From Streptomyces sp. Je 1-79 (lineage in GTDB: Bacteria; Actinomycetota; Actinomycetes; Streptomycetales; Streptomycetaceae): a stretch of 64,000 nucleotides of DNA. The position numbers and the translations under genes were made by a program. The notes under the pieces were generated by a model. That model saw only the letters and a list, made by a program, of their open reading frames with translations. It was not told where the DNA came from and made no database searches. Location: assembly GCF_025195125.1 (NCBI RefSeq), contig NZ_JAMGSL010000007.1, positions 186,001 through 250,000 of the forward strand, given 5' to 3'. Shown in pieces: positions 1 to 64,000 of the stretch; within the stretch, counting starts at the first letter, position 1; every line of letters begins with the position of its first letter.

Positions 1-1180
1 ACTTGAGGAGCTTCCGCGCCTTCTCCGGGTCGGTCTCGCCCTCCCCGTACGCCGGGCAGAGCGGGGCGATCGGGCAGGCGCCGCAGGCGGGCTTGCGGGC
101 GTGGCAGATCCGGCGGCCGTGGAAGATCACGCGGTGCGAGAGCATCGTCCACTCGCTCTTCGGGAAGATCTCGGCGACCTCGGCCTCGATCTTGACCGGG
201 TCGTCGCTCTCGGTCCACTTCCAGCGGCGCGCGAGGCGCATGAAGTGGGTGTCGACGGTGATGCCGGGCACCCCGAAGGCGTTGCCGAGGACGACGAAGG
301 CGGTCTTGCGCCCCACGCCGGGCAGCTTGACCAGGTCGTCGAGGCGGCCGGGCACCTCGCCGCCGAAGTCGTCCCGGAGGGCCGCGGCGAGGCCCATGAT
401 CGACTTGGTCTTGGCGCGGAAGAAGCCGGTGGGCCGGATCACCTCCTCGACCTCCTCGGGGACGGCGGCGGCCAGGTCCTCGGGCGTCGGGTACTTCGCG
501 AACAGCGCGGGGGTGGTCTGGTTGACCCGCAGGTCGGTGGTCTGGGCGGAGAGGACCGTGGCGACGAGCAGCTCGAACGGGTTCCGGAAGTCCAGCTCGG
601 GATGGGCGTACGGAAAGACGTCGGCCAGCTCCCGGTTGATCTTCCGGGCCCGGCGGACCATCGCGAGCCGCGATTCCGGCTTCGCGGGCTTCACGGCCGC
701 CTTCGAGGTCCTCGGCGCGGGGCTGGCGGCCGCCTTCGAGGTCCTCGGCGCGGGGCTGGCGGCCGCCTTCGAGGTCTTCGGGGTCTTCGGCTTGGCGCCC
801 GCCTGCGCCGTCGGCCTCGTACCCGCCGCGGCCTTCGTGCCGGTCTTCGCCGTCGCCTTCGCGGCGGGCTTCGTGCCGGTCTTCGCCGTCGCCTTCGCGG
901 CGGCCTTCGTGCCCGTTCTCGGCGTCGCCTTCACGGCGGGCTTCCCGGCAGGCTTCTCCGAGGACTCCGCACGCTTCCCGGCAGCGCTCTCCGGGGACAC
1001 CTCCGCGGGCTTCCCGGCAGCGCTCTCCGGGGACTTCTCCGCGGGCTTCCGGACGGCCTTCGTGGGGCGTTTAGCGGTATTTGTCCGCTTCGGCGCACCC
1101 TGTTCGCCCACAGCGGAATTACCCTTGGCCGACACTCTTCCAGCCCCCTTGGCCTGCGCTCTCACCGGCGAGTTGGACAC
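1..1180 (-). CDS. nth: Endonuclease III (C-terminal end beyond the window)
   Basis: Base-excision-repair DNA glycosylase/AP lyase for oxidised pyrimidines. The reading frame is open through the left edge, so the C-terminus is missing. The core starts near residue 174 and shows the helix-hairpin-helix [14 protein letters not shown] with the catalytic lysine, the motif [11 protein letters not shown] with the catalytic aspartate, and a complete [4Fe-4S] loop with spacing C-x6-C-x2-C-x5-C. In front of the core lies about 170 residues of Lys/Ala/Pro/Thr-rich repeats resembling histone H1 or HU-tail sequence, far longer than in E. coli Nth. The start is taken as GTG at 1180, the first start after an in-frame stop near 1190; later GTG codons would shorten only the tail. 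It is divergent from crp. Confidence 0.93.
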
Positions 1181-1285
1181 CCGGCCAGCCTAAGGGCCAC
1201 CACCGACATCCGCCCTGGGCATGGCCGATCACGACCCAATCGGGCCCCTGGCGTACGGACGGGCGGTTCGGTACGTCAAACTTGT

Positions 1286-1311
1286 TGTGATTGATCGCAC
1301 TGTTTTGTGCG
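1286..1311. promoter_or_regulatory. Crp-like operator sites upstream of crp
   Basis: TGTGATTGATCGCAC at 1286-1301 fits GTG-N8-CAC, the spacing I recall for Streptomyces Crp targets. It overlaps a second inverted repeat, CGCAC-N6-GTGCG at 1296-1311. The sites lie about 55-80 bases before the crp GTG, in the divergent nth/crp gap, so autoregulation is plausible but inferred. Confidence 0.4.
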
Positions 1312-1364
1312 TCCGGCATCATGGGATCAAGGTCCCCTGAGCAGGTCGACATAGGAGAGAACTC

Positions 1365-2039
1365 GTGGACGACGTTCTGCGGCGCGCCCCGCTCTTCGCG
1401 GCGCTCGATGACGAGCAGGCCGCGGAGCTGCGCGCCTCGATGAGTGAAGCGACGCTCGCCCGTGGCGACGCGCTGTTCCACGAGGGAGACCCCGGCGACC
1501 GCCTGTACGTGGTCACCGAGGGCAAGGTGAAGCTCCACCGCACCTCCCCGGACGGCCGCGAGAACATGCTGGCCGTCCTCGGCCCCGGCGAGCTGATCGG
1601 CGAACTCTCGCTCTTCGACCCGGGCCCGCGCACCGCCACCGCGACCGCGCTGACCGAGGTCAAGCTGCTCGGCCTCGGCCACGGCGACCTCCAGCCCTGG
1701 CTGAACGCCCGCCCCGAGGTGGCCACCGCCCTGCTGCGCGCGGTCGCCCGCCGGCTCCGCAAGACCAACGACCAGATGTCCGACCTGGTCTTCTCCGACG
1801 TTCCGGGCCGTGTCGCCCGCGCGCTCCTCGACCTGTCGCGCCGCTTCGGCGTGCAGTCGGAGGAGGGCATCCACGTCGTCCACGACCTCACCCAGGAGGA
1901 GCTGGCCCAGCTGGTCGGCGCCTCCCGCGAGACGGTCAACAAGGCCCTCGCGGACTTCGCCCAGCGCGGCTGGCTGCGCCTGGAGGCCCGCGCCGTGATC
2001 CTGCTGGACGTGGAGCGCCTCGCGAAGCGCTCCCGCTGA
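1365..2039 (+). CDS. crp: Crp/Fnr-family transcriptional regulator Crp
   Basis: Cytoplasmic DNA-binding regulator of 224 residues. Residues about 10-125 form a cyclic-nucleotide-binding fold with the motif PGELIGELSLFDPGPRTATA, which matches the phosphate-binding cassette. Residues about 150-215 form a winged helix with recognition helix LVGASRETVNKALADF. Length and sequence match Streptomyces Crp (SCO3571 in S. coelicolor), known to control germination, growth and antibiotic production. The GTG start is supported by AGGAGAG six bases upstream. A strong hairpin follows the stop. Candidate Crp-type operators precede the gene. Confidence 0.95.
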   Translation: MDDVLRRAPLFAALDDEQAAELRASMSEATLARGDALFHEGDPGDRLYVVTEGKVKLHRTSPDGRENMLAVLGPGELIGELSLFDPGPRTATATALTEVKLLGLGHGDLQPWLNARPEVATALLRAVARRLRKTNDQMSDLVFSDVPGRVARALLDLSRRFGVQSEEGIHVVHDLTQEELAQLVGASRETVNKALADFAQRGWLRLEARAVILLDVERLAKRSR

Positions 2040-2054
2040 GCGGTTCCGTACGTA

Positions 2055-2095
2055 CGAGGAAGGCCGCCCGGTCGACGACCGGGCGGCCTTCCTCG
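2055..2095. terminator. Bidirectional hairpin terminator between crp and SPFH gene
   Basis: A perfect 19-bp inverted repeat with a 3-base loop (arms 2055-2073 and 2077-2095) sits between two convergent genes, 16 bases after the crp stop. No long T run follows, as is usual in Streptomyces. Confidence 0.85.
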
Positions 2096-2129
2096 TGTCG
2101 GCGGGACCACGGCGGCGCCGCGGCCGTCC

Positions 2130-3014
2130 TCAGCGCTTGGTGCCGTCCACGATCAGCGGGTTGCCGCTGCCGGAGCCGCACGGGACCGCGTAGACCGGGT
2201 TCTGCGCCGCGGCCTCCTTGTACGCGTCGATGCACTGGTTCATCAGGACCTTGTCGGTCAGCGACGCGTTGAGGATCTTGTTGGCCTGGGCGATGCCCTC
2301 GGCCTCGATACGGCGCCGGTCGGCCTCGGCCTTGGCCGTGCGGGCCGCCTCGGTGGCGCGCTCGGTCGCCTGCTGCTGCTGGATCTTGCGGTCGATCTGG
2401 TCCTGGAGGGCCTTCGAGGGCTTCACGTTCCGCAGGTTGACGGCCGTCACGTCGATCCCGCGCGGGGCCAGCCGCTCCTTGATGAGCGTGCCGATCTCGG
2501 CGTTGATCTTCTCGCGGTCCGTGGCGTAGCCCTGCTCGCTCGTGTAGCGGGCGAAGACGTTGCGGACGATCTCCCGGCTGTCCGGGTAGACCAGGCGCTG
2601 CTGGATGGACTCCTCGCTGCCCGCGAGCCGGTACAGCTCGACCGACTTGGACGGCGTGACCGCCCACTTCACGGTCACCTCCACCTCCATCACGCCGCCC
2701 TGCGAGGAGCGGACCTCGACCACGTCCTTGTCGGAGAGGTTGAGGTCGACGGGGCGGGTGGAGAAGGTCGTCACCTCGGTGAACGGCGACTTGACGTGCA
2801 TGCCGGAGGTCATCGGCGAGCCCACCTTGCCGAACGCGACCGGGACGCCGACCTCGTACGCGCTGACCACGTACGTCATGCTCGCGATCAGCGAGAAGAC
2901 GCCCGCGAGGACGGCTCCGAGGGCGCCGAGCTTCAGCCCCTTCGAGTCGTTCGAGCGGGCGACGAAGAAGAGCACCACCGCCGCTATCAGCAGCAGGATG
3001 GAGATGACGAACAT
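2130..3014 (-). CDS. SPFH/band 7 (prohibitin-like) membrane protein
   Basis: A 294-residue membrane-anchored scaffold-type protein. Two hydrophobic stretches lie at residues about 1-18 and 30-52, followed by an SPFH domain (YEVGVPVAFGKVGSPM onward) and, from about residue 190, an Arg/Glu/Ala-rich coiled coil (QQQATERATEAARTAKAEAD). The C-terminus is Gly/Ser/Asn-rich with two cysteines earlier (NQCID, VPCGSG). Proteins of this family oligomerise in membranes and organise microdomains or proteases; the partner here is unknown. The gene converges on crp. It is distinct from the second SPFH gene at 16.4-17.5 kb, which is paired with an NfeD gene, whereas this one is not. Confidence 0.85.
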   Translation of the reverse strand: MFVISILLLIAAVVLFFVARSNDSKGLKLGALGAVLAGVFSLIASMTYVVSAYEVGVPVAFGKVGSPMTSGMHVKSPFTEVTTFSTRPVDLNLSDKDVVEVRSSQGGVMEVEVTVKWAVTPSKSVELYRLAGSEESIQQRLVYPDSREIVRNVFARYTSEQGYATDREKINAEIGTLIKERLAPRGIDVTAVNLRNVKPSKALQDQIDRKIQQQQATERATEAARTAKAEADRRRIEAEGIAQANKILNASLTDKVLMNQCIDAYKEAAAQNPVYAVPCGSGSGNPLIVDGTKR

Positions 3015-3099
3015 GGGCGTTCCCCCCGAGGGCTACGGTCCGCAGTAGGCGAAGTAAGCGGAGCGTAAGACACGAACCGCGAACCCTCGAGGGTGGGGG

Positions 3100-3930
3100 T
3101 CAGATCAGCCCGTGCTCCCGCAGGTACTCCATCTGGGCCCGTACGGAGAGTTCGGCGGCCGGCCACAGCGACCGGTCCACGTCCGCGTAGACGTGTGCGA
3201 CGACCTCGGAGGGGGTCCGGTGGCCGTTCTCGACGGCCGTCTCGACCTGCGCGAGACGGGAGGCACGGTGCGCGAGATAGAACTCCACCGCGCCCTGGGC
3301 GTCGTCCAGGACCGGCCCGTGGCCCGGCAGGACGGTGTGGACCCCGTCGTCGACCGTGAGCGAGCGCAGCCGGCGCAACGAGTCCAGATAGTCCCCGAGC
3401 CGCCCGTCGGGGTGGGCCACGATCGTCGTGCCGCGCCCCAGGACCGTGTCGCCCGTCAGGACGGCACGGTCGGCGGGCAGATGGAAGGAGAGCGAGTCCG
3501 AGGTGTGACCGGGCGTCGGCACCACCCACAGCTCCAGACCGCCGACCGTGATCACGTCCCCGGTGCCGAGCCCCTCGTCGCCGAGGCGCAGCGCCGGGTC
3601 CAGGGCCCGCACATGGGTCCCGGTCAGCTCGGCGAACCGGCCGGCGCCCTCGGCGTGGTCGGGGTGGCCGTGGGTGAGCAGCGTGAGCGCGACCCGCTTG
3701 CCGAGCTCGGCCGCGGTGTCGATCACACGCGTCAGATGGCCGTCGTCGAGCGGACCCGGGTCGATGACGACCGCGAGGTCGGAGTCGGGCTCGGAGACGA
3801 TCCAGGTGTTGGTGCCGTCCAGCGTCATCGCGGACGGGTTCGGCGCGAGGACGTTGACGGCGCGGGCGGTCGCGGGGCCGGAGAGCACTCCGCCCCGGGG
3901 CTGCCCGGGCAGCGCGGCCGCGTCGCTCAT
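3100..3930 (-). CDS. MBL-fold metallo-hydrolase
   Basis: A 276-residue hydrolase of the metallo-beta-lactamase superfamily. The metal motif HxHxDH appears as LLTHGHPDHAEGAGRF, with further ligands in PTPGHTSDSLSFHL (His), TGDTV (bridging Asp) and LPGHGPVL (His). A C-terminal winged region (HRASRLAQVETAV) resembles the LACTB2/glyoxalase II-like subgroup, so a hydrolase of thioesters or RNA is possible; the substrate is unknown. The ATG overlaps the stop of the upstream NUDIX gene by four bases (ATGA), which indicates translational coupling and joint function. Confidence 0.88.
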   Translation of the reverse strand: MSDAAALPGQPRGGVLSGPATARAVNVLAPNPSAMTLDGTNTWIVSEPDSDLAVVIDPGPLDDGHLTRVIDTAAELGKRVALTLLTHGHPDHAEGAGRFAELTGTHVRALDPALRLGDEGLGTGDVITVGGLELWVVPTPGHTSDSLSFHLPADRAVLTGDTVLGRGTTIVAHPDGRLGDYLDSLRRLRSLTVDDGVHTVLPGHGPVLDDAQGAVEFYLAHRASRLAQVETAVENGHRTPSEVVAHVYADVDRSLWPAAELSVRAQMEYLREHGLI

Positions 3931-4796
3931 CGCGCCTCCCCGCCCCTCGGGATGTGCTTGGTGAACTCGTCGTGGCCCGGCCAGCTCAGGATCAGCTCGT
4001 CGCCCTCCAGGCGCGCCTGTGCAAGGACGGGAGTCAGGTCCTGGACCGCGGCCTCGACCAGAGCCTCCGCGGCCGAAGCGAACCGGGTGAGACCGCGCAG
4101 GGTCGAGATCGTCGGGGGCATCATCGTGAGCTCGCCCCGGTCGTAACCGGCCGCGGCCTCCGCCGGACGGATCCAGACCGTGCGGTCGGCCTCCGTAGAC
4201 GCGTTGCGGGTGCGCTGACCGGCCGGCAGGGCGGCCACGAAGAACCAGGTGTCGTACCGCCGGGGCTCGAACTCCGGCGTGATCCAGCGCGCCCACGCGC
4301 CGAGCAGGTCCGAGCGCAGCACCAGTCCGCGCCGGTCGAGGAAGTCGGCGAAGGACAGCTCCCGGGCGACCAGCGCCTCCCGGTCCTTCTCCCAGTCGTC
4401 GCCGGTGGTGTCCCCGACCACGGAATCGGCGGTCTCCCCGGCGAGCAGCACGCCCGCCTCCTCGTAGGTCTCGCGCACCGCCGCGCAGACGATCGCCTGA
4501 GCCTGTGCCGTACCCGTGACACCCAGCCGGTCGGCCCAGACCTCCAGGGAGGGCCCGGCCCAGCGCACCGGGTGTTCGTCGCGCGGGTCGACACCTCCGC
4601 CGGGATAGGCGTACGCGCCGCCCGCGAAGGCCATGGAGGTGCGCCGTCGCAGCATGTGGACGCTCGGCCCGTCCGTCCCGTCGCGCAGCAGCATGACCGT
4701 GGCGGCCCGCTTGGGTGTCGCGGGGGTGAGTTCGCCCACGGCGAGAGCGCGGATGCGGTCGGGCCATTCCGGTGGGTACCACTGACCATTCGACAT
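3927..4796 (-). CDS. NUDIX hydrolase
   Basis: About 289 residues from the ATG at 4796, which begins MSNGQWYPPEWPDRI. An alternative ATG lies at 4829, 11 codons upstream; neither has a clear ribosome site. The Nudix signature is split by an insertion of about 30 residues: GGGVDPRDEH gives the first part and AAVRETYEEAGVLLAG supplies the REUxEExGU helix. This architecture resembles the NUDT19/RppH-like coenzyme A diphosphatase group; the substrate is not established. It is the first gene of a two-gene operon with the MBL hydrolase. NUDIX plus MBL suggests step-wise cleavage of an acyl-CoA or nucleotide-like substrate, which is inference. Confidence 0.85.
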   Translation of the reverse strand: MSNGQWYPPEWPDRIRALAVGELTPATPKRAATVMLLRDGTDGPSVHMLRRRTSMAFAGGAYAYPGGGVDPRDEHPVRWAGPSLEVWADRLGVTGTAQAQAIVCAAVRETYEEAGVLLAGETADSVVGDTTGDDWEKDREALVARELSFADFLDRRGLVLRSDLLGAWARWITPEFEPRRYDTWFFVAALPAGQRTRNASTEADRTVWIRPAEAAAGYDRGELTMMPPTISTLRGLTRFASAAEALVEAAVQDLTPVLAQARLEGDELILSWPGHDEFTKHIPRGGEAR

Positions 4797-4830
4797 GGCC
4801 GGATGGTATGCGCAACTACCCGGATGCACG

Positions 4831-4865
4831 AGAGCCGATTCCCCCGGGGCGGGAGAACCGGCTCT
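4831..4865 (-). terminator. Hairpin downstream of the RidA gene
   Basis: Arms AGAGCCG (4831-4837) and CGGCTCT (4859-4865) enclose a GC-rich, partly paired interior. It lies 17 bases past the stop of the RidA gene on the minus strand and before the NUDIX gene. Confidence 0.45.
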
Positions 4866-4881
4866 TCACGGGCGTGGGCGG

Positions 4882-5364
4882 TCAGTCCTGGACGAGCTCG
4901 ACCTGGACCTCGACCTCGACCGGGGCGTCGAGCGGGAGCACGGCCACACCGACGGCGCTGCGCGCGTGCACGCCCTTGTCGCCGAGGACCGCGCCGAGCA
5001 GCTCGCTGGCGCCGTTGACGACGCCCGGCTGTCCGGTGAAGTCGGCGGCCGAGGCGACGAAGCCGACGACCTTCACGACCCGCTTGATCCGGTCCAGGTC
5101 ACCGGCGACCGACTTCACGGCCGCGAGCGCGTTCAGCGCGCAGGTGGCGGCGAGCTCCTTGGCCTCCTCGGCGGTGACCTCGGCGCCGACCTTGCCGGTC
5201 AGCTGGAGCTTGCCCGCCACCATCGGGAGCTGGCCCGAGGTGTAGACGTACACGCCGGACTGCACGGCCGGCTGGTAGGCGGCCAGCGGCGGAACGACCT
5301 CCGGCAGGGTCAGGCCCAGCGCGGCGAGCTTCGTCTCGACGGCGCCCTTCGCGCCCTCGCTCAT
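4882..5364 (-). CDS. RidA/YjgF family protein
   Basis: A 160-residue Rid-family protein, expected to be a cytosolic trimer that hydrolyses reactive imine/enamine intermediates from PLP enzymes or acts as a related deaminase. The fold is recognisable from YTSGQLPMV near the start, AATCALNALAAVKSVAGDLD in the middle and the C-terminal VAVLPLDAPVEVEVQV. The canonical RidA arginine in the C-terminal motif is not evident, so it probably belongs to one of the Rid1-7 subgroups rather than RidA itself. The start ATG overlaps the DUF4177 stop (TGATG), so the two are translationally coupled. Confidence 0.88.
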   Translation of the reverse strand: MSEGAKGAVETKLAALGLTLPEVVPPLAAYQPAVQSGVYVYTSGQLPMVAGKLQLTGKVGAEVTAEEAKELAATCALNALAAVKSVAGDLDRIKRVVKVVGFVASAADFTGQPGVVNGASELLGAVLGDKGVHARSAVGVAVLPLDAPVEVEVQVELVQD

Positions 5365-5522
5365 CAGGACTTCTCCCGCTTCAGGTAGGCCACGAGCTGC
5401 TCGGGGTTGTTCGGCCCGGGAACGACCTGGACGAGCTCCCACCCGTCCTCGCCCCAGGTGTCCAGAATCTGCTTCGTCGCGTGCACGAGAAGGGGCACGG
5501 TCGCGTATTCCCACTTGGTCAT
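5364..5522 (-). CDS. DUF4177 small protein
   Basis: A 52-residue protein starting MTKWEYATVPLL and ending LVAYLKREKS. The WEY...DGWELV pattern with a proline-rich turn is typical of DUF4177 proteins; the function is unknown. It heads a two-gene operon with the RidA protein (stop and start share one base) and is divergent from the ArsA-like ATPase pair. Confidence 0.85.
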   Translation of the reverse strand: MTKWEYATVPLLVHATKQILDTWGEDGWELVQVVPGPNNPEQLVAYLKREKS

Positions 5523-5594
5523 GGAGCCGACTGTATCCGCTGCCACAGGCAGCCTCCTGCTTAGCCGACCGCTCCAGTGGTTAGGCTCGAAGAC

Positions 5595-6557
5595 GTGAGC
5601 AGGCTCCAGGTCGTCAGCGGCAAGGGCGGTACCGGTAAGACGACGGTCGCCGCCGCCCTCGCGCTCGCCCTCGCGACGGAGGGCAAGCGGACCCTCCTCG
5701 TCGAGGTCGAAGGCAGACAGGGCATCGCACAGCTCTTCGAGACGGAGGCCCTTCCGTACGAGGAGCGCAAGATCGCCGTCGCCCCGGGCGGCGGCGAGGT
5801 GTTCGCGCTGGCCATCGACGCCGAGCGCGCGCTCCTCGACTACCTCCAGATGTTCTACAAGCTCGGCAGCGCGGGCCGGGCCCTGAAGAAGCTCGGCGCG
5901 ATCGACTTCGCGACGACGATCGCGCCCGGGGTCCGGGACGTGCTGCTGACCGGCAAGGCCTGCGAGGCGGTCCGCCGGCGCGAGAAGCACGGTGGCTACA
6001 CCTACGACCACGTCGTCATGGACGCCCCACCGACCGGCCGGATCACCCGCTTCCTCAACGTCAACGACGAGGTGGCGGGGCTCGCCCGGATCGGCCCGAT
6101 ACACAATCAGGCGCAGGCGGTGATGCGGGTCCTGAAGTCGCCGGAGACGGCCGTGCATCTGGTGACCCTGCTGGAGGAGATGCCGGTCCAGGAGACCGCG
6201 GACGGCATCGCGGAGCTGCGCGAGGCCGAGCTGCCGGTGGGCGGCGTCATCGTGAACATGGTCCGTCCGCACGTCCTCGACGAGGCGGCGGTCCGGGCGG
6301 CCTCCGGCGACCACCGGGACGCGGTCGCCCGGACCCTCGCCGCGGCGGGCGTCCGCGGCGGTACGAAGCTGGTCGGGCCGCTCCTTGAGCAGGCGGCCGA
6401 GCACGCGCAGCGGGTGGAGCTGGAGCGCGAGCAGCGGGCGGTGCTCATGAAGCTCGGCGTACCGGCGTACGAACTCCCCTTCCTGGGGGACGGGGCGGAC
6501 ATCGCGGGCCTGTACCGGCTGGCGAAGGACCTGCGGAAGCAAGGGGTGGGCGTGTGA
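5595..6557 (+). CDS. ArsA-like P-loop ATPase (first of pair)
   Basis: About 320 residues. The deviant Walker A motif SGKGGTGKTT is at the very N-terminus, followed by VEVEGRQG (switch region) and VMDAPPTGR (Walker B/DxP region). This is the ArsA/Get3/MinD class of dimeric ATPases, but cysteine ligands typical of arsenite pumps are absent and no arsB-like gene is nearby. The start is taken as GTG 5595 (MSRLQVVSGKGG); GTG 5577 adds six residues. The stop overlaps the next gene by four bases (GTGA), so the two ATPases are likely made in equal amounts and may form a heterodimer. In S. coelicolor the equivalent pair also abuts wblA. Confidence 0.85.
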   Translation: MSRLQVVSGKGGTGKTTVAAALALALATEGKRTLLVEVEGRQGIAQLFETEALPYEERKIAVAPGGGEVFALAIDAERALLDYLQMFYKLGSAGRALKKLGAIDFATTIAPGVRDVLLTGKACEAVRRREKHGGYTYDHVVMDAPPTGRITRFLNVNDEVAGLARIGPIHNQAQAVMRVLKSPETAVHLVTLLEEMPVQETADGIAELREAELPVGGVIVNMVRPHVLDEAAVRAASGDHRDAVARTLAAAGVRGGTKLVGPLLEQAAEHAQRVELEREQRAVLMKLGVPAYELPFLGDGADIAGLYRLAKDLRKQGVGV

Positions 6558-7924
6558 CGGGCTCGGTGGACACCGCGGCGAACGGTCTGGACTCCGTACC
6601 CGTCCTGCACCTGGATCCGCTCATCGACGACCTGGGCACCCGGATCATCGTCTGCTGCGGCGCGGGCGGGGTCGGCAAGACGACCACCGCGGCGGCGCTC
6701 GGCGTACGGGCGGCGGAGCGGGGGCGGAAGGTCGTCGTCCTGACGATCGACCCGGCGCGGCGGCTGGCCCAGTCGATGGGGATCGACTCGCTGGACAACG
6801 TCCCGCGCAAGGTCGACGGGATCAAGGGATCCGACGGCGGCGAGCTGCACGCCATGATGCTCGACATGAAGCGGACCTTCGACGAGATCGTCGAGGCGCA
6901 CGCCGACCCCGACCGGGCCCGGGCGATTCTGGAGAACCCCTTCTACCAGTCCCTGTCGGCCGGTTTCGCCGGTACGCAGGAGTACATGGCGATGGAGAAG
7001 CTCGGGCAGTTGCGGGCCCGCGACGAGTGGGACCTGATCGTCGTCGACACCCCGCCGTCCCGCTCCGCGCTCGACTTCCTGGACGCGCCGAAGCGGCTCG
7101 GCTCCTTCCTGGACGGGAAGTTCATCAAGCTCCTGATGGCCCCGGCGAAGATGGGCGGCCGGGCGGGGATGAAGTTCCTCAATGTCGGCATGTCGATGAT
7201 GACGGGGACGCTCGGGAAGCTGCTGGGGGGTCAGTTCCTGAAGGACGTACAGACCTTCGTGGCCGCGATGGACACGATGTTCGGCGGCTTCCGGACCCGG
7301 GCGGACGCGACGTACAAGCTGCTCCAGGCCCCGGGCACGGCGTTCCTCGTGGTCGCGACGCCGGAGCGGGACGCGCTGCGCGAGGCGGCGTACTTCGTGG
7401 AACGGCTGGCCGCGGAGGAGATGCCGCTGGCCGGGCTCGTCCTCAACCGCGTCCACGGCAGTGGCGCGGAGCGGCTGTCGGCCGAGCGGGCGCGGGCCGC
7501 GGCGGAAAATCTTGACGAGGGGCGCATTGTGGATCAGGGGGCCGGGAAGGCTGGAGTGCGTGGCCCCCGGGCCACGGCCCCAGAGCCGTCAGACACCCCG
7601 ACCGCCGCCGGAACCACCCGCACCACCGGTACCGCCCCGAGCACCGCCGCCGCACCTTCTTCGCCCGCCGAGGCTGCCCCCACAGCCGACGGCGACGCAC
7701 TCGACATCCAGCAGTTGACCGCGGGCCTGCTCCGACTCCATGCCGAGCGGATGCAGGTCCTCGCGCGTGAGCAGCGCACGCGCGACCGTTTCACGGCGCT
7801 CCACCCCGAGGTGGCCGTCGCCGAAGTGGCCGCACTGCCCGGCGACGTACACGATCTGTCAGGTCTTCGGGCCATCGGAGACCGGCTCACGGCCGGCCGC
7901 ATGGACCGGCTGCCTTCGGCCTGA
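6554..7924 (+). CDS. ArsA-like P-loop ATPase (second of pair)
   Basis: A 456-residue ATPase starting at GTG 6554 within the stop of its partner. It has Walker A GAGGVGKTTT near residue 38, the switch I-like LTIDPARRLAQSMG, and VVDTPPSRSALDFLDAP. After the ATPase core (to about residue 310) comes a low-complexity Pro/Thr/Ala linker at about residues 330-385, then a helical C-terminal segment. The linker is unusual for the family and suggests a flexible tether. It converges on wblA across a short repeat block. Confidence 0.85.
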   Translation: MTGSVDTAANGLDSVPVLHLDPLIDDLGTRIIVCCGAGGVGKTTTAAALGVRAAERGRKVVVLTIDPARRLAQSMGIDSLDNVPRKVDGIKGSDGGELHAMMLDMKRTFDEIVEAHADPDRARAILENPFYQSLSAGFAGTQEYMAMEKLGQLRARDEWDLIVVDTPPSRSALDFLDAPKRLGSFLDGKFIKLLMAPAKMGGRAGMKFLNVGMSMMTGTLGKLLGGQFLKDVQTFVAAMDTMFGGFRTRADATYKLLQAPGTAFLVVATPERDALREAAYFVERLAAEEMPLAGLVLNRVHGSGAERLSAERARAAAENLDEGRIVDQGAGKAGVRGPRATAPEPSDTPTAAGTTRTTGTAPSTAAAPSSPAEAAPTADGDALDIQQLTAGLLRLHAERMQVLAREQRTRDRFTALHPEVAVAEVAALPGDVHDLSGLRAIGDRLTAGRMDRLPSA

Positions 7925-7986
7925 TCCCGCGTACCCACGGGGCCCGCGTCGCACGTCGGCGACCGGCGTAGGACCGGGCCTGATGG

Positions 7987-8037
7987 TGCGTACGGGCCTG
8001 ACGGGCGAGCGGGCCTGACGGGCGTACGGGCTTGGCC
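7987..8037. repeat. Three-copy 17-bp tandem repeat
   Basis: Units at 7987-8003, 8004-8020 and 8021-8037 share CGGGCCTGACG-like cores with a few mismatches. It lies between the convergent stops of the second ATPase gene and wblA. Confidence 0.7.
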
Positions 8038-8088
8038 CTCACGCCATCGGACCGTCGTACGTCCCGTACCGGCCGGCGAACCGGCTGC

Positions 8089-8433
8089 CTACCCCACTGC
8101 CGCGTACGCCTCGTACGTCGCGTCGTCCTCCATCGCCACGGGCAGCAGGCCCGCTCCCCGCTCGTACTCCGTCCGCGCCGTCTCCAGCAGTCGCCGCCAC
8201 GAGGTGACGGTCGGCCGCCGGCGCAGCAGGGCACGGCGCTCGCGCTCCGTCATGCCGCCCCACACGCCGAACTCCACGCGGTTGTCGAGCGCGTCGGCCA
8301 GGCACTCGGTCCGCACCGGGCACCCGGTGCACACCGCCTTCGCCCTGTTCTGCGCCGCTCCCTGCACGAAAAGTTCATCCGGATCGGTAGTGCGGCAGGC
8401 CGCCTGCGCACTCCAGTCAGCTACCCAGCCCAT
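8089..8433 (-). CDS. wblA: WhiB-like regulator WblA
   Basis: A 114-residue iron-sulfur transcription factor that in Streptomyces acts as a global switch affecting aerial development and antibiotic production. The four cysteines are in place: one in AQAACRTTDP, two in VCTGCP and one in RTECLADAL. The turn GVWGG and the basic helix RRALLRRRPTV follow. The sequence matches S. coelicolor WblA (SCO3579) almost throughout. The ATG at 8433 is chosen because the protein then begins MGWVADW and GGAGAGGA lies about ten bases upstream; an ATG at 8490 would add 19 residues with no support. A long regulatory gap separates it from the divergent PBP gene. Confidence 0.95.
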   Translation of the reverse strand: MGWVADWSAQAACRTTDPDELFVQGAAQNRAKAVCTGCPVRTECLADALDNRVEFGVWGGMTERERRALLRRRPTVTSWRRLLETARTEYERGAGLLPVAMEDDATYEAYAAVG

Positions 8434-8971
8434 ACCGGCGCCGTCCTCTCCCGAATCGAGGCTCCCCCACGGCGGTAGCGGCATATTCACCGCTGCCAGT
8501 TGGTGACGTTACGGAAGGTGGGCACAGCGCAACACCCCCTTCGGGCCCAATCTTGAATGGCCCGAACGGACTATGCGTACGCGGCAGATCACCCAGGGGA
8601 GTGACCGATGGACATGCGTGTCGAACCCGGCGAACCGGTACAGTTCGCCCGACTGTGACGGAGTCACAAGGGGCGTCGAGTGACGCACGGGGCGGAATCG
8701 GGCATGACGTCCCAAGGTTCGGGGCCAAGGAAATTGCTGCCGATGTCACGCCCGGTCCTTGATGCGGAACCTCACTGCTGTGACAGTTGAGAGCAGCTTA
8801 GGCCAAGGCCTGTACGCGTGTCCGGCGAATGGGAACGTCGGCACCGGGCGTGCTCCAGGGGCAGGATCGCGGCGGCCCGGACACCGCCGGATGTCACGGT
8901 CTGGTACTCGAACGCTCCGAGACGCCCCCGCTCCTGCGGAACGCAGGGCGCTACGGATTAGGCTGCCCCCC
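8434..8971. promoter_or_regulatory. Long divergent regulatory gap between wblA and the PBP gene
   Basis: These 538 bases contain no convincing gene. An inverted repeat TGTGAC-GGA-GTCACA occupies 8654-8668 and a looser one, TCAC-TGCT-GTGA, lies at 8770-8781. The first resembles a Crp-type palindrome but with one base too few in the centre. wblA is known to be under several developmental regulators, so operators are expected here; which proteins bind is not readable from sequence. Confidence 0.5.
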
Positions 8972-11191
8972 ATGGCAAAGAAGCGCTCGGGCGGAGGTCT
9001 GACCGGGACCCAGCAGGCCGCCAAGTTCCTCGGTGTCAGTGTGCTCTCCGGAGCCGTGCTGGCGGGCATCGCCCTGCCCGCGGCCGGAGCACTGGGGCTC
9101 GCGGCGAAGGGCACGGTCGAGGGGTTCGACGAGATCCCCTCCAACCTGAAGACGCCGCCGCTGAGTCAGCGGACCACCATCCTCGACTCGGAGGGCGGCA
9201 CCCTCGCCACCGTGTACTCGCGCGACCGGAAGGTCGTGCCGCTGGAGAAGATCTCCCCGTACATGCAGAAGGCGATCGTCGCGATCGAGGACTCGCGCTT
9301 CTACGAGCACGGGGCGATCGACCTCAAGGGCGTGCTGCGCGCGATCAACCGCAACGCCCAGTCGGGCGGCGTGGCCCAGGGCGCGTCCACGCTCACCCAG
9401 CAGTACGTGAAGAACGTCTTCGTCGAGGAGGCCGGTGACGACCCCGAGAAGGTCGCCCAGGCCACTCAGCAGACCATCGGCCGCAAGGTGCGCGAACTGA
9501 AGTACGCGATCCAGGTCGAGGAGGAGCTGGGGAAGAAGAAGATCCTCGAGAACTACCTCAACATCACCTTCTTCGGTCAGCAGGCCTACGGCATCGAGGC
9601 GGCGTCCCAGCGCTACTTCTCCAAGCCCGCCGCGGACCTGAAGCTGGAGGAGGCGGCGATGATGGCCGGCCTCGTCCAGTCGCCCAGCCGCTACGACCCG
9701 ATCAACGACCTCCAGGAAGCCACCAAGCGCCGCAACACGGTGCTCCAGCGGATGGCCGACGTGCGCGACGTCAGCCAGGCGGAGGCCGACCGGGCGAAGG
9801 CCACGCCGATCAGGCTGAAGGTGAAGACCCCGAAGAACGGCTGCATCACCGCCGTCGACGGCGCCGGCTTCTTCTGCGACTACGTGCGCAAGACGATCCT
9901 CAGCGACCCGGTCTTCGGCAAGACCGTCGAGGAGCGGCAGAAGCTGTGGAACCTCGGCGGCCTGACCATCCGGACCACGCTCGACCCGCGAGCCCAGGAG
10001 GCGGCCAACGAGGCGGCGGTCGCGAGGATCAACGAGGACGACAAGGTCGCCGCCTCGGTGGTCCAGGTCCAGCCGGGCAGCGGCAAGATCCTCTCGATGG
10101 GTCAGTCGCGCCCGTACGGCCTGGACCAGAAGCAGCACCAGACCACGCTCAACCTGGCCGTCGGCAGCAAGATGGGCGGCACGACCTACGGCTTCCAGGT
10201 CGGTTCGACGTTCAAGCCGATCACGGCCGCGGCGGCTCTGGAGAAGGGGCTGAGCCCGGCGCAGTCGTTCGCCACGCCGTGGAAGATCTCGCTCCCGATG
10301 GACTCCTTCCGCACCTGCGCCGGCGGCCCGGCCGGCGGCGGCAACTGGGACCTCCAGAACGAGCTGGAGTCCGAGGCCGGCCAGTGGGACATGACGAGCG
10401 CGCTCGGCAAGTCCATCAACACGTACTTCGCCAAGCTGGAGGAGATGGCCGGCCTGTGCGAGACGGTCGGCATGGCCCGGAAGATGGGGTACGAGCGCGA
10501 GCTGGGCAAGCCGCTGAAGGAGCTCCCCTCGATCACCCTGGGCGGCCAGGAGGCCACCCCGCTCGACATGGCGGCCGTCTACGCCACCTTCGCCAACCGC
10601 GGCACGTACTGCACCCCGATCGCCATCGAGTCGATCAAGGCCGCCAACGGCGAGAAGCTGAAGGTGCCGCGGACCGAGTGCTCGCGGGCGATGAGTGAGC
10701 GCACGGCCGACACCGTCAACCAGATGCTGAAGGGCGTCGTCGAGGACGGCACGGGTACGAAGGCGGGTCTGAGCGACCGCGACAACGCCGGCAAGACGGG
10801 TACGACGAACGACCGCAAGGACGCCTGGTTCGTCGGGTACACCCCGAACCTGTCCACGGCCGTCTGGGTCGGTGACGACGTCGGCGAGAAGCAGTCGATG
10901 TTCGACATCACCATCGGCGGTCAGTACTACGACAAGGTCTGCGGCGGCTGCCTCCCGGGCCCGATCTGGAAGATCGCGATGACCGGGGCGCTGAACGCCT
11001 CCGAGACGCCGTCCTTCGCCCCCATCTCCGTGCCGCGCGGCGAGAAGCCGGAGGACAAGGAGAAGGACAAGGGCAAGCGGCGTGACGACAAGCCGCGCGA
11101 CCGGGACGACGACAAGCCGTTCCCGGGCGGGATCACGATCCCGCCGGACCTGATCGGCGGCACCAACGGCCGCGGCGGCAACGGCCCCTAG
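8972..11191 (+). CDS. Bifunctional class A penicillin-binding protein
   Basis: A 739-residue peptidoglycan synthase at the membrane. The N-terminus has one membrane segment (about residues 20-48). The GT51 glycosyltransferase domain carries EDSRFYEHGAID with the catalytic glutamate and GASTLTQQYVKN. The transpeptidase domain has GSTFKP (SxxK nucleophile), GKSINTYF (SxN) and AGKTGTTNDRKDAWF (KTG). The C-terminal tail is rich in Lys/Asp/Glu, then Gly/Pro. The ATG at 8972 gives MAKKRSGGG; upstream codons in frame look non-coding. A perfect 20-bp hairpin lies 30 bases beyond the stop. Confidence 0.95.
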   Translation: MAKKRSGGGLTGTQQAAKFLGVSVLSGAVLAGIALPAAGALGLAAKGTVEGFDEIPSNLKTPPLSQRTTILDSEGGTLATVYSRDRKVVPLEKISPYMQKAIVAIEDSRFYEHGAIDLKGVLRAINRNAQSGGVAQGASTLTQQYVKNVFVEEAGDDPEKVAQATQQTIGRKVRELKYAIQVEEELGKKKILENYLNITFFGQQAYGIEAASQRYFSKPAADLKLEEAAMMAGLVQSPSRYDPINDLQEATKRRNTVLQRMADVRDVSQAEADRAKATPIRLKVKTPKNGCITAVDGAGFFCDYVRKTILSDPVFGKTVEERQKLWNLGGLTIRTTLDPRAQEAANEAAVARINEDDKVAASVVQVQPGSGKILSMGQSRPYGLDQKQHQTTLNLAVGSKMGGTTYGFQVGSTFKPITAAAALEKGLSPAQSFATPWKISLPMDSFRTCAGGPAGGGNWDLQNELESEAGQWDMTSALGKSINTYFAKLEEMAGLCETVGMARKMGYERELGKPLKELPSITLGGQEATPLDMAAVYATFANRGTYCTPIAIESIKAANGEKLKVPRTECSRAMSERTADTVNQMLKGVVEDGTGTKAGLSDRDNAGKTGTTNDRKDAWFVGYTPNLSTAVWVGDDVGEKQSMFDITIGGQYYDKVCGGCLPGPIWKIAMTGALNASETPSFAPISVPRGEKPEDKEKDKGKRRDDKPRDRDDDKPFPGGITIPPDLIGGTNGRGGNGP

Positions 11192-11220
11192 GGGGCTCAG
11201 ATCCGCTCGGACCGTGATCA

Positions 11221-11265
11221 CATGACTGAGGGCGCCTCCCACCGCGGGAGGCGCCCTCAGTCATG
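11221..11265. terminator. Strong hairpin terminator after the PBP gene
   Basis: A perfect 20-bp inverted repeat (11221-11240 with 11246-11265) with a 5-base loop sits between convergent genes. Confidence 0.88.
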
Positions 11266-11266
11266 C

Positions 11267-11332
11267 GTACGGACGTTGTACGGGCGCCGTGCGGACCTTG
11301 TACGGCCGTGGTACGGACCCTGTACGGGCGAT
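11267..11332. repeat. Three-copy 22-bp tandem repeat
   Basis: Units start at 11267, 11289 and 11311, each built on GTRCGGACNNTGTACGG. The array ends at the stop codon of the YqeY-like gene. Confidence 0.75.
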
Positions 11333-11796
11333 CAGCCCGCGAGCAGCTTCTTCACGAGGGCCGCCACGCGCCCGCCCTCCGCCTGGCCGGCGACCTTCGG
11401 GTTCACGATCTTCATGACGGCACCCATCGCGCGCGGGCCCTCGGCTCCGGCGCCCGCGGCCTCGGCGACGGCGGCGGCGACGATCTGCTCCAGCTCGTCG
11501 TCGCTCAGCTGCTTCGGCAGGTACGCGTCGAGGATCACGCCCTCCGCCTGCTCCCGCTCGGCCGACTCGGCGCGGCCGCCCTGGGCGAAGGCCTCAGCGG
11601 CCTCGCGGCGCTTCTTCGCCTCCCTGGCGATCACCTTCTGCACCTCGTCGTCGGAGAGCTCGCGCTTGGTCGTACCCGCGACCTCCTCCTTGGTGATCGC
11701 GGTGAGGGTGAGCCGCAGCGTCGAGGAGCGCAGCTCGTCGCGCTCCCTGATGGCGGCGTTGAGGTCGTCCTGAAGCCTGGCCTTGAGCGTGGTCAT
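11332..11796 (-). CDS. GatB/YqeY domain protein
   Basis: A 154-residue all-helical protein beginning MTTLKARLQDDLNAAIRE and containing ILDAYLPKQLSDDELEQIV and MGAVMKIVNPKVAGQAEGG. These are the conserved parts of the YqeY family, which is related to the tail domain of the amidotransferase subunit GatB. A role in tRNA metabolism is presumed for the family but not demonstrated. The ATG at 11796 is the start that matches the family. It is divergent from the metallophosphoesterase gene. Confidence 0.9.
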   Translation of the reverse strand: MTTLKARLQDDLNAAIRERDELRSSTLRLTLTAITKEEVAGTTKRELSDDEVQKVIAREAKKRREAAEAFAQGGRAESAEREQAEGVILDAYLPKQLSDDELEQIVAAAVAEAAGAGAEGPRAMGAVMKIVNPKVAGQAEGGRVAALVKKLLAG

Positions 11797-11870
11797 GTCC
11801 CCAAGTGTGTCAGGTGGTGAGGCCCACCCGCCCGCGCATTTCCGCTCATCGGGTCTGCGACGATGGGGGG

Positions 11871-12812
11871 ATGCGCGCACGGTACGGGATCCCCCTGAAG
11901 ATCACGGCAGGTCTCACGGCGACGGCCGCGGCCGGACTCGTCTACGCGGCGGGCTTCGAGGCCCGCTCGTTCCGCCTGCGCCGGGTGACGATCCCGGTGC
12001 TCCCGCGCGGGATGCGGGATCTGCGGGTCCTTCAGGTCTCCGACATCCACATGGTGTGCGGCCAGCGGAAGAAGCGGGCGTGGCTGCAGTCGCTCGCGGG
12101 GCTGCGCCCGGACTTCGTCGTCAACACGGGCGACAACCTCTCGGACACCGAGGCGGTCCCGGAGGTGCTCGACGCGCTCGGGCCGCTGATGGAGCTGCCG
12201 GGCGTGTACGTCTTCGGCTCCAACGACTACTACGGCCCGCGGCTGCGCAACCCCGCGCGCTATCTGCTGGAGAAGACCCAGGGGCGCCACGGTCTCAACG
12301 GCAACGCGCCGGTGGTGGGCGCGGTGCACAACCCGTGGGAGGACATGCGGGACGCCTTCGACGGGGCGGGCTGGGTGAACCTGACCAACACCCGCGGCCG
12401 GCTGAAGCTGCCCGGCCTGGAGCTCGCCTTCACCGGGCTCGACGACCCGCACATCAAGCGGGACCGGTACGAGCGGGTGGCCGGCGGCCCGGAGGCCTCG
12501 GCCGACTTCTCGATGGGCGTGGTGCACGCCCCGTACCTGCGGACGCTCGACGCGTTCACGGCGGACGGCTACGGGCTGATCCTGGCGGGCCACACGCACG
12601 GCGGCCAGCTGTGCATCCCCTTCTACGGCGCGCTGGTGACCAACTGCGACCTGGACACGGACCGGGTGAAGGGCCTCTCCACGCACACCGCGGAGGGCCG
12701 GACCTCCTACCTCCACGTCTCGGCGGGCTGCGGCACGAACCGCTTCACCCCGGTCCGCTTCGCCTGCCCCCCGGAGGCGACCCTCCTGACCCTGACGGCC
12801 CGCGAGGACTGA
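11871..12812 (+). CDS. Metallophosphoesterase, YkuE-like, membrane-anchored
   Basis: A 313-residue calcineurin-type phosphoesterase. An N-terminal hydrophobic stretch at about residues 9-25 probably anchors or exports it. Metal-binding motifs follow in order: VLQVSDIHMV (DxH), NTGDNLSD (GDxx), GSNDYYG (GN[H/D] variant), and LAGHTHGGQLCIP (GHxHGGQ). The order and the GHTHGGQ end are typical of the YkuE/LpxH-like group; the substrate may be a phospholipid or cell-wall phosphoester. ATG at 11871 follows GGGGGG spacing directly; the frame is open further upstream but without coding character. Confidence 0.9.
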   Translation: MRARYGIPLKITAGLTATAAAGLVYAAGFEARSFRLRRVTIPVLPRGMRDLRVLQVSDIHMVCGQRKKRAWLQSLAGLRPDFVVNTGDNLSDTEAVPEVLDALGPLMELPGVYVFGSNDYYGPRLRNPARYLLEKTQGRHGLNGNAPVVGAVHNPWEDMRDAFDGAGWVNLTNTRGRLKLPGLELAFTGLDDPHIKRDRYERVAGGPEASADFSMGVVHAPYLRTLDAFTADGYGLILAGHTHGGQLCIPFYGALVTNCDLDTDRVKGLSTHTAEGRTSYLHVSAGCGTNRFTPVRFACPPEATLLTLTARED

Positions 12813-12998
12813 GACCGGCACCATCGACGCGGGGCGGGCGCCGCCGACCCGGGACCGGCGCCCGATCGGGGACCGGGGCCCGATCCAGGACCGTGTCCGA
12901 CCTGCGGTGACGGGCCGCGAAAACCGGATTTCGTCTCAGGGCGCGGGTGGGCTAAAGTAATCGATGTCGCCGCGACGTGAAGAGCAGAGCAGTGACAT

Positions 12999-13072
12999 CG
13001 GGGTGTAGCGCAGCTTGGCAGCGCGCTTCGTTCGGGACGAAGAGGTCGTGGGTTCAAATCCCGCCACCCCGA
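12999..13072 (+). tRNA. tRNA-Pro (anticodon CGG)
   Basis: A 74-base cloverleaf. Acceptor arms CGGGGTG (12999-13005) and CACCCCG (13065-13071) pair fully. The anticodon stem CTTCG/CGAAG encloses TTCGGGA, giving anticodon CGG. The T arm GTGGG-TTCAAAT-CCCGC is intact. Discriminator A follows; CCA is not encoded. A possible -10 box TAAAGT lies about 42 bases upstream. Confidence 0.95.
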
Positions 13073-13088
13073 CAGCCGTAAGACCAGG

Positions 13089-13126
13089 TCAGGGGCCTGA
13101 TTCGAGAGATCGAATCAGGCCCCTGA
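13089..13126 (+). terminator. Hairpin terminator of the tRNA gene
   Basis: A perfect 17-bp inverted repeat (13089-13105 with 13110-13126) with loop GAGA starts 16 bases after the tRNA. Confidence 0.88.
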
Positions 13127-13486
13127 GTGGTTTCCGGGGCCGGCTCGGGAGCCGTCTGGGAGCCGACTCCGGGATCCCGCTCCCGTCGCAGGTCAGGAGC
13201 CGTCGGCAGCCGGGGCCTGCGCTCGGCTTGGAGGGGCTTCTGCCTAGCCCGCTCCACCGCCACGTAGAGCGCGACCGATTTCTGCGTTCCCCTCCGGAGT
13301 ACCGGGCCTGCGGGCGACCGACCCGTTCGGGGAGTGCCGACAAGATCCGAGTATCGGGGTCGGACGTGGCGTGCGGCGCGCATGCCGCGGAGATTCGGCC
13401 AAGGCCCTCTGGGCCCGCGTAGAGTTCTTCATCCACCTGTTCCGCGCTCCGGCGGGGTGTGTAGGGTCCCGCGTTCTGGAGTAGCC
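13127..13486. other. Gene-free stretch downstream of tRNA-Pro
   Basis: No reading frame here has Streptomyces coding character. No copy of the tRNA 3' end, which would mark an integration site, was found by eye. It may hold the promoter of the unrecognised gene that follows. Confidence 0.5.
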
Positions 13487-14299
13487 GTGACCAGATCCGG
13501 CAGCAATGCCCGCAAGCGGGCCGCACGACGCATGGCCGAGGCCGAGCGAATCACCTACACAGAAGCCCTTCGACGCCTTGTGGCGATCGGAGAGACCCGC
13601 CCGGTCAGCCCGCAACACGCTGACCGTCCGTGCCCGTCGGACTGTCCGACACAGCCCGCCGTCGACGACGACGTTCCTTTCTGGGAACAGCCGAGGTGTC
13701 CGGCTCACCAGCCTGATGCACACGGCGGCTGGCACCTGGGCGATTCATACCCGCTCACGCGCATCGATTTCCTCACCGGGGGTGGTGACAACGCTCCGGT
13801 CTCCAGCCTCGAGTTGGACGAGAACTCCGTGACGTCTGTGCCCGAGTTGGCGGCGTTTCGATCCAGACTGTCCGCCGCAGCGCAAAGAGAGTTCGACCGC
13901 GACTGGGAGCTCCTCCACGACTCGGAGCATTGGGGGACCGAACTCATCTTGACTCTCCGACAGGCGGACGAGGAGGCACTCGCCGAACGGGCCCTCGCTC
14001 AAGAACGGCAGGCCATCCGGCACGAGTTCCGCGTTGCCCTTGGCGTCGACGACTTGGGCTACGAGGAACTGTCCGACGAGCGTGCACCGACGCGGACGAA
14101 CCACGCCGAGGAGATCGAGCACCTGACTGATGTCATCGACACGGCAACCGGCTTGCTCGCGATGTTGCTGAACCACACGAACACGACGACCAAGGACATG
14201 GAACAGAGCCCGTTCGCCGCGCTGATCGCCCAAGGTCGCCCGGCCACAGCCGACGAGGTCTTTGCTGCGGCCGATTGGGAGCTGCAGAGTCCTTCCTAA
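13487..14299 (+). CDS. Unrecognised hypothetical protein next to tRNA-Pro
   Basis: About 270 residues from GTG 13487; the frame stays open to 13334. I do not recognise the family. The N-terminus is basic, with RSGSNARKRAARRMAEAERI followed by TYTEALRRLV. This resembles a short motif I have seen at the start of many uncharacterised Streptomyces proteins carried on plasmids and islands. A Cys/Pro/His-rich middle (CPSDCP, QPRCPAHQPDAHGGWHLG) could bind metal. The C-terminal half is acidic and helical. Codon use is less GC-biased than in neighbouring core genes, and the location beside a tRNA suggests horizontal acquisition; both points are inference. Confidence 0.65.
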   Translation: MTRSGSNARKRAARRMAEAERITYTEALRRLVAIGETRPVSPQHADRPCPSDCPTQPAVDDDVPFWEQPRCPAHQPDAHGGWHLGDSYPLTRIDFLTGGGDNAPVSSLELDENSVTSVPELAAFRSRLSAAAQREFDRDWELLHDSEHWGTELILTLRQADEEALAERALAQERQAIRHEFRVALGVDDLGYEELSDERAPTRTNHAEEIEHLTDVIDTATGLLAMLLNHTNTTTKDMEQSPFAALIAQGRPATADEVFAAADWELQSPS

Positions 14300-14649
14300 A
14301 GGCGTCGCCCCACTGGTCGGTCAGGCCGGCTATGAGGCGGCGGCGCATGCCCGGGGAGACGTGGGCGTAGCGGGCGGGTACGGGCCGCCTCCTGGGGTGC
14401 CTTCTTCAGGTACCAACCGGAGACCGGCCGCCCGCCTGACGGCTCGGGTTGTCGAGGCGGGGTGGGAGTTGGGAGTGAGTCGTGGGAGCTGCGGGCGCTG
14501 TTGCTCACACACTGAGCAATTGGAGGACCCCTTCACCGTTCGGGGTCTCGGGCTATGAGTGCCCTGCACGCCCGGCTCAGAGCAACGAGCTCCGACATCG
14601 TGCGCGACGCAGCGCCTTCCTCGCAGGGCCGCGGGCGCGCCCTCCGTGT
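14300..14649. other. Gene-free stretch with two stacked hairpins
   Basis: No supported gene. At 14501-14519 there is a perfect inverted repeat TTGCTCA-CACAC-TGAGCAA, followed at 14526-14547 by GACCCC-N10-GGGGTC. Either could terminate transcription from the hypothetical gene or from nhaA, which converge here. Confidence 0.5.
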
Positions 14650-15954
14650 TCACCTCGCGCTGCCCGCTCGCCTGCCGCCCTGGTAGATGTCCGGGATGCC
14701 GTCGGCGTCGTCGTCGCGTTCCTCGTCTTCGTACAGGCGCTTGTAGACGCGGTTGCGGCGGCGTAGGAGGACGGTGGCGAGGGCGGCGGCGGTCAGGGAG
14801 CCGATGAGGACGGCGGCCTTGATGTGTTCGGCTTCGGTCGGGTCGGGGAAGGCGAGTTCGCCGATGAGGAGGGCGACCGTGAAGCCGATCCCCGCGAGTG
14901 TCGCGAGGCCGAACACGTCGGCCCAGGCCAGGTCGGGGTTGAGCTGCGCTCTGGTGAAGCGGGCGGCGAGGTAGGTGCCGAGGAAGATGCCGAGGATCTT
15001 GCCGACGACGAGGCCGACGACGACGCCGAGGGGTTCGGGGGCGGTGAACACCCCGGTCAGCGCGTCCCCGGAGACCGTGACGCCGGCGGCGAAGAGCGCG
15101 AAGAGAGGGACGGCGACACCCGCCGAGACGGGGTGGACGAGGTGCGAGACCCGCGCGCCCGGGGAGGCCTTCTCCCCCTTGTCGCGGGTGGTGCGCAGGA
15201 TCAGGCCCATGGCGACGCCCGCGACGGTGGCGTGGACGCCGGAGTTGTACATCAGCGCCCACGTCGCGATGGAGAGCGGCGCGTACCACCACCAGCCGCG
15301 TACCCGGAGGCGCTGGAGGGCGTAGAAGAGGACCAGGCCGGCGAAAGCCCCGCCCAGCGCCCGGAAGTCGAGGTCCGAGGTGAAGAAGATCGCGATGATG
15401 AGGATCGCGCCGAGGTCGTCCACGACGGCCAGCGTGAGCAGGAACGCCCGGAGCGCGGACGGCAGATGGGTGCTGATGACCGCCAGGACGGCGAGCGCGA
15501 AGGCGATGTCGGTGGCCATTGGGACGGCCCAGCCGTCGAGGTTCCCGCCGCCTGAAGCGGTCACGAGGAGGGAGAGCGTCGCTGGGACCGCCATGCCGCA
15601 CAGGGCCGCGACGATGGGGAGGGCGGCGGTGGCGGGGGTGCGCAGCTCGCCGACGACGAGTTCGCGCTTCAGCTCGATTCCCGCGACGAGGAAGAAGACC
15701 GCGAGCAGTCCGTCGGCCGTCCAGTGCCCGACCGACAGGTCCAGGCCCAGCGCGGGTACGCCGAAGTGGAAGTCGCGGACGGACTCGTAGGCGGCGCTCC
15801 ACGGGCTGTTCGCCCACACCAGCGCGACGACGGCAGCCGCGAGCAGGACGAGACCCCCGACGGTCTCCGTACGCAGCGCCTCCGCGATGGCCTGGCGCTC
15901 CGGCCAGGGCAGGAGACCGAAGACGGTGTTGCGCCGCGGGCGTGCCTCGGTCAT
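14650..15954 (-). CDS. nhaA: Na+/H+ antiporter NhaA
   Basis: A 434-residue inner-membrane antiporter with about 11-12 helices, exchanging Na+ or Li+ for protons. The ion-site aspartates are present in AVVDDLGAILIIAIFF (paired Asp) and PMATDIAFALAVL. The conserved FFLVAGIELKRELVVGEL follows the first helices. The hydrophilic C-terminal tail is short and acidic (EDEERDDDADGIPD). ATG at 15954 gives MTEARPRRN with GGAGG about 12 bases upstream; an in-frame ATG at 16038 adds 28 residues lacking family similarity. It stands alone. Confidence 0.93.
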   Translation of the reverse strand: MTEARPRRNTVFGLLPWPERQAIAEALRTETVGGLVLLAAAVVALVWANSPWSAAYESVRDFHFGVPALGLDLSVGHWTADGLLAVFFLVAGIELKRELVVGELRTPATAALPIVAALCGMAVPATLSLLVTASGGGNLDGWAVPMATDIAFALAVLAVISTHLPSALRAFLLTLAVVDDLGAILIIAIFFTSDLDFRALGGAFAGLVLFYALQRLRVRGWWWYAPLSIATWALMYNSGVHATVAGVAMGLILRTTRDKGEKASPGARVSHLVHPVSAGVAVPLFALFAAGVTVSGDALTGVFTAPEPLGVVVGLVVGKILGIFLGTYLAARFTRAQLNPDLAWADVFGLATLAGIGFTVALLIGELAFPDPTEAEHIKAAVLIGSLTAAALATVLLRRRNRVYKRLYEDEERDDDADGIPDIYQGGRRAGSAR

Positions 15955-16426
15955 GGGGGAAGGGCCTCCGGGGGATGTCGACGGATGGGCACACAGACCC
16001 TCGGACGCCGACCAGACTTCCCGGCACACCAGCATCACGTTGATGCGTCCTTAACACCCTATCCGGTGGCCGGGAGCCTCACCAGGGCGTCTCTCACCTG
16101 CGAAAACGAGTGAGGGGGCGATGGCGGTCGAAACGACCGCCGTCATGAGTCGGGGCTCCTGCTCGGCGTCGGCCTGCTCGCGCTGGGCGCGCGTGAGCGG
16201 CATCAAGACGCGTAAAGACTGCCGGGCTCCGGCAGTGAACTCCCGTGCGGCCAGGTGGGAGCATCCGGCGACGGCAGAGGTGGCACCGCATCCGCGTGCG
16301 ATTCTGCCGAGCCGCTCGCCGCCGTCGACAAGATGACCGCCATCTCCACCGACGGCGCGAGCCGGTTGACCCGCACCGTCACCGACAACGTCGCCCAGGG
16401 CATGGCCCGGGCTTCGCCGGCGGCGC
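15955..16426. other. Gene-free stretch with possible gene remnant
   Basis: No intact gene. On the plus strand around 16137-16207 a frame reads SGLLLGVGLLALGARERHQD then stop, like the last membrane helix and tail of a lost protein. It has no start codon after the preceding in-frame stop. Around 16330-16430 a second short frame reads MTAISTDGASRLTRTV. These look like decayed pieces, but neither can be assigned. Confidence 0.4.
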
Positions 16427-17536
16427 TCAACCGCCTGGCGGCTGCTCGCGGCCCGGCAGCTGGGCCGCTCTCGCCGCCTCGGCCTCGGCCTTCGCGTCGC
16501 TCACGACGGCATCGGCCTGCTTCGCGACCTCATCGGCGGCCGCGGCAGCGTCGAGCGAGAACGGCGAGCCTGCCTCCAGCTCCGGCGCCGCGCCTTCGTC
16601 CGGCGCGCCGTCGGCATCGGTGGTGGTCGCTTCCTCCGGTGGCGCCGATGCGGGAAGACCCATCGTCGACTGATCGCCGAATGCGTGGGTGACGGCGCGA
16701 ACCGCCTCGGTCAGCTCCCCCGGGATCACCCAGAACGTGTTGTTGTCGCTCTTCGCCAGGTGCGGAAGCGTCTCGAGATACTTGTACGCGAGAATCTTCG
16801 GGTCGGCATTGTTGCGATGGACGGCCTGGAAAACGCGCTCCACGGCTTTCGCCTCGCCGTCCGCCCGCAAGATCATGGCTTGTTGCGTGCCCTGTGCTTC
16901 CAGGATGTCCTTCTGCTTCGTGCCCTCCGCGGTGAGGATCTTGGCCTGCCGCTCGCCTTCGGCGTGCAGGATGGCCGCGCGCTTGTCGCGCTCGGCCCGC
17001 ATCTGCTTCTCCATCGCCTCTTTGATCGTGTGCGGCGGATCGATGGCCTTGATCTCGACGCGGTTGACCCGGATGCCCCACTTGCCCGTGGCGTCGTCGA
17101 GGACGGTGCGGAGCCGGGTGTTGATCTCCTCGCGTGAGGTGAGCGTCTGCTCCAGGTCCATGGAGCCGATCACGTTCCGCAGCGTGGTCACGGTGAGCTG
17201 ATCGATCGCGTGCAGGTAGTCGGCGACCTCGTAGGCCGCCGCCCGCGGGTCGGTGATCTGGTAGTAGAGCACGGTGTCGATGTTCACCACGAGGTTGTCC
17301 TCGGTGATCACCGGCTTGGGCTCCGACGAATACACCTGCTCACGCACGTCGAGTTTGGTGTTGACACGGTCCGCGACCGGCAGGACGAAATTCAGCCCGG
17401 GTTGCAGCGTGCGCCGGTATCGGCCGAACCGCTCGATGTTGTAACGGCGCGCCTGCGGAACGATCCGCACCGTGGCAGCCACGAGAAAGACAACAACAAT
17501 CGCCGCCACAAGAATCGGGATGACAATCGGGTCCAC
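16427..17536 (-). CDS. SPFH/stomatin-like membrane protein
   Basis: A 369-residue protein of the stomatin/HflK-C class. One N-terminal helix (about residues 4-24) is followed by an SPFH domain with VRIVPQARRYNIERFGRYRR, LQPGLNFVLP and DPRAAAYEV. A coiled coil rich in AEGERQAKILTAEGTKQ comes next, then a Pro/Ala/Glu tail from about residue 295. GTG at 17536 has GGAGGAATT directly before it. It is downstream of an NfeD gene with only 29 bases between, the classic stomatin/NfeD operon; such pairs organise membrane microdomains and are linked to protease control. Confidence 0.9.
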   Translation of the reverse strand: MDPIVIPILVAAIVVVFLVAATVRIVPQARRYNIERFGRYRRTLQPGLNFVLPVADRVNTKLDVREQVYSSEPKPVITEDNLVVNIDTVLYYQITDPRAAAYEVADYLHAIDQLTVTTLRNVIGSMDLEQTLTSREEINTRLRTVLDDATGKWGIRVNRVEIKAIDPPHTIKEAMEKQMRAERDKRAAILHAEGERQAKILTAEGTKQKDILEAQGTQQAMILRADGEAKAVERVFQAVHRNNADPKILAYKYLETLPHLAKSDNNTFWVIPGELTEAVRAVTHAFGDQSTMGLPASAPPEEATTTDADGAPDEGAAPELEAGSPFSLDAAAAADEVAKQADAVVSDAKAEAEAARAAQLPGREQPPGG

Positions 17537-17565
17537 AATTCCTCCGCTGGGACGTGTTCAGCCGT

Positions 17566-18003
17566 TCACGGAAGCAGTTCGCGGGGATAGACGACGGCCG
17601 TGGCACCTTCGATCTCCATGACATCGACCAGCGCTCCCACCGGGATCACATGGCTTTCGTCGAGTGAGCGGGCGGACCAGTCCTCACCGGAGATCTTGAT
17701 CAGGCCGCGTGTCGCGGTGACCTCCTGCATGACCTCGGCCCGCTTGCCGATCAGCGCATCGCTGCCCTCACGTGTGAGGGGTTGCTGTGCCATGTGCCGC
17801 AGCGCGACAGGGCGGACGACGACGAGAGCCGCCGCAGCAGCCACCCCGAGCGCGACGAGCTGGCCGAGAAGGCCGATGCCCGCACCGGCGACCACGGCGG
17901 CGACCAGTGCAGCGCCCGCCAGCAGACCGAAAACCAGCGTCAGGGTGAAAAACTCCGCGACACCGAGCGCCGCGGCGGCAAGCAGCCATACGAACCACGG
18001 CAT
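17566..18003 (-). CDS. NfeD-like membrane protein
   Basis: A 145-residue protein with three hydrophobic segments in the first 75 residues (FVWLLAAAALGVAEFF onward) and a C-terminal OB-fold domain: GKRAEVMQEV, GLIKISGEDWSARS, IPVGALVDVMEIEGATAVV. The W-SARS and VDVMEIEGATAVV segments are characteristic of short NfeD1b proteins, which lack the N-terminal protease domain. It is encoded upstream of its SPFH partner. ATG at 18003 gives MPWFVW. Confidence 0.92.
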   Translation of the reverse strand: MPWFVWLLAAAALGVAEFFTLTLVFGLLAGAALVAAVVAGAGIGLLGQLVALGVAAAAALVVVRPVALRHMAQQPLTREGSDALIGKRAEVMQEVTATRGLIKISGEDWSARSLDESHVIPVGALVDVMEIEGATAVVYPRELLP

Positions 18004-18152
18004 CGAATCAGCCTCCCTCAGGGGACTTATCCACCAATTTACCCAGCCAGAACCAGGACAGAACCGGCTTTTCCCATCCCGTCTGTCATCAGGGCGCCGA
18101 CGGCGACAGAGGCGCCGAGGCAGCACCGCCCGCGTTGCCCGGCGGGCAGGAG

Positions 18153-18244
18153 GCCATCGCGCAACCGCCGTCACGCCACCGCCATCGCGCAACCGCCATC
18201 GCGCAACCGCCATCGCGGGCCGGCCCCCGTGGTGGCGGTTGCGC
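18153..18244. repeat. Five-copy 14-bp repeat ending in a hairpin
   Basis: Units of GCCATCGCGCAACC start at 18153, 18167 (variant), 18181, 18195 and 18209 (partial). The segment GCGCAACCGCC (18201-18211) also pairs with GGCGGTTGCGC (18234-18244), so the array's end forms an 11-bp hairpin 6 bases beyond the stop of the TipAS-like gene. It may act as that gene's terminator. Confidence 0.7.
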
Positions 18245-18250
18245 TCTCCC

Positions 18251-18916
18251 TCAGTGCAGCCTGGCGGTGGCGTACGACTCGATGGCGTCGCGCTGGAACG
18301 CGGCCAGCCCCGGGGCGATCGTCTCGTAGGCGGTGCGCCACGCGTCGTTGTCCACACAGGAGCGTCCGATGGCCCGGTACTCCTCGGCGGAGACGGCACG
18401 CAGCCGGGCCAGCGCCCGGTACTGGGCGTCGATCTCGGCCTGTACGGGATCGGCGTCGGCCGTGTTGCCCGCGGCCATGAGTTCGGCCAGCCGGATCATC
18501 TGCGCGGTGCGCTCACGGTGCCCGGCGTCGGCATCGGCCTGACTCATGGCGGCAGCGCGCCGTCCGACCTCCTCGGCGAGTTCGGGGAACTCGGACATGT
18601 TCTCCGCGTACTGGGAGGGCTGGACGCCCTCGAACAGGTTCTCCGGCCGGTTGATGGTCATGGGGTTGCCGTCCTTCCTGGACTGCTCCAGTTCGGCGAT
18701 CGTGCGGGAGACCGTGCCGGCCAGGGCATCGAGCCGGTCCCGCTCCGCGAGCAGCCGCCGGTGGTGGCCCCGCAGGGCATCCACCTCGTCGACCTGCTCG
18801 GACAGGATCCGGCCGATCACCGGCAGCCCGACGCCCAGCGCCCGCAGCACGAGGATCTGTTGCAACAGCAGAAGCTGGTGCTCGTCGTAGTAGCGGTGAC
18901 CGTTGGCGCAGGTCAC
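18251..18916 (-). CDS. TipAS-domain MerR-type protein lacking the DNA-binding helix
   Basis: The C-terminal half, from MTINRPENLFEGVQPSQYAE (ATG 18661) to PGLAAFQRDAIESYATARLH, is a TipAS domain, the ligand-binding part of thiostrepton-type regulators. The part before it, NGHRYYDEHQLLLLQQILVL and a helical linker, is the wing and dimerisation helix of a MerR regulator. The preceding helix-turn-helix is missing: the residues upstream are unrelated Ala/Val-rich sequence and the other two frames do not restore it. The start is therefore uncertain (GTG 18916, ATG 18961, or ATG 18661 for the TipAS domain alone). It may be a degraded gene or a stand-alone ligand binder like TipAS. Confidence 0.7.
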   Translation of the reverse strand: MTCANGHRYYDEHQLLLLQQILVLRALGVGLPVIGRILSEQVDEVDALRGHHRRLLAERDRLDALAGTVSRTIAELEQSRKDGNPMTINRPENLFEGVQPSQYAENMSEFPELAEEVGRRAAAMSQADADAGHRERTAQMIRLAELMAAGNTADADPVQAEIDAQYRALARLRAVSAEEYRAIGRSCVDNDAWRTAYETIAPGLAAFQRDAIESYATARLH

Positions 18917-19244
18917 GACCGTAGGAGCTGCCGCAACGGCAACTTCAACCCCGAGGACCATGTTTCTCGCACTCCGTCCGCTGCCGGAACCCCAGGCGGC
19001 GCCCCGCGCTTCGAAGTCACCCGGAGCATCAGAACGCTGCTCCCCGGCGGCACTTCTCCCGCGTCGGGACCGTCCTGGGCGCCAGACGCCGGGGCCCTCA
19101 GGTCTCACGCGCCCCCGTGGAGCCGGGGCGTGTGCAGGAAGTCGATCAAGCGGCTCTACCCTGTTACGGCATCGGTGCCGGACGGCGGAGTACGGCGACG
19201 CGTGCTCCTCTCAGGTTGTCGACCGTCGAAAGGCTGGGTCTCAG
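18917..19244. other. Divergent gap between TipAS-like gene and Ser/Thr kinase
   Basis: About 330 bases with no supported gene. This is where the missing helix-turn-helix of the TipAS-like protein would have been encoded; no trace is readable in any frame. It also must contain the kinase promoter. Confidence 0.45.
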
Positions 19245-20375
19245 GTGCTGATCGCGGACCGATATCGGCTCCACGTGTGTGTCGGCCGTGGTGGCATGGG
19301 CGAGGTGTGGCAGGCCACCGACGAGGTGCTCGGCCGGTCCGTGGCCGTGAAGTTGATGCTGGGGCACGAGACCGACCCCTCCGCGGCCGACCGGTTCCGG
19401 CTGGAGGCGAAGACCGCGGCGCGGCTGAGCCATCCGCATGTGGTCGGCGTCTTCGACTTCGGTACGTGGGACGGAAAGCTGTTCCTCGTCATGGAGTTGG
19501 TCGAGGGGTCCAGCCTCGCCTCCGACCCCGGGGCGCCGCCCCTGGTGCTGCCGGCGGAGCGGGTGGCCGTCGTGGCCGCCCATGCCGCCGCGGGGCTCGC
19601 CGCCGCGCACCGGGAAGGTGTGGTGCACCGGGACATCAAGCCCGGGAACCTGCTGCTCGACGGCGACGGGACCGTGAAACTCGCGGACTTCGGGATCGCG
19701 CGGTTCGTCGACGACCCGTCCGCCGCGCTCACGACCACGGGCCAGATCGTCGGCACCGGCCTCTATCTCGCGCCCGAGCGCGCCCTCGGGCGGCCCGCCT
19801 CGCCGGCGTCGGACGTGTACTCCCTCGGCTGCGTGCTGTACCAACTGCTCACCGGACGGCCCCCGTTCCAGGGCGACACCGCAACCGCCCTGCTGTACCA
19901 GCACATCGACACCCCGCCCGCGCCGCCGCGGCAGCTCGGCGTGGGGCTGCCCGCCGCGTTCGAGGCCTACCTCCTCACGCTGCTGGCGAAGGAGCCGGAG
20001 CAGAGACCCCCGGCCCAGGCGATCGCGGACTGGTTCACCTCGGGCGCGTGGCGCGAGCACCCGCAGCCCCCGCACCGGCCCGTACCGCACCGGCAGGCCC
20101 CTCACCCGGCGCCCCGGAGCCAGCCCCGGTCCCAGACGCGCTCCCAGTCCCGGACCCAGCCGCGTTCCCAGACGCGCTCCCAGTCCCGGACACAGCCGCG
20201 GCCTCAGCCCCTGCCCCAGACCGGGTCCCGGGCCGTCGCGCCCCGGCGGCAGGCGCGCAGCGGCGAGAGCGGCCTCGCGGCCCTCTCCCGCCGGCGCCCC
20301 CGGAAGACCGCGGCCGTCGCCGGCGGCATAGCCTTCGTGGTCTTCCTGCTGATCGGCATGGCCTGGCTGTCGTGA
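19245..20375 (+). CDS. Ser/Thr protein kinase with C-terminal membrane anchor
   Basis: A 376-residue Hanks-type kinase. The P-loop GRGGMGEVWQA is at residues 14-24, catalytic Lys36 is in VAVKLM, HRDIKPGN is the catalytic loop, LADFGIARF the DFG segment, and LAPERALG the APE. After the kinase domain (to about residue 270) comes a Gln/Ser/Arg/Pro repeat linker, then one hydrophobic segment AAVAGGIAFVVFLLIG at the extreme C-terminus with nothing beyond it. The kinase is therefore tail-anchored with no external sensor. The GTG start at 19245 fits the family (MLIADRYRL). No cognate substrate gene is obvious nearby. Confidence 0.9.
   Translation: MLIADRYRLHVCVGRGGMGEVWQATDEVLGRSVAVKLMLGHETDPSAADRFRLEAKTAARLSHPHVVGVFDFGTWDGKLFLVMELVEGSSLASDPGAPPLVLPAERVAVVAAHAAAGLAAAHREGVVHRDIKPGNLLLDGDGTVKLADFGIARFVDDPSAALTTTGQIVGTGLYLAPERALGRPASPASDVYSLGCVLYQLLTGRPPFQGDTATALLYQHIDTPPAPPRQLGVGLPAAFEAYLLTLLAKEPEQRPPAQAIADWFTSGAWREHPQPPHRPVPHRQAPHPAPRSQPRSQTRSQSRTQPRSQTRSQSRTQPRPQPLPQTGSRAVAPRRQARSGESGLAALSRRRPRKTAAVAGGIAFVVFLLIGMAWLS
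20127..20198 (+). repeat. Two-copy 36-bp repeat inside the kinase gene
   Basis: Units 20127-20162 and 20163-20198 differ at only a few bases. They encode the duplicated stretch RSQTRSQSRTQP in the linker before the membrane anchor. Confidence 0.85.
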
Positions 20376-20467
20376 GACGCCGGAGGCGGCCATACGCCGG
20401 ACGGGTTGCGACGGACGGGTTGCGACGGAATTGAACGCCGTGCAAGTCGCTCGGTTACCCTGGAGCC

Positions 20468-21199
20468 ATGGCGCGTGAGACCTTGACCCGGGACCAGATC
20501 GTCCGAGCCGCCGTCGAGCTGCTCGACAGCGAGGGCATCGACGGCCTGAGCATGCGCAAGCTCGGGCAGCGGCTCGGTTCGGCGGCGACGGCCATGTACT
20601 GGCACGTCGGCAGCAAGGAGAGCCTCATCGTCCTCGCGGGCGACGCCGCGTGGAGCGAGCTGTCGTTTCTCGACCCGGCCGAGGTGGGGTGGCGCGCCGC
20701 CGCCCGCGCGCTGGTCCACGACACGTACACGCTCGGCAAGCGCCACCCCTGGCTGGTCCCGGCCATCAGCTCGCACTACGTCTACGGCCCCGGCATGGCC
20801 CGCTTCCAGGACCACTCCTGCGCGATCTACGAAGCGGCCGGCTTCGAGGGCTGGGAGCTCGACTGGGCCGTCAACTCCGCCTTCACCTTCGTGGCCGGCA
20901 CCCTGCTCGTCGACGCGACCGAGGCCTCGATCGCCACCGCGCAGGTCCCGCGGGGCAAGGGCGACGAGGGCAAGCCGGCGCAGAGCGTCACCGACTGGGC
21001 GTACGGGATCGCCGCCCGCTACCCCCGGCTGCGCGCCCGCATGGAGGCCCAGCAGGGCGCCGACCCCGCCGCGATGATGAGCGAGAAGTTCGAGTTCGGC
21101 GTCGAGGCGATCCTCGACGGCCTCGAAGCCCGCCTGGGCGAGCGCGCACCCGGTACGTCGGACCGCACCTCGGACCGCGCGGAGAACCGGCCGGCCTAG
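20468..21199 (+). CDS. TetR-family transcriptional regulator
   Basis: A 243-residue repressor. The N-terminal helix-turn-helix reads LTRDQIVRAAVELLDSEG, then GLSMRKLGQRLGSAATAMYW with the WHVGSKE turn typical of TetR proteins having a TetR_C-type ligand domain. The C-terminal tail is Ser/Asp/Arg-rich. A candidate promoter TTGAAC (20431) and TTACCC (20455) with 18-base spacing places the transcript start almost at the ATG, so a leaderless mRNA is possible. The target is unknown; the symporter genes that follow in the same direction after 409 bases are candidates. Confidence 0.88.
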   Translation: MARETLTRDQIVRAAVELLDSEGIDGLSMRKLGQRLGSAATAMYWHVGSKESLIVLAGDAAWSELSFLDPAEVGWRAAARALVHDTYTLGKRHPWLVPAISSHYVYGPGMARFQDHSCAIYEAAGFEGWELDWAVNSAFTFVAGTLLVDATEASIATAQVPRGKGDEGKPAQSVTDWAYGIAARYPRLRARMEAQQGADPAAMMSEKFEFGVEAILDGLEARLGERAPGTSDRTSDRAENRPA

Positions 21200-21608
21200 G
21201 GGTGCCCCCGAGGCGCGACCGACGCGAGCGCCAGGCCCGGCACGCAGGCGGGCGGAGACCGGGGCGGAGGCGTTCCTGCCATCGGCGGCAGGCCAGGCCG
21301 ATCGGGGCCGGGGGCAGCGGAGGGCATCCACCCGGCCACATCGTCGGCCCGTCCGGCGCATTCGCCGGACCCGGTCGCGCCGAGCGGTCTGCCCGGCCTC
21401 ATGGGCGGCCCGAGACTCACCCGTGACCTGCGGAAAGATCCACAACGGGGGTTACCGCGGGTTCCGTCGCCACGCGCACAGGATCGTCACCGAACCGACA
21501 TACCGAGCGGTCGGAAACCCCTTACGCGAGGGCTATACCCATGAGTAACGTACGCGGACCCCGCCAGCGCCACCCGCCCGTTCCCCGGGGCGGCAAGGAG
21601 CAAGATCG
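21200..21608. other. Gap upstream of the DUF485/symporter operon
   Basis: These 409 bases contain no supported gene. The far end carries AAGGAG about ten bases before the DUF485 ATG. The sequence CCTAGGGGTGCCCCCG at 21195-21210 recurs at 23997-24012, on the other side of the operon. Confidence 0.45.
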
Positions 21609-22232
21609 ATGTCGTACCACCAGCCTTTCCCCGGTCCACCGCCCGTACCGCAGCACCAGAATGCCGGGCGGCACCGCCAAGAGGCGGCGTCGCAGTCCTG
21701 GGAGGGTGGATCGCCGTCCTGGGACACCGATCCGCAGGCAGCCTGGGACTCGTCCCCACGAGCCTGGGACTCGTCCCCGCGAGCGTGGGACTCCTCGCCG
21801 CAGGGCTGGGACTCCGCGCAGCAGCCCTGGGACGCGTCCCCGCAGCCGCAACCGCCCGCAGCCACCGACAATCGTGATGATCTGCACCGGCTCGGATCGG
21901 CCTACCGCAGGCTCCGCCGCGTCGCCACCTTCACCGCGCTCGGCTACTTCGTCATCTTCCTGTTCCTGTCCGGCTACGCCCCCTCGATGATGACCGGCAA
22001 CCTCACCGGTGGTCTCACCACCGGCCTGGTCCTGGGGCTCCTCCAGCTGCCCGTGGCGCTGGCTGCGATCGCGCTGTACGAGCGGATCGCGCGCAACCGC
22101 GTCGACCCGCTCGCCGCGGCGATCCGCGAACGCGCCGAGCAGGCGGCCGCGGCAGCCGCCCCCCGGCCAGAACGCCAGAGCCGCTCCGGACGTCCCGTGT
22201 GGCAGCAGCCCACCGGAGGTGCGCGCGCATGA
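21609..22232 (+). CDS. DUF485 membrane protein
   Basis: A 207-residue protein. The C-terminal half is a DUF485 domain with two membrane helices (FTALGYFVIFLFLSGYAP and GLTTGLVLGLLQLPVALAAI) and the end ALYERIARNRVDPLAA. The N-terminal half is a hydrophilic repeat region with seven or so W-D-S-S-P type units (AWDSSPRAWDSSPQGWDS), not part of the usual domain. DUF485 proteins accompany acetate/pyruvate symporters such as ActP/YjcH. Its TGA overlaps the symporter ATG (ATGA), so the two are coupled. AAGGAGC precedes the start. Confidence 0.88.
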   Translation: MSYHQPFPGPPPVPQHQNAGRHRQEAASQSWEGGSPSWDTDPQAAWDSSPRAWDSSPRAWDSSPQGWDSAQQPWDASPQPQPPAATDNRDDLHRLGSAYRRLRRVATFTALGYFVIFLFLSGYAPSMMTGNLTGGLTTGLVLGLLQLPVALAAIALYERIARNRVDPLAAAIRERAEQAAAAAAPRPERQSRSGRPVWQQPTGGARA

Positions 22233-23848
22233 CCAGCTTCGGCTCCGGGGCCCAGACCATGTCGCTGATGGCGTTCATCGCGGTCATCACGGTCACGCTG
22301 CTGCTGTGCGTGATGACCGGCCCCGACCGCGACGACCTGGGCGAGTTCTACACCGGCTACCGCTCGCTCTCCCCCGTGCAGAGCGGCCTCGCGATCGCCG
22401 GCGACTACATCTCCGCCGGCACCGTGCTCGGCACCATCGGCATCATCGCGCTCGTCGGCTACGACGGCATCACGCTCGCCCTGAGCACCGTGCTCTCGCT
22501 GGTCCTGATGATGTTCCTGCTCGCCGAACCGCTGCGTAACGCCGGCCGGTTCACGATCGGCGACGTCTTCACCCGGCGTCTCCCCGGCCCCGCCGTGCGG
22601 ATCACCACGGCCGCGGTCACCCTGACCGCACTGCTGCCGCTGGTGGTCTTCCAGCTCGCGGGCGCCGGCGATCTCCTCTCCGTCGTCCTCGGCTTCGACG
22701 CCGACGGCTTCAAGACCGGGGCGATCGTGTTCCTGGGCCTGCTGATGATCGCGTACGCGGCGATCGGCGGCATGAAGGGCACCGCCTTCATCCAGATCGT
22801 CAAGACCGTCGTCCTGCTCGGCGCGTCCCTCGCGATCGCCGCGCTCATCCTCAACCGCTTCGACTTCAGCCTGCCCTCCCTGCTGGACGCCGCCAAGCGC
22901 GGCAGCGGGGCGGGAGACGCCTATCTCGCCTCCGGCCTGCAGTTCGGCGGCAACGAACTCGACATGATCAGCACTCAGTTGACGGTCGTGCTCGGCGCCG
23001 CGGTGCTGCCGCAGATCACCATGCGCATGTTCACCGCGCGCAGCGCGGCAGCCGTGCGGCGCTCGATGTCCTGGGCCGTGTCGACCGTCGTCGTGACCTG
23101 TCTGCTGATCGCCGTCATCGGCTTCGGCGCGGCGGCGATCGTCGGCCACCAGGGGATCGTCGCCGGCGACCCGCAGGGCAAGACAGCGTTCCTCATGGTC
23201 AGCCAGGCCGTCATGGGCACGGACCAGTCGACCGTCGAGACACTGCTGTTCACGGCCGTGGCGACAGCCATCTTCCTCACCCTGCTGGCCTCGGTCGCCG
23301 GGATCACCCTCGCCTGCGCCAACACCCTGGCGCACGACCTCATCACGCACGGGCTGCGCCGCAAGGCGCAGCTGAAGGCCTCCGCAGAGATGGTCATCGC
23401 CCGGTCCGCCGCGGCGGGCGTCGGGCTCGTGGCGATCGCGATCGCCGCCGGTGCACGGCATCTGAACCTTCAGGCACTGCTCACCCTGTCGTTCTGCATC
23501 GGCGCGTCCGCGGTCGCACCGGCCCTCATCTACAGCCTCTTCTGGCGCCGCTACTCCCGTACGGGACTGCTCTGCACCCTCATCGTGGGCAGCGCCTCCG
23601 CGTTCATCCTCATGACCGGCAGCAACCTGGTGTCCGGGTCGCCCCAGGCGATCTTCCCGGACCAGGACTTCAACTGGTTCCCGTTCACCACGTCGGGCAT
23701 CCTCTCGGCCCCGCTGGGCTTCCTCGCGGGCTGGCTCGGCACGGTGCTCCACGAACGTGACCCGGCCGACCAGCGCATGCGGTACGAAGCGGTGGAGGAG
23801 ACGATCCTGGCCGGCACACCCGCGCCGAACAGCACCTCCGCGTCCTGA
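22229..23848 (+). CDS. Cation/acetate-type symporter (SSS family, ActP-like)
   Basis: A 539-residue sodium:solute symporter with about 13 helices. The family features are DLGEFYTGYRSLSPVQSGLA near the start, GDYISAGTVLG, AIGGMKGTAFIQIVK and LPQITMRMFTARSA. This arrangement and the coupled DUF485 partner point to uptake of acetate, pyruvate or another short monocarboxylate with Na+ or H+. The start is set at the ATGA overlap (22229). A strong hairpin ends the operon. Confidence 0.92.
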   Translation: MTSFGSGAQTMSLMAFIAVITVTLLLCVMTGPDRDDLGEFYTGYRSLSPVQSGLAIAGDYISAGTVLGTIGIIALVGYDGITLALSTVLSLVLMMFLLAEPLRNAGRFTIGDVFTRRLPGPAVRITTAAVTLTALLPLVVFQLAGAGDLLSVVLGFDADGFKTGAIVFLGLLMIAYAAIGGMKGTAFIQIVKTVVLLGASLAIAALILNRFDFSLPSLLDAAKRGSGAGDAYLASGLQFGGNELDMISTQLTVVLGAAVLPQITMRMFTARSAAAVRRSMSWAVSTVVVTCLLIAVIGFGAAAIVGHQGIVAGDPQGKTAFLMVSQAVMGTDQSTVETLLFTAVATAIFLTLLASVAGITLACANTLAHDLITHGLRRKAQLKASAEMVIARSAAAGVGLVAIAIAAGARHLNLQALLTLSFCIGASAVAPALIYSLFWRRYSRTGLLCTLIVGSASAFILMTGSNLVSGSPQAIFPDQDFNWFPFTTSGILSAPLGFLAGWLGTVLHERDPADQRMRYEAVEETILAGTPAPNSTSAS

Positions 23849-23862
23849 CGCGCACGCCCCGA

Positions 23863-23906
23863 CGAAAGGGCGCCCGGCCTGAGGTTCCAGGCCGGGCGCC
23901 CTTTCG
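23863..23906 (+). terminator. Hairpin terminator after the symporter gene
   Basis: A perfect 18-bp inverted repeat (23863-23880 with 23889-23906) with an 8-base loop starts 14 bases after the stop. A second 11-bp hairpin lies at 23977-24011. Confidence 0.88.
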
Positions 23907-24078
23907 GCTGTCCCGAGATGCCTAGAGCCTCTCTCGAAAGACCCCAGGGAGCCCCGAGGCGCAACCGGCCGTCCCAGGGGGCACCCCCGCGGCGTCCCTA
24001 GGGGTGCCCCCGTGGCCCGTTGACCCGAACGGGGTCCCCCAGGTGGCCCCGTGGCCCGCCGTCCGGTCCCCTGGTGAC

Positions 24079-24297
24079 ATGCACCCCCTCCGGACAGCCG
24101 CCGAGGCGGCGGCAACCGTTCCCCCCGAAGTCGTCTCCGACTCCGGCCCGTCCCTGCTCGCCCTCGGGCTCGGCGCCGCCGCCGTCGCCGGAGCGGTCGG
24201 CACCGCCGTCGTCCGCAGCCGGCTGTCGAAGACGGTCAGCGGCTCGCCCACGCGAGCACCCCGAGCAGGATCAGCGTCAGACAGACCCCGAGGTTGA
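24079..24297 (+). CDS. Possible small membrane protein, 3' end perhaps truncated
   Basis: A 72-residue frame starting MHPLRTAAEAAATVPPEV with one strong hydrophobic segment LLALGLGAAAVAGAVGTAVV. Codons are Streptomyces-like up to about 24235, then lose that bias where the frame runs 62 bases into the opposite-strand YdcF gene. This could be a real small membrane protein, the 5' part of a truncated gene, or chance. No clear ribosome site is seen. Confidence 0.3.
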   Translation: MHPLRTAAEAAATVPPEVVSDSGPSLLALGLGAAAVAGAVGTAVVRSRLSKTVSGSPTRAPRAGSASDRPRG

Positions 24298-25240
24298 GCA
24301 CCTTGTAGTGCACGAAGACCGCCGCGAACTCGCGGATGGTCGCGGTCGGCCAGAAGTACGCCGCCGTCGGGGAGCCGACGACCTGGCCGTTCACCCCGGC
24401 CCGACGGGCCGTCAGGGAGGCCCGGAAGGCGTGGAAGTTGTTGGTCACGATCACGCACTCCGCGCCCGGGAGGACCTCCTCCATCAGCTCCCGGCTGAAG
24501 AGCATGTTCTCCTCGGTGGTCCGTGAGCGGTCCTCGCGCAGGATCCGGTCCTCCGGGAAGCCGCGCTCCACGAGGTACTCCGCCATCGCGTGCGACTCGG
24601 GCACCTCCTCGTCCGGCCCCTGCCCGCCCGAAGTGATCAGGACCGGCGGCCGCCCGCGCGCGGCGAGCGATCCGTACACCTCACGCCCGCGCTCCAGCCT
24701 GCTCGCCAGCAGCGGCGGGACGCGTCGCCCGCCGATCAGACCGGAGCCGAGTACGACCACGAAGTCCGCGTCGCCGTGCAGCGGCATCCGTCCGTACAGG
24801 AAGGCGTAGCCGACGAAGCAGACGAAGAGGAAGGAGACGTAGCCGAGCACCAGCAGGGTCGTGACGGCGATCAGACCCAGCGTCGGGGAGCCGGTGACCG
24901 CGGCCGCCACCGTCAGGCCCATCACACCGAACATGCCGAGGCCGGCGAGGAGCGAGAGCAGGTTGGCGGGCTGCCTGCCCTCCTTGCGGACCATCTTCAC
25001 GCCGTTCGCGCACAGCAGGCCGGCCAGGACGACCGGGCCGAGGCCGAGGCCGAGCAGCGCGACGATCATCGCCGTCTCGGTGACGCCCGGCGGCGCGCTG
25101 TCGATCCCCACGAGCAGGGCGAGGCCGAGGAAGGTGACGGCGAGACCGAGGAACACGGCGTTGCTGAAGCGCCGGGGGTCCCGCACCACACCGACGCCGA
25201 AGAACGCGAGGAAGACGGCGGCCACTGCCAAGGCGGTCAT
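24236..25240 (-). CDS. YdcF/SanA-like DUF218 membrane protein
   Basis: A 334-residue protein. Four or five hydrophobic helices occupy residues 1-150. They are followed by a DUF218 domain beginning DADFVVVLGSGLIGGRRVPP, with LASRLERG, VLITSGGQGPDEEVPESHAM, DRSRTTEENM and VIVTNNFHAFRASLTARR, which are the conserved blocks. A final helix (YKVLNLGVCLTLILLGVLAW) closes the protein. Family members such as SanA and ElyC affect envelope or peptidoglycan precursor physiology; no enzymatic reaction is established. ATG at 25240. Confidence 0.9.
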   Translation of the reverse strand: MTALAVAAVFLAFFGVGVVRDPRRFSNAVFLGLAVTFLGLALLVGIDSAPPGVTETAMIVALLGLGLGPVVLAGLLCANGVKMVRKEGRQPANLLSLLAGLGMFGVMGLTVAAAVTGSPTLGLIAVTTLLVLGYVSFLFVCFVGYAFLYGRMPLHGDADFVVVLGSGLIGGRRVPPLLASRLERGREVYGSLAARGRPPVLITSGGQGPDEEVPESHAMAEYLVERGFPEDRILREDRSRTTEENMLFSRELMEEVLPGAECVIVTNNFHAFRASLTARRAGVNGQVVGSPTAAYFWPTATIREFAAVFVHYKVLNLGVCLTLILLGVLAWASR

Positions 25241-25373
25241 CGCGCCATCGTAGGCAGCGGGAGCCCGCTCCGTCCCTGCCGTTTCCGAACCGGATCCCGG
25301 ACGATGGCGGCCATGGAGTTCGCCGTGTTCGTGACGCTGCCCGGGCTGGTCCACCTGGCGGGCGGCCACGGGC

Positions 25374-25419
25374 GCGGCGACCCGGTTGGGGGCCGCGCGG
25401 CGACCCGGTTGGGGGCCGC
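25374..25419. repeat. Two-copy perfect 23-bp tandem repeat
   Basis: Units 25374-25396 and 25397-25419 are identical. They lie in the roughly 310-base divergent gap between the YdcF gene and the S9 peptidase gene, which contains no supported gene. Confidence 0.85.
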
Positions 25420-25549
25420 GCCGTGATCCGCGTAGGCGTCCGCCCGGTGATCCCGATGGGCGGCGGGCGAGGCCGGTAGCCGTCCAAGTTATCCACAGGC
25501 TGCGGACGAGGCGAACGGATTGTCGGCCGACCGGAGCATGATGGGGGCC

Positions 25550-27373
25550 ATGACCGAGAGCAACGAGATCACCGAAACCCCCGACGTCCCGGCCTGGGAG
25601 CAGCGCTTCCGGGCACCCCGCGTCTCCCTGCCCGAGTGGGCCGAGGAGGCGCCGGACCGTTCGCTGTTCGTCTCCAACGCGACGGGGACGTACGAGCTGT
25701 ACGCCTGGGACCGGGCGAGCGGCGCGCAGCGGCAGGTCACGGACCGGCCGAACGGGACGACGGACGGCACGCTGTCCCCGGACGGCCGGTGGATCTGGTG
25801 GTTCTCGGACAAGGACGGGGACGAGTTCGGGGTGTGGATGCGCCAGCGGTTCGACGGCGGCGCCGACGAGCCCGCGGTGCCGGACCTCGCCCCCTCGTAT
25901 CCGGCGGGGCTCGCGATCGGCCGGGAGGGCACGGTGGTCGTCGGGCGGTCGACGGACGAGGAGGGTTCGACGATCCATCTCGTACGGGGCGGGGCGGCGC
26001 CCGTCGAGATCTACCGGCACCGGGAGTCGGCCGGCGTGGGCGACCTCTCGCACGACGGCTCGCTGATCGCCATCGAGCACACCGAGCACGGCGACGCCAT
26101 GCACTCGGCCCTGCGGGTGCTGCGCGCCGGCGACTCCTCGGTGGTGGCCGAGCTGGACGACTCCAAGGGCGGCACGAAGGAGCTGGGCCTGGCGGTGCTG
26201 GGCTTCGCGCCGGTGGACGGGGACACCCGGCTGCTGGTCGGGCACCAGCGGCGGGGCCGCTGGGAGCCGCTGCTGTGGGACGTGACGACGGGCCGCGAGA
26301 CCGACCTCCGGCTCGACCTGCCGGGCGACGTGTCGGCGGAGTGGTACGCGGACGGCACGGGCCTGCTGATCGTGCACAGCTTCGAGGCGCGCAGCGAGCT
26401 GTGGCGGTACGACATCGCGACGGGCGCGCTGGTGCGGGTGGAGACCCCGGCGGGGTCGGTGTCGGAGGCCACGACCCGTCCGGACGGCAGCGTGGAGTAC
26501 CTGTGGTCGTCGGCCGCCGAGCCGCCGCAGGTGCGCTCGACGGACGGCGGGGTCGTCCTCGACCCTCCGGGGCTGCGGGCGCCCGGGTCGGTGCCGGTGG
26601 AGGACGTGTGGGTGGAGGGCCCCGGCGGCCGCATCCACGCCCTCGTGCAGCGGCCGGCGGAGGGCGAGGGGCCCTTCCCGACGATCTTCGAGGTGCACGG
26701 CGGGCCTGCCTGGCACGACAGCGACGCGTTCGCCTCGGGCCCGGCGGCCTGGCTCGACCACGGCTACGCGGTGGTCCGGGTCAACTACCGCGGTTCGACG
26801 GGGTACGGCCGGGAGTGGACGGACGCGCTCAAGCACCGGGTCGGCCTGATCGAGCTGGAGGACGTCGCCGCGGTCCGCGAGTGGGCGGTCGCCTCGGGGC
26901 TCGCCGACCCGGCCAGGCTGGTCCTGTCCGGCGGCTCGTGGGGCGGCTATCTGACGCTCCTCGGGCTTGGCACGCAGCCGGACGCCTGGTCGGTCGGGCT
27001 CGCCGCCGTCCCGGTCGCGGACTACGTGACGGCGTACGAGGACGAGATGGAGGCCCTGAAGGCGCTGGACCGGACGCTCTTCGGCGGCTCGCCGGATGAG
27101 GTGCCGGACCGCTTCGAGGCCTCGTCGCCGCTGACGTACGTGGACCGGGTCACCGTTCCGGTGTACATCTCGGCGGGCGTCAACGATCCGCGCTGTCCGA
27201 TCCGCCAGATCGACAACTACGTGGACCGGCTCGGCGCCCGGGGCGCGGTCCACGAGGTGTACCGGTACGACGCGGGGCACGGCTCCCTGGTGGTGGAGGA
27301 GCGGATCAAGCAGGTCCGCCTTGAGCTGGCCTTCGCCGCGCGGCACCTGGGGACCCGGCCGGTGGAGGGGTGA
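25550..27373 (+). CDS. S9-family (prolyl oligopeptidase-type) serine peptidase
   Basis: A 607-residue cytosolic peptidase without signal peptide. The first 350 residues form a beta-propeller (repeated blades such as LSPDGRWIWWFSDKDGDEFG). The catalytic alpha/beta-hydrolase domain carries LSGGSWGGYLTLLG with the nucleophile serine, the aspartate in VNDPRCPIRQ and the histidine in DAGHGSLVV. Acylaminoacyl- or dipeptidyl-peptidase activity is likely. ATG 25550 (MTESNEI) is chosen over ATG 25520; both lie close to a purine-rich site. The SURF1-like gene follows after 22 bases. Confidence 0.9.
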   Translation: MTESNEITETPDVPAWEQRFRAPRVSLPEWAEEAPDRSLFVSNATGTYELYAWDRASGAQRQVTDRPNGTTDGTLSPDGRWIWWFSDKDGDEFGVWMRQRFDGGADEPAVPDLAPSYPAGLAIGREGTVVVGRSTDEEGSTIHLVRGGAAPVEIYRHRESAGVGDLSHDGSLIAIEHTEHGDAMHSALRVLRAGDSSVVAELDDSKGGTKELGLAVLGFAPVDGDTRLLVGHQRRGRWEPLLWDVTTGRETDLRLDLPGDVSAEWYADGTGLLIVHSFEARSELWRYDIATGALVRVETPAGSVSEATTRPDGSVEYLWSSAAEPPQVRSTDGGVVLDPPGLRAPGSVPVEDVWVEGPGGRIHALVQRPAEGEGPFPTIFEVHGGPAWHDSDAFASGPAAWLDHGYAVVRVNYRGSTGYGREWTDALKHRVGLIELEDVAAVREWAVASGLADPARLVLSGGSWGGYLTLLGLGTQPDAWSVGLAAVPVADYVTAYEDEMEALKALDRTLFGGSPDEVPDRFEASSPLTYVDRVTVPVYISAGVNDPRCPIRQIDNYVDRLGARGAVHEVYRYDAGHGSLVVEERIKQVRLELAFAARHLGTRPVEG

Positions 27374-27395
27374 GGCGGCTGCGTACCGTGGAGGG

Positions 27396-28136
27396 GTGTA
27401 CCGGTTCCTGAGAACGCCCCGCTGGTGGGGGATCAACGTCTTCGTCCTGCTGGCGATCCCGTTCTGCCTCTTCATGGGGACCTGGCAGATGGGGAAGTTC
27501 GAGGACCGCGTCGACACCCACCGGGAGGCGGAGCGGGCCCCGGACCCGGCCACGCTGAGGACCGAGCCGCTGGACACGCTGCTGCCGGTAAACAAGGAGA
27601 CCTCGGGCCGGCACGCGGAAGCGAGCGGCCGGTACGGGGAGCAGTTCCTGGTGCCGGACCGTGAGCTGGACGGCCGCGCGGGCGCGTACGTCCTGACGCT
27701 GCTGAAGACGGACGGCGGCAAGTCGCTGCCCGTCGTACGGGGCTGGCTGCCCGCCGGCGCGAAGGCCCCGGCCCCGCCGTCGGGCGAGGTCACCGTGGTC
27801 GGCGCCCTCCAGGCGTCCGAGAACGCGGGGACCAAGGGCGTCCGGGCGGCGGGCGGGCTCCCCGAGGGCCAGCTCTCCATGATCAGCGCGGGGTCCCTGG
27901 TCAACGTGGTCTCCGACGACGTCTACGACGCGTGGGTCACGCTCACCGACTCCCCCGCCGGGCTGACCCCCGTCCCGGCGGCGGCAGCGGCGGGCACGTC
28001 GCTGGACCTGAAGGCGTTCCAGAACCTCGGCTACACGGCCGAGTGGTTCGTCTTCGCGGGCTTCGTCGTCTTCATGTGGTTCCGCCTCCTGCGCCGCGAG
28101 GTGGAGACCCGCCGCGACGAGGCCCTGGGCCTCTAG
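27396..28136 (+). CDS. SURF1 family protein
   Basis: A 246-residue membrane protein for cytochrome c oxidase assembly. Two helices flank an external domain: RWWGINVFVLLAIPFCLFMG near the N-terminus, followed by TWQMGKFEDR, and WFVFAGFVVFMWFRLLRRE at the C-terminus. The external part includes PVVRGWLPAGA, which resembles the conserved 'VNRGW' block. GTG at 27396 has GGAGG immediately upstream and starts VYRFLRTPRWW. Likely co-transcribed with the S9 peptidase. Confidence 0.9.
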   Translation: MYRFLRTPRWWGINVFVLLAIPFCLFMGTWQMGKFEDRVDTHREAERAPDPATLRTEPLDTLLPVNKETSGRHAEASGRYGEQFLVPDRELDGRAGAYVLTLLKTDGGKSLPVVRGWLPAGAKAPAPPSGEVTVVGALQASENAGTKGVRAAGGLPEGQLSMISAGSLVNVVSDDVYDAWVTLTDSPAGLTPVPAAAAAGTSLDLKAFQNLGYTAEWFVFAGFVVFMWFRLLRREVETRRDEALGL

Positions 28137-28153
28137 GGCGAAACACGCCCTAG
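28133..28153. terminator. Hairpin spanning two convergent stop codons
   Basis: CTAGGGCG (28133-28140) and CGCCCTAG (28146-28153) pair around loop AAACA. The SURF1 stop (28134-28136) and the opposite-strand stop (28150-28152) both lie inside the stem, so one hairpin serves both genes. Confidence 0.7.
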
Positions 28154-29349
28154 GAGGCGTCCAGGACGCCCGTGCGGTAGATGGTGCCCGCGCACGCGTT
28201 GGGGATCGTCGTGGCCGCCTGAGGGCCGCCGGGCTCGGCCGTGTGGCTGACCGAGACGCTGCCGTCGGCGGGCGTCCCGTCCAGAACGAACTGCGGCGCC
28301 GTCCCCTCGACCGTCTCACCGTTGCCGGTCGAGCCCGAGCCGCCCGACGCCGCGCCCTCGCCGTCCTTCGTCGGACTCGGGGTCGGCTCGGGGCTCGGGG
28401 TCGGTTCCGGGTCCGGGGTCGGCTCGGGGTCCGGGGTGCCGGTGGTCGGGCACGTCTCCGCGGGGACCCAGGCGAACCTCACCTCGTACGCGTTGTCCGG
28501 CCGCAGGAGCAGCGTGGGCGACTCCTGCGAGGGGTCGGGCAGGCCGCTCGCCGCGTCCCCGGGGGTGTGCGCGACGACCGAGATCCTGGACGGGTCCGCC
28601 GCCCCGAGGGCCTGGAAGCCGATGCTGCCGTCGCCGCTCACCACGCACTCCTTGCCGGAGACGTTGGCGACGCGGAACGTGCCGTAGACCTTCCCTTCGG
28701 CGTCCGGGCCACCCGCCTGCACCGAGCTGACGGCCAGCTGCGCGGCGTCGCACACCGGCGAGGAGCCGGACGGGGACTTCGAGCCGCCGCCCGTGCTCGC
28801 GTTCACGGAGTCCTTGGTGTTCCCGCCGTCGGCGCCCTGGCTCGGGGTCGCCGTGCCGGTCGGCGTACCGTCGCCGTTGCCACCGGTCTCGACACCGGTC
28901 TCGGAGCCGGTACCGCCCTGCGCCTGTTCGCCGTGGCCGGCGTTGACGGCCTGGTCGGCGGTGATGCCGCCGGAGCCGGCGACATGCACGAAGGCGGGCA
29001 CGGCCGTCCCGAGCAGAACGGCGGCCGCGGCGAAGCCGACGACGGCCTGGCGCTTGCGGGTGCGCCGGGCGGGCACCGCACGGCGCAGGTGGTCGAGGGC
29101 GCCGTCGGTGGGCTGGAGGTCGCCCACGGCGCCGTGGAGCAGCCTCCTCAGCGCCAGTTCGTCGCCCTCGAAGAGCTCGTCGTGGCCGTCGGCCCGCTCG
29201 TTGTCCGGCCCGTCGTTCACAATCCCGTGTCCCATGTCGTCGCGTTCACCGTCGGGCGGTCCACTCGTACCGCCGCTGTTCGCATCGCCGGAACCCGTAC
29301 CGCCGGAGCGCGTACCGCCCGAGCCCGCATCCATGCCGTCGGAGCTCAT
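28150..29349 (-). CDS. Membrane partner (anti-sigma-like) of the ECF sigma factor
   Basis: A 399-residue single-pass protein. The N-terminal 110 residues are cytoplasmic and begin with a Gly/Ser/Thr repeat (SGGTRSGGTGSGD), then DELALRRLLHGAVGDLQPTDGALDHLRRAVPARR. One helix (AVVGFAAAAVLLGTAVPAF) follows. The outer part has a Gly/Thr linker, a cysteine-containing domain (SPVCDAAQ, KECVVSG, ETCPTTG, NACAGTI) and a PEPTPDPEPTPSPEP spacer. No zinc-finger anti-sigma motif is evident, so anti-sigma function rests on position. Its ATG overlaps the sigma gene stop (ATGA). Confidence 0.75.
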   Translation of the reverse strand: MSSDGMDAGSGGTRSGGTGSGDANSGGTSGPPDGERDDMGHGIVNDGPDNERADGHDELFEGDELALRRLLHGAVGDLQPTDGALDHLRRAVPARRTRKRQAVVGFAAAAVLLGTAVPAFVHVAGSGGITADQAVNAGHGEQAQGGTGSETGVETGGNGDGTPTGTATPSQGADGGNTKDSVNASTGGGSKSPSGSSPVCDAAQLAVSSVQAGGPDAEGKVYGTFRVANVSGKECVVSGDGSIGFQALGAADPSRISVVAHTPGDAASGLPDPSQESPTLLLRPDNAYEVRFAWVPAETCPTTGTPDPEPTPDPEPTPSPEPTPSPTKDGEGAASGGSGSTGNGETVEGTAPQFVLDGTPADGSVSVSHTAEPGGPQAATTIPNACAGTIYRTGVLDAS

Positions 29350-30068
29350 GCCGTCGCCTCCATAGCGACGCGCAGCGCCGCGATGCCACGCGAGCCGTAC
29401 GCCTTCACCGAACCCAGGGATATGCCGAGCGTCTCGGCCACCTGGGCCTCCGTCATGTCCGCGAAGTACCGCAGGACCAGCACCTCGCGCTGGCGCCGCT
29501 GCAGTCCGCGCATCGCCTTGATGAGCGCGTCCCGCTCCAGCTGGTCGTACGCGCCCTCCTCCGCGCTCGCCATGTCCGGCATCGGCTTGGACAGCAGCTT
29601 GAGTCCGAGGATGCGGCGGCGCAGCGCGGAGCGGGAGAGGTTGACGACCGTCTGGCGCAGATAGGCCAGGGTCTTCTCGGGGTCCCGGACCCGTTTGCGC
29701 GCGGAGTGGACGCGGATGAACGCCTCCTGGACGATGTCCTCGCAGGAGGCGGTGTCGTCGAGGAGCAGCGCGGCGAGACCGAGCAGCGAGCGGTAGTGCG
29801 CCCGGTAGGTCTCGGTCAGATGGTCGACGGTGGTGCCCGCGGACACGATGCCTTCAGTGCTCTCGCGGGGCGAGGGGATGCCGGTCACGCCGGCCGTCCG
29901 GGTCCCTGCGGGCATGGGGGCGATCACCGGCATGCCGCCGGCCGGACGCGGTCGTCTGAGCGGGCGCACCACGGTGCCCACGGTGCCGCGTACGGGGACC
30001 GTGAGAGCGGGGACCACTGCCGTGCCGCGGAGCGGGACGACGGCTGCGATATCGAGTACCTCTGCCAC
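29346..30068 (-). CDS. ECF sigma factor, SigE family
   Basis: RNA polymerase sigma factor, 240 residues from GTG 30068. Region 2 is DHLTETYRAHYRSLLGLAAL with CEDIVQEAFIRVH; region 4 is RQREVLVLRYFADMTEAQVA then LGISLGSVKAYGSRGIAAL. The first 74 residues are Pro/Val/Arg-rich with no sigma similarity. An internal GTG at 29846 has GAAGG five bases upstream and begins VSAGTTVDHLTETYRAHY, so the true protein may be about 166 residues. It is coupled to the downstream membrane protein, the usual arrangement for a sigma and its controller. Confidence 0.88.
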   Translation of the reverse strand: MAEVLDIAAVVPLRGTAVVPALTVPVRGTVGTVVRPLRRPRPAGGMPVIAPMPAGTRTAGVTGIPSPRESTEGIVSAGTTVDHLTETYRAHYRSLLGLAALLLDDTASCEDIVQEAFIRVHSARKRVRDPEKTLAYLRQTVVNLSRSALRRRILGLKLLSKPMPDMASAEEGAYDQLERDALIKAMRGLQRRQREVLVLRYFADMTEAQVAETLGISLGSVKAYGSRGIAALRVAMEATA

Positions 30069-30348
30069 GCCTGTTGGACACGCTTCCCCCCGTCAGGGTT
30101 GTACGAGTACGCCACCGTTTTTGACGGTGCACCAAATACCCTCATGCGTACCCGCTCTTCCCCAATGCCCCGTTTTTCACAGCACGTTCCGCACCACACC
30201 ACATGGGTGCGCACAGAGACGCCTCCCACCCAACTACCGGTTGCGGTAAGGGTGAAGAGCATCGTCGAACATGCCGTCACCCCAGTTCAAGGGGCATGTG
30301 CCGCCGACTTGCTCACAGGTCGTTCACAGATCCTACAAAGTCGAACGA

Positions 30349-31419
30349 TCAGGCGTCGTCGATATCCGGACGCTCCGGGCGAATGATCGACTCCGCGATC
30401 TGTACGGCGTTCAGCGCCGCGCCCTTGCGGAGGTTGTCGCCGCAGACGAAGAACTCCAGCGCGCGCTCGTCGTCCATCGACCTGCGCACGCGCCCCACCC
30501 AGACGGGGTCCGTGCCCACGACGTCGGCGGGCGTGGGGAAATCGCCCGCGGCCGGATCGTCGAAGAGCACCACACCCGGTGAGGTCGCCAGGATCTCGTG
30601 CGCCCGACCGACGCTCACCGGGCGCTCGAACCGCGCGTGCACGGAGACCGAGTGCGCGGTCACCACCGGGACACGGACGCAGGTGGCGGCGACGGGCAGC
30701 CCGGGAAGGTCGAGAACCTTCCGGGTCTCCTCGCGCAGCGACAGCTCCTCGGAGGACCAGCCGTCCTCCCGCAGCTCCCCCGACCAGGGCAGAACGTTGA
30801 GCGCGACCGGCCCGGGAAACGGCCCGGTGTCGTCGCCGACGGCCCGCCGTACGTCACCGGGGTGCGTGCCGAGCTCGGTCCCGGCCACCATGGACAGCTG
30901 CTCGCGCAGCGCGGCGACACCGGCCTGCCCGCCCGCGCTCGCGGCCTGCTGCGCGGTCACCACCAGCTCGACGACGCCGAACTCGGCGTGCAGCGCCCCC
31001 ACGGCGACGATCAGCGCCAGCGTGGAGCACCCGGGGCTCGCGACGATGCCCCGGGGCCGTACGCGCGCGGCGTGCGGATTGATCTCGGGCACCACCAGCG
31101 GCACGTCCGGGTCCGACCGGAACGCCGCCGAGGTGTCCACCACGACCGCGCCCTTGGCGACGGCGATGGGCGCCCAGCGCGCCGCGATGTCCGCGGGCGC
31201 GAGGAAGAGTACGAGGTCGACGCCCTCCAGGGCGTTCTCGTCGAGCGCGAGGACCTCGGTCTCCTCGCCGCGCACGGCCAGCTTGCGGCCGGCCGAGCGC
31301 GGCGAGGCGACGAGTCGGATCTCGCCCCAGACGTCCGCGTGCTGCGTGAGCATCTGGAGCATGACCGCACCGACGGCTCCGGTCGCACCGACGACCGCGA
31401 GCGTCGGCTTGCGGGTCAT
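30349..31419 (-). CDS. asd: Aspartate-semialdehyde dehydrogenase
   Basis: A 356-residue NADPH-dependent enzyme that reduces beta-aspartyl phosphate to aspartate semialdehyde, on the route to lysine, threonine, methionine and diaminopimelate. The Rossmann motif is [16 protein letters not shown]; the catalytic cysteine lies in [16 protein letters not shown] and the C-terminal [12 protein letters not shown] are conserved. Its ATG overlaps the aspartokinase stop by four bases, forming an ask-asd operon that supplies consecutive steps. Confidence 0.95.
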
Positions 31420-31937
31420 CGTCCGGTGCCTCCGTAGACGACGGCCTCGTCGGAGTCGCTGTCGAGACCGAAGGCGCTGTGCACGGCGCGCACGGCCTCG
31501 TTGACGTCGTCGGCGCGGGTGACGACCGAGATGCGGATCTCAGAGGTCGAGATCAGCTCGATGTTCACACCGGCGTCGGACAGGGCGCGGAAGAAGTCGG
31601 CGGTGACGCCGGGGTTGGTCTTCATACCGGCGCCGACCAGGGAGATCTTGCCGATCTGGTCGTCGTAGCGCAGCGAGTCGAAGCCGATCGCGCCCTTCGC
31701 CTTCTCCAGGGCGTCGATGGCCTTGCGGCCCTCGGCCTTGGGGAGGGTGAAGGAGATGTCCGTCAGGCCGGTGGAGGCGGCGGACACGTTCTGCACGATC
31801 ATGTCGATGTTGATCTCGGCATCCGCGACGGCGCGGAAGATGGCCGCGGCCTCGCCCGGCTTGTCCGGCACGCCAACGACGGTGATCTTCGCCTCGGAGG
31901 TGTCGTGGGCGACGCCCGAGATGATGGCCTGCTCCAC
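31416..31937 (-). other. Internal start for aspartokinase beta subunit
   Basis: GTG at 31937, in frame at residue 251 of ask, begins [20 protein letters not shown] and is preceded by AAGGGG with eight bases of spacing. Actinomycete aspartokinases of this type are known as alpha2-beta2, with beta made from such an internal start. The product would be 173 residues of ACT domains. Confidence 0.6.
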
Positions 31938-32687
31938 CTTGCGGTCCCCTTGCGGCTCGTTGCTGACCCAGGTGCCCTGCAGCCCCGAGAAGGACGAGCG
32001 GACGTGGATCGGGATGTTGTAACGGCGTGCGTACTCGACGCACCGGTGCAGCAGCACCTTGGAGCCGGAGGCGGCGAGCTCCAGCATGTCCTCGAAGGAG
32101 ATCCAGTCGATCTTCTTCGCCTTCTTCACCACGCGCGGGTCGGCCGTGAAGACGCCGTCGACGTCGGTGTAGATCTCACAGACCTCGGCGTCCAGCGCGG
32201 CGGCGAGGGCGACGGCGGTCGTGTCCGAGCCGCCGCGGCCGAGCGTGGTGATGTCCTTCTTGTCCTGGGACACACCCTGGAAGCCGGCGACGATGGCGAT
32301 GTTGCCCTCGTCGAGGGCGGTGCGGATCCGGCCCGGCGTGACATCGATGATGCGCGCTTTGTTGTGGACCGAGTCGGTGATGACACCGGCCTGGCTGCCC
32401 GTGAACGACTGGGCCTCGTGGCCCAGGTTCTTGATCGCCATGGCCAGCAGGGCCATGGAGATCCGCTCTCCGGCGGTCAGCAGCATGTCGAACTCACGCC
32501 CGGCAGGGATCGGGGATACCTGCTCGGCGAGATCGATCAACTCGTCCGTCGTGTCGCCCATCGCGGAAACCACGACGACCACCTGGTGGCCGTTCTTCTT
32601 GGCATCCACGATCCGCTTGGCGACGCGCTTGATGCCTTCGGCATCGGCAACGGAGGAGCCTCCGTACTTCTGCACGACAAGGCCCAC
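31416..32687 (-). CDS. ask: Aspartokinase (alpha form)
   Basis: A 423-residue enzyme that phosphorylates aspartate, first step of the aspartate family. The kinase domain starts [20 protein letters not shown] and has the [16 protein letters not shown] and [19 protein letters not shown] blocks. Two ACT domains at residues about 260-420 ([31 protein letters not shown]) bind lysine/threonine for feedback inhibition. GTG at 32687 is the start that matches the family, with GAGGAG seven bases upstream; GTG/ATG codons further up add 11 residues. Also encodes the beta subunit from an internal start. Confidence 0.95.
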
Positions 32688-33069
32688 GTGCGCTCCTCGC
32701 TCAGTCTCTGCCGCAGTCATTACTGCGGTCGGCTCAGTTTAACGAGCGGTCCGGAATCGCCGACCTGATATCGCATCCTGAGATGTCCCGCTCAGGTAGT
32801 GATCACAACCGGAAGGCTCCGGACCGCCCGGTGGGATTGCCTGCCCGGGAGGAGCGGGGGTACGCGGCAACACCCCGAGATGTGCGCGGGCTCACACGCC
32901 GACCGCCGTCAGGGGCGCGGCCGGGAGGGGGCGGCTGGGGAGGGCGGCAGGGCGCCGCCGGCCGGGGCGCGGCCGGGAGGGGGAAGGGCGGCAGGGCGCC
33001 GCCGGCCGGGTCAGGGCACCGGCCGCCAGGGCCCTCCGGGAAGGCCGCGGCCCGGAAGGGCCGCGCCGC
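32688..33069. repeat. Gene-free stretch with very GC-rich repeats
   Basis: No supported gene. AGGGCGGCAGGGCGCCGCCG-type 26-base copies lie at 32941-32966 and 32985-33010, and a 20-base copy pair based on GCGCGGCCGGGAGGGGG lies at 32912-32931 and 32964-32983. The array ends about 60 bases past the stop of the DUF5063 gene. The ask promoter should be near 32700-32800. Confidence 0.6.
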
Positions 33070-33732
33070 CTACTTCTTCAGGACTCCCAGGCCCAGCGGG
33101 CCCGCGATCTCCTCGGCCATGACGCGGCCCGCCTCCTCCGCGAGGTCGTCCTCTGCCAGGTCCTCGTCCGTGTCCAGGCCGTCCAGGGCCGCGAGGGGCT
33201 GGTCGAGCCGCACGTGGGCGACGAGGGACTGCAGCGCCCGCAGGGTCGCCGAGGCCGTCGGACCCCAGTTGGAGAAGTACGAGAACTGCCACCACCACAG
33301 GGCCTCGCTCGTACGCCCCGCCCGGTAGTGGGCCAGCCCGTGCCGCAGGTCGGTGACGATGTCGGCGAGGTTGTCGGAGATCCGGGCCGGTACGGGCGCC
33401 TTGCGCGGCTCGTACGGGTCGAAGACCTCGGAGAAGACGTCCACCGGTTCGAGCATGGTCGCGAACCGCTCGCGCAGGTCGTCCACGTCCGGCTCCGGAC
33501 CGGTGTCCGTCTCGTACCGCTCGTCCGGAAGGATGTCCTCGTGCGCGCCCAGCCGGCCGCCCGCGAGCAGCAGCTGGGAGATCTCCAGCAGCAGGAAGGG
33601 AACCGCGCTGTCGGGCTCGTCGCCCTTGGCCACTTCCGTGGTCGCCACGATGAACGACTCGATCGAGTCGGCGATCTGGACCGCGAAGTCGTCCGGGTCC
33701 TGCGTGATCGCGTGCAGTGTGGCATCAGACAT
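33070..33732 (-). CDS. DUF5063 domain protein
   Basis: A 220-residue cytosolic protein beginning MSDATLHAITQDPDDFAVQI. Conserved-looking blocks are LLLEISQLLLAGGRLGAHED, DVFSEVFDPYEPRKAPV, and ALWWWQFSYFSNWGPTASAT. This matches DUF5063, whose function is unknown. It follows recR by 47 bases in the same direction, a neighbour relationship I recall in other streptomycetes, suggesting co-transcription. ATG at 33732 is preferred over 33783. Confidence 0.82.
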   Translation of the reverse strand: MSDATLHAITQDPDDFAVQIADSIESFIVATTEVAKGDEPDSAVPFLLLEISQLLLAGGRLGAHEDILPDERYETDTGPEPDVDDLRERFATMLEPVDVFSEVFDPYEPRKAPVPARISDNLADIVTDLRHGLAHYRAGRTSEALWWWQFSYFSNWGPTASATLRALQSLVAHVRLDQPLAALDGLDTDEDLAEDDLAEEAGRVMAEEIAGPLGLGVLKK

Positions 33733-33779
33733 CGCGGGTGCCTCCTTCGAGCGCGGGCGCGGGCGCGCAGACCCTGTCG

Positions 33780-34379
33780 TCATACATCTAGCAGTCGCCG
33801 CCCCTCGAAGGCACGCCCCAGGGTGACCTCGTCGGCGTACTCCAGATCGCCGCCGACCGGCAGGCCGCTCGCCAGACGCGTGACCTTGAGGCCCATGGGC
33901 TTGATCATCCGCGCCAGGTACGTCGCGGTGGCCTCGCCCTCCAGGTTCGGGTCGGTCGCCAGGATCAGCTCGGTGACCGTGCCGTCCGCGAGCCGGGTGA
34001 GCAGCTCACGGATGCGCAGGTCGTCCGGGCCGACGCCCTCGATCGGGCTGATCGCGCCGCCGAGGACGTGGTAGCGCCCGCGGAACTCACGGGTCCGCTC
34101 GATCGCGACGACGTCCTTCGGCTCCTCGACCACGCAGATGACCGACATGTCCCGGCGCGGGTCGCGGCAGATGTTGCACTGCTCCTGCTGCGCGACGTTG
34201 CCGCAGACCGCGCAGAACCTGACCTTCTCCTTGACCTCCAGGAGCGCGTGCGCGAGACGCCGCACGTCGGTCGGCTCGGCCTGGAGGATGTGGAAGGCGA
34301 TCCGCTGGGCGCTCTTGGGACCGACGCCGGGCAGCCTGCCCAGCTCGTCGATGAGGTCCTGAACCACGCCTTCGTACAA
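33780..34379 (-). CDS. recR: Recombination mediator RecR
   Basis: A 199-residue DNA-repair protein that loads RecA with RecF/RecO. It has the helix-hairpin-helix [17 protein letters not shown], the zinc finger [18 protein letters not shown] with four cysteines, and a Toprim domain ([36 protein letters not shown]). The TTG start at 34379 ([13 protein letters not shown]) has GAAGGG upstream and fits the usual length. It sits downstream of the ybaB gene, as in most bacteria. Confidence 0.96.
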
Positions 34380-34436
34380 CGGAACGCCCTTCTCAGAAGT
34401 GCTTGTTTCTTACGGTAGTGGCTGCGGGGGCGCCTT

Positions 34437-34502
34437 AGAAGCCCAGGCCCGGCTTTCCGCCGGGGCCGGGGCGGCTCAGAAGCCCAGGCCCGGCATTCCG
34501 CC
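34437..34502. repeat. Duplicated 3' end of ybaB
   Basis: A 25-base sequence at 34478-34502, covering the last eight codons and first stop base of ybaB, recurs at 34437-34461 with one mismatch (period 41). The downstream copy would encode KPGLGF and a TAA stop in another frame context. It looks like a tandem duplication of the gene's end. Confidence 0.8.
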
Positions 34503-34811
34503 CAGGCCCTGCGCCAGCGGACCCAGCTTGGCCTGCTGGAGCTGCTGCGCGTTGTCGTTGGCGGCCTTGACCGCGGCCACGACCAGATCGGCCAGCGTCT
34601 CGGTGTCCTCCGGGTCGACCGCCTTGGGGTCGATCACCAGGCCGCGCAGCTCGCCGGAGCCGGTGACCGTCGCCGTCACCAGGCCGCCACCCGCCTGACC
34701 CTCGACCTCGGTCGCGGCGAGCTCCTCCTGAGCGCGCGCGAGATCCTGCTGCATCTGCTGAGCCTGCTGGAGAAGCTGCTGCATGTTGGGCTGGCCACCA
34801 CCGGGAATCAC
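34476..34811 (-). CDS. YbaB/EbfC nucleoid-associated protein
   Basis: A 111-residue DNA-binding dimer of the YbaB family. It begins [20 protein letters not shown] and continues with a long helix, then [20 protein letters not shown] and [20 protein letters not shown], which is the family core. The GTG at 34811 is selected because AGGAG lies five bases upstream; GTG 34817 and ATG 34826 lack a spaced ribosome site. It precedes recR, the conserved gene order. Its 3' end is duplicated downstream. Confidence 0.92.
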
Positions 34812-35095
34812 GGTCACTCCTGGCATTTCGACGGTAAACGGATGACATCCGGACGACTGATGTGACGACTGACGTTCGGTACGGCCGAGCCTACGTGGTC
34901 CATGCCCGGCCTGCCGCCACAACTCTTTCGAGTGAGAAACTGCGGGCTCCTCTACCTGATCAAGACCCCCTTGCGGGCGGAAATCCCGGGATTCCGGGCC
35001 CACAGCCCACCATTCGGCGGTAGGAAGGGCAGGCACCACGTGCACCGCACGTCACAGCAGGACACGAGCGCTGAGCTGAACAGAGGAGTGCCCCG

Positions 35096-35851
35096 GTGAG
35101 CCAGCAGCCGGAGATGCAGCCGCCGCAGCCGCCGCCCGGGCAGCCGGGTCAGCCGGGAGAGCCCGGGCGGTCCGCCGCGCGCCGCGATCTGACCGGGACG
35201 CCGTTCCCGCTCGGCGACTGGGGCGAGCCCGCGGAGCGTCTGGACGAGCTGTACCGCTGGGTCGAGTCCAACGCGCTGCGCACGGCGGAGTGGTACCTGT
35301 CCGACCGGGTCTGGAAGCGCCGCTGCGCACGGGCGCTGCGGATCGGTACGGCGCTGGGCGTCGTCGCCGGCGCCGCACTGCCCCTGCTCGACTTGACGGG
35401 CGCGGTGGACGGCGCGGCGGGCTGGGGGTACCTGTCCCTGCTGCTCGGCGCGGCCTGCATGGCGTGCGACCGGTACTTCGGGCTGACGTCGGGCTGGATA
35501 AGGGACGTCGCCACGGCACAGGCGGTGCAGCGCAGGCTCCAGGCACTGCAGTTCGACTGGGCGTCGGAGAGCGTACGGGAGGTCCTCGGGCCCACCGAGG
35601 GGACCGCGAGCGAGGCCGCGGAGCGGTGCCTGGGGGTGCTGCGCCGGTTCTCGGAGGACGTGACGGAGCTCGTACGGGCGGAGACGGCGGACTGGATGGT
35701 CGAGTTCCGCTCCGGCCCGGCGCCGCTGGCGCTGCAGTCGGCGGGCACGGGCGCGTCCCGCCCCGAGGGCGGGCATCCCTCGTCCCGCTTCCCGCTCCCG
35801 CCGAACACCCGCCCCAACATGCCGAGGCAGCGGCCTCCGGAGCCGCGCTGA
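35096..35851 (+). CDS. SLATT-domain two-helix membrane protein
   Basis: A 251-residue protein. A Pro/Gln-rich N-terminus (residues 1-30) leads to RLDELYRWVESNALRTAEWY, then two membrane helices (ALRIGTALGVVAGAALPLL and LSLLLGAACMACDRYFG), then a helical cytoplasmic part with RDVATAQAVQRRLQALQFDW. This pattern fits the SLATT superfamily, described as predicted pore-forming effectors of nucleotide-signalling conflict systems. No cyclase, SLOG or SMODS partner is adjacent; it is alone, divergent from ybaB-recR. GTG start with GAGGAG upstream. Confidence 0.75.
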   Translation: MSQQPEMQPPQPPPGQPGQPGEPGRSAARRDLTGTPFPLGDWGEPAERLDELYRWVESNALRTAEWYLSDRVWKRRCARALRIGTALGVVAGAALPLLDLTGAVDGAAGWGYLSLLLGAACMACDRYFGLTSGWIRDVATAQAVQRRLQALQFDWASESVREVLGPTEGTASEAAERCLGVLRRFSEDVTELVRAETADWMVEFRSGPAPLALQSAGTGASRPEGGHPSSRFPLPPNTRPNMPRQRPPEPR

Positions 35852-35863
35852 GGCGGGCGGCTG

Positions 35864-35931
35864 ACGCGCGGGCGGGCTTACGCGGGCAGGCTTACGCGGG
35901 CGGGCGACGCGGGCGGGCGACGCGGGCGGGT
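35864..35931. repeat. Five-unit 13-16-bp GC-rich tandem repeat
   Basis: Units of ACGCGGGCGGGC(TT/G) start at 35864, 35880, 35894, 35907 and 35920, just beyond the SLATT gene stop. Confidence 0.75.
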
Positions 35932-35951
35932 ACGTGGACGCGCGCGTACGT

Positions 35952-35983
35952 GAAGGGCGCCCCCCTCACCGGAGGCGCCCTTC
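35952..35983. terminator. Hairpin between SLATT and hypothetical gene
   Basis: GAAGGGCGCC (35952-35961) pairs with GGCGCCCTTC (35974-35983) around a 12-base loop; it lies between two convergent genes. Confidence 0.7.
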
Positions 35984-36020
35984 CGTCATCGACGGCGACA
36001 TCAGCTTCATCGAGGTGACA

Positions 36021-36671
36021 TCAGCTCAGGATGATCATCGAGCCCTGGCCGAGGCTCCGCGTCGCCGCCGCGTGCAGACCGAGCCACACATGGCGCTCAC
36101 GCGCGAAGGGACTGTCGTCGTACGCGATCGGCCCGGCCGGTTCCTCCAGCGAGGTCGGCCGCTCCGGCGGCAGCGGCGCGGCGGGCGGGTTGGCCGGGTC
36201 GATCCCGATGGCGGGACCGACGAACTCCAGTTCTCGCAGCAGCCCGTGCGAGGAGCCCAGCGGGCCGCCGCCCTCCAGGAGCTCGTCGTTGGAGAGCGGA
36301 GCCGGGAAGTCCACGGGGACGTACGCGCCGGCGTGGTCGTAGTGCCAGACGAGGTGGGACTGCTGCGCGGTGGCCTCGAACATCTCCAGGAGCTGCTCGT
36401 AGTCCCCGCCCAGCTCGTCGACCGGCTCGACGGGCAGGCCGCACAGGTGCAGCAGATAGGCGCGGCGCAGGAAGTGCAGGGCGTCGTAGTCGAACCCGGC
36501 GACGGGCGCGACATCGCCGGACAGCCCCGGCATGTAGGCGAACACGGGGACGGTGGGCAGACCGGACGCGGTCAGGGCCTTGTCGTAGGCGGCGATCTCT
36601 TCGGCGAAGGGATTGTCGGGGCTGTGGCACAGCACGTCGACAAGAGGGACCAGCCACAGGTCACAGGCCAA
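36021..36671 (-). CDS. Conserved hypothetical protein
   Basis: About 216 residues from TTG 36671 (LACDLWLVPLVDVLCHSPDN); the frame is open further upstream but reads as low-quality sequence, and the true start is uncertain. I do not recognise the family. The sequence is cytosolic in character, with FLRRAYLLHLCGLPVEPVDE, QQSHLVWHYDHAGAYVPVDF and a C-terminal ERHVWLGLHAAATRSLGQGS. It resembles uncharacterised proteins of actinomycetes. It is downstream of the GntR gene on the same strand with a repeat block between. Confidence 0.7.
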   Translation of the reverse strand: MACDLWLVPLVDVLCHSPDNPFAEEIAAYDKALTASGLPTVPVFAYMPGLSGDVAPVAGFDYDALHFLRRAYLLHLCGLPVEPVDELGGDYEQLLEMFEATAQQSHLVWHYDHAGAYVPVDFPAPLSNDELLEGGGPLGSSHGLLRELEFVGPAIGIDPANPPAAPLPPERPTSLEEPAGPIAYDDSPFARERHVWLGLHAAATRSLGQGSMIILS

Positions 36672-36798
36672 GGGAGGCTCGCTCTCCGTCAGTTGCAGGG
36701 ACGGCCAGGGTAGTCGGCGCGGTCCGCGTCGCACACCCGGTGGTGACCTGCCCCTCGACACACCGCGCGACACCCGCGCGGGGCCGCCGGCGTCGCCC

Positions 36799-36870
36799 GG
36801 TCGGCACGACTGCCGCTCGCGGTCGGCACGACCACCGCTCCACGCGGTCAGCGCGACTGCCGCTCCACGC
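36799..36870. repeat. Three-unit 22-25-bp repeat at the GntR gene end
   Basis: Units at 36799-36820, 36821-36845 and 36846-36870 share GGTCRGCRCGACTGCCGCTC. The last unit encodes the final residues VERQSR of the GntR protein, so the gene's end has been copied outward. Confidence 0.75.
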
Positions 36871-37543
36871 GGTCCGCCCACTCCAGCGACTGCTGGTTGT
36901 ACGCCCGTACGACCTCGACCGCCGCGTCGGCGTCACCGAGGGTCAGCGCGTCGACGAGGTCCACGTGCCCGCTCCACAGCCAGCCGATGAGGTCGCGGTC
37001 GGAGCGCAGGTACGGCACGGAGAACACCCACGCCTGGACCCGCAGCCGGTGCAGGAAGTCGGCGATGTAGTCGTTGGCGGAGACCAGCCGGGCCAGTTCG
37101 CGCCAGTAGCGGATGTCGTACCCGATGAGGATGTCGAGGTCCCCCGCGCGGGCCGCCCGCACCGCCGCCTCGCCCCGGCGGCGTATGGAGACGAGCGCGA
37201 CCCCTCGGGAGACGTCGGGCCCGGGCCGGTGGACCGCGGGATCGTGTCGCCGGAAGATGCCGTCCACGACGAGCATGCGGGCCTCGACCATGCCGCGGTA
37301 GTCGTCGATCGTGAACTGGTGCACGCGGAAGCCGCGGTGCTGGTCGGAGTCGAGGAGCCCCTGCGCGGAGAGGTCGACGAGGGCTTCGCGCACCGGTGTC
37401 GCCGAGACGCCGTACTGCTCGGCGATCTGTTTGACGGTGAATTCCTCGCCCGGCTGCAAACGCCCGGCGAGCACTTCGTCACGGAGCGCGTCCGCGATCT
37501 GCCGCCGCAGGGTGTTGCGGGTGACAGCTCCGCTCGCGGGCAT
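36848..37543 (-). CDS. GntR-family (FadR-type) transcriptional regulator
   Basis: A 231-residue regulator. The winged helix reads LRRQIADALRDEVLAGRLQP, GEEFTVKQIAEQYGVSATPV and REALVDLSAQGLLDS. The C-terminal helical FCD-like domain (about residues 85-225) includes DILIGYDIRYWRELARLVSA and HVDLVDALTLGDADAAVEVV, where metal-binding His/Asp positions of the FCD fold would lie. Ligand and target are unknown. It is upstream of the conserved hypothetical gene and 115 bases from the class III aminotransferase gene, which points the same way. Confidence 0.9.
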   Translation of the reverse strand: MPASGAVTRNTLRRQIADALRDEVLAGRLQPGEEFTVKQIAEQYGVSATPVREALVDLSAQGLLDSDQHRGFRVHQFTIDDYRGMVEARMLVVDGIFRRHDPAVHRPGPDVSRGVALVSIRRRGEAAVRAARAGDLDILIGYDIRYWRELARLVSANDYIADFLHRLRVQAWVFSVPYLRSDRDLIGWLWSGHVDLVDALTLGDADAAVEVVRAYNQQSLEWADRVERQSR

Positions 37544-37607
37544 GGTTCGGCCCCCTCCGTCCGGCTCTGGGACACCCTAGACCAGACGGAGGGTCCGGCT
37601 CCGTGAC

Positions 37608-37649
37608 GCTTCTGACGTCGTACGCGACGGACGCCCACGCGTCAGAAGC
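37608..37649 (-). terminator. Hairpin downstream of the aminotransferase gene
   Basis: GCTTCTGACG (37608-37617) pairs with CGTCAGAAGC (37640-37649), ten bases past the aminotransferase stop on the minus strand. Confidence 0.65.
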
Positions 37650-37658
37650 CCTCCCACG

Positions 37659-39014
37659 TCACACGGTGTGCTCGTCGGCCACGGAGAGCGCCGCGTCGAG
37701 GGCGGCGAGGCCCTCCTTGGCCTCCGCCTCGGAGACGTTGCAGGCGGGGACGGCGTGGGTGCGGTTCATGTTGATGAAGGGCCACAGGCCCTGCTTCTTG
37801 GCGGCCGCGCCGAAGGCCGCCATGGGGGCGTTGGCCTCGCCCGCCGCGTTGTACGGGACGAGCGGCTCGCGCGTCTCCTTGCTCTTGACGAGGTCGAGCG
37901 CCCAGAACGTACCCATGCCGCGGACCTCGCCGACGGAGGGGTGACGCTCGGCGAGCTCGCGCAGGCCCGGGCCGAGGACGGTCTCGCCGATGTGGGCGGA
38001 GTGCTCGACGACCTTCTCGTCCTCCATGACCTGGATGGTGGCGACGGCGGCGGCGCAGGCCAGCGGGTGACCGGAGTAGGTCAGTCCGCCCGGGTAGGGC
38101 CGCTTGTCGAAGGTCGCGGCGATCTTCTCGCTGATCGCGACACCGCCGAGGGGCACGTAACCGGAGTTCACGCCCTTGGCGAAGGTCATCAGGTCCGGCA
38201 CGACGTCGAAGTGCTCGGCGGCGAACCACTTGCCGGTACGGCCGAAGCCGGCCATGACCTCGTCGAGGACGAAGACGATGCCGTACTTGTCGCAGATCTC
38301 GCGGACACCGGTGAGGTAGCCGGGCGGCGGGGTCATGATGCCGGCGGTGCCCGGGACGGTCTCCAGGATGATCGCGGCGATGGTGGCCGGGCCCTCGAAG
38401 GCGATGGTGTCCTCGAGGTGGGCGAGCGCGCGCTCGCACTCCTGCTCCTCGGTCGTCGCGTAGAACGGCGAGCGGTAGAGGAACGGCGCCCAGAAGCGCA
38501 CGACGCCGGCGGAGCCGGTGTCGGAGGCCCAGCGGCGCGGGTCGCCAGTGAGGTTGATCGCGGTGGAGGTGGCGCCGTGGTACGAGCGGAAGGCGGAGAG
38601 CACCTTGTGGCGGCCGGTGTGCAGCCGGGCCATCCGTACGGCGTTCTCGACGGCCTCGGCGCCGCCGTTGGTGAAGAAGATCTTGTCCAGGTCGCCGGGG
38701 GTGCGCTCGGCGATGAGGCGTGCGGCCTCGGAGCGTACGTCGATGGCGAAGGCGGGCGCGAAGGTGGTGAGCTTCGCGGCCTGCTCCTGGATGGCGGCGA
38801 CCACGCGCGGGTGCTGGTAGCCGATGTTGGTGTAGACGAGGCCGCTGGTGAAGTCGAGGTAGCGGTTGCCGTCGTAGTCCCAGAAGTACGAACCCTCGGC
38901 GCCGGCGACGGCGAGCGGATCGATCAGGCCCTGGGCGGACCAGGAGTGGAACACGTGCGCGCGGTCTGCGGCCTTCACGGCCGCGCCGGCCTGGGGGTCG
39001 ACATGAGGGGTCAT
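37659..39014 (-). CDS. Class III aminotransferase (PLP-dependent)
   Basis: A 451-residue fold-type I transaminase. Motifs are FFTNGGAEAVENAVRMARL (PLP phosphate), SYHGAT, VLDEVMAGFGRTGKW (Asp pairing with the pyridine nitrogen), and DLMTFAKGVNSGYVPLGGV with the Schiff-base lysine. The end (VYTNIGYQHPRVVAAI, NMNRTHAVPACNVSEAEAKE) resembles omega-amino-acid:pyruvate or taurine-type transaminases. The substrate is uncertain. ATG at 39014 (MTPHVDPQAG) is selected over upstream codons. It is divergent from the DJ-1/MarR operon. Confidence 0.9.
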   Translation of the reverse strand: MTPHVDPQAGAAVKAADRAHVFHSWSAQGLIDPLAVAGAEGSYFWDYDGNRYLDFTSGLVYTNIGYQHPRVVAAIQEQAAKLTTFAPAFAIDVRSEAARLIAERTPGDLDKIFFTNGGAEAVENAVRMARLHTGRHKVLSAFRSYHGATSTAINLTGDPRRWASDTGSAGVVRFWAPFLYRSPFYATTEEQECERALAHLEDTIAFEGPATIAAIILETVPGTAGIMTPPPGYLTGVREICDKYGIVFVLDEVMAGFGRTGKWFAAEHFDVVPDLMTFAKGVNSGYVPLGGVAISEKIAATFDKRPYPGGLTYSGHPLACAAAVATIQVMEDEKVVEHSAHIGETVLGPGLRELAERHPSVGEVRGMGTFWALDLVKSKETREPLVPYNAAGEANAPMAAFGAAAKKQGLWPFINMNRTHAVPACNVSEAEAKEGLAALDAALSVADEHTV

Positions 39015-39183
39015 AGGCCCAGGGTAAGGAAGCGCAGGTCGGAGCGGCCATGACCATCTTGTCCACCGAGACCGACACGGACCCGACACGTTGCCGTTCG
39101 TACGCGCCGGGGCGGCGGCCGTTCGTACGTCGAGAGGTTTCCGCGCGTACGCGCCGAGTCCAGGGCCCGCACGGAGGGCCTAT

Positions 39184-39219
39184 TGACAGCATCCTGTCGA
39201 CATGACAGTCTTCTGTCAT
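39184..39219. promoter_or_regulatory. Paired TGACAG-N4-CTGTC operators
   Basis: Two inverted repeats lie 19 bases apart: TGACAG-CATC-CTGTCG at 39184-39199 and the perfect ATGACAG-TCTT-CTGTCAT at 39202-39219. They are 37 bases before the DJ-1 start and overlap TTGACA (39183-39188), a good -35 box. This fits autoregulation by the MarR protein encoded in the operon. Confidence 0.65.
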
Positions 39220-39255
39220 ACGAGCACGGCACAGACCGCACGCAGGAGGCCCGAA

Positions 39256-40065
39256 ATGCCCCGCACCGTCCACCTCGCCGTCTACGACACCCTCGCCGAC
39301 TGGGAGACGGGCCACGCCACCGCCTGGCTCGCCCGGTCCGGTTTCACGGTCACGACCGTCGGCCCCGTCGCCGACAAGCCCGTCACCACCATCGGCGGCA
39401 CGCGGATCGTCCCCGACCTCTCCCTCGAAGACCTCCGGCCCGAGGACAGCGCCCTCCTGATCCTTCCGGGCGGCGACCTCTGGGACACGAGCGACGACCT
39501 CGTCCCGTTCGCCGCCGCCGCCCGCCGTTTCCTCGACGCGGGCGTCCCCGTCGCCGCGATCTGCGGCGCCACGGCGGGGCTGGCCCGGGAGGGCCTCCTC
39601 GACGACCGCGCGCACACGAGCGCCATCTCCTACTACCTCGCCGCCACCGGCTACCTGGGCGGCGACCACTACGTCGACGCGGACGCGGTCACGGACCGGG
39701 GCGCCGGCGGCGTCGGCGACCTGATCACCGCGGGCCCGACCGAGCCGGTCGCGTTCGCCCGCGAGGTGCTCGGCACGATGGGCGCCTTCAAGGGCTCGAA
39801 GCTGGACGCCTGGTACCGCCTCTTCCACGACTCGGACCCGGCGGCGTACGAGGAGCTCAACGCGGACGACTCGGGCGACGCGGCCGGGTCGGGCTCCGCG
39901 GACGGGTCGGGCTCCGCGGACGGGTCAGGCGCCGCGGACGGGTCAGGCGCCGCGGACGGGTCGGACGACTCGGACGACTCGGACGACTCGGACACGACCG
40001 ACGACTCAGGTACGGGAGGCGCGATGGGCGGCTCGGAGCGTTCTCCGGGTGGCGCGGCGTCGTGA
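39256..40065 (+). CDS. DJ-1/PfpI family protein with Ser/Asp/Gly-rich tail
   Basis: A 269-residue protein. The type-1 glutamine amidotransferase-like fold runs to about residue 210: VHLAVYDTLADWETGHATAW, LLILPGGDLWD, and the nucleophile-elbow cysteine in VAAICGATAGLA. DJ-1/PfpI members include chaperones, glyoxalase III and hydrolases; this subgroup often sits beside MarR genes. The last 60 residues are repeats of GSADGSGAADGS and SDDSDDSDD, not part of the domain. AGGAGG lies nine bases before the ATG. Its TGA overlaps the MarR GTG (GTGA). Confidence 0.88.
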   Translation: MPRTVHLAVYDTLADWETGHATAWLARSGFTVTTVGPVADKPVTTIGGTRIVPDLSLEDLRPEDSALLILPGGDLWDTSDDLVPFAAAARRFLDAGVPVAAICGATAGLAREGLLDDRAHTSAISYYLAATGYLGGDHYVDADAVTDRGAGGVGDLITAGPTEPVAFAREVLGTMGAFKGSKLDAWYRLFHDSDPAAYEELNADDSGDAAGSGSADGSGSADGSGAADGSGAADGSDDSDDSDDSDTTDDSGTGGAMGGSERSPGGAAS

Positions 40066-40565
40066 GTCGCGAGCAGCAGGACACCCTCGCCCGCACCGCG
40101 CTCGGGGTCTTCCGGCTCAACGGCCAGTTCCTCGCCGTCTCGGAAGAACTGGCCCGCCCCGTCGGCCTCACCGCCGCCTGGTGGCAGGTCCTCGGAGCCG
40201 TACTGCGCGCCCCGCAGCCCGTCGCGGGCATCGCCCGCACCATGGGCATCACCCGCCAGAGCGTCCAGCGGATCGCCGACCTCCTGGTGGAGCGGGGCCT
40301 CGCGGCGTACGAGCCCAATCCGGCCCACCGCCGCGCCAAGCTCCTGGCGCCGACACCGGAGGGGCTGGCGGCCGTCGAGCGGCTCGACCCCGGTCACGCG
40401 GACCTCGCGGCACGGCTCTCGCAGGCCCTGGGAGGCCAGGCGGAGTTCGACGAGACCGTACGGGTGCTGGAGCGGCTCTCCCGGGCCCTGGAGGCGGTCA
40501 GCGGGAGTGACCCCGCTCCCCCGGTCGGTACATGGCCCCCTGCACGTACTCCATCGCCCGAGTGA
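40062..40565 (+). CDS. MarR-family regulator
   Basis: A 167-residue winged-helix repressor starting at GTG 40062 within the DJ-1 stop. The DNA-binding region includes LTAAWWQVLGAVLRAPQPVA, MGITRQSVQRIADLLVERGL and a wing PAHRRAKLLAPTPEG. It is translationally coupled to the DJ-1 gene and likely binds the paired palindromes upstream of that operon. The last 20 residues run into the opposite-strand VOC gene (68-base overlap), so its tail may be dispensable. Confidence 0.88.
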   Translation: MSREQQDTLARTALGVFRLNGQFLAVSEELARPVGLTAAWWQVLGAVLRAPQPVAGIARTMGITRQSVQRIADLLVERGLAAYEPNPAHRRAKLLAPTPEGLAAVERLDPGHADLAARLSQALGGQAEFDETVRVLERLSRALEAVSGSDPAPPVGTWPPARTPSPE

Positions 40566-40992
40566 AGACCGGGTCCGTCATCCGGCGGGCCATCTCCTCC
40601 TCGTCGACGTCCTCGATGTGGGCCTGGATCCACCACAGGTTCCCGAACGGGTCGCGGACCCGGCCGACCTTGTCGCCGAAGAAGAGGTGCGTCACCTCCG
40701 TGACCGACGTGCCGCCCGCCTCGACGGCCTGACGGTGCGTGGCCTCCGCGTCCTCCACGTAGAGCCGGATGAACGCGGGCGTCGGGTCCCAGCCGGGCGG
40801 ACTGTCGAACGCCATCAGCCGGCCGTTCCCGATCCGGAGCTCGGCATGGCCGATCGTCCCGTCGTCCAGGACGAAACGGCCGAGGTCCTCGGCGCCGAAG
40901 GCGCGCTCCAGGTAGTCGATGAGCCCGGCGGTGTCGTGACCGATGATCCAGGGCGTGACGGTGGTGTACCCCTCGGGGATGTTCGCGTTCAT
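40498..40992 (-). CDS. VOC-fold (glyoxalase/bleomycin-resistance-like) protein
   Basis: A 164-residue protein of the vicinal-oxygen-chelate superfamily, PhnB/YdfO-like subgroup. It starts MNANIPEGYTTVTPWIIGHD and has LIDYLERAFGAEDLGRFVLD, HAELRIGNGRLMAFDS, GDKVGRVRDPFGNLWWIQAH and the C-terminal EEMARRM. The metal-ligand pattern is incomplete, as in many PhnB-like proteins, so the activity is unassigned. ATG at 40992. A 14-bp palindrome GTGCTGCGCAGCAC lies at 41053-41066, 60 bases upstream. Confidence 0.85.
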   Translation of the reverse strand: MNANIPEGYTTVTPWIIGHDTAGLIDYLERAFGAEDLGRFVLDDGTIGHAELRIGNGRLMAFDSPPGWDPTPAFIRLYVEDAEATHRQAVEAGGTSVTEVTHLFFGDKVGRVRDPFGNLWWIQAHIEDVDEEEMARRMTDPVFTRAMEYVQGAMYRPGERGHSR

Positions 40993-41069
40993 GGCGTGAC
41001 GGTACGAGGGGACGAGGCCAGATCCTGTCCTATTCGGGGCAGTTGCGCGCATGTGCTGCGCAGCACGCC

Positions 41070-41110
41070 GACGGCGGGCCCACGGAGTCAGTCCCCGTGG
41101 GCCCGCCGTC
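41070..41110 (-). terminator. Hairpin terminator of the chitinase gene
   Basis: A perfect 16-bp inverted repeat (41070-41085 with 41095-41110) with a 9-base loop lies downstream of the chitinase stop, directly followed upstream by the 18-bp repeats. Confidence 0.85.
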
Positions 41111-41164
41111 CGGATCGTGTCCGCAGGCCGGATCGTGTCCGCAGGCCGGATCGTGTCCGCAGGC
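41111..41164. repeat. Three perfect 18-bp tandem repeats
   Basis: CGGATCGTGTCCGCAGGC occurs at 41111-41128, 41129-41146 and 41147-41164 without mismatch, between the chitinase stop (41187) and its terminator hairpin. Confidence 0.9.
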
Positions 41165-41186
41165 CGGCGGTGCGGCACCGACAGAA

Positions 41187-42071
41187 CTAGCAGTACAGGT
41201 TCGCACCCGTCGGTACGCCGAGGATCTGGGCGAACTGCTGGTACTTGGTCACCCGGCTCTGGACCTGGGCCGGGTTCCTGCCGTCGCACTCCAGCGAACC
41301 GTTGATCGAACGGATCGTCTGACCGAAGCCGGCACCGTTGACCATGGCGTTGTGGCCGGTCATCGTGCCCGGGCCGTTCTGGGTGTTCCAGTACCAGAGG
41401 CCGGTCTTCCAGGCGACGGCCGACTCGCGCTCGACGCGCCAGGGGTCGTTCAGGAGGTTGATGCCGAGGGCGTCACCCGCGGCCTTGTAGTTGAAGTTCC
41501 AGGAGAGCTGGATCGGACCGCGTCCGTAGTACGCGGCCTGGCCGGCGGGGCAGCCGTAGGGCTGGCCGCTGTCGCAGTAGTGGGGGTAGTTGGCGGTGTT
41601 CTGCTCCACGATGTGGACCAGGCCGCCGGTCTCGTGGTGGACGTTGGCGAGGAAGGCGGCGGCCTCCTGCTTCTTCACGGTGTCGCCACCGGTGTTGGCG
41701 AAGGCGGGGTAGGCGCTGAGGGCCGCCGTGAGGCCGCTGTACGTATAGAAGGAGTTCCGGCCCGGGAACATCTGGTTGAACTGGGCCTCGGAAACGACGA
41801 ATCCGGACGTGGGCGGCGGGGTCGTGCCGCCACCGCAGGCGCCCTCGTGGCGCCAGACGTCCGAGGTGCCGGGGCGCTCGTTCTGGGTCCACCACTTGGC
41901 GTACCAGTTGTGGCCGTTGAACGAGGCGGTCATGCCGCCGGTGTAGACGCTGGAGGAGTTCCAGGCGCCCACGCAGGCGGGTGCCGCACCGGCCGTCGCG
42001 GCGGGAAGGAAGACGGCCAGTCCGACGGCCGTACAGAGTGCGGACATGAGTATGAGCAGACGTCGCAACAT
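41187..42071 (-). CDS. Secreted family 19 chitinase with chitin-binding domain
   Basis: A 294-residue exported enzyme. The signal peptide has basic MLRR, a hydrophobic core and cleavage near ATAGAA (residue 30). Residues 33-79 form a CBM5/12 chitin-binding domain with paired tryptophans (NWYAKWWTQNERP). A short Thr/Pro linker leads to the GH19 domain: catalytic glutamates E147 in NVHHETGG and E156 in HIVE, and the signature AYYGRGPIQLSWNFNY. It cleaves chitin endo-wise with inversion. Upstream lie chitinase-type direct repeats around a TTGACA box, so induction by chitin and control by N-acetylglucosamine signalling is expected. Confidence 0.95.
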   Translation of the reverse strand: MLRRLLILMSALCTAVGLAVFLPAATAGAAPACVGAWNSSSVYTGGMTASFNGHNWYAKWWTQNERPGTSDVWRHEGACGGGTTPPPTSGFVVSEAQFNQMFPGRNSFYTYSGLTAALSAYPAFANTGGDTVKKQEAAAFLANVHHETGGLVHIVEQNTANYPHYCDSGQPYGCPAGQAAYYGRGPIQLSWNFNYKAAGDALGINLLNDPWRVERESAVAWKTGLWYWNTQNGPGTMTGHNAMVNGAGFGQTIRSINGSLECDGRNPAQVQSRVTKYQQFAQILGVPTGANLYC

Positions 42072-42113
42072 GCGCTCGCCCTTCCGTGGGGGAGAGCCCA
42101 GCGAAGCGGCTTT

Positions 42114-42139
42114 GGTCTGGACCTGTCAAGGTCTAGACC
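42114..42139 (-). promoter_or_regulatory. Chitinase-type operator pair flanking a -35 box
   Basis: On the minus strand GGTCTAGACC (42139-42130) and GGTCCAGACC (42123-42114) lie 16 bases apart, with TTGACA (42129-42124) exactly between. These match the direct repeats of Streptomyces chi promoters and the DasR-responsive consensus TGGTCTAGACCA. The downstream copy lies 43 bases before the start codon. Confidence 0.8.
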
Positions 42140-42223
42140 AACACTTGTGACGATGATTGGTCCATTGCTCGACACCGGAAGTGGTGCGACGCATCGGCCA
42201 CGCGTACCGCCCCGCGGCACCCG

Positions 42224-42736
42224 TCAGCGCTCCAGCACGCGCTCCAACAGGCTTGTCAGCAGCTCCCGTTCGAGCTTGGTCAGGCCCTCCATCAACTCGT
42301 CCTGCACGCCGGCCAGCACCTCGTCGAGGCGCTTCAGATGCCGACGGCCCTGCTCGGTCAGGGTGATGACGTTCCGTCGACGGTCGTCCGGGTCGGGGGT
42401 CCGCTCGACGTGTCCGCGCGCGGCGAGCTCGTTGATGACGGCCACGAGGTCGCTGCGGTAGATCCCGGTACGGCGGCTCAGGCCGGCCTGACTGGTCGGG
42501 CCGTCGTCGTCGAGCGCGGCGAGGACCAGATAGTGCCACTTGCGGGCGTCCTGCTCGGCGAAGCTCGCGTTGACCAGGCGGTCCGCCCGCGCGGCGGCCA
42601 TGGCCAGGAGGCGGCTGGGCAGGCCCCGGAGGCGGGCCGGGGCCTGGCGCTCGTCCATCTCCGCGCCTTCACCTGTCCCTGCGCCCACCCCGGCCTCGGG
42701 GGCGTCGTCCGCGGTGCCCGCGTCGTCCGTCGTCAT
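42224..42736 (-). CDS. MarR-family regulator
   Basis: A 170-residue winged-helix regulator. The first 28 residues are acidic and poorly conserved; an internal ATG (MDERQAPARL) could be the real start. The DNA-binding part is KWHYLVLAALDDDGPTSQAG, LSRRTGIYRSDLVAVINELA and the wing PDPDDRRRNVITLTEQGRRH. It is divergent from the haloalkane-dehalogenase-like gene, and four 17-bp repeats fill the 96-base space between them, pointing to control of that gene and of itself. Confidence 0.88.
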   Translation of the reverse strand: MTTDDAGTADDAPEAGVGAGTGEGAEMDERQAPARLRGLPSRLLAMAAARADRLVNASFAEQDARKWHYLVLAALDDDGPTSQAGLSRRTGIYRSDLVAVINELAARGHVERTPDPDDRRRNVITLTEQGRRHLKRLDEVLAGVQDELMEGLTKLERELLTSLLERVLER

Positions 42737-42755
42737 GCCCGCAGATTACCCCTTG

Positions 42756-42828
42756 CGTTAGTGGCCCGAACGATATAGCTTCGTTAGTGGCACGAACGTT
42801 AGTGATGGAAACGTTAGAGGGGGGAACG
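42756..42828. promoter_or_regulatory. Four tandem 17-bp operator-like repeats
   Basis: CGTTAG-N7-AACG occurs at 42756-42772, 42782-42798, 42797-42813 and 42812-42828. Each copy has CGTT/AACG ends in inverted orientation. The last three overlap by two bases with 15-base period, and the fourth covers the ribosome site of the hydrolase gene. The whole gap between the two divergent genes is thus operator-like. Confidence 0.8.
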
Positions 42829-42832
42829 AACC

Positions 42833-43840
42833 ATGCCCATGATCAAGGTCCTCGACTCGACCATGTATTACGAGGATTCGGCTTACGAGGAGTCGGCTTA
42901 CGAGGAGTCGGCCTACGAGCAGTCGAGCTACGAACGGTCGAGTCACGAACGGTCGGGTCACGAGCAGTCGGCTGCCGCCGTGCCCACGGACGCGGCGCCG
43001 CTCGTCTTCCTGCACGGCAACCCCACCTCCTCCCACCTGTGGCGGCACGTCCTCCCGGCTGTCGGAGGCGGACGGCGGCTCCTCGCCCCGGACCTGATCG
43101 GCATGGGGCGATCGGGCAAGCCGGACATCGCCTACACGTACGCGGACCAGGCGCGGTATCTCGACGCCTGGTTCGAGGGGCTCGGGATCGAGGAGGCCGT
43201 CCTGATAGGGACGGACTGGGGCGGTTCGCTCGCCTTCGACCGGGCCGCACGGCACCCGGAGGGGGTGCGGGGCGTGGCCTTCATGGAGACGATCCTGCGA
43301 CCGATGAGCTGGGAGGAGTTCCCGGAAGGCGCGCGGGAGCAGTTCCGGTCGTTCAAGTCCCCCGGGGTGGGAGAGGAGTTGGTCCTGGAGCGGAACGCCT
43401 TCGTCGAGGACTCCTTCGCCCAGACGGTCCTCACCGGCCTGAGCGAGGCGGATCACGAGGTCTACCGCGCGCCGTACCCGACGCCCGAGTCCAGGCGGCC
43501 GATGCTCCAGTGGCCGCGCTCGATGCCGCTGGACGGGGAGCCGGCCGAGGTCGTCGCCCGGATCGAGGCGTACGACGCGTGGCTGGCGGACAGCCCGGAC
43601 GTGCCGAAGCTGCTGCTGACCTTCGAGGGGTCGCCGACCCTGATGATCGACCCGGCCATGGCGGCCTGGTGCGAGGCGCACATATCCGCGCTGGAGACGG
43701 CCCACTGCGGCCCCGCCGGCCACCAGGCGCCGGAGGACCGCCCCGAGGAGATAGCCGCGGCGATCACCGCCTGGGCGGACCGCCACGGCCTGGGCCTCCG
43801 GCCCTCCGGCGGCCGGGAGAGCCTGCCGTCGGCAGCCTGA
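42833..43840 (+). CDS. Haloalkane dehalogenase-like alpha/beta hydrolase with repeat insertion
   Basis: A 335-residue enzyme whose core closely follows Rhodococcus DhaA (HLD-II). The expected active site is complete: oxyanion Asn63 in HGNPTSS, nucleophile Asp128 and Trp129 in GTDWGG, acid Glu152 in FMETILRP and base His297 in AGHQAPED, with APDLIGMGRSGKPD conserved. It should hydrolyse carbon-halogen bonds. Between the first two strands, residues 14-48 are a seven-unit five-residue repeat (EESAYEESAYEQSSYERS), absent from known dehalogenases. It is divergent from a MarR gene with repeated operators in between. Confidence 0.85.
   Translation: MPMIKVLDSTMYYEDSAYEESAYEESAYEQSSYERSSHERSGHEQSAAAVPTDAAPLVFLHGNPTSSHLWRHVLPAVGGGRRLLAPDLIGMGRSGKPDIAYTYADQARYLDAWFEGLGIEEAVLIGTDWGGSLAFDRAARHPEGVRGVAFMETILRPMSWEEFPEGAREQFRSFKSPGVGEELVLERNAFVEDSFAQTVLTGLSEADHEVYRAPYPTPESRRPMLQWPRSMPLDGEPAEVVARIEAYDAWLADSPDVPKLLLTFEGSPTLMIDPAMAAWCEAHISALETAHCGPAGHQAPEDRPEEIAAAITAWADRHGLGLRPSGGRESLPSAA
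42872..42976 (+). repeat. Seven-copy 15-bp coding repeat
   Basis: Units of GAGNAGTCGGCYTAC start every 15 bases from 42872. They encode the Glu/Ser/Tyr-His repeat inside the dehalogenase-like protein and stay in frame. Confidence 0.9.
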
Positions 43841-43873
43841 TGCCCGGCCGGGGGCCGTTCGTGGACCTGACGC

Positions 43874-44815
43874 TCAGATCATGAGGATGATGCGGCCGGG
43901 CCGGTGGCCCGCCTCCGCCCTTCGGTGTGCTTCCGCAACCTCCTCCAGAGGCATGACATCCGCCACGCGGGTGATCAGCTCCCGGGCGGCCACCTTTTCC
44001 AGGGTCTCCTTCAGCCGGGCCGCGTCCGGACGGCCTCGGACGGTCTCGACGCGGATGTCCCGCTCCGCGTGCGGAGTGCGGTCGGCGGCGAGCGCGATGA
44101 AGGCGCCCCCGTCCTTCACCGCGGCGAGGGCCGGGACGGAGTGGAAGGCCCCGTCGAAAGCGGCGTCCACCCGTTCCGGGAGGACCTCGAGCACCCTCGC
44201 GACCACCTCCTCCGGCGTGCCCCGCAGGATGCTGTGCTCCGCGCCGAGGAGCTTCAGTTCGCGCTCGTCGCCCTCGTGGGCGACGGCCAGCACCCGCAGT
44301 CCGGCCGCCGCGGCGTACTGGACCGCGAGGCGGCCCACGACCCCGCTCGCACCGGTCACGAGCAGCGTCGACCCCGCCGGGAGCGCGAGCCGGTCGAGGC
44401 CCTGCTGGGCGGTGGCCGAGGCCAGCGGGACGGAGGCGGCCACGGTGAAGTCCACGTCGTCCGGGATCGGGGCCAGCCACTCCGGGGCGGCGCGCACGAC
44501 CTCGGCGTACGTCCCCTCGCCCGTCAGCTCCTCGAACCAGGGCAGGAAACCGGCCACGCGGGTGCCGGCGGCCATGCCGGGCACCGGATCCAGCAGCTTG
44601 CCCGCGAAGTCCGTTCCGAGAACGAAAGGAGGCGTGAGTTCGCCGACGTGGCCCGGGTAGCGGCCGGCGCGGATCCGGAGGTCCGCCTGGTTCACACCGG
44701 CTGCCTTCAGCCGCACGCGGACGCGTCCGGGGACGTCACCGGCCTCGGGCTCGGGCCGGCGGGCCATCCTCAGGACCTCAGGGCCGCCGTAGGCGGTCAC
44801 TTCGACGACACGCAT
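43874..44815 (-). CDS. NADP-dependent quinone-oxidoreductase-like protein
   Basis: A 313-residue MDR-superfamily enzyme without zinc ligands. It begins MRVVEVTAYGGPEVLRM; the substrate domain has KAAGVNQADLRIRAGRYPG and LGTDFAGKLLDPVPGM; the nucleotide-binding fold is LLVTGASGVVGRLAVQYAAA; the C-terminus ends EAHRRAEAGHRPGRIILMI. This is the zeta-crystallin/quinone reductase subgroup. The substrate is unknown. It converges on the dehalogenase-like gene. Confidence 0.9.
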   Translation of the reverse strand: MRVVEVTAYGGPEVLRMARRPEPEAGDVPGRVRVRLKAAGVNQADLRIRAGRYPGHVGELTPPFVLGTDFAGKLLDPVPGMAAGTRVAGFLPWFEELTGEGTYAEVVRAAPEWLAPIPDDVDFTVAASVPLASATAQQGLDRLALPAGSTLLVTGASGVVGRLAVQYAAAAGLRVLAVAHEGDERELKLLGAEHSILRGTPEEVVARVLEVLPERVDAAFDGAFHSVPALAAVKDGGAFIALAADRTPHAERDIRVETVRGRPDAARLKETLEKVAARELITRVADVMPLEEVAEAHRRAEAGHRPGRIILMI

Positions 44816-45031
44816 GGGGTTCCTCTCCGACGAGCCCCCTCGTGGCCATTACACCCACGGTCCACACCCCCGGCAACCGATACTCCGCCAACCCGTCGCC
44901 ACCCGTCGCCGCCCCGTACGCGACCGAACGGGTCGCCACCGAACGGGTCGCGACTGAACGAAGGGAGAACTCCTGGTGGCGAGAAGCAACCTTCCCCACG
45001 GAACCGCACACACGTCCGTACCGTCTCGCTC

Positions 45032-46555
45032 GTGGACTGGGTTACCGCAGAGAACGTCATCGCCGTGGTCACCGCGCTCCTCGGTGTGCTCGTCTCCGCC
45101 GGTGTCGTCGCGTACGAGCGCTCCATGCAGCGGGGCCGGCGGCTCGGATACCGCGTGCAGCTGAACACCCCGCTGCACGTGGCGGACGAGTCCGTGGGCG
45201 ACCTGACCCTGCGCGACGGCGACATCGGTGATGCCAACGGTTCCACCCTCGTCCTGCTCCGGATCGAGAACGACGGCCTTCGCGAGATCAACCACGGGGA
45301 CTACGCGCAGTCGAGCGAGCCCGAGGGGCTGAAGATCACCTTCGGCGGCCGGACGGTCCAGGCCGTCGTCGCCACCATCCCTCGGGCGTTCGAGCCGGTG
45401 CGCAACGACATGGCGGCCGGGCCGGGGCTGCGCAAGGACGGGGAGGCCGTCCTGATGCCCAAGGTGGCGCTGGAGCGCACGCAGTACTTCAAGCTGCTCG
45501 TACTGCTCTCCGGCGGCGTGACCGAGCGCGCGATCCGGATCACCGGCACCCGGGACGTGGTGGACATCCACCGCAACGAGAGCATGAGCGTCGACGACAA
45601 GGCGCCGACGTTCAGCCCCGCGGCCCGGAACATCACCCTCGTCCTCGCCGCATGCGTGGTCACCCTCGCGACGATCATCGTCCGCAGCGAGACGCCGCCG
45701 CCCATCGGCTGCGCCCGGGGCACGCTCACGGTGACCGGCTCCACGGCGTTCGCCCCGGCGGTGCGCGAGCTGGCGCGGAAGTACGAGAAGGACTGCGAGG
45801 GGTCCACCGTCGTGGTCGACGCGCACGGCTCGACGGCGGGGATACGGGAGCTGGCCGCGGCCGGCGCCGCCGCAGGCAAGGGCTCCCCGGCGGTCGTCGC
45901 GCTCTCCGACGGACGCAAGCCCGGCGGCTACCCGCAGCTGCGGGAGAGCATGGTGGCCGTCTCCCTCTTCACCCTCGTCGTCAACGACGGGATACCGGTC
46001 ACCAGTCTCACCCTGGATCAGGTCCGCCGCCTCTACCAGGGCCGGATCACCAACTGGAAGGAGATACCCGGCGGCCCGGACAGACCGGTGCGCCTGGTCA
46101 GCAGGGACGCCAACTCCGGTACGCGTGAGGTCTTCCAGCGCCGCGTCCTCGGCCGTAACGAGCCCGCGAACTCCTCACGGGACTGCGAGCACCGGGACGA
46201 CCTGGAGGCCCCTGTGCTGCGCTGCGAACTCGACAGCACGGAGCAGGTGCTGTCCACGGTCGCCAAGCTGCCGGGGGCCGTCGGCTACACCGAACTCCGT
46301 GCCGCGAGCGGGCTGAAGGGGCTGCGCCGGGTGGCGATCGACGGCCGGACGGCGAACGTGGACGAGATAGGCGAGTCGACCTACCCGTACCGGGAGATCG
46401 AGTACGCCTACACCTGGGGCGAGCCCCCGGCCGACTCGCTGACCTCCAGTTTTCTCACCTATCTGAGCCGGGGCAGCGGCCAGGACGTCATCCGTACCCA
46501 CGGGCACCTGCCGTGCGCGACCCCCAAGGGACTGCGGATCTGCGGCGAAGGATGA
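45032..46555 (+). CDS. Membrane-anchored PstS-like substrate-binding protein
   Basis: About 507 residues from GTG 45032 (VDWVTAENVIAVV); the start has no clear ribosome site. One helix at residues 4-26 is followed by basic ERSMQRGRRLGYRVQL, so the segment to about residue 198 should be cytosolic. A second helix (ITLVLAACVVTLATIIV) leads to an external type-2 periplasmic binding domain with phosphate-binding-like motifs GTLTVTGSTAFAPAVRELA, LYQGRITNWKEIPGG and SRDANSGTREVF. No transporter genes are adjacent. Its stop overlaps the start of a Ser/Thr kinase gene (ATGA), implying a sensor role. Confidence 0.8.
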   Translation: MDWVTAENVIAVVTALLGVLVSAGVVAYERSMQRGRRLGYRVQLNTPLHVADESVGDLTLRDGDIGDANGSTLVLLRIENDGLREINHGDYAQSSEPEGLKITFGGRTVQAVVATIPRAFEPVRNDMAAGPGLRKDGEAVLMPKVALERTQYFKLLVLLSGGVTERAIRITGTRDVVDIHRNESMSVDDKAPTFSPAARNITLVLAACVVTLATIIVRSETPPPIGCARGTLTVTGSTAFAPAVRELARKYEKDCEGSTVVVDAHGSTAGIRELAAAGAAAGKGSPAVVALSDGRKPGGYPQLRESMVAVSLFTLVVNDGIPVTSLTLDQVRRLYQGRITNWKEIPGGPDRPVRLVSRDANSGTREVFQRRVLGRNEPANSSRDCEHRDDLEAPVLRCELDSTEQVLSTVAKLPGAVGYTELRAASGLKGLRRVAIDGRTANVDEIGESTYPYREIEYAYTWGEPPADSLTSSFLTYLSRGSGQDVIRTHGHLPCATPKGLRICGEG

Positions 46556-48465
46556 CGCCACGCCGACCAGGGCGTCTGGCATTCTCTAGCGACGTGGAGC
46601 CATTGAACCCGGAAGACCCGGTCAGCATCGGCCCGTTCCGTCTGCTCGGACGGCTGGGCGCCGGCGGCATGGGCCGGGTGTTCCTGGCCCGTTCGGCCGG
46701 TGGGCGGACGGTGGCGGTGAAGGTCGTGCACACGGAGCTCGCGGCGCAGGACGAGTTCCGTCGCCGGTTCGCCCGTGAGGTCGCCTCGCTGGAGCGCGTC
46801 GGTGGCACGGGCACGGCGCCGGTCCTCGGTTCGGACACGGCGGCCGAGGCGCCCTGGGTGGCCGTCGGTTATGTTCCGGGGCCGTCGCTGCGGATCGTGG
46901 TGGGCGACGAGTTCGGGCCGCTACCGGCCGTGACGGTACGGACCCTCGCCTCCGGGCTCGCCCGGGCGCTCACCCATGTGCACGCCGCCGGGCTGGTCCA
47001 CCGCGATCTGAAGCCGTCCAACGTCCTGCTCACCTTCGACGGCCCGCGGATCATCGACTTCGGCATCGCCCGCGCCGTCGAGACGATCACCGACGGCGGA
47101 CTGACCAGCACCGGCGCGGTGGTCGGCTCGCCCGGCTTCATGTCCCCCGAGCAGGTGCGCGGCGAGAAGCTGACCCCGGCCTCGGACATCTTCTGCCTCG
47201 GGGCGGTCCTCGTCTACGCGGCGACGGGCCACTCCCCGTTCGGTACGGCGGACAGCGGTGTCCACGCCACGATGTTCCGCATCGCCCACGACGAGCCCGA
47301 TCTGACGGACCTTCCGGCCGAACTGGCGGGTCTGGTCCGGGCCTGCCTCGCCAAGGACCCGGCCGCCCGGCCGTCGGCCGCCGAGCTGGTGGAGACGATC
47401 ACGGTCGCCGATCCCTGGCTGCCGGCGGAGGTGCTGGCCCGCCTCGGCAGGCACGCCGCGCGGGTCCTGGAGGCGGAGGCCACCACCGCCGGCGGCTCGG
47501 GCGCTACGGGCGGTACGGCCGGTGCGAGGGCCGACGACCCCACGCCCCCGCCGGCCCCGAAGGCGCCCGAGCGGCGGCGCGGCGCACTGGTCGCCGTCGC
47601 GACGGCCCTCGTCGTCGCCGCGGCGGCCACGCTCACGTACGTCTTCTGGCCGGACCCGACCAAGGGCCTCGACGATCAGAAGAACCGTGCGCGCGGGCAG
47701 ACCGGTGACGTGTCCGCCCGGCCGTCGGGGATCGTGCCGGCCGCGTTCCTCGGCGCCTGGGAGGGCGTCCAGCGCGGCTCGGCCGACCACCCCAGGGAGA
47801 CGAGCCGGATCGAGATCGGCCAGGGGGCGGCGGGCGCCAAGGCCGCCGTCTACGTCCAGGTGAGCGAGGAGCGGCTGTGCATGGGCCGTTCGCGGCTCGT
47901 CTCCGCCGACGAGGACAAGGTGGTCCTCGGCGAGTCCGACGTCACCACGAGCGTCCCCGCCCAGCGCTGCACGCCCGCCGCCCACCAGACCCTCACCCTG
48001 CGCTCCCCCGACGTCCTGGAGTGGACCTCGGGAGCCGCGAAGACCACCTTCCGCAAGGCCCGGACCGGCACGAACATCGTGCCGACGCAGTTGGTCGGGC
48101 GGTGGAAGATGGAGAACGACCGGCTGATCTACGGCGACAACGCCGAGCGCTACAGCGACGAGGTGACCATCACCCAGGGCCCCGTCGGCGCCACGGTCTA
48201 CCGCCGTGTGCACGTCTACCCACGCCTCGACGACGAGGGCAACCCGAGGCCGGACTCGGTCAGTTGCACCTTCACGGCGATCCTCGCCGGCTCCGGGACG
48301 CCCCTGGTCGTCGGCCCGGGCACCACGGACCCGGACGCCTCGGACCGCGACTGCGAGCGGGCCGGGTACGCCGGCTACCTGACGATCGACCGCTTCAAGG
48401 GCCGTGAGCGCCTGCTGGTCTTCCCGATGCTGGACGGGGAGCCGGGCGAGTACTACCGCGGCTAG
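46552..48465 (+). CDS. Ser/Thr protein kinase with duplicated external domain
   Basis: A 637-residue Hanks-type receptor kinase. The start is ATG 46552 (coupled) or GTG 46594 (VEPLNPEDPVSIGPFRLLG). Kinase motifs are LGAGGMGRVFLA, VAVKVV (Lys), HRDLKPSN, IIDFGIARA and MSPEQVRG. A Pro/Ala linker precedes one helix (LVAVATALVVAAAATLTYVF, about residue 350). Outside are two similar beta-rich domains: FLGAWEGVQRG with SRIEIGQGAAGAKAAVYVQV, and LVGRWKMENDRL with DEVTITQGPVGATVYRRVHV. Both contain a cysteine pair. The upstream coupled gene encodes a PstS-like protein, its likely partner. Confidence 0.88.
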   Translation: MTPRRPGRLAFSSDVEPLNPEDPVSIGPFRLLGRLGAGGMGRVFLARSAGGRTVAVKVVHTELAAQDEFRRRFAREVASLERVGGTGTAPVLGSDTAAEAPWVAVGYVPGPSLRIVVGDEFGPLPAVTVRTLASGLARALTHVHAAGLVHRDLKPSNVLLTFDGPRIIDFGIARAVETITDGGLTSTGAVVGSPGFMSPEQVRGEKLTPASDIFCLGAVLVYAATGHSPFGTADSGVHATMFRIAHDEPDLTDLPAELAGLVRACLAKDPAARPSAAELVETITVADPWLPAEVLARLGRHAARVLEAEATTAGGSGATGGTAGARADDPTPPPAPKAPERRRGALVAVATALVVAAAATLTYVFWPDPTKGLDDQKNRARGQTGDVSARPSGIVPAAFLGAWEGVQRGSADHPRETSRIEIGQGAAGAKAAVYVQVSEERLCMGRSRLVSADEDKVVLGESDVTTSVPAQRCTPAAHQTLTLRSPDVLEWTSGAAKTTFRKARTGTNIVPTQLVGRWKMENDRLIYGDNAERYSDEVTITQGPVGATVYRRVHVYPRLDDEGNPRPDSVSCTFTAILAGSGTPLVVGPGTTDPDASDRDCERAGYAGYLTIDRFKGRERLLVFPMLDGEPGEYYRG

Positions 48466-48501
48466 AAGCGCCCGGGCACGCAGCCAGAGGCGTAGCACGG
48501 G

Positions 48502-48540
48502 CAAGGGCCCGCACCCCGGGGTACGGGGTGCGGGCCCTTG
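48502..48540. terminator. Hairpin between the kinase gene and purA
   Basis: A perfect 16-bp inverted repeat (48502-48517 with 48525-48540) with a 7-base loop lies between convergent genes. Confidence 0.88.
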
Positions 48541-48608
48541 GCGCGGCGGCCGCCTCTCGTGCCCTCCGTTCCGCCCGCGGGACGGAGGGCACGACCGGGC
48601 CTGTCCGG

Positions 48609-49895
48609 CTACTTCAGGAACGAGTTGATCTCGATCGTCTCGGTGCGGCCGGGGCCGACGCCGATCGCGGAGATCGGGGCGCCCGACATCTCCTCCAGGG
48701 CCTTCACGTACGCCTGCGCGTTCTTCGGCAGGTCCGCGAAGGTCTGGGCCTTGGTGATGTCCTCGGACCAGCCCGGCAGCATCTCGTAGATCGGCTTCGC
48801 GTGGTGGAAGTCGCTCTGCGAGTACGGCAGCTCCTCGACGCGCTTGCCGTCGATCTCGTACGCGACGCAGACCGGGATCTGCTCCCAGCCCGTCAGCACG
48901 TCGAGCTTGGTGAGGAAGAAGTCCGTCAGGCCGTTGACCCGGGTCGCGTACCGCGCGATGACCGCGTCGAACCAGCCGCAGCGACGGTCACGGCCGGTGG
49001 TGACACCGCGCTCGCCGCCGATGCGGCGCAGCGCCTCGCCGTCCGCGTCGAAGAGCTCCGTCGGGAACGGCCCGGCACCGACTCGGGTCGTGTACGCCTT
49101 GAGGATGCCGATGACCCGGCTGATCTTCGTCGGACCCACACCGGCACCGGTGCAGGCGCCACCCGCGGTCGGGTTCGAGGAGGTGACGAAGGGGTACGTG
49201 CCGTGGTCGACGTCCAGGAGCGTGCCCTGGCCGCCCTCGAAGAGCACGACCTTGTCCTCGTCCAGCGCGTTGTTGAGGATCAGGGTGGTGTCCGCGACGT
49301 ACGGCTTGATCTGCTCCGCGTACTGGAGCATCTCCTCGACGATCTGCGCGGCGTCGATCGCGCGGCGGTTGTAGAGCTTGGCGAGGAGCTGGTTCTTGCC
49401 CTCGAGCGCCGCCTCGACCTTCTGGATGAGGATCGACTCGTCGTACAGGTCCTGGACCCGGATGCCGACGCGGTTGATCTTGTCGGCGTAGGTCGGGCCG
49501 ATGCCACGGCCCGTCGTGCCGATCTTGCGCTTCCCGAGGAACCGTTCCGTCACCTTGTCGAGGGTGACGTTGTACGGAGTGATCAGATGCGCGTTGCCGC
49601 TGATCAGGAGCTTGGACGTGTCGACGCCCCGCTCGTTCAGCCCGCTCAGCTCGGAGAGCAGGACCGCCGGGTCGACGACGACACCGTTTCCGATCACCGG
49701 GGTGCACCCCGGGGAGAGGATTCCGGAAGGGAGAAGATGCAGTGCGTACTTCTGGTCGCCGACGACGACCGTGTGGCCGGCGTTGTTGCCGCCCTGGTAG
49801 CGCACTACATAATCAACGGATCCACCGAGGAGGTCGGTGGCCTTTCCCTTGCCCTCGTCACCCCACTGAGCACCGAGCAGCACAAGTGCGGGCAC
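48609..49895 (-). CDS. purA: Adenylosuccinate synthetase
   Basis: A 428-residue enzyme joining IMP and aspartate with GTP to form adenylosuccinate, first committed step to AMP. It starts [20 protein letters not shown] with the GTP P-loop-like GDEGKGK and catalytic Asp/Lys. Other family blocks are GNNAGHTVV with the catalytic His, [30 protein letters not shown] and RRCGWFDAV. Length and sequence are typical. It stands alone; a hairpin lies in its leader 80-108 bases upstream. Confidence 0.97.
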
Positions 49896-49975
49896 AGGCG
49901 TACACCCCTTCCGGGTGGGGCATGTCCAAGGTCAGGGGCCGAGGCCGCCTCACCGGTGTGCCCCGGAATAGACGA

Positions 49976-50003
49976 AGCCCCTGGCGCAATAGCGCAAGGG
50001 GCT
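49976..50003. promoter_or_regulatory. Hairpin in the divergent purA leader region
   Basis: AGCCCCTGGCGC (49976-49987) pairs with GCGCAAGGGGCT (49992-50003), 12 bp with one mismatch and a 4-base loop. It sits 35 bases before the diacylglycerol-kinase-like gene and in the leader of purA. It could be an attenuator, an operator or an mRNA stability element. Confidence 0.5.
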
Positions 50004-50037
50004 CTTGCACAAAGATGCTACCCGAGGAAGGACCGAG

Positions 50038-50847
50038 GTGTCGGCTCACGACCAGCTGCTGGTGGTCATCGACCCGGTCGCCCGCCGAAATGACGGCGAG
50101 TCCGTACGGATCGCGAAAGATGTGTTGTGTGCGGGAGCGGAGGCGAAGATCTGCCTCCCGGACAGCCCGGAGGAATTCTCCCGGGCCCTTGCGCGCCGGG
50201 GATCCCGGCGCCCTGTGGTGGTCGGTGACGACCGTGCACTGCTACGGACGGTGACGCTGCTGCACCGGGAGCGTGACCTCGCGGACGGGGCGCTGTCGGT
50301 CGTCCCGATCGGCGCACCCGACTCGCTGGAAGTGGCGTACGCACTCGGCGTGCCGCAGAGCGCCGTGGCAGCCGCCCGAGCGGTGCTCGACGGGGTGGTG
50401 CACCGGCTCGACCTGCTCGTCGACGACAGCGACGGGGTCGTCCTGGGCGATCTGAGCATCCCGGCCGGACGGCGCCCGGCCGCCCCGGCCCCCGCCACGC
50501 CGACCGTCTGGGACACCTGCCGGTCCCTGGTCCGCACCCTGGTCCACCCGGTTCCGGCGCAGACCGCGACCCGCGTCCACCGCCTGCGGGTGGAGGCGGA
50601 CGGCGTCCTGCTGAGCGACGTGAACGCGCCGGTGGAGGGTGTGAGCGTGCGGTCGTCCCTGTCGGGCCTGGCCGCGATCACCATCCATCCGCCGTCCGCT
50701 CCCGCGTTCCACACCGACGCCCGCACCCTGACGGTCTCGGGGCCGGACTTCCGCTACCGCGCGGACACGGTGGTGTCGGGCCCGGTCCGGCGGCGGACGT
50801 GGACGGTACGGGAATCGGCGTGGGGGCTGACGCTGCCGAGGCAGTAG
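50038..50847 (+). CDS. Diacylglycerol kinase-like domain protein
   Basis: A 269-residue protein beginning VSAHDQLLVVIDPVARRNDG. The start VIDPVARR resembles the NP-x-x-x-x-G-x2 lead of DAGK/LCB5 lipid kinases, followed by RRPVVVGDDRALLRTVTLLH and VVPIGAPDSLEVAYALGVPQ, parallel to the GGDGT and nucleotide-binding parts. The key glycines of GGDGT are replaced (VVGDDRAL), so catalytic activity is doubtful. GTG at 50038 has GAAGGA six bases upstream. It is divergent from purA. Confidence 0.7.
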   Translation: MSAHDQLLVVIDPVARRNDGESVRIAKDVLCAGAEAKICLPDSPEEFSRALARRGSRRPVVVGDDRALLRTVTLLHRERDLADGALSVVPIGAPDSLEVAYALGVPQSAVAAARAVLDGVVHRLDLLVDDSDGVVLGDLSIPAGRRPAAPAPATPTVWDTCRSLVRTLVHPVPAQTATRVHRLRVEADGVLLSDVNAPVEGVSVRSSLSGLAAITIHPPSAPAFHTDARTLTVSGPDFRYRADTVVSGPVRRRTWTVRESAWGLTLPRQ

Positions 50848-50937
50848 GACCCCGGCGGTGCGGTTGCGACGCGCCCCGCTTGCCGAACCTATCGTTTTTC
50901 AATAGATTCCCATCGTGACTCGATCGAAGGAGCGACG

Positions 50938-51429
50938 ATGGGAAGACTGACGGTGCTCGCCCTGCGCGCCGTGCTCGCGATGGTGCTCACCGGCACCGTG
51001 TTCGTACAGGCACTGATGGTGTGGGCGCTGGTGAGCGGGAGCGACCCGGAGGACGGGTCGCTCCCGCTGACCCCGCTGCGCGTGATCACGATCCTGGGCA
51101 TGGTGTCGGCCCAGGTCGCCCTGGTCTGCGTATGGCGGCTGGTGACGATGGTGCGACGCGGAACCGTGTTCTCCCACACCGCCTTCCGCTACGTGGACAC
51201 CGTGATCGGCGCCATCGTGGCGGCCGCCCTCGTGTGGTTCGCGGTCACGGCCCTCAACGCACCGGGCCAGCGGGAGGACCCTGGCGTCACGGTCATCATG
51301 GGCGGGGTCGGCCTGGCGATCCTGGGGGTCGCGCTGATCGTGCTCGTCCTGCGCACGCTGCTCGCCCAGGCCGTCGCGCGCGACGTCGAGGCGACGCGGA
51401 TGCGGGCCGAACTCGACGAGGTGATCTGA
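50938..51429 (+). CDS. DUF2975 membrane protein
   Basis: A 163-residue protein with four hydrophobic helices (LTVLALRAVLAMVLTGTVFV, TPLRVITILGMVSAQVALV, YVDTVIGAIVAAALVWFAV, GLAILGVALIVLVLRTLLAQ). It ends in a charged tail ARDVEATRMRAELDEVI typical of DUF2975. GAAGGAGC precedes the ATG. Its stop shares one base with the start of the Cro-type regulator (TGATG). Such DUF2975/Xre pairs are widespread in Gram-positives; function unknown, possibly membrane-stress-linked regulation. Confidence 0.88.
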   Translation: MGRLTVLALRAVLAMVLTGTVFVQALMVWALVSGSDPEDGSLPLTPLRVITILGMVSAQVALVCVWRLVTMVRRGTVFSHTAFRYVDTVIGAIVAAALVWFAVTALNAPGQREDPGVTVIMGGVGLAILGVALIVLVLRTLLAQAVARDVEATRMRAELDEVI

Positions 51430-51746
51430 TGCCGATCACCGTCGACATCGACGTGATGATGGCCCGGCGGAAGATGTCCGTGGGCGAGCTCGCGGAACGC
51501 GTCGGGATCACGCCGGCCAACCTGGCGGTGCTCAAGAACGGCCGCGCCAAGGCGGTGCGTTTCACGACGCTCGCGGCGCTCTGCGAGGTACTGGACTGCC
51601 AGCCGGGAGACCTGCTGCGCTGGGAGCCCGGGCCCGAGGACGACTCCGCGGCCGGATCCGGGCGCGGGTCCGAGGGTGGGTCCGTGGACGGATCCGAGCG
51701 CGGGTCCGAAGCCGGCGCCGCCGCCGAGACAGCCCCGGCCGGCTGA
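51429..51746 (+). CDS. Cro/C1-type helix-turn-helix regulator (YozG-like)
   Basis: A 105-residue regulator. The domain MPITVDIDVMMARRKMSVGE, then LAERVGITPANLAVLKNGRA and LAALCEVLDCQPGDLLRW, is the short Xre type (YozG family). The last 35 residues are Gly/Ser/Glu/Ala repeats (SGRGSEGGSVDGSERGSEAG), not part of the domain. It is coupled to the DUF2975 gene. In this kind of pair the regulator probably controls its own operon. Confidence 0.88.
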   Translation: MPITVDIDVMMARRKMSVGELAERVGITPANLAVLKNGRAKAVRFTTLAALCEVLDCQPGDLLRWEPGPEDDSAAGSGRGSEGGSVDGSERGSEAGAAAETAPAG

Positions 51747-51814
51747 CGCCGCCCACCCCCGCCGCGCCGAAGACCGGGGCCGAGGACCGCGACCGCGACC
51801 GCGACCGCGCGAAC

Positions 51815-52324
51815 CTACGCCTCGGTCCCGGCCCTCGCCTTGGCCGCCTTGCGTTCCCGCCAGCGGTCCATCATCCCGAGCATCTCCTCCTGGAGGAATT
51901 CGAAGAACTCCGCCGTCTCCGCCGTCCGCCTGCCCGCCGCCGTGTCCGGACCGAGGCTCTCCGCGCCGTCGCGGAGCACCTTCTCCCAGCGCGTCAGGAC
52001 CTGGTCGCGGCGGGTGATCGTCTCGTACCAGACCTCGTTGTGGAGGACATAGCGGTCACGGCGCGAGCCCGGGTCGCGTTCCCGGCTGACCATGCCGACC
52101 TGGTTGAGGTACCGGACGGCTCCGGAGACGGCGGCCGGGCTGATCCGCAGCCGCTCGACGAGTTCGGCCGAGGTCATGGACGCCGATTCGGAGACGAGCA
52201 GCGCCGCGAAGACCCGCGAGGCCATCCGCTGCATCCCGGCCTCGACCAGTTCGCCGGCGAACCGCTCCACGAATCGGGACACGGCCTGGTCGTCGCCGTC
52301 GCTGCTCGTCTTCATCTCGCTCAT
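51815..52324 (-). CDS. GbsR/MarR-type regulator of the ABC exporter
   Basis: A 169-residue winged-helix regulator. Key parts are MQRMASRVFAALLVSESASM, TSAELVERLRISPAAVSGAV, RYLNQVGMVSRERDPGSRRD, then a C-terminal helical domain with TRWEKVLRDGAESLG and EFFEFLQEEMLGMMDRWRE. This is the GbsR-like type often found divergent from multidrug ABC exporters. The palindrome TTCACAACTTTGTGAA lies in the shared 62-base promoter gap. It likely represses both. Confidence 0.9.
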   Translation of the reverse strand: MSEMKTSSDGDDQAVSRFVERFAGELVEAGMQRMASRVFAALLVSESASMTSAELVERLRISPAAVSGAVRYLNQVGMVSRERDPGSRRDRYVLHNEVWYETITRRDQVLTRWEKVLRDGAESLGPDTAAGRRTAETAEFFEFLQEEMLGMMDRWRERKAAKARAGTEA

Positions 52325-52350
52325 CCCCCAACTTTATACGCTTCCTTAAC

Positions 52351-52366
52351 TTCACAACTTTGTGAA
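52351..52366. promoter_or_regulatory. Operator palindrome of the GbsR/ABC exporter
   Basis: TTCACAA-CT-TTGTGAA is a perfect 7-bp-arm palindrome, centred between the regulator (start 52324) and the ATPase gene (start 52387). Its AT-rich character stands out in this GC-rich genome. Confidence 0.75.
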
Positions 52367-52386
52367 ATCAGCGTACGTTCTGAATC

Positions 52387-53292
52387 ATGACGAAGGCAAT
52401 CACCGTGGCCGGGCTGCACAAGTCGTTCGGCCGCACGCACGCGCTGGACGGCCTCGACCTCGCGGTCGAGACCGGTGAGGTGCACGGCTTCCTCGGCCCC
52501 AACGGCGCCGGGAAGTCCACCACCATCCGGGTCCTCCTCGGGCTGCTGCGGGCCGACTCCGGCGCCGCCCAGCTCCTCGGCCGGGACCCGTGGCACGACG
52601 CCGTCGACCTGCACCGCCGTATCGCGTACGTCCCCGGCGACGTGACGCTCTGGCGCAACCTCTCGGGCGGCGAGGTCATCGACCTCTACGGACGGCTCCG
52701 CGGGGGACTCGACAAGGCCCGGCGGGCCGAACTGATCGAGCGGTTCGAACTCGACCCGACGAAGAAGGGGCGGACGTACTCCAAGGGCAACCGCCAGAAG
52801 GTCGCCCTCGTCGCCGCCTTCGCCTCCGACGTGGACCTGCTCGTCCTCGACGAACCCACCAGCGGCCTCGACCCGTTGATGGAGGAGGTCTTCCAGCGCT
52901 GCGTGGCGGAGGAGCGCGGACGCGGACGCACGATCCTGCTCTCCTCGCACATCCTCAGCGAGGTCGAGACCCTCTGCGACCGGGTCAGCATCATCCGCAA
53001 GGGGCGGACGGTGGAGAGCGGTTCGCTCGCCGAGCTGCGCCATCTCACCCGTACGAGCGTCACCGCCGAACTGGCCGGCGCCCCCAACGGGCTCGCCCAC
53101 CTCCCCGGAGTCCACGACCTCGCCGTGCAGGGCCACCGGGTCCGGCTCCAGGTCGACACCGACAAGCTCGACGCGGTCCTGCGCTCCCTGACCGAGTCCG
53201 GCGTACGGAGCCTGACGAGCACCCCGCCCACGCTGGAGGAGCTGTTCCTCCGGCACTACGCCGACGAGACGGCCGGGGTGACGTCGCGATGA
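52387..53292 (+). CDS. ABC transporter ATP-binding protein
   Basis: A 301-residue exporter ATPase. Walker A is [18 protein letters not shown], the signature is [18 protein letters not shown] (variant of LSGGQ), Walker [17 protein letters not shown], and the switch His lies in [13 protein letters not shown]. The C-terminal extension after residue 215 is the DUF4162-like domain of drug-resistance ATPases. It is coupled to the permease gene by ATGA overlap. The regulator on the other strand likely controls it. Confidence 0.94.
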
Positions 53293-54875
53293 GCGCGCTC
53301 GCCGTGCAGCTGACCGGGGCCGGAGCGCTGGCGCGGCTCGCCCTGCGCCGCGACCGGCTGATGATGCCGGTCTGGGCCGTCGTCACCGGCGGGCTGGTCG
53401 CCAGTGGGGTCGGCTCCCTGGAGAGCCTGTACGGGACCCAGGAGCGCCGCGCCGAGCTGGCCGCGTCGATGACCGCCAACAGCTCGATGCGCTCGCTGTA
53501 CGGGCCGGTGTTCGGCGACTCGCTCGGCGGGCTCGTGGCCTGGCGGTTCGGCACCTTCGCCGCCGTCCTGGCCGCCGTGATGAGCCTGATCATCGTCGTG
53601 CGGCACACACGGGAGGAGGAGGAGACGGGGCGTCAGGAGATGCTCTCGTCCGCGGTGGTGGGCCGGCGGGCACCGCTGACCGCCGCCCTGCTCGCCGCAC
53701 TCGCCGCCAACACGGCGGTCGTGCTCCTCATCACGGCCGGGCTGGCAGGCCAGGGCGCGGCCGGGGCGCTCGCGCTCGGGCTGGCGGTCGGCGGCACGGG
53801 CATGGTCTTCGCCACGACGGCGGCGATCGCCGCTCAGCTGACGGAGAGCGCCCGGCTCGCGAAGGGCCTGACGTCCGCCGTCCTCGGACTGGCCTTCGTC
53901 CTGCGGGCGGCCGGGGACGCGGGGACGGCCGGGGTCGGTTCGTCGGTGCTGACGTGGCTCTCGCCGGTCGGCTGGGCCGAGAACGTCCGTGCCTTCGCGG
54001 GCGAGCGGTGGTGGGTGCTGCTGCTGATCGCCGCGGCCGTGCTCGCGCAGGGGGCGGTGGCGTACGGGCTGGCCGGCCGCCGTGACGTGGGCATGAGTTT
54101 CCTGCCGACCCGGCCGGGTCCGGCGGAGGGCCGGCTCTCCACGGCCTGGGCGCTGGCCTGGCGGCTGCAGCGCGGGGCCGTGCTCGGCTGGTCGCTGGGG
54201 TTCCTGCTCGGCGGCCTCGTCTTCGGCGGGATGGCCGAGGGCGCGGCCGACATCGTCGGGGACAACGAGCAGGCGCGGGAGATCTTCGAGCGGATGGGCG
54301 GCCGGAGCGGTCTGACCGACGCGTTCCTCGCGACGATGGTCGGCATGTTCGGGATGGTCGCGGCGCTGTACGCGGTCGGGTCGGTACTGCGGCTGCACGG
54401 CGAGGAGACCTCGCAGCGGGCGGAGCCGGTCCTGGCGAACGCGGTGGGCCGGGTCCGCTGGGCGGCCGGTCACCTGGTGATCGCCTTCGCGGGCTCGGCT
54501 CTGATCATGGTTCTGAGCGGCCTCGGCCTGTACGTCTCGTACGGCCGAGAGGCAGGCCCGATCCTGGGCGCGTCGCTGGCGCAGCTCCCGGCGGTCTGGG
54601 CGCTGGCGGGGCTCGCGGTCCTGCTCTGGGGCGCGTTCCCCGGGGCGGCGGTGGCCGGGTGGGGCGTGGCGGGCCTGTGCCTGGCGCTCGGCTGGATCGG
54701 CCCGGCGCTGGATCTCCCGCGATGGGCCTTGAACCTCTCCCCCTTCGGCCACCTGTCGAAGCTGCCGGGCGGGGAGATGTCATGGACCCCGGTCTGGGTC
54801 CTGGCGGTCCTGGCGGCGGCTCTGGTGGCCACGGGCCTGTGGCGGCTGCGCCTCCGGGACCTGACGACCTCCTGA
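53289..54875 (+). CDS. ABC exporter permease
   Basis: A 528-residue membrane protein with about 12 helices in two six-helix halves, each beginning with an amphipathic segment ([20 protein letters not shown] and [19 protein letters not shown]). Two large external loops hold [18 protein letters not shown] and [17 protein letters not shown], which are equivalent positions in the two halves. The architecture matches antibiotic/polyketide ABC exporters such as those exporting anthracyclines or polyketides. The substrate is unknown. ATG at 53289. Confidence 0.9.
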
Positions 54876-54886
54876 CCGGCGAGCAC

Positions 54887-54931
54887 CGAAAAGGGGTCCC
54901 CGGCCCCAACTCCCGGAACGGGCCCCCTTCG
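54887..54931. terminator. Imperfect hairpin between exporter and P450 genes
   Basis: CGAAAAGGGGTCCC (54887-54900) pairs with GGGCCCCCTTCG (54920-54931) with one mismatch. It separates the convergent exporter and P450 genes. Confidence 0.55.
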
Positions 54932-54939
54932 GGCGGCTC

Positions 54940-56142
54940 TCAGACCTCCACGAGCAGTTCGTGGACGCCCCTGATCACGTACCCCGGCTTCCACCGCGGC
55001 TCCGCCGCCAGGCGGAGGTCCGGGGCGGCCCGCAGGACCTCCGCGAACATCGAGGTGAGTTCCAGACGGGCCAGGGGCGCGCCCAGGCAGTAGTGGATGC
55101 CCGCGCCGAACGTGATGTGCGGGTTCTCCGTGCGCGAGAGGTCCAGGACGTCCGGGGAGGAGAAGCGCGCCGGGTCGCGGTTGGCCGAGCCGAAGAGGAG
55201 CGCGACCTCCGAACCGCGCGGGATGACGACGCCGCCGACCTCGATGTCGTCGAGGACCCAGCGCTCGAACATCTGCAGCGGGGTGTCGTACCGCAGCAGT
55301 TCTTCCACAGCTGTGGACAACATTCCGTCCGGGTCGGCCCGCAGCGCCGCCAGCTGCTCCGGGTGCCGCAGCAGCGTCCACCAGCCGTTCACGGTCGTGT
55401 TGACCGTCGCCTCGTGGCCCGCGTTCAGGAGCAGCACGCAGGTGGAGACCATCTCCTGCTCGGTCAGCTCCTCCACGGCGATCAGCGACGAGATCAGGTC
55501 CTCCCCCGGATCCTTCCGCCGCCGCGCGATCAGCTCCCGCAGGTACGCGGAGAAGTCCAGCGACGCCCGCACCGCCCGCCGCGCCGTCTCCTCCGAGGGG
55601 TTCAGCTCGAACATCCCGCAGATGTCGGCCGACCACGGCCGGAGCATCCCGCGCTCCTCGTCCGTCTCCGGAACCCCCAGCATCTCCGCGATCACGGCGA
55701 CCGGCAGGGGCTCGGCGACCTCGGCGAGGAAGTCCCCGCCGCCCCGCTCGACCAGGCCGCCGACCAGCTCCGCCGCCAGCCTCCGTACCGTCGGCGCCAG
55801 GTTCTCCACCGTCCGCGGCGTGAACGCCTTCGACACGAGCCGCCGGATCCGCGTGTGGTCGGCCGCCTCCAGGTCGAGCAGCCCGTGGTCGTTGAGGGTG
55901 TGGAACGGTTCGTGCGCGGCGGGCGGAGCCGTGCGCCCGAACTCCTCGTGCGTGAAGCGGTGGGTGTACGTGCGGCCCAGGCGCCGGTCCCGCAGCAGCG
56001 CCGACACGTCCTCATGGTGCGGGATCAGCCATTGGCGGGTCGGCCCGTACCAGTGCGCCCGGCCCGTCGCCCGCAGTTCGGCGTAGGCGGGGTACGGGTC
56101 CGCGACGAAGTCGGGCGACCACGGTTCGAAGGGAACGTCCAT
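54940..56142 (-). CDS. Cytochrome P450 (CYP107 type)
   Basis: A 400-residue soluble bacterial P450. The I-helix oxygen-activation motif is LLLNAGHEATVN (an Ala-Gly-His-Glu-Ala-Thr form), the ExxR is EELLR, and the heme loop is FGAGIHYCLGAPLAR with the Cys ligand. The N-terminus MDVPFEPWSPDFVADPYPAY and the whole pattern fit the CYP107 family of hydroxylases. I recall a CYP107 member near this position in S. coelicolor. No ferredoxin gene is adjacent, so redox partners come from elsewhere. Substrate unknown. Confidence 0.93.
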   Translation of the reverse strand: MDVPFEPWSPDFVADPYPAYAELRATGRAHWYGPTRQWLIPHHEDVSALLRDRRLGRTYTHRFTHEEFGRTAPPAAHEPFHTLNDHGLLDLEAADHTRIRRLVSKAFTPRTVENLAPTVRRLAAELVGGLVERGGGDFLAEVAEPLPVAVIAEMLGVPETDEERGMLRPWSADICGMFELNPSEETARRAVRASLDFSAYLRELIARRRKDPGEDLISSLIAVEELTEQEMVSTCVLLLNAGHEATVNTTVNGWWTLLRHPEQLAALRADPDGMLSTAVEELLRYDTPLQMFERWVLDDIEVGGVVIPRGSEVALLFGSANRDPARFSSPDVLDLSRTENPHITFGAGIHYCLGAPLARLELTSMFAEVLRAAPDLRLAAEPRWKPGYVIRGVHELLVEV

Positions 56143-56159
56143 GGCCGGACGCTACCGGC

Positions 56160-56819
56160 CTACCCGCCGACCTGCACCAGTCTCGCCTCGTACGCGAAGA
56201 CCGCCGCCTGGGTCCGGTCCCGCAGCCCCAGCTTCACCAGGATGCGGCTCACATGCGTCTTGATCGTCGACTCGGCCACCACCAGGTGGTCGGCGATCTC
56301 CGCGTTCGACAGCCCCTGCGCGATCAGCACCAGGACCTCGGTCTCCCGCTCGGTCAACTCCCCGACCTGCGACAGCGCCGGCGCCCTCGGTGCCTCCGCG
56401 GCCTTCGCGAACTCGGTGATGAGCCGCTTCGTCACGGTCGGCGCGAGCAGCGCCTCGCCGGCCGCCACCACGCGTACCCCGTCGGCCAGCTGGCGCGCGG
56501 AGGCGTCCTTCAGGAGGAAGCCCGAGGCCCCGGCGCGCAGCGCCTGGTACACGTACTCGTCCAGGTCGAAGGTGGTCAGGACCAGGACCTTCGCGTCGGC
56601 GTCCGCCGCGACGATCTCGCGGGTCGCCTCGATGCCGTTCAGCTCGGGCATCCGGATGTCCATCAGGACCACGTCCGGGCGCAGCGCCGCGACCTGGGCG
56701 ATCGCCTCGCGGCCGTTGACGGCCTCGCCGACCACCTCGATGTCCGGCATCGCGCCGAGCAGCACCGAGAAGCCCTCCCGGACCATCATCTGGTCGTCGA
56801 CGATCAGTACGCGGATCAC
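56160..56819 (-). CDS. NarL/FixJ-type response regulator
   Basis: A 219-residue two-component regulator. The receiver has acidic pair D8/D9 and phospho-acceptor D54 in VVLMDIRMPELNGIEATRE, with LTTFDLDEYVYQALRAGASG following. The LuxR-type DNA-binding domain is LTERETEVLVLIAQGLSNAE then VVAESTIKTHVSRILVKLGL. Its GTG overlaps the kinase stop (GTGA). It is the output for the kinase gene immediately upstream. Confidence 0.95.
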   Translation of the reverse strand: MIRVLIVDDQMMVREGFSVLLGAMPDIEVVGEAVNGREAIAQVAALRPDVVLMDIRMPELNGIEATREIVAADADAKVLVLTTFDLDEYVYQALRAGASGFLLKDASARQLADGVRVVAAGEALLAPTVTKRLITEFAKAAEAPRAPALSQVGELTERETEVLVLIAQGLSNAEIADHLVVAESTIKTHVSRILVKLGLRDRTQAAVFAYEARLVQVGG

Positions 56820-58114
56820 TGGTCCGTCTCCTCACGCGTCACGGGGATGAAGGCCGTGACCTCGTAGCCGCCGTCCTCGGTCGGCTCGGCCGTCATCTCA
56901 CCGTTCAGCATCGTCACCCGCTCGCGCATCCCGGTGATGCCGTGCCCGGCGCCCGGGGAGGGCTTGACCAGGCCGCGTGCCGGACCGTTGACGATCCGCA
57001 GGCCCAGGCCTCCGAGGACGTACGAGACCTCCACCTTCGCCCCGGCGCCCGGCGCGTGCCGCAGCACGTTGCTCAGGGCCTCCTGGATGATCCGGTACGC
57101 GGAGAGTTCCACGCCCTGCGGCAGCTCCCGCACCGCGCCGGTCACCGTCTGCTCGACGTCGAGCCCGGCCTCGCGGACGTTGCCGATCAGCCCGCCGAGG
57201 TCGGCGAGCGTGGGCTGCGGGGCGTCGGGAGCCTCGTAGTCCTCCGCCCGTACGACTCCGAGGACGCGCCGCAGCTCGGTCAGGGCGGCGACCGCGTTCT
57301 CACGGATGGTGACGAAGGCCTGCTCCAGCTCAGGCGGCGGGTTCTCGACCCGGTAGGGGGCGGCCTCCGCCTGGATGGCGACCACCGACATGTGGTGGGC
57401 GACGACGTCGTGCAGCTCGCGGGCGATGGTGGTGCGCTCTTCGAGCAGCGTCCGCCGGGAGCGCTCCACGGCGGTCACGGTCTGCTGCGCGGTGACGGTC
57501 TCCTCGGCCTCGCGGCGGACCTGGACGACGGTCACGAAGAGCATCGCGAGCGCGGCCGGGAAGAGGACCGAGGCGGCGTTGTCGCTGCCGCCGCGGAGGG
57601 TGGCGGCGAAGAAGGCGTAAGCGAGGGTGATCACCCACATCCAGGCGGCGGTACGGGGCCGGGTGCGGGCGGCCACCACCGTCATGACCACCACCTGGGC
57701 GATGCCGGACGTCGGACCCCACGGCCAGCCGTCGCCGTACGAGCCGAGGAAGGCGACGAAGGGGGTGAAGGACAGCGCCGCCCAGAACGCGAGCACCGGG
57801 CGGACCAGCGTCAGCAGCACGGCCACGGCCGGCATTCCGGCGAACACGAGGACGAACACGCCGTTGCCGGGCCCGATGTCCAGCCCCACCGCGAAGACGA
57901 AGAACGCGAAGGCGGCCACGATCGCATGCGGCGTCCAGCGGGCCTTTCTGCGTATCCGTTCCGGCAGGCGCCGGGTCACGGGGCCGTCGACCGCCATCGG
58001 ATTCAGCGGCCGGTAGGCGAACGCGTCATGGAAGAGGTCCTGGCGCAGCCCGCCGAGCGCGCCCTGGGCCAGGCGGAACTCGGGGCTGCGGCTCGTTTCA
58101 CGGGTGTCTGTCAC
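56816..58114 (-). CDS. Sensor histidine kinase (HisKA_3)
   Basis: A 432-residue membrane kinase from GTG 58114 (VTDTRETSRSPEFRLAQGAL). Four to six membrane helices (AIVAAFAFFVFAVGLDIGPG onward to about residue 200) have short loops, so it may sense the membrane. The H-box is ARELHDVVAHHMSVVAIQAE with the phosphorylated His, the N-box ALSNVLRHAPGAGAKVEV and the G-box GHGITGMRERVTMLNGE. Arrangement with the LuxR-type regulator is typical of DesK-like systems. The signal is unknown. Confidence 0.94.
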   Translation of the reverse strand: MTDTRETSRSPEFRLAQGALGGLRQDLFHDAFAYRPLNPMAVDGPVTRRLPERIRRKARWTPHAIVAAFAFFVFAVGLDIGPGNGVFVLVFAGMPAVAVLLTLVRPVLAFWAALSFTPFVAFLGSYGDGWPWGPTSGIAQVVVMTVVAARTRPRTAAWMWVITLAYAFFAATLRGGSDNAASVLFPAALAMLFVTVVQVRREAEETVTAQQTVTAVERSRRTLLEERTTIARELHDVVAHHMSVVAIQAEAAPYRVENPPPELEQAFVTIRENAVAALTELRRVLGVVRAEDYEAPDAPQPTLADLGGLIGNVREAGLDVEQTVTGAVRELPQGVELSAYRIIQEALSNVLRHAPGAGAKVEVSYVLGGLGLRIVNGPARGLVKPSPGAGHGITGMRERVTMLNGEMTAEPTEDGGYEVTAFIPVTREETDQ

Positions 58115-58220
58115 GTCCGCAACGGTACGGGCGGCGACGGACGCGGTCGTCACCAAGACGGCGGATCCTCCCCCGTCCGTCCCAGGTACTACGCGCCGCC
58201 GGGACGGGGTGACCCGACCC

Positions 58221-58279
58221 GCGTCGGCCGGACCCCCGGCGTCGGCCGGATCCGACGCGTCGGCCGGGCCCCCGAGCCG
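58221..58279. repeat. GC-rich repeats between two-component and hydrolase genes
   Basis: GCGTCGGCCGGACCCCC-type units start near 58221, 58240 and 58257 with small differences, just past the stop of the formamidase-like gene on the minus strand. Confidence 0.55.
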
Positions 58280-58311
58280 GTCAGGACCCCCGGCACAGGC
58301 CCCCGCCCCGG

Positions 58312-59181
58312 TCAGAACGCCAGCTGGGCGATCTCCTCCGCGACCACCGCGGACGCGTCCGCCGCCGGGTCGATCAGCGGGAAGTGGCCGACGTCCGGGA
58401 GGAGGGTGAGGCCGACCGTCTCGCCCGCCTTCGCCGCCGCCTCCACGTAGGCGTCGGCGACGGCCTGCGGGACGACGACGTCGTCCCGGCCCTGCGCGAC
58501 CACGGTGGCGATCCCGGTCGGCAGCAGCAGCGCCGGGTCGGCGTGCCGGGCCCGTACGTCGAACTCGCCCTCCCCGCCCAGGAACTGGGTCACCGCTCCC
58601 CCGCACACCCCGAGCTCCACGGCCCGGTCGAAGTGGGCGATGGGCGCCAGCGCGACCACCCCGCGCAGCTCGGGCGCGGAAGGCAGCCGCCAGGGCGCGT
58701 CCGGCGCGAGGACGTGCCGGGCCGCGGCCCACAGGGCGAGGTGACCGCCCGCGGAGTGCCCGGTGAGCACGATCCGGCGGGAGTCCGCCTGCGGCAGGTG
58801 CTCGGCGGCCAGCCGCGGGACGGCGTCGAGCGCGGCGGCCACGTCGTCGAAGGTGTCCGGCCAGCGGCCGGCGACCGGTCCCGTACCGCCCTGACGAGGG
58901 AGGGCGCCGCCCCGCCGGTACTCGACGTTGGCGACGGCGAACCCCCGGCGGGCCAGAAAGTCCACGAAAGGGGTCAGATGCTGCCGGTCGTACGGCGCCC
59001 GCCAGGCACCGCCGTGCAGGGCGACGACGAGCGGGGCCCGCTGCCGGCCGTCACGCGGCGCGTAGAAGTCGACGACCTGGTCGGGGTGGTCGCCGTACGC
59101 GGCGGACGCGTCCGGGGCGACGGCCGGGTGCGAGAACGCCGACGCTTCTTCGGCGGCGTCGCGCGCGGCGGGGTCCGGCAT
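58312..59181 (-). CDS. Alpha/beta hydrolase, probable kynurenine formamidase
   Basis: A 289-residue cytosolic hydrolase. The HGGxW oxyanion motif is VVALHGGAWRAPYD, the nucleophile elbow LTGHSAGGHLALWAA, the acid Asp in VVAQGRDDVVVP, and the His in LLPDVGHFPLID. HGGxW is characteristic of arylformamidases, which hydrolyse N-formylkynurenine to kynurenine. Its position directly after kynureninase and tryptophan dioxygenase in one direction supports that role. ATG at 59181 (MPDPAARDAAEEA). Confidence 0.82.
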   Translation of the reverse strand: MPDPAARDAAEEASAFSHPAVAPDASAAYGDHPDQVVDFYAPRDGRQRAPLVVALHGGAWRAPYDRQHLTPFVDFLARRGFAVANVEYRRGGALPRQGGTGPVAGRWPDTFDDVAAALDAVPRLAAEHLPQADSRRIVLTGHSAGGHLALWAAARHVLAPDAPWRLPSAPELRGVVALAPIAHFDRAVELGVCGGAVTQFLGGEGEFDVRARHADPALLLPTGIATVVAQGRDDVVVPQAVADAYVEAAAKAGETVGLTLLPDVGHFPLIDPAADASAVVAEEIAQLAF

Positions 59182-59284
59182 GCTGTTCCAACCTCTCGGG
59201 GACGGGGCCGAATTGGCCTGACCTGCGGGGACCGTATCAGCACTGACGCCCCCACAGATCAAGCGATCATCGGACCGTCCGACC

Positions 59285-60499
59285 TCAGCCGTCGAGGTCG
59301 GACCCGGCCTCCGCCAGCACCTCGGCGAGGATCCGCGCCGCCCGCTCCGCGTCGGCGAAGCCGACATACAGCGGGGTGAAGCCGAACCGCAGCACGTCGG
59401 GGCGGCGCAGATCGCCCACCACCCCGCGCCGGATCAGCTCCGCCATGACGGCGGGCGCGTCGGCGCACCGCAGCGCGACCTGGCTGCCGCGCTCGCCGTG
59501 CGCCTCGGGCGTCAGCGACTCCACCCGGCCCGCCGGGACGTACTCCCGCACGCACTCCAGGAAGAAGTCCGTCAACGCGAGGGACTTCGCCCGCACGTCC
59601 TCGATGCCGACGCCGTCCCAGACGTCCAGCGCCGACTCCAGGGCCAGCATGGACAGGATGTCGGGCGTGCCGACCCGGCCCCGGAGCGCGCCCTCGGCGG
59701 CCGCGTACCCGGGGGTCATCCCGAACGGGTCCGCGTGGGAGTTCCAGCCCGGCAGCGGCGAGTCGAACGCGGCCTGGTGGCGCTCGGCGACATAGAGGTA
59801 CGCGGGCGAACCGGGGCCGCCGTTCAGGTACTTGTAGGTGCAGCCGACGGCCAGGTCGACGCTGTGCTCGTCCAGGCCGACCGGCAGCGCGCCCGCGCTG
59901 TGGCACAGGTCCCAGACCGCGAGGGCGCCCGCCGCGTGCAGCGCGGCCGTGATCCCGGGCAGGTCGTGGAGGCGGCCGGTGCGGTAGTCCACGTGGTTGA
60001 CGAGGGCGGCGGCCGTGCGCGGGCCCGCCGCCTCCGCCATGGCGGCGGGGTCGACGGCCACGATCCGGCGGCCGGTCATCCGGGCAGCCGACTCGGCGAT
60101 GTACCCGTCCGTGGGGAACGTCGTGGCGTCGACGAGGATCTCGTCCCGGTCGTCCGCGCTCAGCCGGGTGGCCGCGACGACCGCCTTGAAGACGTTCACA
60201 CTCGTCGAGTCGCCGACCACGATCCGGCCCGCAGCGGCGCCGACGAGCGGGGCGATCCGGTCGCCGATCCGCTCGGGCGCGGTCCACCAGCCGCTCTCGT
60301 CCCAGGAGCGGATGCGCAGCTGCCCCCACTCGCGGGTGATGACGTCGGCCATCCGGTCGGGCACGTGCGCGGGGAGCGCGCCCAGCGAATTCCCGTCGAG
60401 GTAGACGGTCGCGTCGTCCAGGGCGAACTTCTCGCGCAGTTTGGCCAGCGGGTCGTCCCCGTCACGGAGCAACGCGGTCTCGCGCAAGCTCTCAGACAT
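59285..60499 (-). CDS. kynU: Kynureninase
   Basis: A 404-residue PLP enzyme cleaving kynurenine to anthranilate and alanine. It begins MSESLRETALLRDGDD and has VYLDGNSLGALPAHVPDRMA, VGDSTSVNVFKAVVAATRLS, AVWDLCHSAGALPVGLDEHS and the PLP lysine in AVGCTYKYLNGGPGSPAYLY. Residues PVGLDEHSVDLAVGCTYKY are the family signature. Its ATG overlaps the end of the dioxygenase gene by eight bases, so the two form an operon. Confidence 0.95.
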   Translation of the reverse strand: MSESLRETALLRDGDDPLAKLREKFALDDATVYLDGNSLGALPAHVPDRMADVITREWGQLRIRSWDESGWWTAPERIGDRIAPLVGAAAGRIVVGDSTSVNVFKAVVAATRLSADDRDEILVDATTFPTDGYIAESAARMTGRRIVAVDPAAMAEAAGPRTAAALVNHVDYRTGRLHDLPGITAALHAAGALAVWDLCHSAGALPVGLDEHSVDLAVGCTYKYLNGGPGSPAYLYVAERHQAAFDSPLPGWNSHADPFGMTPGYAAAEGALRGRVGTPDILSMLALESALDVWDGVGIEDVRAKSLALTDFFLECVREYVPAGRVESLTPEAHGERGSQVALRCADAPAVMAELIRRGVVGDLRRPDVLRFGFTPLYVGFADAERAARILAEVLAEAGSDLDG

Positions 60500-61340
60500 G
60501 GCTGCGGGCCGTCCACAGCTCGGGGAAGACGTTCTTCTGCGCCCGCTTCTCCAGCCACGCGACACCCGCAGAGCCGCCGGTGCCCGTCTTGGAGCCCATG
60601 GCCCGACGGGTGGCGACGAGGTGGTCGTTGCGCCAGCGCCAGATCAGTTCGGCGACATCGCTCAACGCCTCGCCCAGGCGGACGAGCTCGCCGTTCTGGT
60701 CGGTGTCGGCGTAGATACCGGCCCAGATCTCCTCGATCTCGGGCGACGGCTCGTACTTCTTCGCCAGATCGCGGCCGAGCACGGCCTCCGGGACGGGGAG
60801 CCCGCGGCGGCCGAGGAGCCTGAGCACCTCGTCGTACAGGCTCGGCTCCTGGAGCGCCTTCTCCAGTTCGGCGTGGACCCGGGGCGCCCCGCGGTGCGGC
60901 ACCAGCATCGACGCGGACTTCTCGCCGAGCAGGAACTCCATCCGCCGGTACATCGCCGACTGGAAGCCGGAGCCCTCGCCGAGGGCGGCGCGGTAGGAGT
61001 TGAACTGCGCCGGGGTGAGCTGGGCCAGCGGCCGCCAGGACTGGTTCAGCGCCTCCAGCTCGCGCACGGAGCGCTTGAGCGCGTCCATCGCCACGGGGAT
61101 GCGGTCCTCGCGCAGCGCGCGGCTCGCGGTCTCCCACTCGTGGACGATGACGGTGAACCACAGCTCCATGACCTGGGTGGTGACCAGGAAGACCATCTCG
61201 CCCGGATCGTCGGAGCGGAGGTGCTGGAGGTGGGTGAGTACGTCCGCCTGTACGTAGTCCTCGTACGGCGTCGTGCCCGCGAAGTCGAGGTTCGGGTCTT
61301 CGACCGAACCGGCTCCGGAGGCATCGGGGAAGGTGGACAT
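60492..61340 (-). CDS. kynA: Tryptophan 2,3-dioxygenase
   Basis: A 282-residue heme enzyme opening the indole ring of tryptophan to N-formylkynurenine. Motifs are DLDFAGTTPYEDYVQADVLT, FLVTTQVMELWFTVIVHEWE, and the C-terminal heme-ligand His in WRWRNDHLVATRRAMGSKTG. ATG at 61340 (MSTFPDASGAG) has GGAGACAGAA just upstream. A short palindrome CTACCGGGTAG sits 22 bases before the start. The gene leads the tryptophan-to-anthranilate operon. Confidence 0.95.
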   Translation of the reverse strand: MSTFPDASGAGSVEDPNLDFAGTTPYEDYVQADVLTHLQHLRSDDPGEMVFLVTTQVMELWFTVIVHEWETASRALREDRIPVAMDALKRSVRELEALNQSWRPLAQLTPAQFNSYRAALGEGSGFQSAMYRRMEFLLGEKSASMLVPHRGAPRVHAELEKALQEPSLYDEVLRLLGRRGLPVPEAVLGRDLAKKYEPSPEIEEIWAGIYADTDQNGELVRLGEALSDVAELIWRWRNDHLVATRRAMGSKTGTGGSAGVAWLEKRAQKNVFPELWTARSHV

Positions 61341-61452
61341 TTCTGTCTCCTCGATACGCAACTACCGGGTAGCGGTCCGCTCCTTCCGTGTGGCAAGTGG
61401 AGCCCCGGTCCCCTCGGGTCCGCGCGCTTCGTCGCACGCGGTCCCATGCGCA

Positions 61453-62358
61453 TCATGGCACGATCGGACCCTCGATGTAGCTCCCGTCTTCGTCATACGG
61501 ATATGCGTTCGAACGACAGCCCTTGAGCCCCTTGATCTGCTGCATCATCACCGGCGCGGGCTTTCCGGCGCCCGGACAGCTCATGTGCGTCCTGATGCCG
61601 AGCTCGTGCCCGACCTCGTGGTTGATGATCAGATGCCGGTACTCGGCGGGGGTCCCGGCGAACGTCGGGGAGCCGAGCAGCCAGCGCTTCAGGTTCACCA
61701 CGACGCCCTGCGTCGTCTCGCAGTTGAGCTCGCCCCGGGTGTTGAGCCCCTGGGCGAGACAGAGCCTGTCGGCGGTCGCCGGGGTGGCGATCCGGATGAC
61801 GAAGTCGGCGTTCTCGGTGACCAGCTGGAACCGGCCACGGCCGTGTGCGGCCCAGCCGCGCGGATGGTCGAGGATCTGCTGGATCTCGCCGGCGACCTGG
61901 CGGGCGGAGAGGTCGATGCCGCCCTCGACCTGGACGCGGTAGCGGCGCAGGGAGCCGCCGGTGCCGACGGCGTCGCCGGAGGACTGGGCGGTGGTGAAGG
62001 TGCCCGAGCCGCTGGCGGGCACCTTGGGCTTCTTGGGCGTGGCCGACGCCTTCGGCCTGGCGGACGACTGCTTCGGCTTCGGCGTCGGGGTCGTGGCCTT
62101 CGGGGTGACGGGAATCGCCGTGGTCGTGGCGACCGTGGGAGCGGCCGCCTCCACGGCACCGTCGGCGCCGGAGTCCTGGCCGCCGTTGTAGTGGGCGAGT
62201 GCGGCTCCGCCGCCGAGGGAGAGCGTGATCAGCGCCAGCGCCGGAAGGGTGAGCCGTGCTGTGGGGCGCCGCCCGGACCTGCCCCGGCCGCGGCCCCGGC
62301 CGCGACTTCGGCTCTGCGTTCGTCCCCGGCCCGCGGGTGCGGCGGCGCGCTTGCCCAA
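61453..62358 (-). CDS. DUF3152 membrane protein with metzincin-like zinc motif
   Basis: About 301 residues from TTG 62358 (LGKRAAAPAGRG), which has GGGAGAAG seven bases upstream; an ATG at 62433 is the alternative. An Arg/Gly-rich N-terminus precedes a helix (TLPALALITLSLGGGAALA), then a Thr/Pro/Lys linker, then the DUF3152 domain (RYRVQVEGGIDLSARQVAGE). The end contains NHEVGHELGIRTHMSCPG, an extended HExxHxxGxxH motif, so a secreted metallopeptidase fold is likely. Cysteines flank the site. Confidence 0.85.
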   Translation of the reverse strand: MGKRAAAPAGRGRTQSRSRGRGRGRGRSGRRPTARLTLPALALITLSLGGGAALAHYNGGQDSGADGAVEAAAPTVATTTAIPVTPKATTPTPKPKQSSARPKASATPKKPKVPASGSGTFTTAQSSGDAVGTGGSLRRYRVQVEGGIDLSARQVAGEIQQILDHPRGWAAHGRGRFQLVTENADFVIRIATPATADRLCLAQGLNTRGELNCETTQGVVVNLKRWLLGSPTFAGTPAEYRHLIINHEVGHELGIRTHMSCPGAGKPAPVMMQQIKGLKGCRSNAYPYDEDGSYIEGPIVP

Positions 62359-62496
62359 GACAGACTTCTCCCCTGCGTAAGCCGGTTGGGGGGAAGAGGA
62401 GTGGGGCCTCTGCGCCGGCTGCTCTCGGTACAACGGTCCGAAGGATCGTAACCGTCGCTTCGAACGGCCTCGAACATTCCCGGAACGATGACCGGT

Positions 62497-62524
62497 TTCC
62501 CCCTGTCCCGCGGGACAGGGGGAA
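62497..62524 (-). terminator. Hairpin downstream of the DUF3151 gene
   Basis: TTCCCCCTGTCCCG is directly followed by its reverse complement, a 28-base palindrome. It lies 20 bases past the DUF3151 stop. Confidence 0.8.
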
Positions 62525-62544
62525 GCCCGCGTCGTGGAGCGGCG

Positions 62545-62958
62545 TCAGCCCAGCGTTTCCGCGGCCGTCTCCGAGGAGTCACGCAGGAACGTCGAGCAGC
62601 GCTCGTACTCGTCCTTCTCACCGATGTCCCCGGCCGCCCGCGCCAGCGCGTGCAGGGCCCGCAGGAAGCCGCGGTTCGGCTCGTGCTCCCACGGCACCGG
62701 GCCGTGGCCCTTCCAGCCGCTGCGCCGCAGGGCGTCCAGGCCGCGGTGGTAGCCGGTGCGCGCGTACGCGTACGACTCGATGACGCGACCGCCCTCGTAC
62801 GCCTCGTCGGCGAGCTGGGCCCAGGCCAGCGACGACGTCGGGTACTTCGCGGCGACGTCCGCCGGCGCCGTGCCGGACGCGAGCAGCTCACGCGGCTCCG
62901 GGTCGTCGGGCAGATGGGTGGGGGGCGGTCCCCCCAGCAGGTTCTCGTGGATGGCCAT
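62545..62958 (-). CDS. DUF3151 domain protein
   Basis: A 137-residue protein starting MAIHENLLGGPPPTHLPDDP. The conserved core includes WAQLADEAYEGGRVIESYAY, ARTGYHRGLDALRRSGWKGH, GPVPWEHEPNRGFLRALHAL and ARAAGDIGEKDEYERCSTFL, which matches DUF3151, an actinobacterial family of unknown function. ATG at 62958 is the family start. It is 14 bases downstream of the MFS gene and may be co-transcribed with it. Confidence 0.9.
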   Translation of the reverse strand: MAIHENLLGGPPPTHLPDDPEPRELLASGTAPADVAAKYPTSSLAWAQLADEAYEGGRVIESYAYARTGYHRGLDALRRSGWKGHGPVPWEHEPNRGFLRALHALARAAGDIGEKDEYERCSTFLRDSSETAAETLG

Positions 62959-62972
62959 GGGGCCAGTCTGCC

Positions 62973-64000
62973 TCAGCGGCCACCCTCCCGTGCCGAGCGG
63001 TCCCCCGGGTCCAGCGGGGGCGACGTGATCCCGCAGTGGACCTTGCACTCGGGATGGCAGTCGGCCTCCCCGACCGGCTTACGCACCGTCGCCCAGGCCA
63101 GGACCGCGCCCGCCACCATCAGCCCCGCGCACATCGGCATCGCCCGCTTGAACGTCTCCCCGAACTCCTCCGCCGAGCGGTACGCCTCCGGCCCCATCCC
63201 GGCGAGCGTGGGCAGCGCGGCGACCGCGAGCAGACCGGCCGCCCGGGCCGCCGCGTTGTTGATCCCGCTCGCCAGGCCCGCCCGTGCCACGTCCACCGAG
63301 GCCAGGACGGTCGCGGTCAGCGGGGCCACCAGGACGGTCAGCCCGAGACCGAGCACCACCACGGCCGGCAGCACGTCCTGTACGTACGAGGCGTCCTCGC
63401 CGACCCGCAGCATCAGGACCATGCCGACGGCGCACAGCAGGGGGCCCAGGGTCAGCGGAATCCGGGCCCCGATCCTCTCCCCCAGCTCGCCCGACTTCGC
63501 CGAGAACAGCAGCATCAGCACCGTCGTCGGCAGCAGCGCCGTCCCGGCGGCGAGCGCCGAGTAACCGGACACCACCTGGAGCTGGAGCGCGGCGAGGAAG
63601 AAGAAGCCGCCGAGCGCCGCGTACACGCACAGCGTCACCAGGTTGATCACGGTGAACTGGCGGGAGGCGAAGATCGACGGGGGCACCATCGGTTCCGCCC
63701 GCCGCCGCTCCAGGACGACGAACGCCGCCCCTACGAGGACCCCCAGCGCCCCGGCCCACCACGCCTCGGCGATCAGCGCGTACGTCACGAGGCCGAGCGC
63801 GGCCGCCCCCAGGAAGGCGCCGAGCACGTCGAAGCGGCCGTGGGCGGACTCGTCCCGCGACTCGGGCACATGGCGCAGAGCGACCGGCACGCAGAGCGCG
63901 GCCAGTGGCACGTTCAGCAGGAACACCCACCGCCATCCCGGCCCGTCCACCAGCCACCCGCCGACGAACGGCCCGATCGCCGCACCGACCCCGCCGAACC
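62973..64000 (-). CDS. DHA2-type MFS transporter (N-terminus beyond the window)
   Basis: The C-terminal 342 residues of a 14-helix drug-proton antiporter; the frame is open at the right edge. The segment GPFVGGWLVDGPGWRWVFLL and NVPLAALCVPVALRHVPES is the standard DHA2 motif region at the middle of the first half. The remaining helices include GLVTYALIAEAWWAGALGVL and TVINLVTLCVYAALGGFFFL. The end has a short hydrophilic tail with two Cys/His pairs (ADCHPECKVHCG), which is unusual and may bind metal. Substrate unknown. Confidence 0.88.
   Translation of the reverse strand, partial: FGGVGAAIGPFVGGWLVDGPGWRWVFLLNVPLAALCVPVALRHVPESRDESAHGRFDVLGAFLGAAALGLVTYALIAEAWWAGALGVLVGAAFVVLERRRAEPMVPPSIFASRQFTVINLVTLCVYAALGGFFFLAALQLQVVSGYSALAAGTALLPTTVLMLLFSAKSGELGERIGARIPLTLGPLLCAVGMVLMLRVGEDASYVQDVLPAVVVLGLGLTVLVAPLTATVLASVDVARAGLASGINNAAARAAGLLAVAALPTLAGMGPEAYRSAEEFGETFKRAMPMCAGLMVAGAVLAWATVRKPVGEADCHPECKVHCGITSPPLDPGDRSAREGGR

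Follow-up and report, generated by a model that had tools for sequence, protein, structure and literature searches.

Does the TipAS-type gene of Streptomyces sp. Je 1-79 represent a natural stand-alone form of a drug-binding regulator, or a regulator in decay? The gene lies on the minus strand of the 64,000-nucleotide stretch of DNA that we analyzed (hereafter the window), where positions 18251–18910 encode a MerR wing, a dimer helix and a TipAS domain without a helix-turn-helix (HTH). Judging from comparison with its relatives, the likeliest account is a 5′ deletion of recent date, after which the allele could yield no more than the short drug-binding form, without regulation and perhaps at very low expression. 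The coordinates of its features are collected in Table 1.

Table 1. Sequence features of the TipAS-type gene in the window.
Feature	Position	Strand	Basis
MerR-type operator/promoter, TTGAAG – 19-bp spacer with dyad – TACGGT	18917–18948	-	Direct reading; orthologue comparison
Deletion junction, net 145 bp gone relative to G019 and L035	18909–18911	-	blastn coordinates and alignment
Remnant of wing and dimerisation helix, probably untranslated leader now	18662–18910	-	C-terminal half of Pfam MerR_1; L035 homology
Internal Shine-Dalgarno sequence, AGGAAGGA	18672–18679	-	Duplex energy -11.7 kcal/mol; conserved
Predicted TipAS-type short protein, 136 aa, internal ATG 18661 to stop	18251–18661	-	Pfam PF07739, 49.4 bits
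12-bp perfect inverted repeat after the stop, probable terminator	18201–18244 (arms 18201–18212 and 18233–18244)	-	Direct reading

The first-pass annotation had described a TipAS-type regulator lacking its DNA-binding domain and spanning 18251–18961. The lack of this domain was borne out. The frame is open throughout 18254–19108 (minus strand) and scores 46.6 bits against the Pfam TipAS profile (cut-off 23.8), and its match to MerR_1 covers only the C-terminal half of that profile (positions 32–68 of 69). The G019 orthologue matches MerR_1 over 3–68, as well as PF00376. Searching every frame of the window with the HTH segment of an intact relative returned no significant match (best bit score 20.8); the positive control, L035, scored 70.1 bits. 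The remnant shares 92% protein identity with the intact orthologue L035 from S. altiplanensis, so the coding stretch at 18251–18910 is not a product of chance. The annotated 5′ end did not hold, since ATG 18961 and GTG 19108 both precede the -35 box of the promoter that belongs to this gene; codons above about 18911 are thus promoter read in frame rather than protein.

Alignment with L035 located the loss. Window positions 18201–18909 match L035 with 93.8% DNA identity; past 18909, 146 L035 bases are absent with one base in their place, and the match resumes at 18911. Blastn coordinates and alignment gave the identical net loss against G019 and against L035. The missing stretch begins immediately 3′ of the -10 box and reaches the first wing codons; with it went the leader, the Shine-Dalgarno sequence and start codon of the long form, and the HTH. 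The short repeats CGTGACC and GCGCCA, read from the alignment, lie at or near the breakpoints in L035, which suggests that the deletion arose by microhomology. None of the 49 named relatives has this exact deleted form. At the 3′ end, blastn homology of L035, L005 and L085 begins at 18201, that is, at the terminator-like repeat. Short tandem repeats of the CGCAACCGCCAT type lie directly 3′ of the gene at 18160–18215, beside this inverted repeat.

Each of the 72 full-length orthologues has an upstream equivalent of the promoter spared by the deletion, as a rule some 52 nt ahead of the start. Its spacing places the expected transcript start at about 18911, right on the junction. A MerR-type promoter whose spacer is 19 bp long has little activity unless its activator is present, and the tipA promoter of S. 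lividans also has MerR-type spacing. The window genome carries one TipAS gene in total, and because this sole copy has lost its HTH, no TipA-class activator, the only kind known for this promoter, is left there; each of the five other broken-copy genomes that we checked carries at least one further TipAS gene above the cut-off. Given such a promoter without an activator, the window gene may not be expressed at all. At 0–1 mismatches the window genome contained no operator copy besides that at 18917–18948, and weaker sites were in no excess over a reversed-pattern control.

The tipA gene of S. lividans uses two start codons to yield two products, according to the account in PMC7762955. The first-pass annotation had drawn a parallel to internal initiation of TipAS in S. 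lividans, and this parallel is well supported. In the window, the Shine-Dalgarno sequence of ATG 18661 reaches -11.7 kcal/mol, compared with -6.5 for the next best in-frame start (duplex energies computed against a 16S tail). Across 61 orthologues (the 72 minus those at least 99% identical), 58 have ATG and 3 have GTG as the equivalent start codon, and in 61/61 this conserved second start outranks every other internal in-frame ATG/GTG in strength. The arginine codon within the Shine-Dalgarno sequence is AGA or AGG in 56/58 cases, versus 41/1596 at other arginine columns, a background that omits the neighbouring linker column (AGA/AGG in 15/21). In divergent TipA genes (about 29–54% identity; a set of 28 not thinned for relatedness, with linkers that vary in sequence and length), a linker ATG or GTG at -8 kcal/mol or better was present in 28/28 and was the strongest of the internal in-frame ATG/GTG codons in 23/28. 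Only 28 of 741 other internal in-frame ATG/GTG codons reach -8 kcal/mol in the two sets together. This comparative evidence may extend the two-start design of S. lividans tipA to divergent actinomycete TipA genes. In the literature listings that we searched, neither this locus nor the conserved internal start was the subject of any paper, which does not by itself prove absence from print. As the deletion spared the internal start, the 136-aa TipAS-type protein is the sole well-signalled product, and the deleted allele plausibly makes this short protein at most.

The window gene resembles S. lividans TipA (TipAL/TipAS) in its MerR wing and dimer helix, its TipAS fold and a start just before the TipAS domain. 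It differs in lacking the HTH and hence a long activator; identity is low (23–26%). Thiopeptide capture in S. lividans relies on a cysteine, and neither Cys residue of the aligned TipA segment has a Cys counterpart in the window. The intact Streptomyces TipA-like MerR genes L035 and L005/G019, whose proteins are 92% and 90% identical to the window's in the part in common, have the same promoter and internal start, but retain the HTH and sit among other chromosomal neighbours. In Klebsiella, a TipAS-like albicidin-binding domain is assumed to be made both alone (AlbAS) and in a long MerR form (AlbA); the account in PMC6078987 assumes the short form by analogy only. AlbAS differs from the window protein in having two tandem TipAS-like domains, and its long gene has an HTH. 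A further parallel is a fragment from Streptomyces sp. Root431 (L080, identical in sequence to L114 of G338), in which the same promoter was independently fused by deletion to the TipAS region; there the deletion reaches into TipAS, leaving about 100 aa and a later ATG. A possible wider point is that selection keeps the two-product design, a long activator and a short drug trap, across divergent actinomycete TipA genes. The window offers a natural experiment in which the short-form start outlives the long form, and with it a chance to test what the short form does when the activator is absent.

Disruption of TipAS residues had been named as a finding that would speak against the annotated gene, and the domain proved to be intact and constrained over the branch, which does not refute it. 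The frame contains neither stop nor frameshift, and the 136-aa product alone scores 49.4 bits against PF07739 (cut-off 23.8). A structure model of this protein, built from 31 sequences, has a pLDDT of 82.6, and its top two PDB matches are S. lividans TipAS structures (2mbz and 1ny9; probability 1.00; E 2.9e-3 and 2.3e-2), followed by haemoglobins at lower probability. The window departs from near-invariant TipAS columns at 3 positions, and the other 30 sequences at 0–12.

For selection, we fitted 17 sequences with a two-ratio codon model, leaving out the misaligned junction codon. Omega on the window branch was 0.194 overall, compared with 0.098 in the one-ratio model (LRT 2.2; against 1, LRT 10.4), the second highest of 17 terminal branches. 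For TipAS it was 0.220 (against 1, LRT 6.3; against background, LRT 1.6) and for the wing 0.157 (against 1, LRT 3.9; against background, LRT 0.9). Neutrality over the whole branch is thus rejected, and this model detects no relaxation of selection on the window branch. An apparent relaxation of the wing (omega 0.34, 0.28) was an artefact of aligning a window Cys to Met1 of the relatives, and vanished without that codon. Single terminal branches are noisy: the HTH-intact L038 gave a TipAS omega of 1.19, and L042 one of 0.37. Each window-branch value is a whole-branch average that includes the time before the deletion and cannot date it, so the values are also compatible with neutral evolution since a deletion of recent date. 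The absence of relaxed selection may reflect recency of the deletion, continuing use of the gene, or the two together; because the wing is unrelaxed too, recency is favoured over a long-lived TipAS-only gene.

Orthologues, with identity up to 92%, were gathered from a draw of 392 genomes of the genus and from scanned genomes of named species. Comparison of the locus among named relatives gave a recognisable HTH in 46 of 49 (L035–L078, L082 and L083); L079 holds a damaged HTH remnant, and L080 and L081 have no HTH. Among close copies in the 392-genome draw, classified by eye, 62 were full-length, with no stop and at least 69% identity, and the other 10, which include the window, were broken. 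Four have lost the HTH side with the TipAS frame open (G000, G334, G338 and G207, the TipAS core alone remaining in the last two), four keep the HTH with TipAS broken (G342, G261, G045 and the second copy in G274), and two are damaged at both ends (G076 and G090, with frameshifts following similar deletions). Operator sequence stands beside a 5′ deletion in three copies besides the window (L080/L114, L116 and L118). A further draw of 394 genomes, queried with TipAS only, gave mostly full-length open frames, which were not classified one by one. That neither end is favoured speaks for random decay. Because nearly all relatives keep the HTH and breakage hits both ends about equally, the window gene looks like one sporadic broken allele rather than an established stand-alone lineage. 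The first-pass annotation had left open whether the gene stands alone by nature or is decaying; each was right in part, with a recent loss-of-regulator allele fitting best, and an established stand-alone lineage is not supported.

The setting of the gene varies. Most close relatives have differing neighbours, flanks being common only within a few species groups; 10 large plasmids of Streptomyces carry the gene at full length; and several relatives cease to be homologous just upstream of the promoter, at 18954–18974. By these comparisons this is a gene that appears to roam between locations. In the window its neighbours encode NhaA, SPFH, NfeD, a kinase and TetR. Neither NhaA, SPFH, NfeD nor TetR occurs in the flanks of the 49 named relatives, no flank DNA is shared with the window, and we found no shared neighbour or target gene for a TipA unit in those flanks. 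The SPFH/Band 7 and NfeD genes form a pair (16427–18003, minus strand) that is conserved as such in four or more other Streptomyces; the NfeD and SPFH loci of G009, G022, G007 and G005 (9.0, 5.7, 9.0 and 9.0 kb of DNA) contain no TipA match.

We propose the following history. The ancestor would have been an autoregulated single-gene TipA-type drug-response unit, its operator/promoter driving a long activator (MerR HTH plus TipAS), with a short drug-binding protein made from a second start within the same mRNA. The deletion removed the long-form start and HTH and fused the promoter to wing codons, keeping the promoter, the internal Shine-Dalgarno sequence, ATG 18661 and the entire TipAS frame. 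The transcript would begin at about the junction, ribosomes would initiate mainly at 18661 to make the 136-aa TipAS-type binding protein, and expression, with no TipA-class activator in the genome, would be basal and uninduced. Such expression would yield a weak, unregulated drug sponge at best, and this is the account that we think probable. The allele is probably recent and heading for loss, and loss of the HTH predicts no drug-induced autoactivation.

A plain pseudogene, with its activator deleted, its promoter silent and no product, is a real if lesser possibility. The intact TipAS frame would then reflect recency only, and the similar constraint on wing and TipAS is what a recent deletion predicts. 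Breakage in about 10/72 close-clade copies, on the HTH side, in TipAS or at both ends, and the frameshifts in G090 and G076 agree with this explanation, but the TipAS frame, internal Shine-Dalgarno sequence and promoter are all intact and the branch omega is far below 1. We consider it very improbable that a start above 18661 yields a dimer of wing, dimer helix and TipAS that is blind to DNA. The frame is open to 19108 and offers in-frame GTG 18916, TTG 18865, GTG 18850, GTG 18820 and GTG 18784, but no upstream start exceeds the -6.5 kcal/mol given above, and ATG 18961 and GTG 19108 would be off this promoter's transcript. That the true genome has an HTH, lost here through an assembly or sequencing error, is very unlikely: the sequence comes from a single assembly of 30 contigs and its exact form recurs in none of the 49 named relatives, yet a clean 145-bp deletion without a long repeat would be an unusual assembly error, and the deletions in L080/L114, L116 and L118 are independent, with other breakpoints in other assemblies. 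Beyond the weak sponge that we favour for the window, 5′ deletion might turn TipA sensors into functional, promoter-driven, immunity-only sponges, with the window and, independently, Root431/G338 as examples; we regard this generalization as rather unlikely.

Several other loci showed further rearrangements. In L083 (S. rubiginosohelvolus), the linker and the first part of TipAS are gone (about 297 bp), and in L081 (S. anulatus) the promoter and HTH; both lie at one chromosomal site common to the S. globisporus/anulatus group. In L117 of G334 (about 1790–1940), the TipA wing is interrupted by a MITE-like insert of roughly 160 bp whose ends form inverted repeats, GGTGTCTGGCA...TGCCAGACACC, and the internal start and TipAS are still open. 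The same genome carries two near-identical 163-aa frames with full TipAS domains, L147 (about 1139–1480, minus strand) and L148 (about 1418–1759, plus strand); no HTH was seen upstream in any frame of the strand concerned, and these TipAS genes apparently do stand alone, with no relation to the deletion in the window.

What the first reader, a model, noticed from the sequence alone, without database searches (positions are those of the whole stretch)
45032..48465. Binding-protein/kinase module: PstS-like sensor coupled to a receptor kinase
A two-helix protein with an external phosphate-binding-like domain and a cytosolic domain overlaps by ATGA the gene of a Ser/Thr receptor kinase with two external beta-rich domains. 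There is no transporter nearby. The arrangement suggests a ligand sensor that hands a signal to a kinase rather than a transport system. I do not recall this pairing being characterised.
Basis: inference. Interest (0 to 1): 0.6.

Follow-up and report, generated by a model that had tools for sequence, protein, structure and literature searches.

The report
Membrane phosphate-binding receptor beside receptor kinase
A Streptomyces gene pair encodes a membrane-tethered protein with an intact phosphate-binding pocket next to a Ser/Thr receptor kinase; the two genes sit together more often than chance but not always, so the first protein is probably a phosphate sensor that may, unproven, feed the kinase.

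Summary
Both genes are real. The first (45032-46555) encodes TM, cytosolic beta domain, TM, then an external PstS-type domain. It keeps every E. coli PstS phosphate-contact residue I could align except F11. The second (46594-48465) is an AfsK-like Ser/Thr kinase with one TM and two external beta barrels. The claimed ATGA overlap is wrong: the kinase starts at a GTG conserved in relatives, preceded by its own conserved promoter-like motif. The genome has a separate pstSCA operon, so a Pst role is unlikely. In a sample not selected for adjacency, 44 of 64 genes of this subfamily have a same-strand kinase next door, in opposite orders and with different kinase lineages. Twenty do not, 14 of 14 distant paralogs do not, and orthologous kinases persist where the receptor gene is deleted or absent. 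A PHO-box-like direct repeat in one fixed orientation recurs upstream of the receptor genes, but not of the kinases. I read this as a phosphate-starvation-linked, membrane-anchored phosphate receptor that became an optional accessory sensor for neighbouring kinases. The kinase link is inferred. Known analogues are GlnH-GlnX-PknG and pstS2-pknD. New variant of a known kind.

The parts
44953..44970 (-). PHO-box-like direct repeat GTTCTCC-CTTC-GTTCAGT upstream of the receptor gene
   Evidence: same orientation and similar distance upstream of relatives of every class. Alone it is not significant within the window.
45019..45024 (+). TACCGT, possible -10 box of a leaderless receptor transcript
   Evidence: conserved in most of the relatives printed (the distant locus L028 lacks it at this place); reading it as a promoter is inference
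45032..46555 (+). membrane-anchored PstS-like receptor gene, 507 aa
45047..45124 (+). first transmembrane helix (residues 6-31)
   Evidence: sequence and model
45140..45577 (+). cytosolic beta-rich domain (about residues 37-182), no Pfam family
   Evidence: positive residues after helix 1 place it inside (inference)
45617..45685 (+). second transmembrane helix (residues 196-218)
   Evidence: sequence and model
45707..46513 (+). external PstS-type phosphate-binding domain (residues 226-494), with conserved cysteines
46575..46587 (+). TCTGGCATTCTCT, conserved motif 6 nt before the kinase start; only copy in the genome
46594..48465 (+). Ser/Thr receptor kinase gene, 623 aa, GTG start
46642..47397 (+). 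kinase domain (residues 17-268) with VAVK, HRDLKPSN and DFG motifs
   Evidence: and sequence
47584..47649 (+). kinase transmembrane helix
   Evidence: sequence
47752..48060 (+). external beta barrel 1 with one invariant cysteine pair
48097..48459 (+). external beta barrel 2 with one invariant cysteine pair

Best explanation
The first gene makes a membrane-tethered phosphate receptor, not a transporter subunit. Its external PstS-type domain closes on inorganic phosphate, and the state is passed through the second helix to the cytosolic beta domain. The gene is probably under PhoP-type phosphate-starvation control. In the Streptomyces lineage that keeps it in the recR-purA region it has become an optional accessory sensor of a neighbouring AfsK-like receptor kinase: occupancy changes kinase activity through contact between the external domains, or the kinase reads or phosphorylates the cytosolic domain. 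Shown here by sequence: domain layout, pocket, conserved neighbourhood, conserved upstream repeat. Inferred: phosphate as ligand, direction of signal, Pho control, contact with the kinase.
For: PstS fold by sequence and structure search. Positions equivalent to E. coli PstS T10, S38, D56, R135, S139, G140 and T141 are conserved in the window and 14 diverse family members (residue list from memory, numbering checked). Conserved cysteines in the binding domain and four in the kinase ectodomain fit an external location. A separate pstS-pstC-pstA operon exists. A same-strand kinase is the neighbour in 44 of 64 genes of the subfamily, on either side and from several kinase lineages, including orthologs of the window kinase on opposite sides. 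Receptor-ectodomain distances covary after removing the neighbour gene's signal (partial r 0.35; weak). PHO-box-like repeats: 43 of 133 upstream regions on one strand, 0 on the other, 0 of 2660 shuffles; none enriched before the kinases.
Against: 20 of 64 subfamily members and all 14 distant paralogs have no kinase neighbour, nor do 22 loci of another genus. The kinase survives loss of the receptor. The two genes do not overlap and look separately promoted. The recR-purA region is rich in kinases in some strains, even without the receptor (L097), so part of the adjacency may be local history. The repeat units differ from the S. coelicolor core GTTCACC, usually by one base each. No complex could be modelled.
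Confidence: 0.45

Rival explanations
1. Stand-alone phosphate receptor: the protein senses phosphate and signals through its own cytosolic domain to some other partner; the kinase next door is a bystander in a kinase-rich region.
For: The receptor family is wider than the pairing: 14 distant Streptomyces paralogs and 22 loci of another genus have no adjacent kinase. Receptor genes carry their own conserved upstream repeat and kinases do not. Kinase orthologs persist without the receptor.
Against: Adjacency in 44 of 64 with both gene orders and several kinase lineages is hard to explain by drift alone.
Confidence: 0.33
2. Tethered auxiliary binding protein that feeds phosphate to the PstCAB transporter.
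For: Clear PstS homology with an intact pocket. In M. tuberculosis PstS1 and PstS2 are linked to phosphate uptake (PMC7034087).
Against: Two helices and a conserved cytosolic domain are not needed for delivery. pstS-pstC-pstA is present elsewhere with its own PstS and PHO box. No permease nearby.
Confidence: 0.12
3. The receptor is a substrate or inhibitor of the kinase rather than its sensor: the kinase, sensing something else through its beta barrels, phosphorylates the cytosolic domain to tune it.
For: The kinase has its own elaborate ectodomain and is kept in strains without the receptor. The cytosolic domain is on the same side of the membrane as the kinase domain.
Against: No phosphosite data; the cytosolic domain is the fastest-changing part (mean distance 0.46).
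Confidence: 0.1

Closest known systems
GlnH-GlnX-PknG of mycobacteria and corynebacteria (PMC6069109, PMC9769921)
   Same: A binding protein outside the membrane controls a Ser/Thr kinase, genes clustered, no transport role.
   Different: Amino-acid ligand; lipoprotein plus separate membrane protein plus soluble kinase in a conserved operon. Here binding domain and membrane relay are one protein and the kinase has its own TM and ectodomain.
pstS2-pknD of M. tuberculosis (PMC3322341, PMC7034087, PMC4393303)
   Same: PstS-type gene directly upstream of a receptor Ser/Thr kinase gene, without an identified permease; PknD is linked to phosphate-poor conditions.
   Different: No sign of orthology here: the window domain is closest to short PstS forms. 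The PknD sensor is a beta propeller (PMC6213207), here two small barrels. That PstS2 lacks the two-helix and cytosolic-domain architecture is from my own knowledge.
PstS of the PstSCAB transporter
   Same: Fold and phosphate pocket.
   Different: Anchored by two helices with a cytosolic domain; scores below the TIGR02136 family cut-off (129 versus 206.6 bits); no transporter.
AfsK of Streptomyces
   Same: N-terminal kinase region (288 bits over residues 1-327).
   Different: No matching C-terminal region; far below the equivalog cut-off of 1300 bits.

Membership tests
PstS, phosphate-binding protein fold | PBP_like_2 domain over the family cut-off | tested here: met
   102.9 bits against cut-off 27
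PstS, phosphate-binding protein fold | Phosphate-contact residues of E. coli PstS | tested here: met
   T10, S38, D56, R135, S139, G140, T141 equivalents conserved; F11 is A
PstS, transporter subunit | Score over the TIGR02136 PstS family cut-off | tested here: not met
   129 against 206.6 bits
PstS, transporter subunit | Gene beside pstC and pstA | tested here: not met
   pstS-pstC-pstA on contig C15; this gene on C7
Hanks-type Ser/Thr receptor kinase | Kinase domain with catalytic motifs, one TM, external domain | tested here: met
   motifs read from sequence
AfsK | Full-length match over the NF053615 cut-off | tested here: not met
   288 against 1300 bits, N-terminal part only
PASTA kinase (PknB/Stk1) | External PASTA repeats and family cut-off | tested here: not met
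   184 against 450 bits, kinase part only; no Pfam match in the ectodomain
GlnH-GlnX-PknG type system | Binding protein alters kinase activity | not testable with these tools
   needs biochemistry
GlnH-GlnX-PknG type system | Stable gene cluster across relatives | tested here: not met
   44 of 64 adjacent; kinase found without receptor
Pho regulon | Two 11-nt units with GTTCACC-like cores upstream | tested here: inconclusive
   GTTCGCC-N4-GTTCAAC-like repeats conserved in one orientation; most units one base off the published core; PhoP binding untested

The most novel reading that the evidence does not exclude
A family of single-protein transmembrane phosphate receptors (cytosolic beta domain, TM, external PstS domain), controlled by phosphate starvation, gives Ser/Thr receptor kinases a direct phosphate input in Streptomyces and so links the Pho response to kinase signalling.
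Probability: 0.3. Interest if true: 0.7.

Novelty: new variant of a known kind. Interest (0 to 1): 0.45.

Why it matters
Ligands of bacterial Ser/Thr receptor kinases are mostly unknown, and phosphate controls antibiotic production in Streptomyces. A receptor with an intact phosphate pocket beside a kinase offers a named ligand and a named kinase to test. The receptor family, its unclassified cytosolic domain and the conserved upstream repeat are testable on their own even if the kinase is only a neighbour.

Tried and rejected
Translational coupling by ATGA: rejected. Transporter subunit: unlikely. Remote relatives of the ectodomain and of the cytosolic domain in solved structures: none convincing; the ectodomain barrels only loosely resemble small designed beta barrels and fatty-acid-binding-type barrels. 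Model of the full receptor: low confidence (pLDDT 59.6), used only for helix and strand positions and as a check of the PstS fold. Kinase-start motif as a regulon signal: only one copy in the genome. A generic PHO pattern in the genome found two sites, one before pstS, the other with no clear target. Literature search for this pairing in Streptomyces: nothing found in the held open-access library.

Full report
What is there. The window lies in a 7.28 Mb Streptomyces-type genome (closest named loci are Streptomyces). The receptor gene at 45032-46555 encodes 507 aa. The C-terminal half is a PstS-type binding domain, preceded by a helix, about 150 residues of beta-rich domain with positive residues after the first helix (cytosolic by the positive-inside rule, inference), and a second helix. 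The kinase gene starts at GTG 46594, not at the ATG 46552 that would give the ATGA overlap. The relatives align at this GTG and many have no upstream in-frame start. The motif TCTGGCATnCTCT, or a close variant, lies 6 nt before it in the relatives whose receptor precedes the kinase, whether the first gene ends 26 or about 240 bp away (L042, L096 and L097 have another upstream sequence). Locus L095, which has lost the receptor gene except for a short C-terminal remnant, keeps the motif. The kinase carries the catalytic motifs and an ectodomain of two small beta barrels without Pfam or clear PDB relatives.

Pocket. The binding domain also has six invariant cysteines in the close family and the kinase ectodomain four, consistent with an external location. 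Phosphate is therefore the best guess for the ligand; it was not measured.

Not a transporter part. Only two PBP_like_2 proteins were found in the genome; the other lies directly before pstC and pstA on another contig and has a canonical PHO box upstream (GTTCACTTTCCGTTCACC).

Neighbourhood. I examined 105 loci with the receptor gene. Among loci drawn without regard to adjacency, 44 of 64 members of the Streptomyces subfamily have a same-strand kinase within 1 kb; 20 do not. With 32 kinase domains over cut-off in the genome and an assumed 6,400 genes, a random gene would have such a neighbour about 0.5% of the time. The loci are related, so this is not a p value. More telling, the receptor stands before the kinase (window type, near purA) in one clade and after it (near recR) in another. 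The kinases belong to different lineages, and orthologs of the window kinase occur on either side (L145 and L042 upstream). Against this, the kinase ortholog occurs without the receptor in L095, L096 and L097, and with a gutted receptor in L079; of eight kinases in a 61-genome sample with an ectodomain at least 50% identical to the window's, four have the intact receptor beside them. Some strains hold several kinases in this region without the receptor (L097). All 14 distant paralogs and 22 loci of another genus of the class, where the gene sits near rnc and mutM in the loci read, have no kinase neighbour. The receptor is thus the wider family and the kinase pairing a specialisation of one lineage. 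Among 27 window-type loci, receptor and ectodomain distances correlate beyond what the adjacent qor gene explains (partial r 0.35); I treat this as weak.

Regulation. Upstream of receptor genes of all classes a direct repeat of the form GTTCGCC-N4-GTTCAAC recurs, mostly 50-120 bp before the start and in one orientation: 43 of 133 upstream regions pass a threshold on that strand, none on the other strand, none of 2660 shuffles. The threshold was chosen after seeing the data and the loci are related. The published S. coelicolor core is GTTCACC in 11-nt units (PMC4415409). The units here usually differ by one base, so Pho control is a lead, and its sign (activation or repression) is open. The region before the kinases shows no enrichment. 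The window's own site (44953-44970) is not significant alone.

Mechanism and comparison. The most economical reading is a membrane-anchored phosphate receptor, optionally wired to the neighbouring kinase. The logic is known: GlnH-GlnX-PknG lets a binding protein control a kinase (PMC6069109, PMC9769921), and pstS2-pknD of M. tuberculosis has the same gene order, with PknD needed for detectable malate dehydrogenase phosphorylation in phosphate-poor medium (PMC3322341, PMC4393303). What differs is the one-protein receptor with its own cytosolic domain, the different kinase ectodomain and the facultative linkage. No paper on this Streptomyces pair was found in the open-access library searched; subscription journals are not covered.

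Noticed in passing
window 46575-46587: TCTGGCATnCTCT directly before the kinase start is strongly conserved across the clade yet unique in the genome; its function is unknown.
   Followed up: partly
L079:3962-6283 (minus strand): Internal deletion of the receptor gene leaves remnants read in one 773-aa frame with the kinase; the frame start may be an artefact of my simple gene caller.
   Followed up: no
L164, L165, L184-L203: In another genus of the class the receptor gene lies, in the loci read in full, near rnc, mutM, a RibD-like reductase and a PHP-domain protein, with no kinase.
   Followed up: partly
L078:4705-5826, L084:4545-5579: The cytosolic domain occurs without the PstS domain: followed by other transmembrane helices (L078), or joined to an unrelated C-terminal half (L084).
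   Followed up: no
window 39850-40065, 41100-41190, 42850-42940, 44918-44955: Several short tandem duplications, in frame within ORFs (SADGSG, IRPADT, YEESAYEES) or upstream of the receptor, cluster in this part of the window.
   Followed up: no
L026: A locus labelled Microtetraspora glauca carries a typical Streptomyces version with purA 96% identical to the window's; possibly a mislabelled genome or a recent transfer.
   Followed up: no
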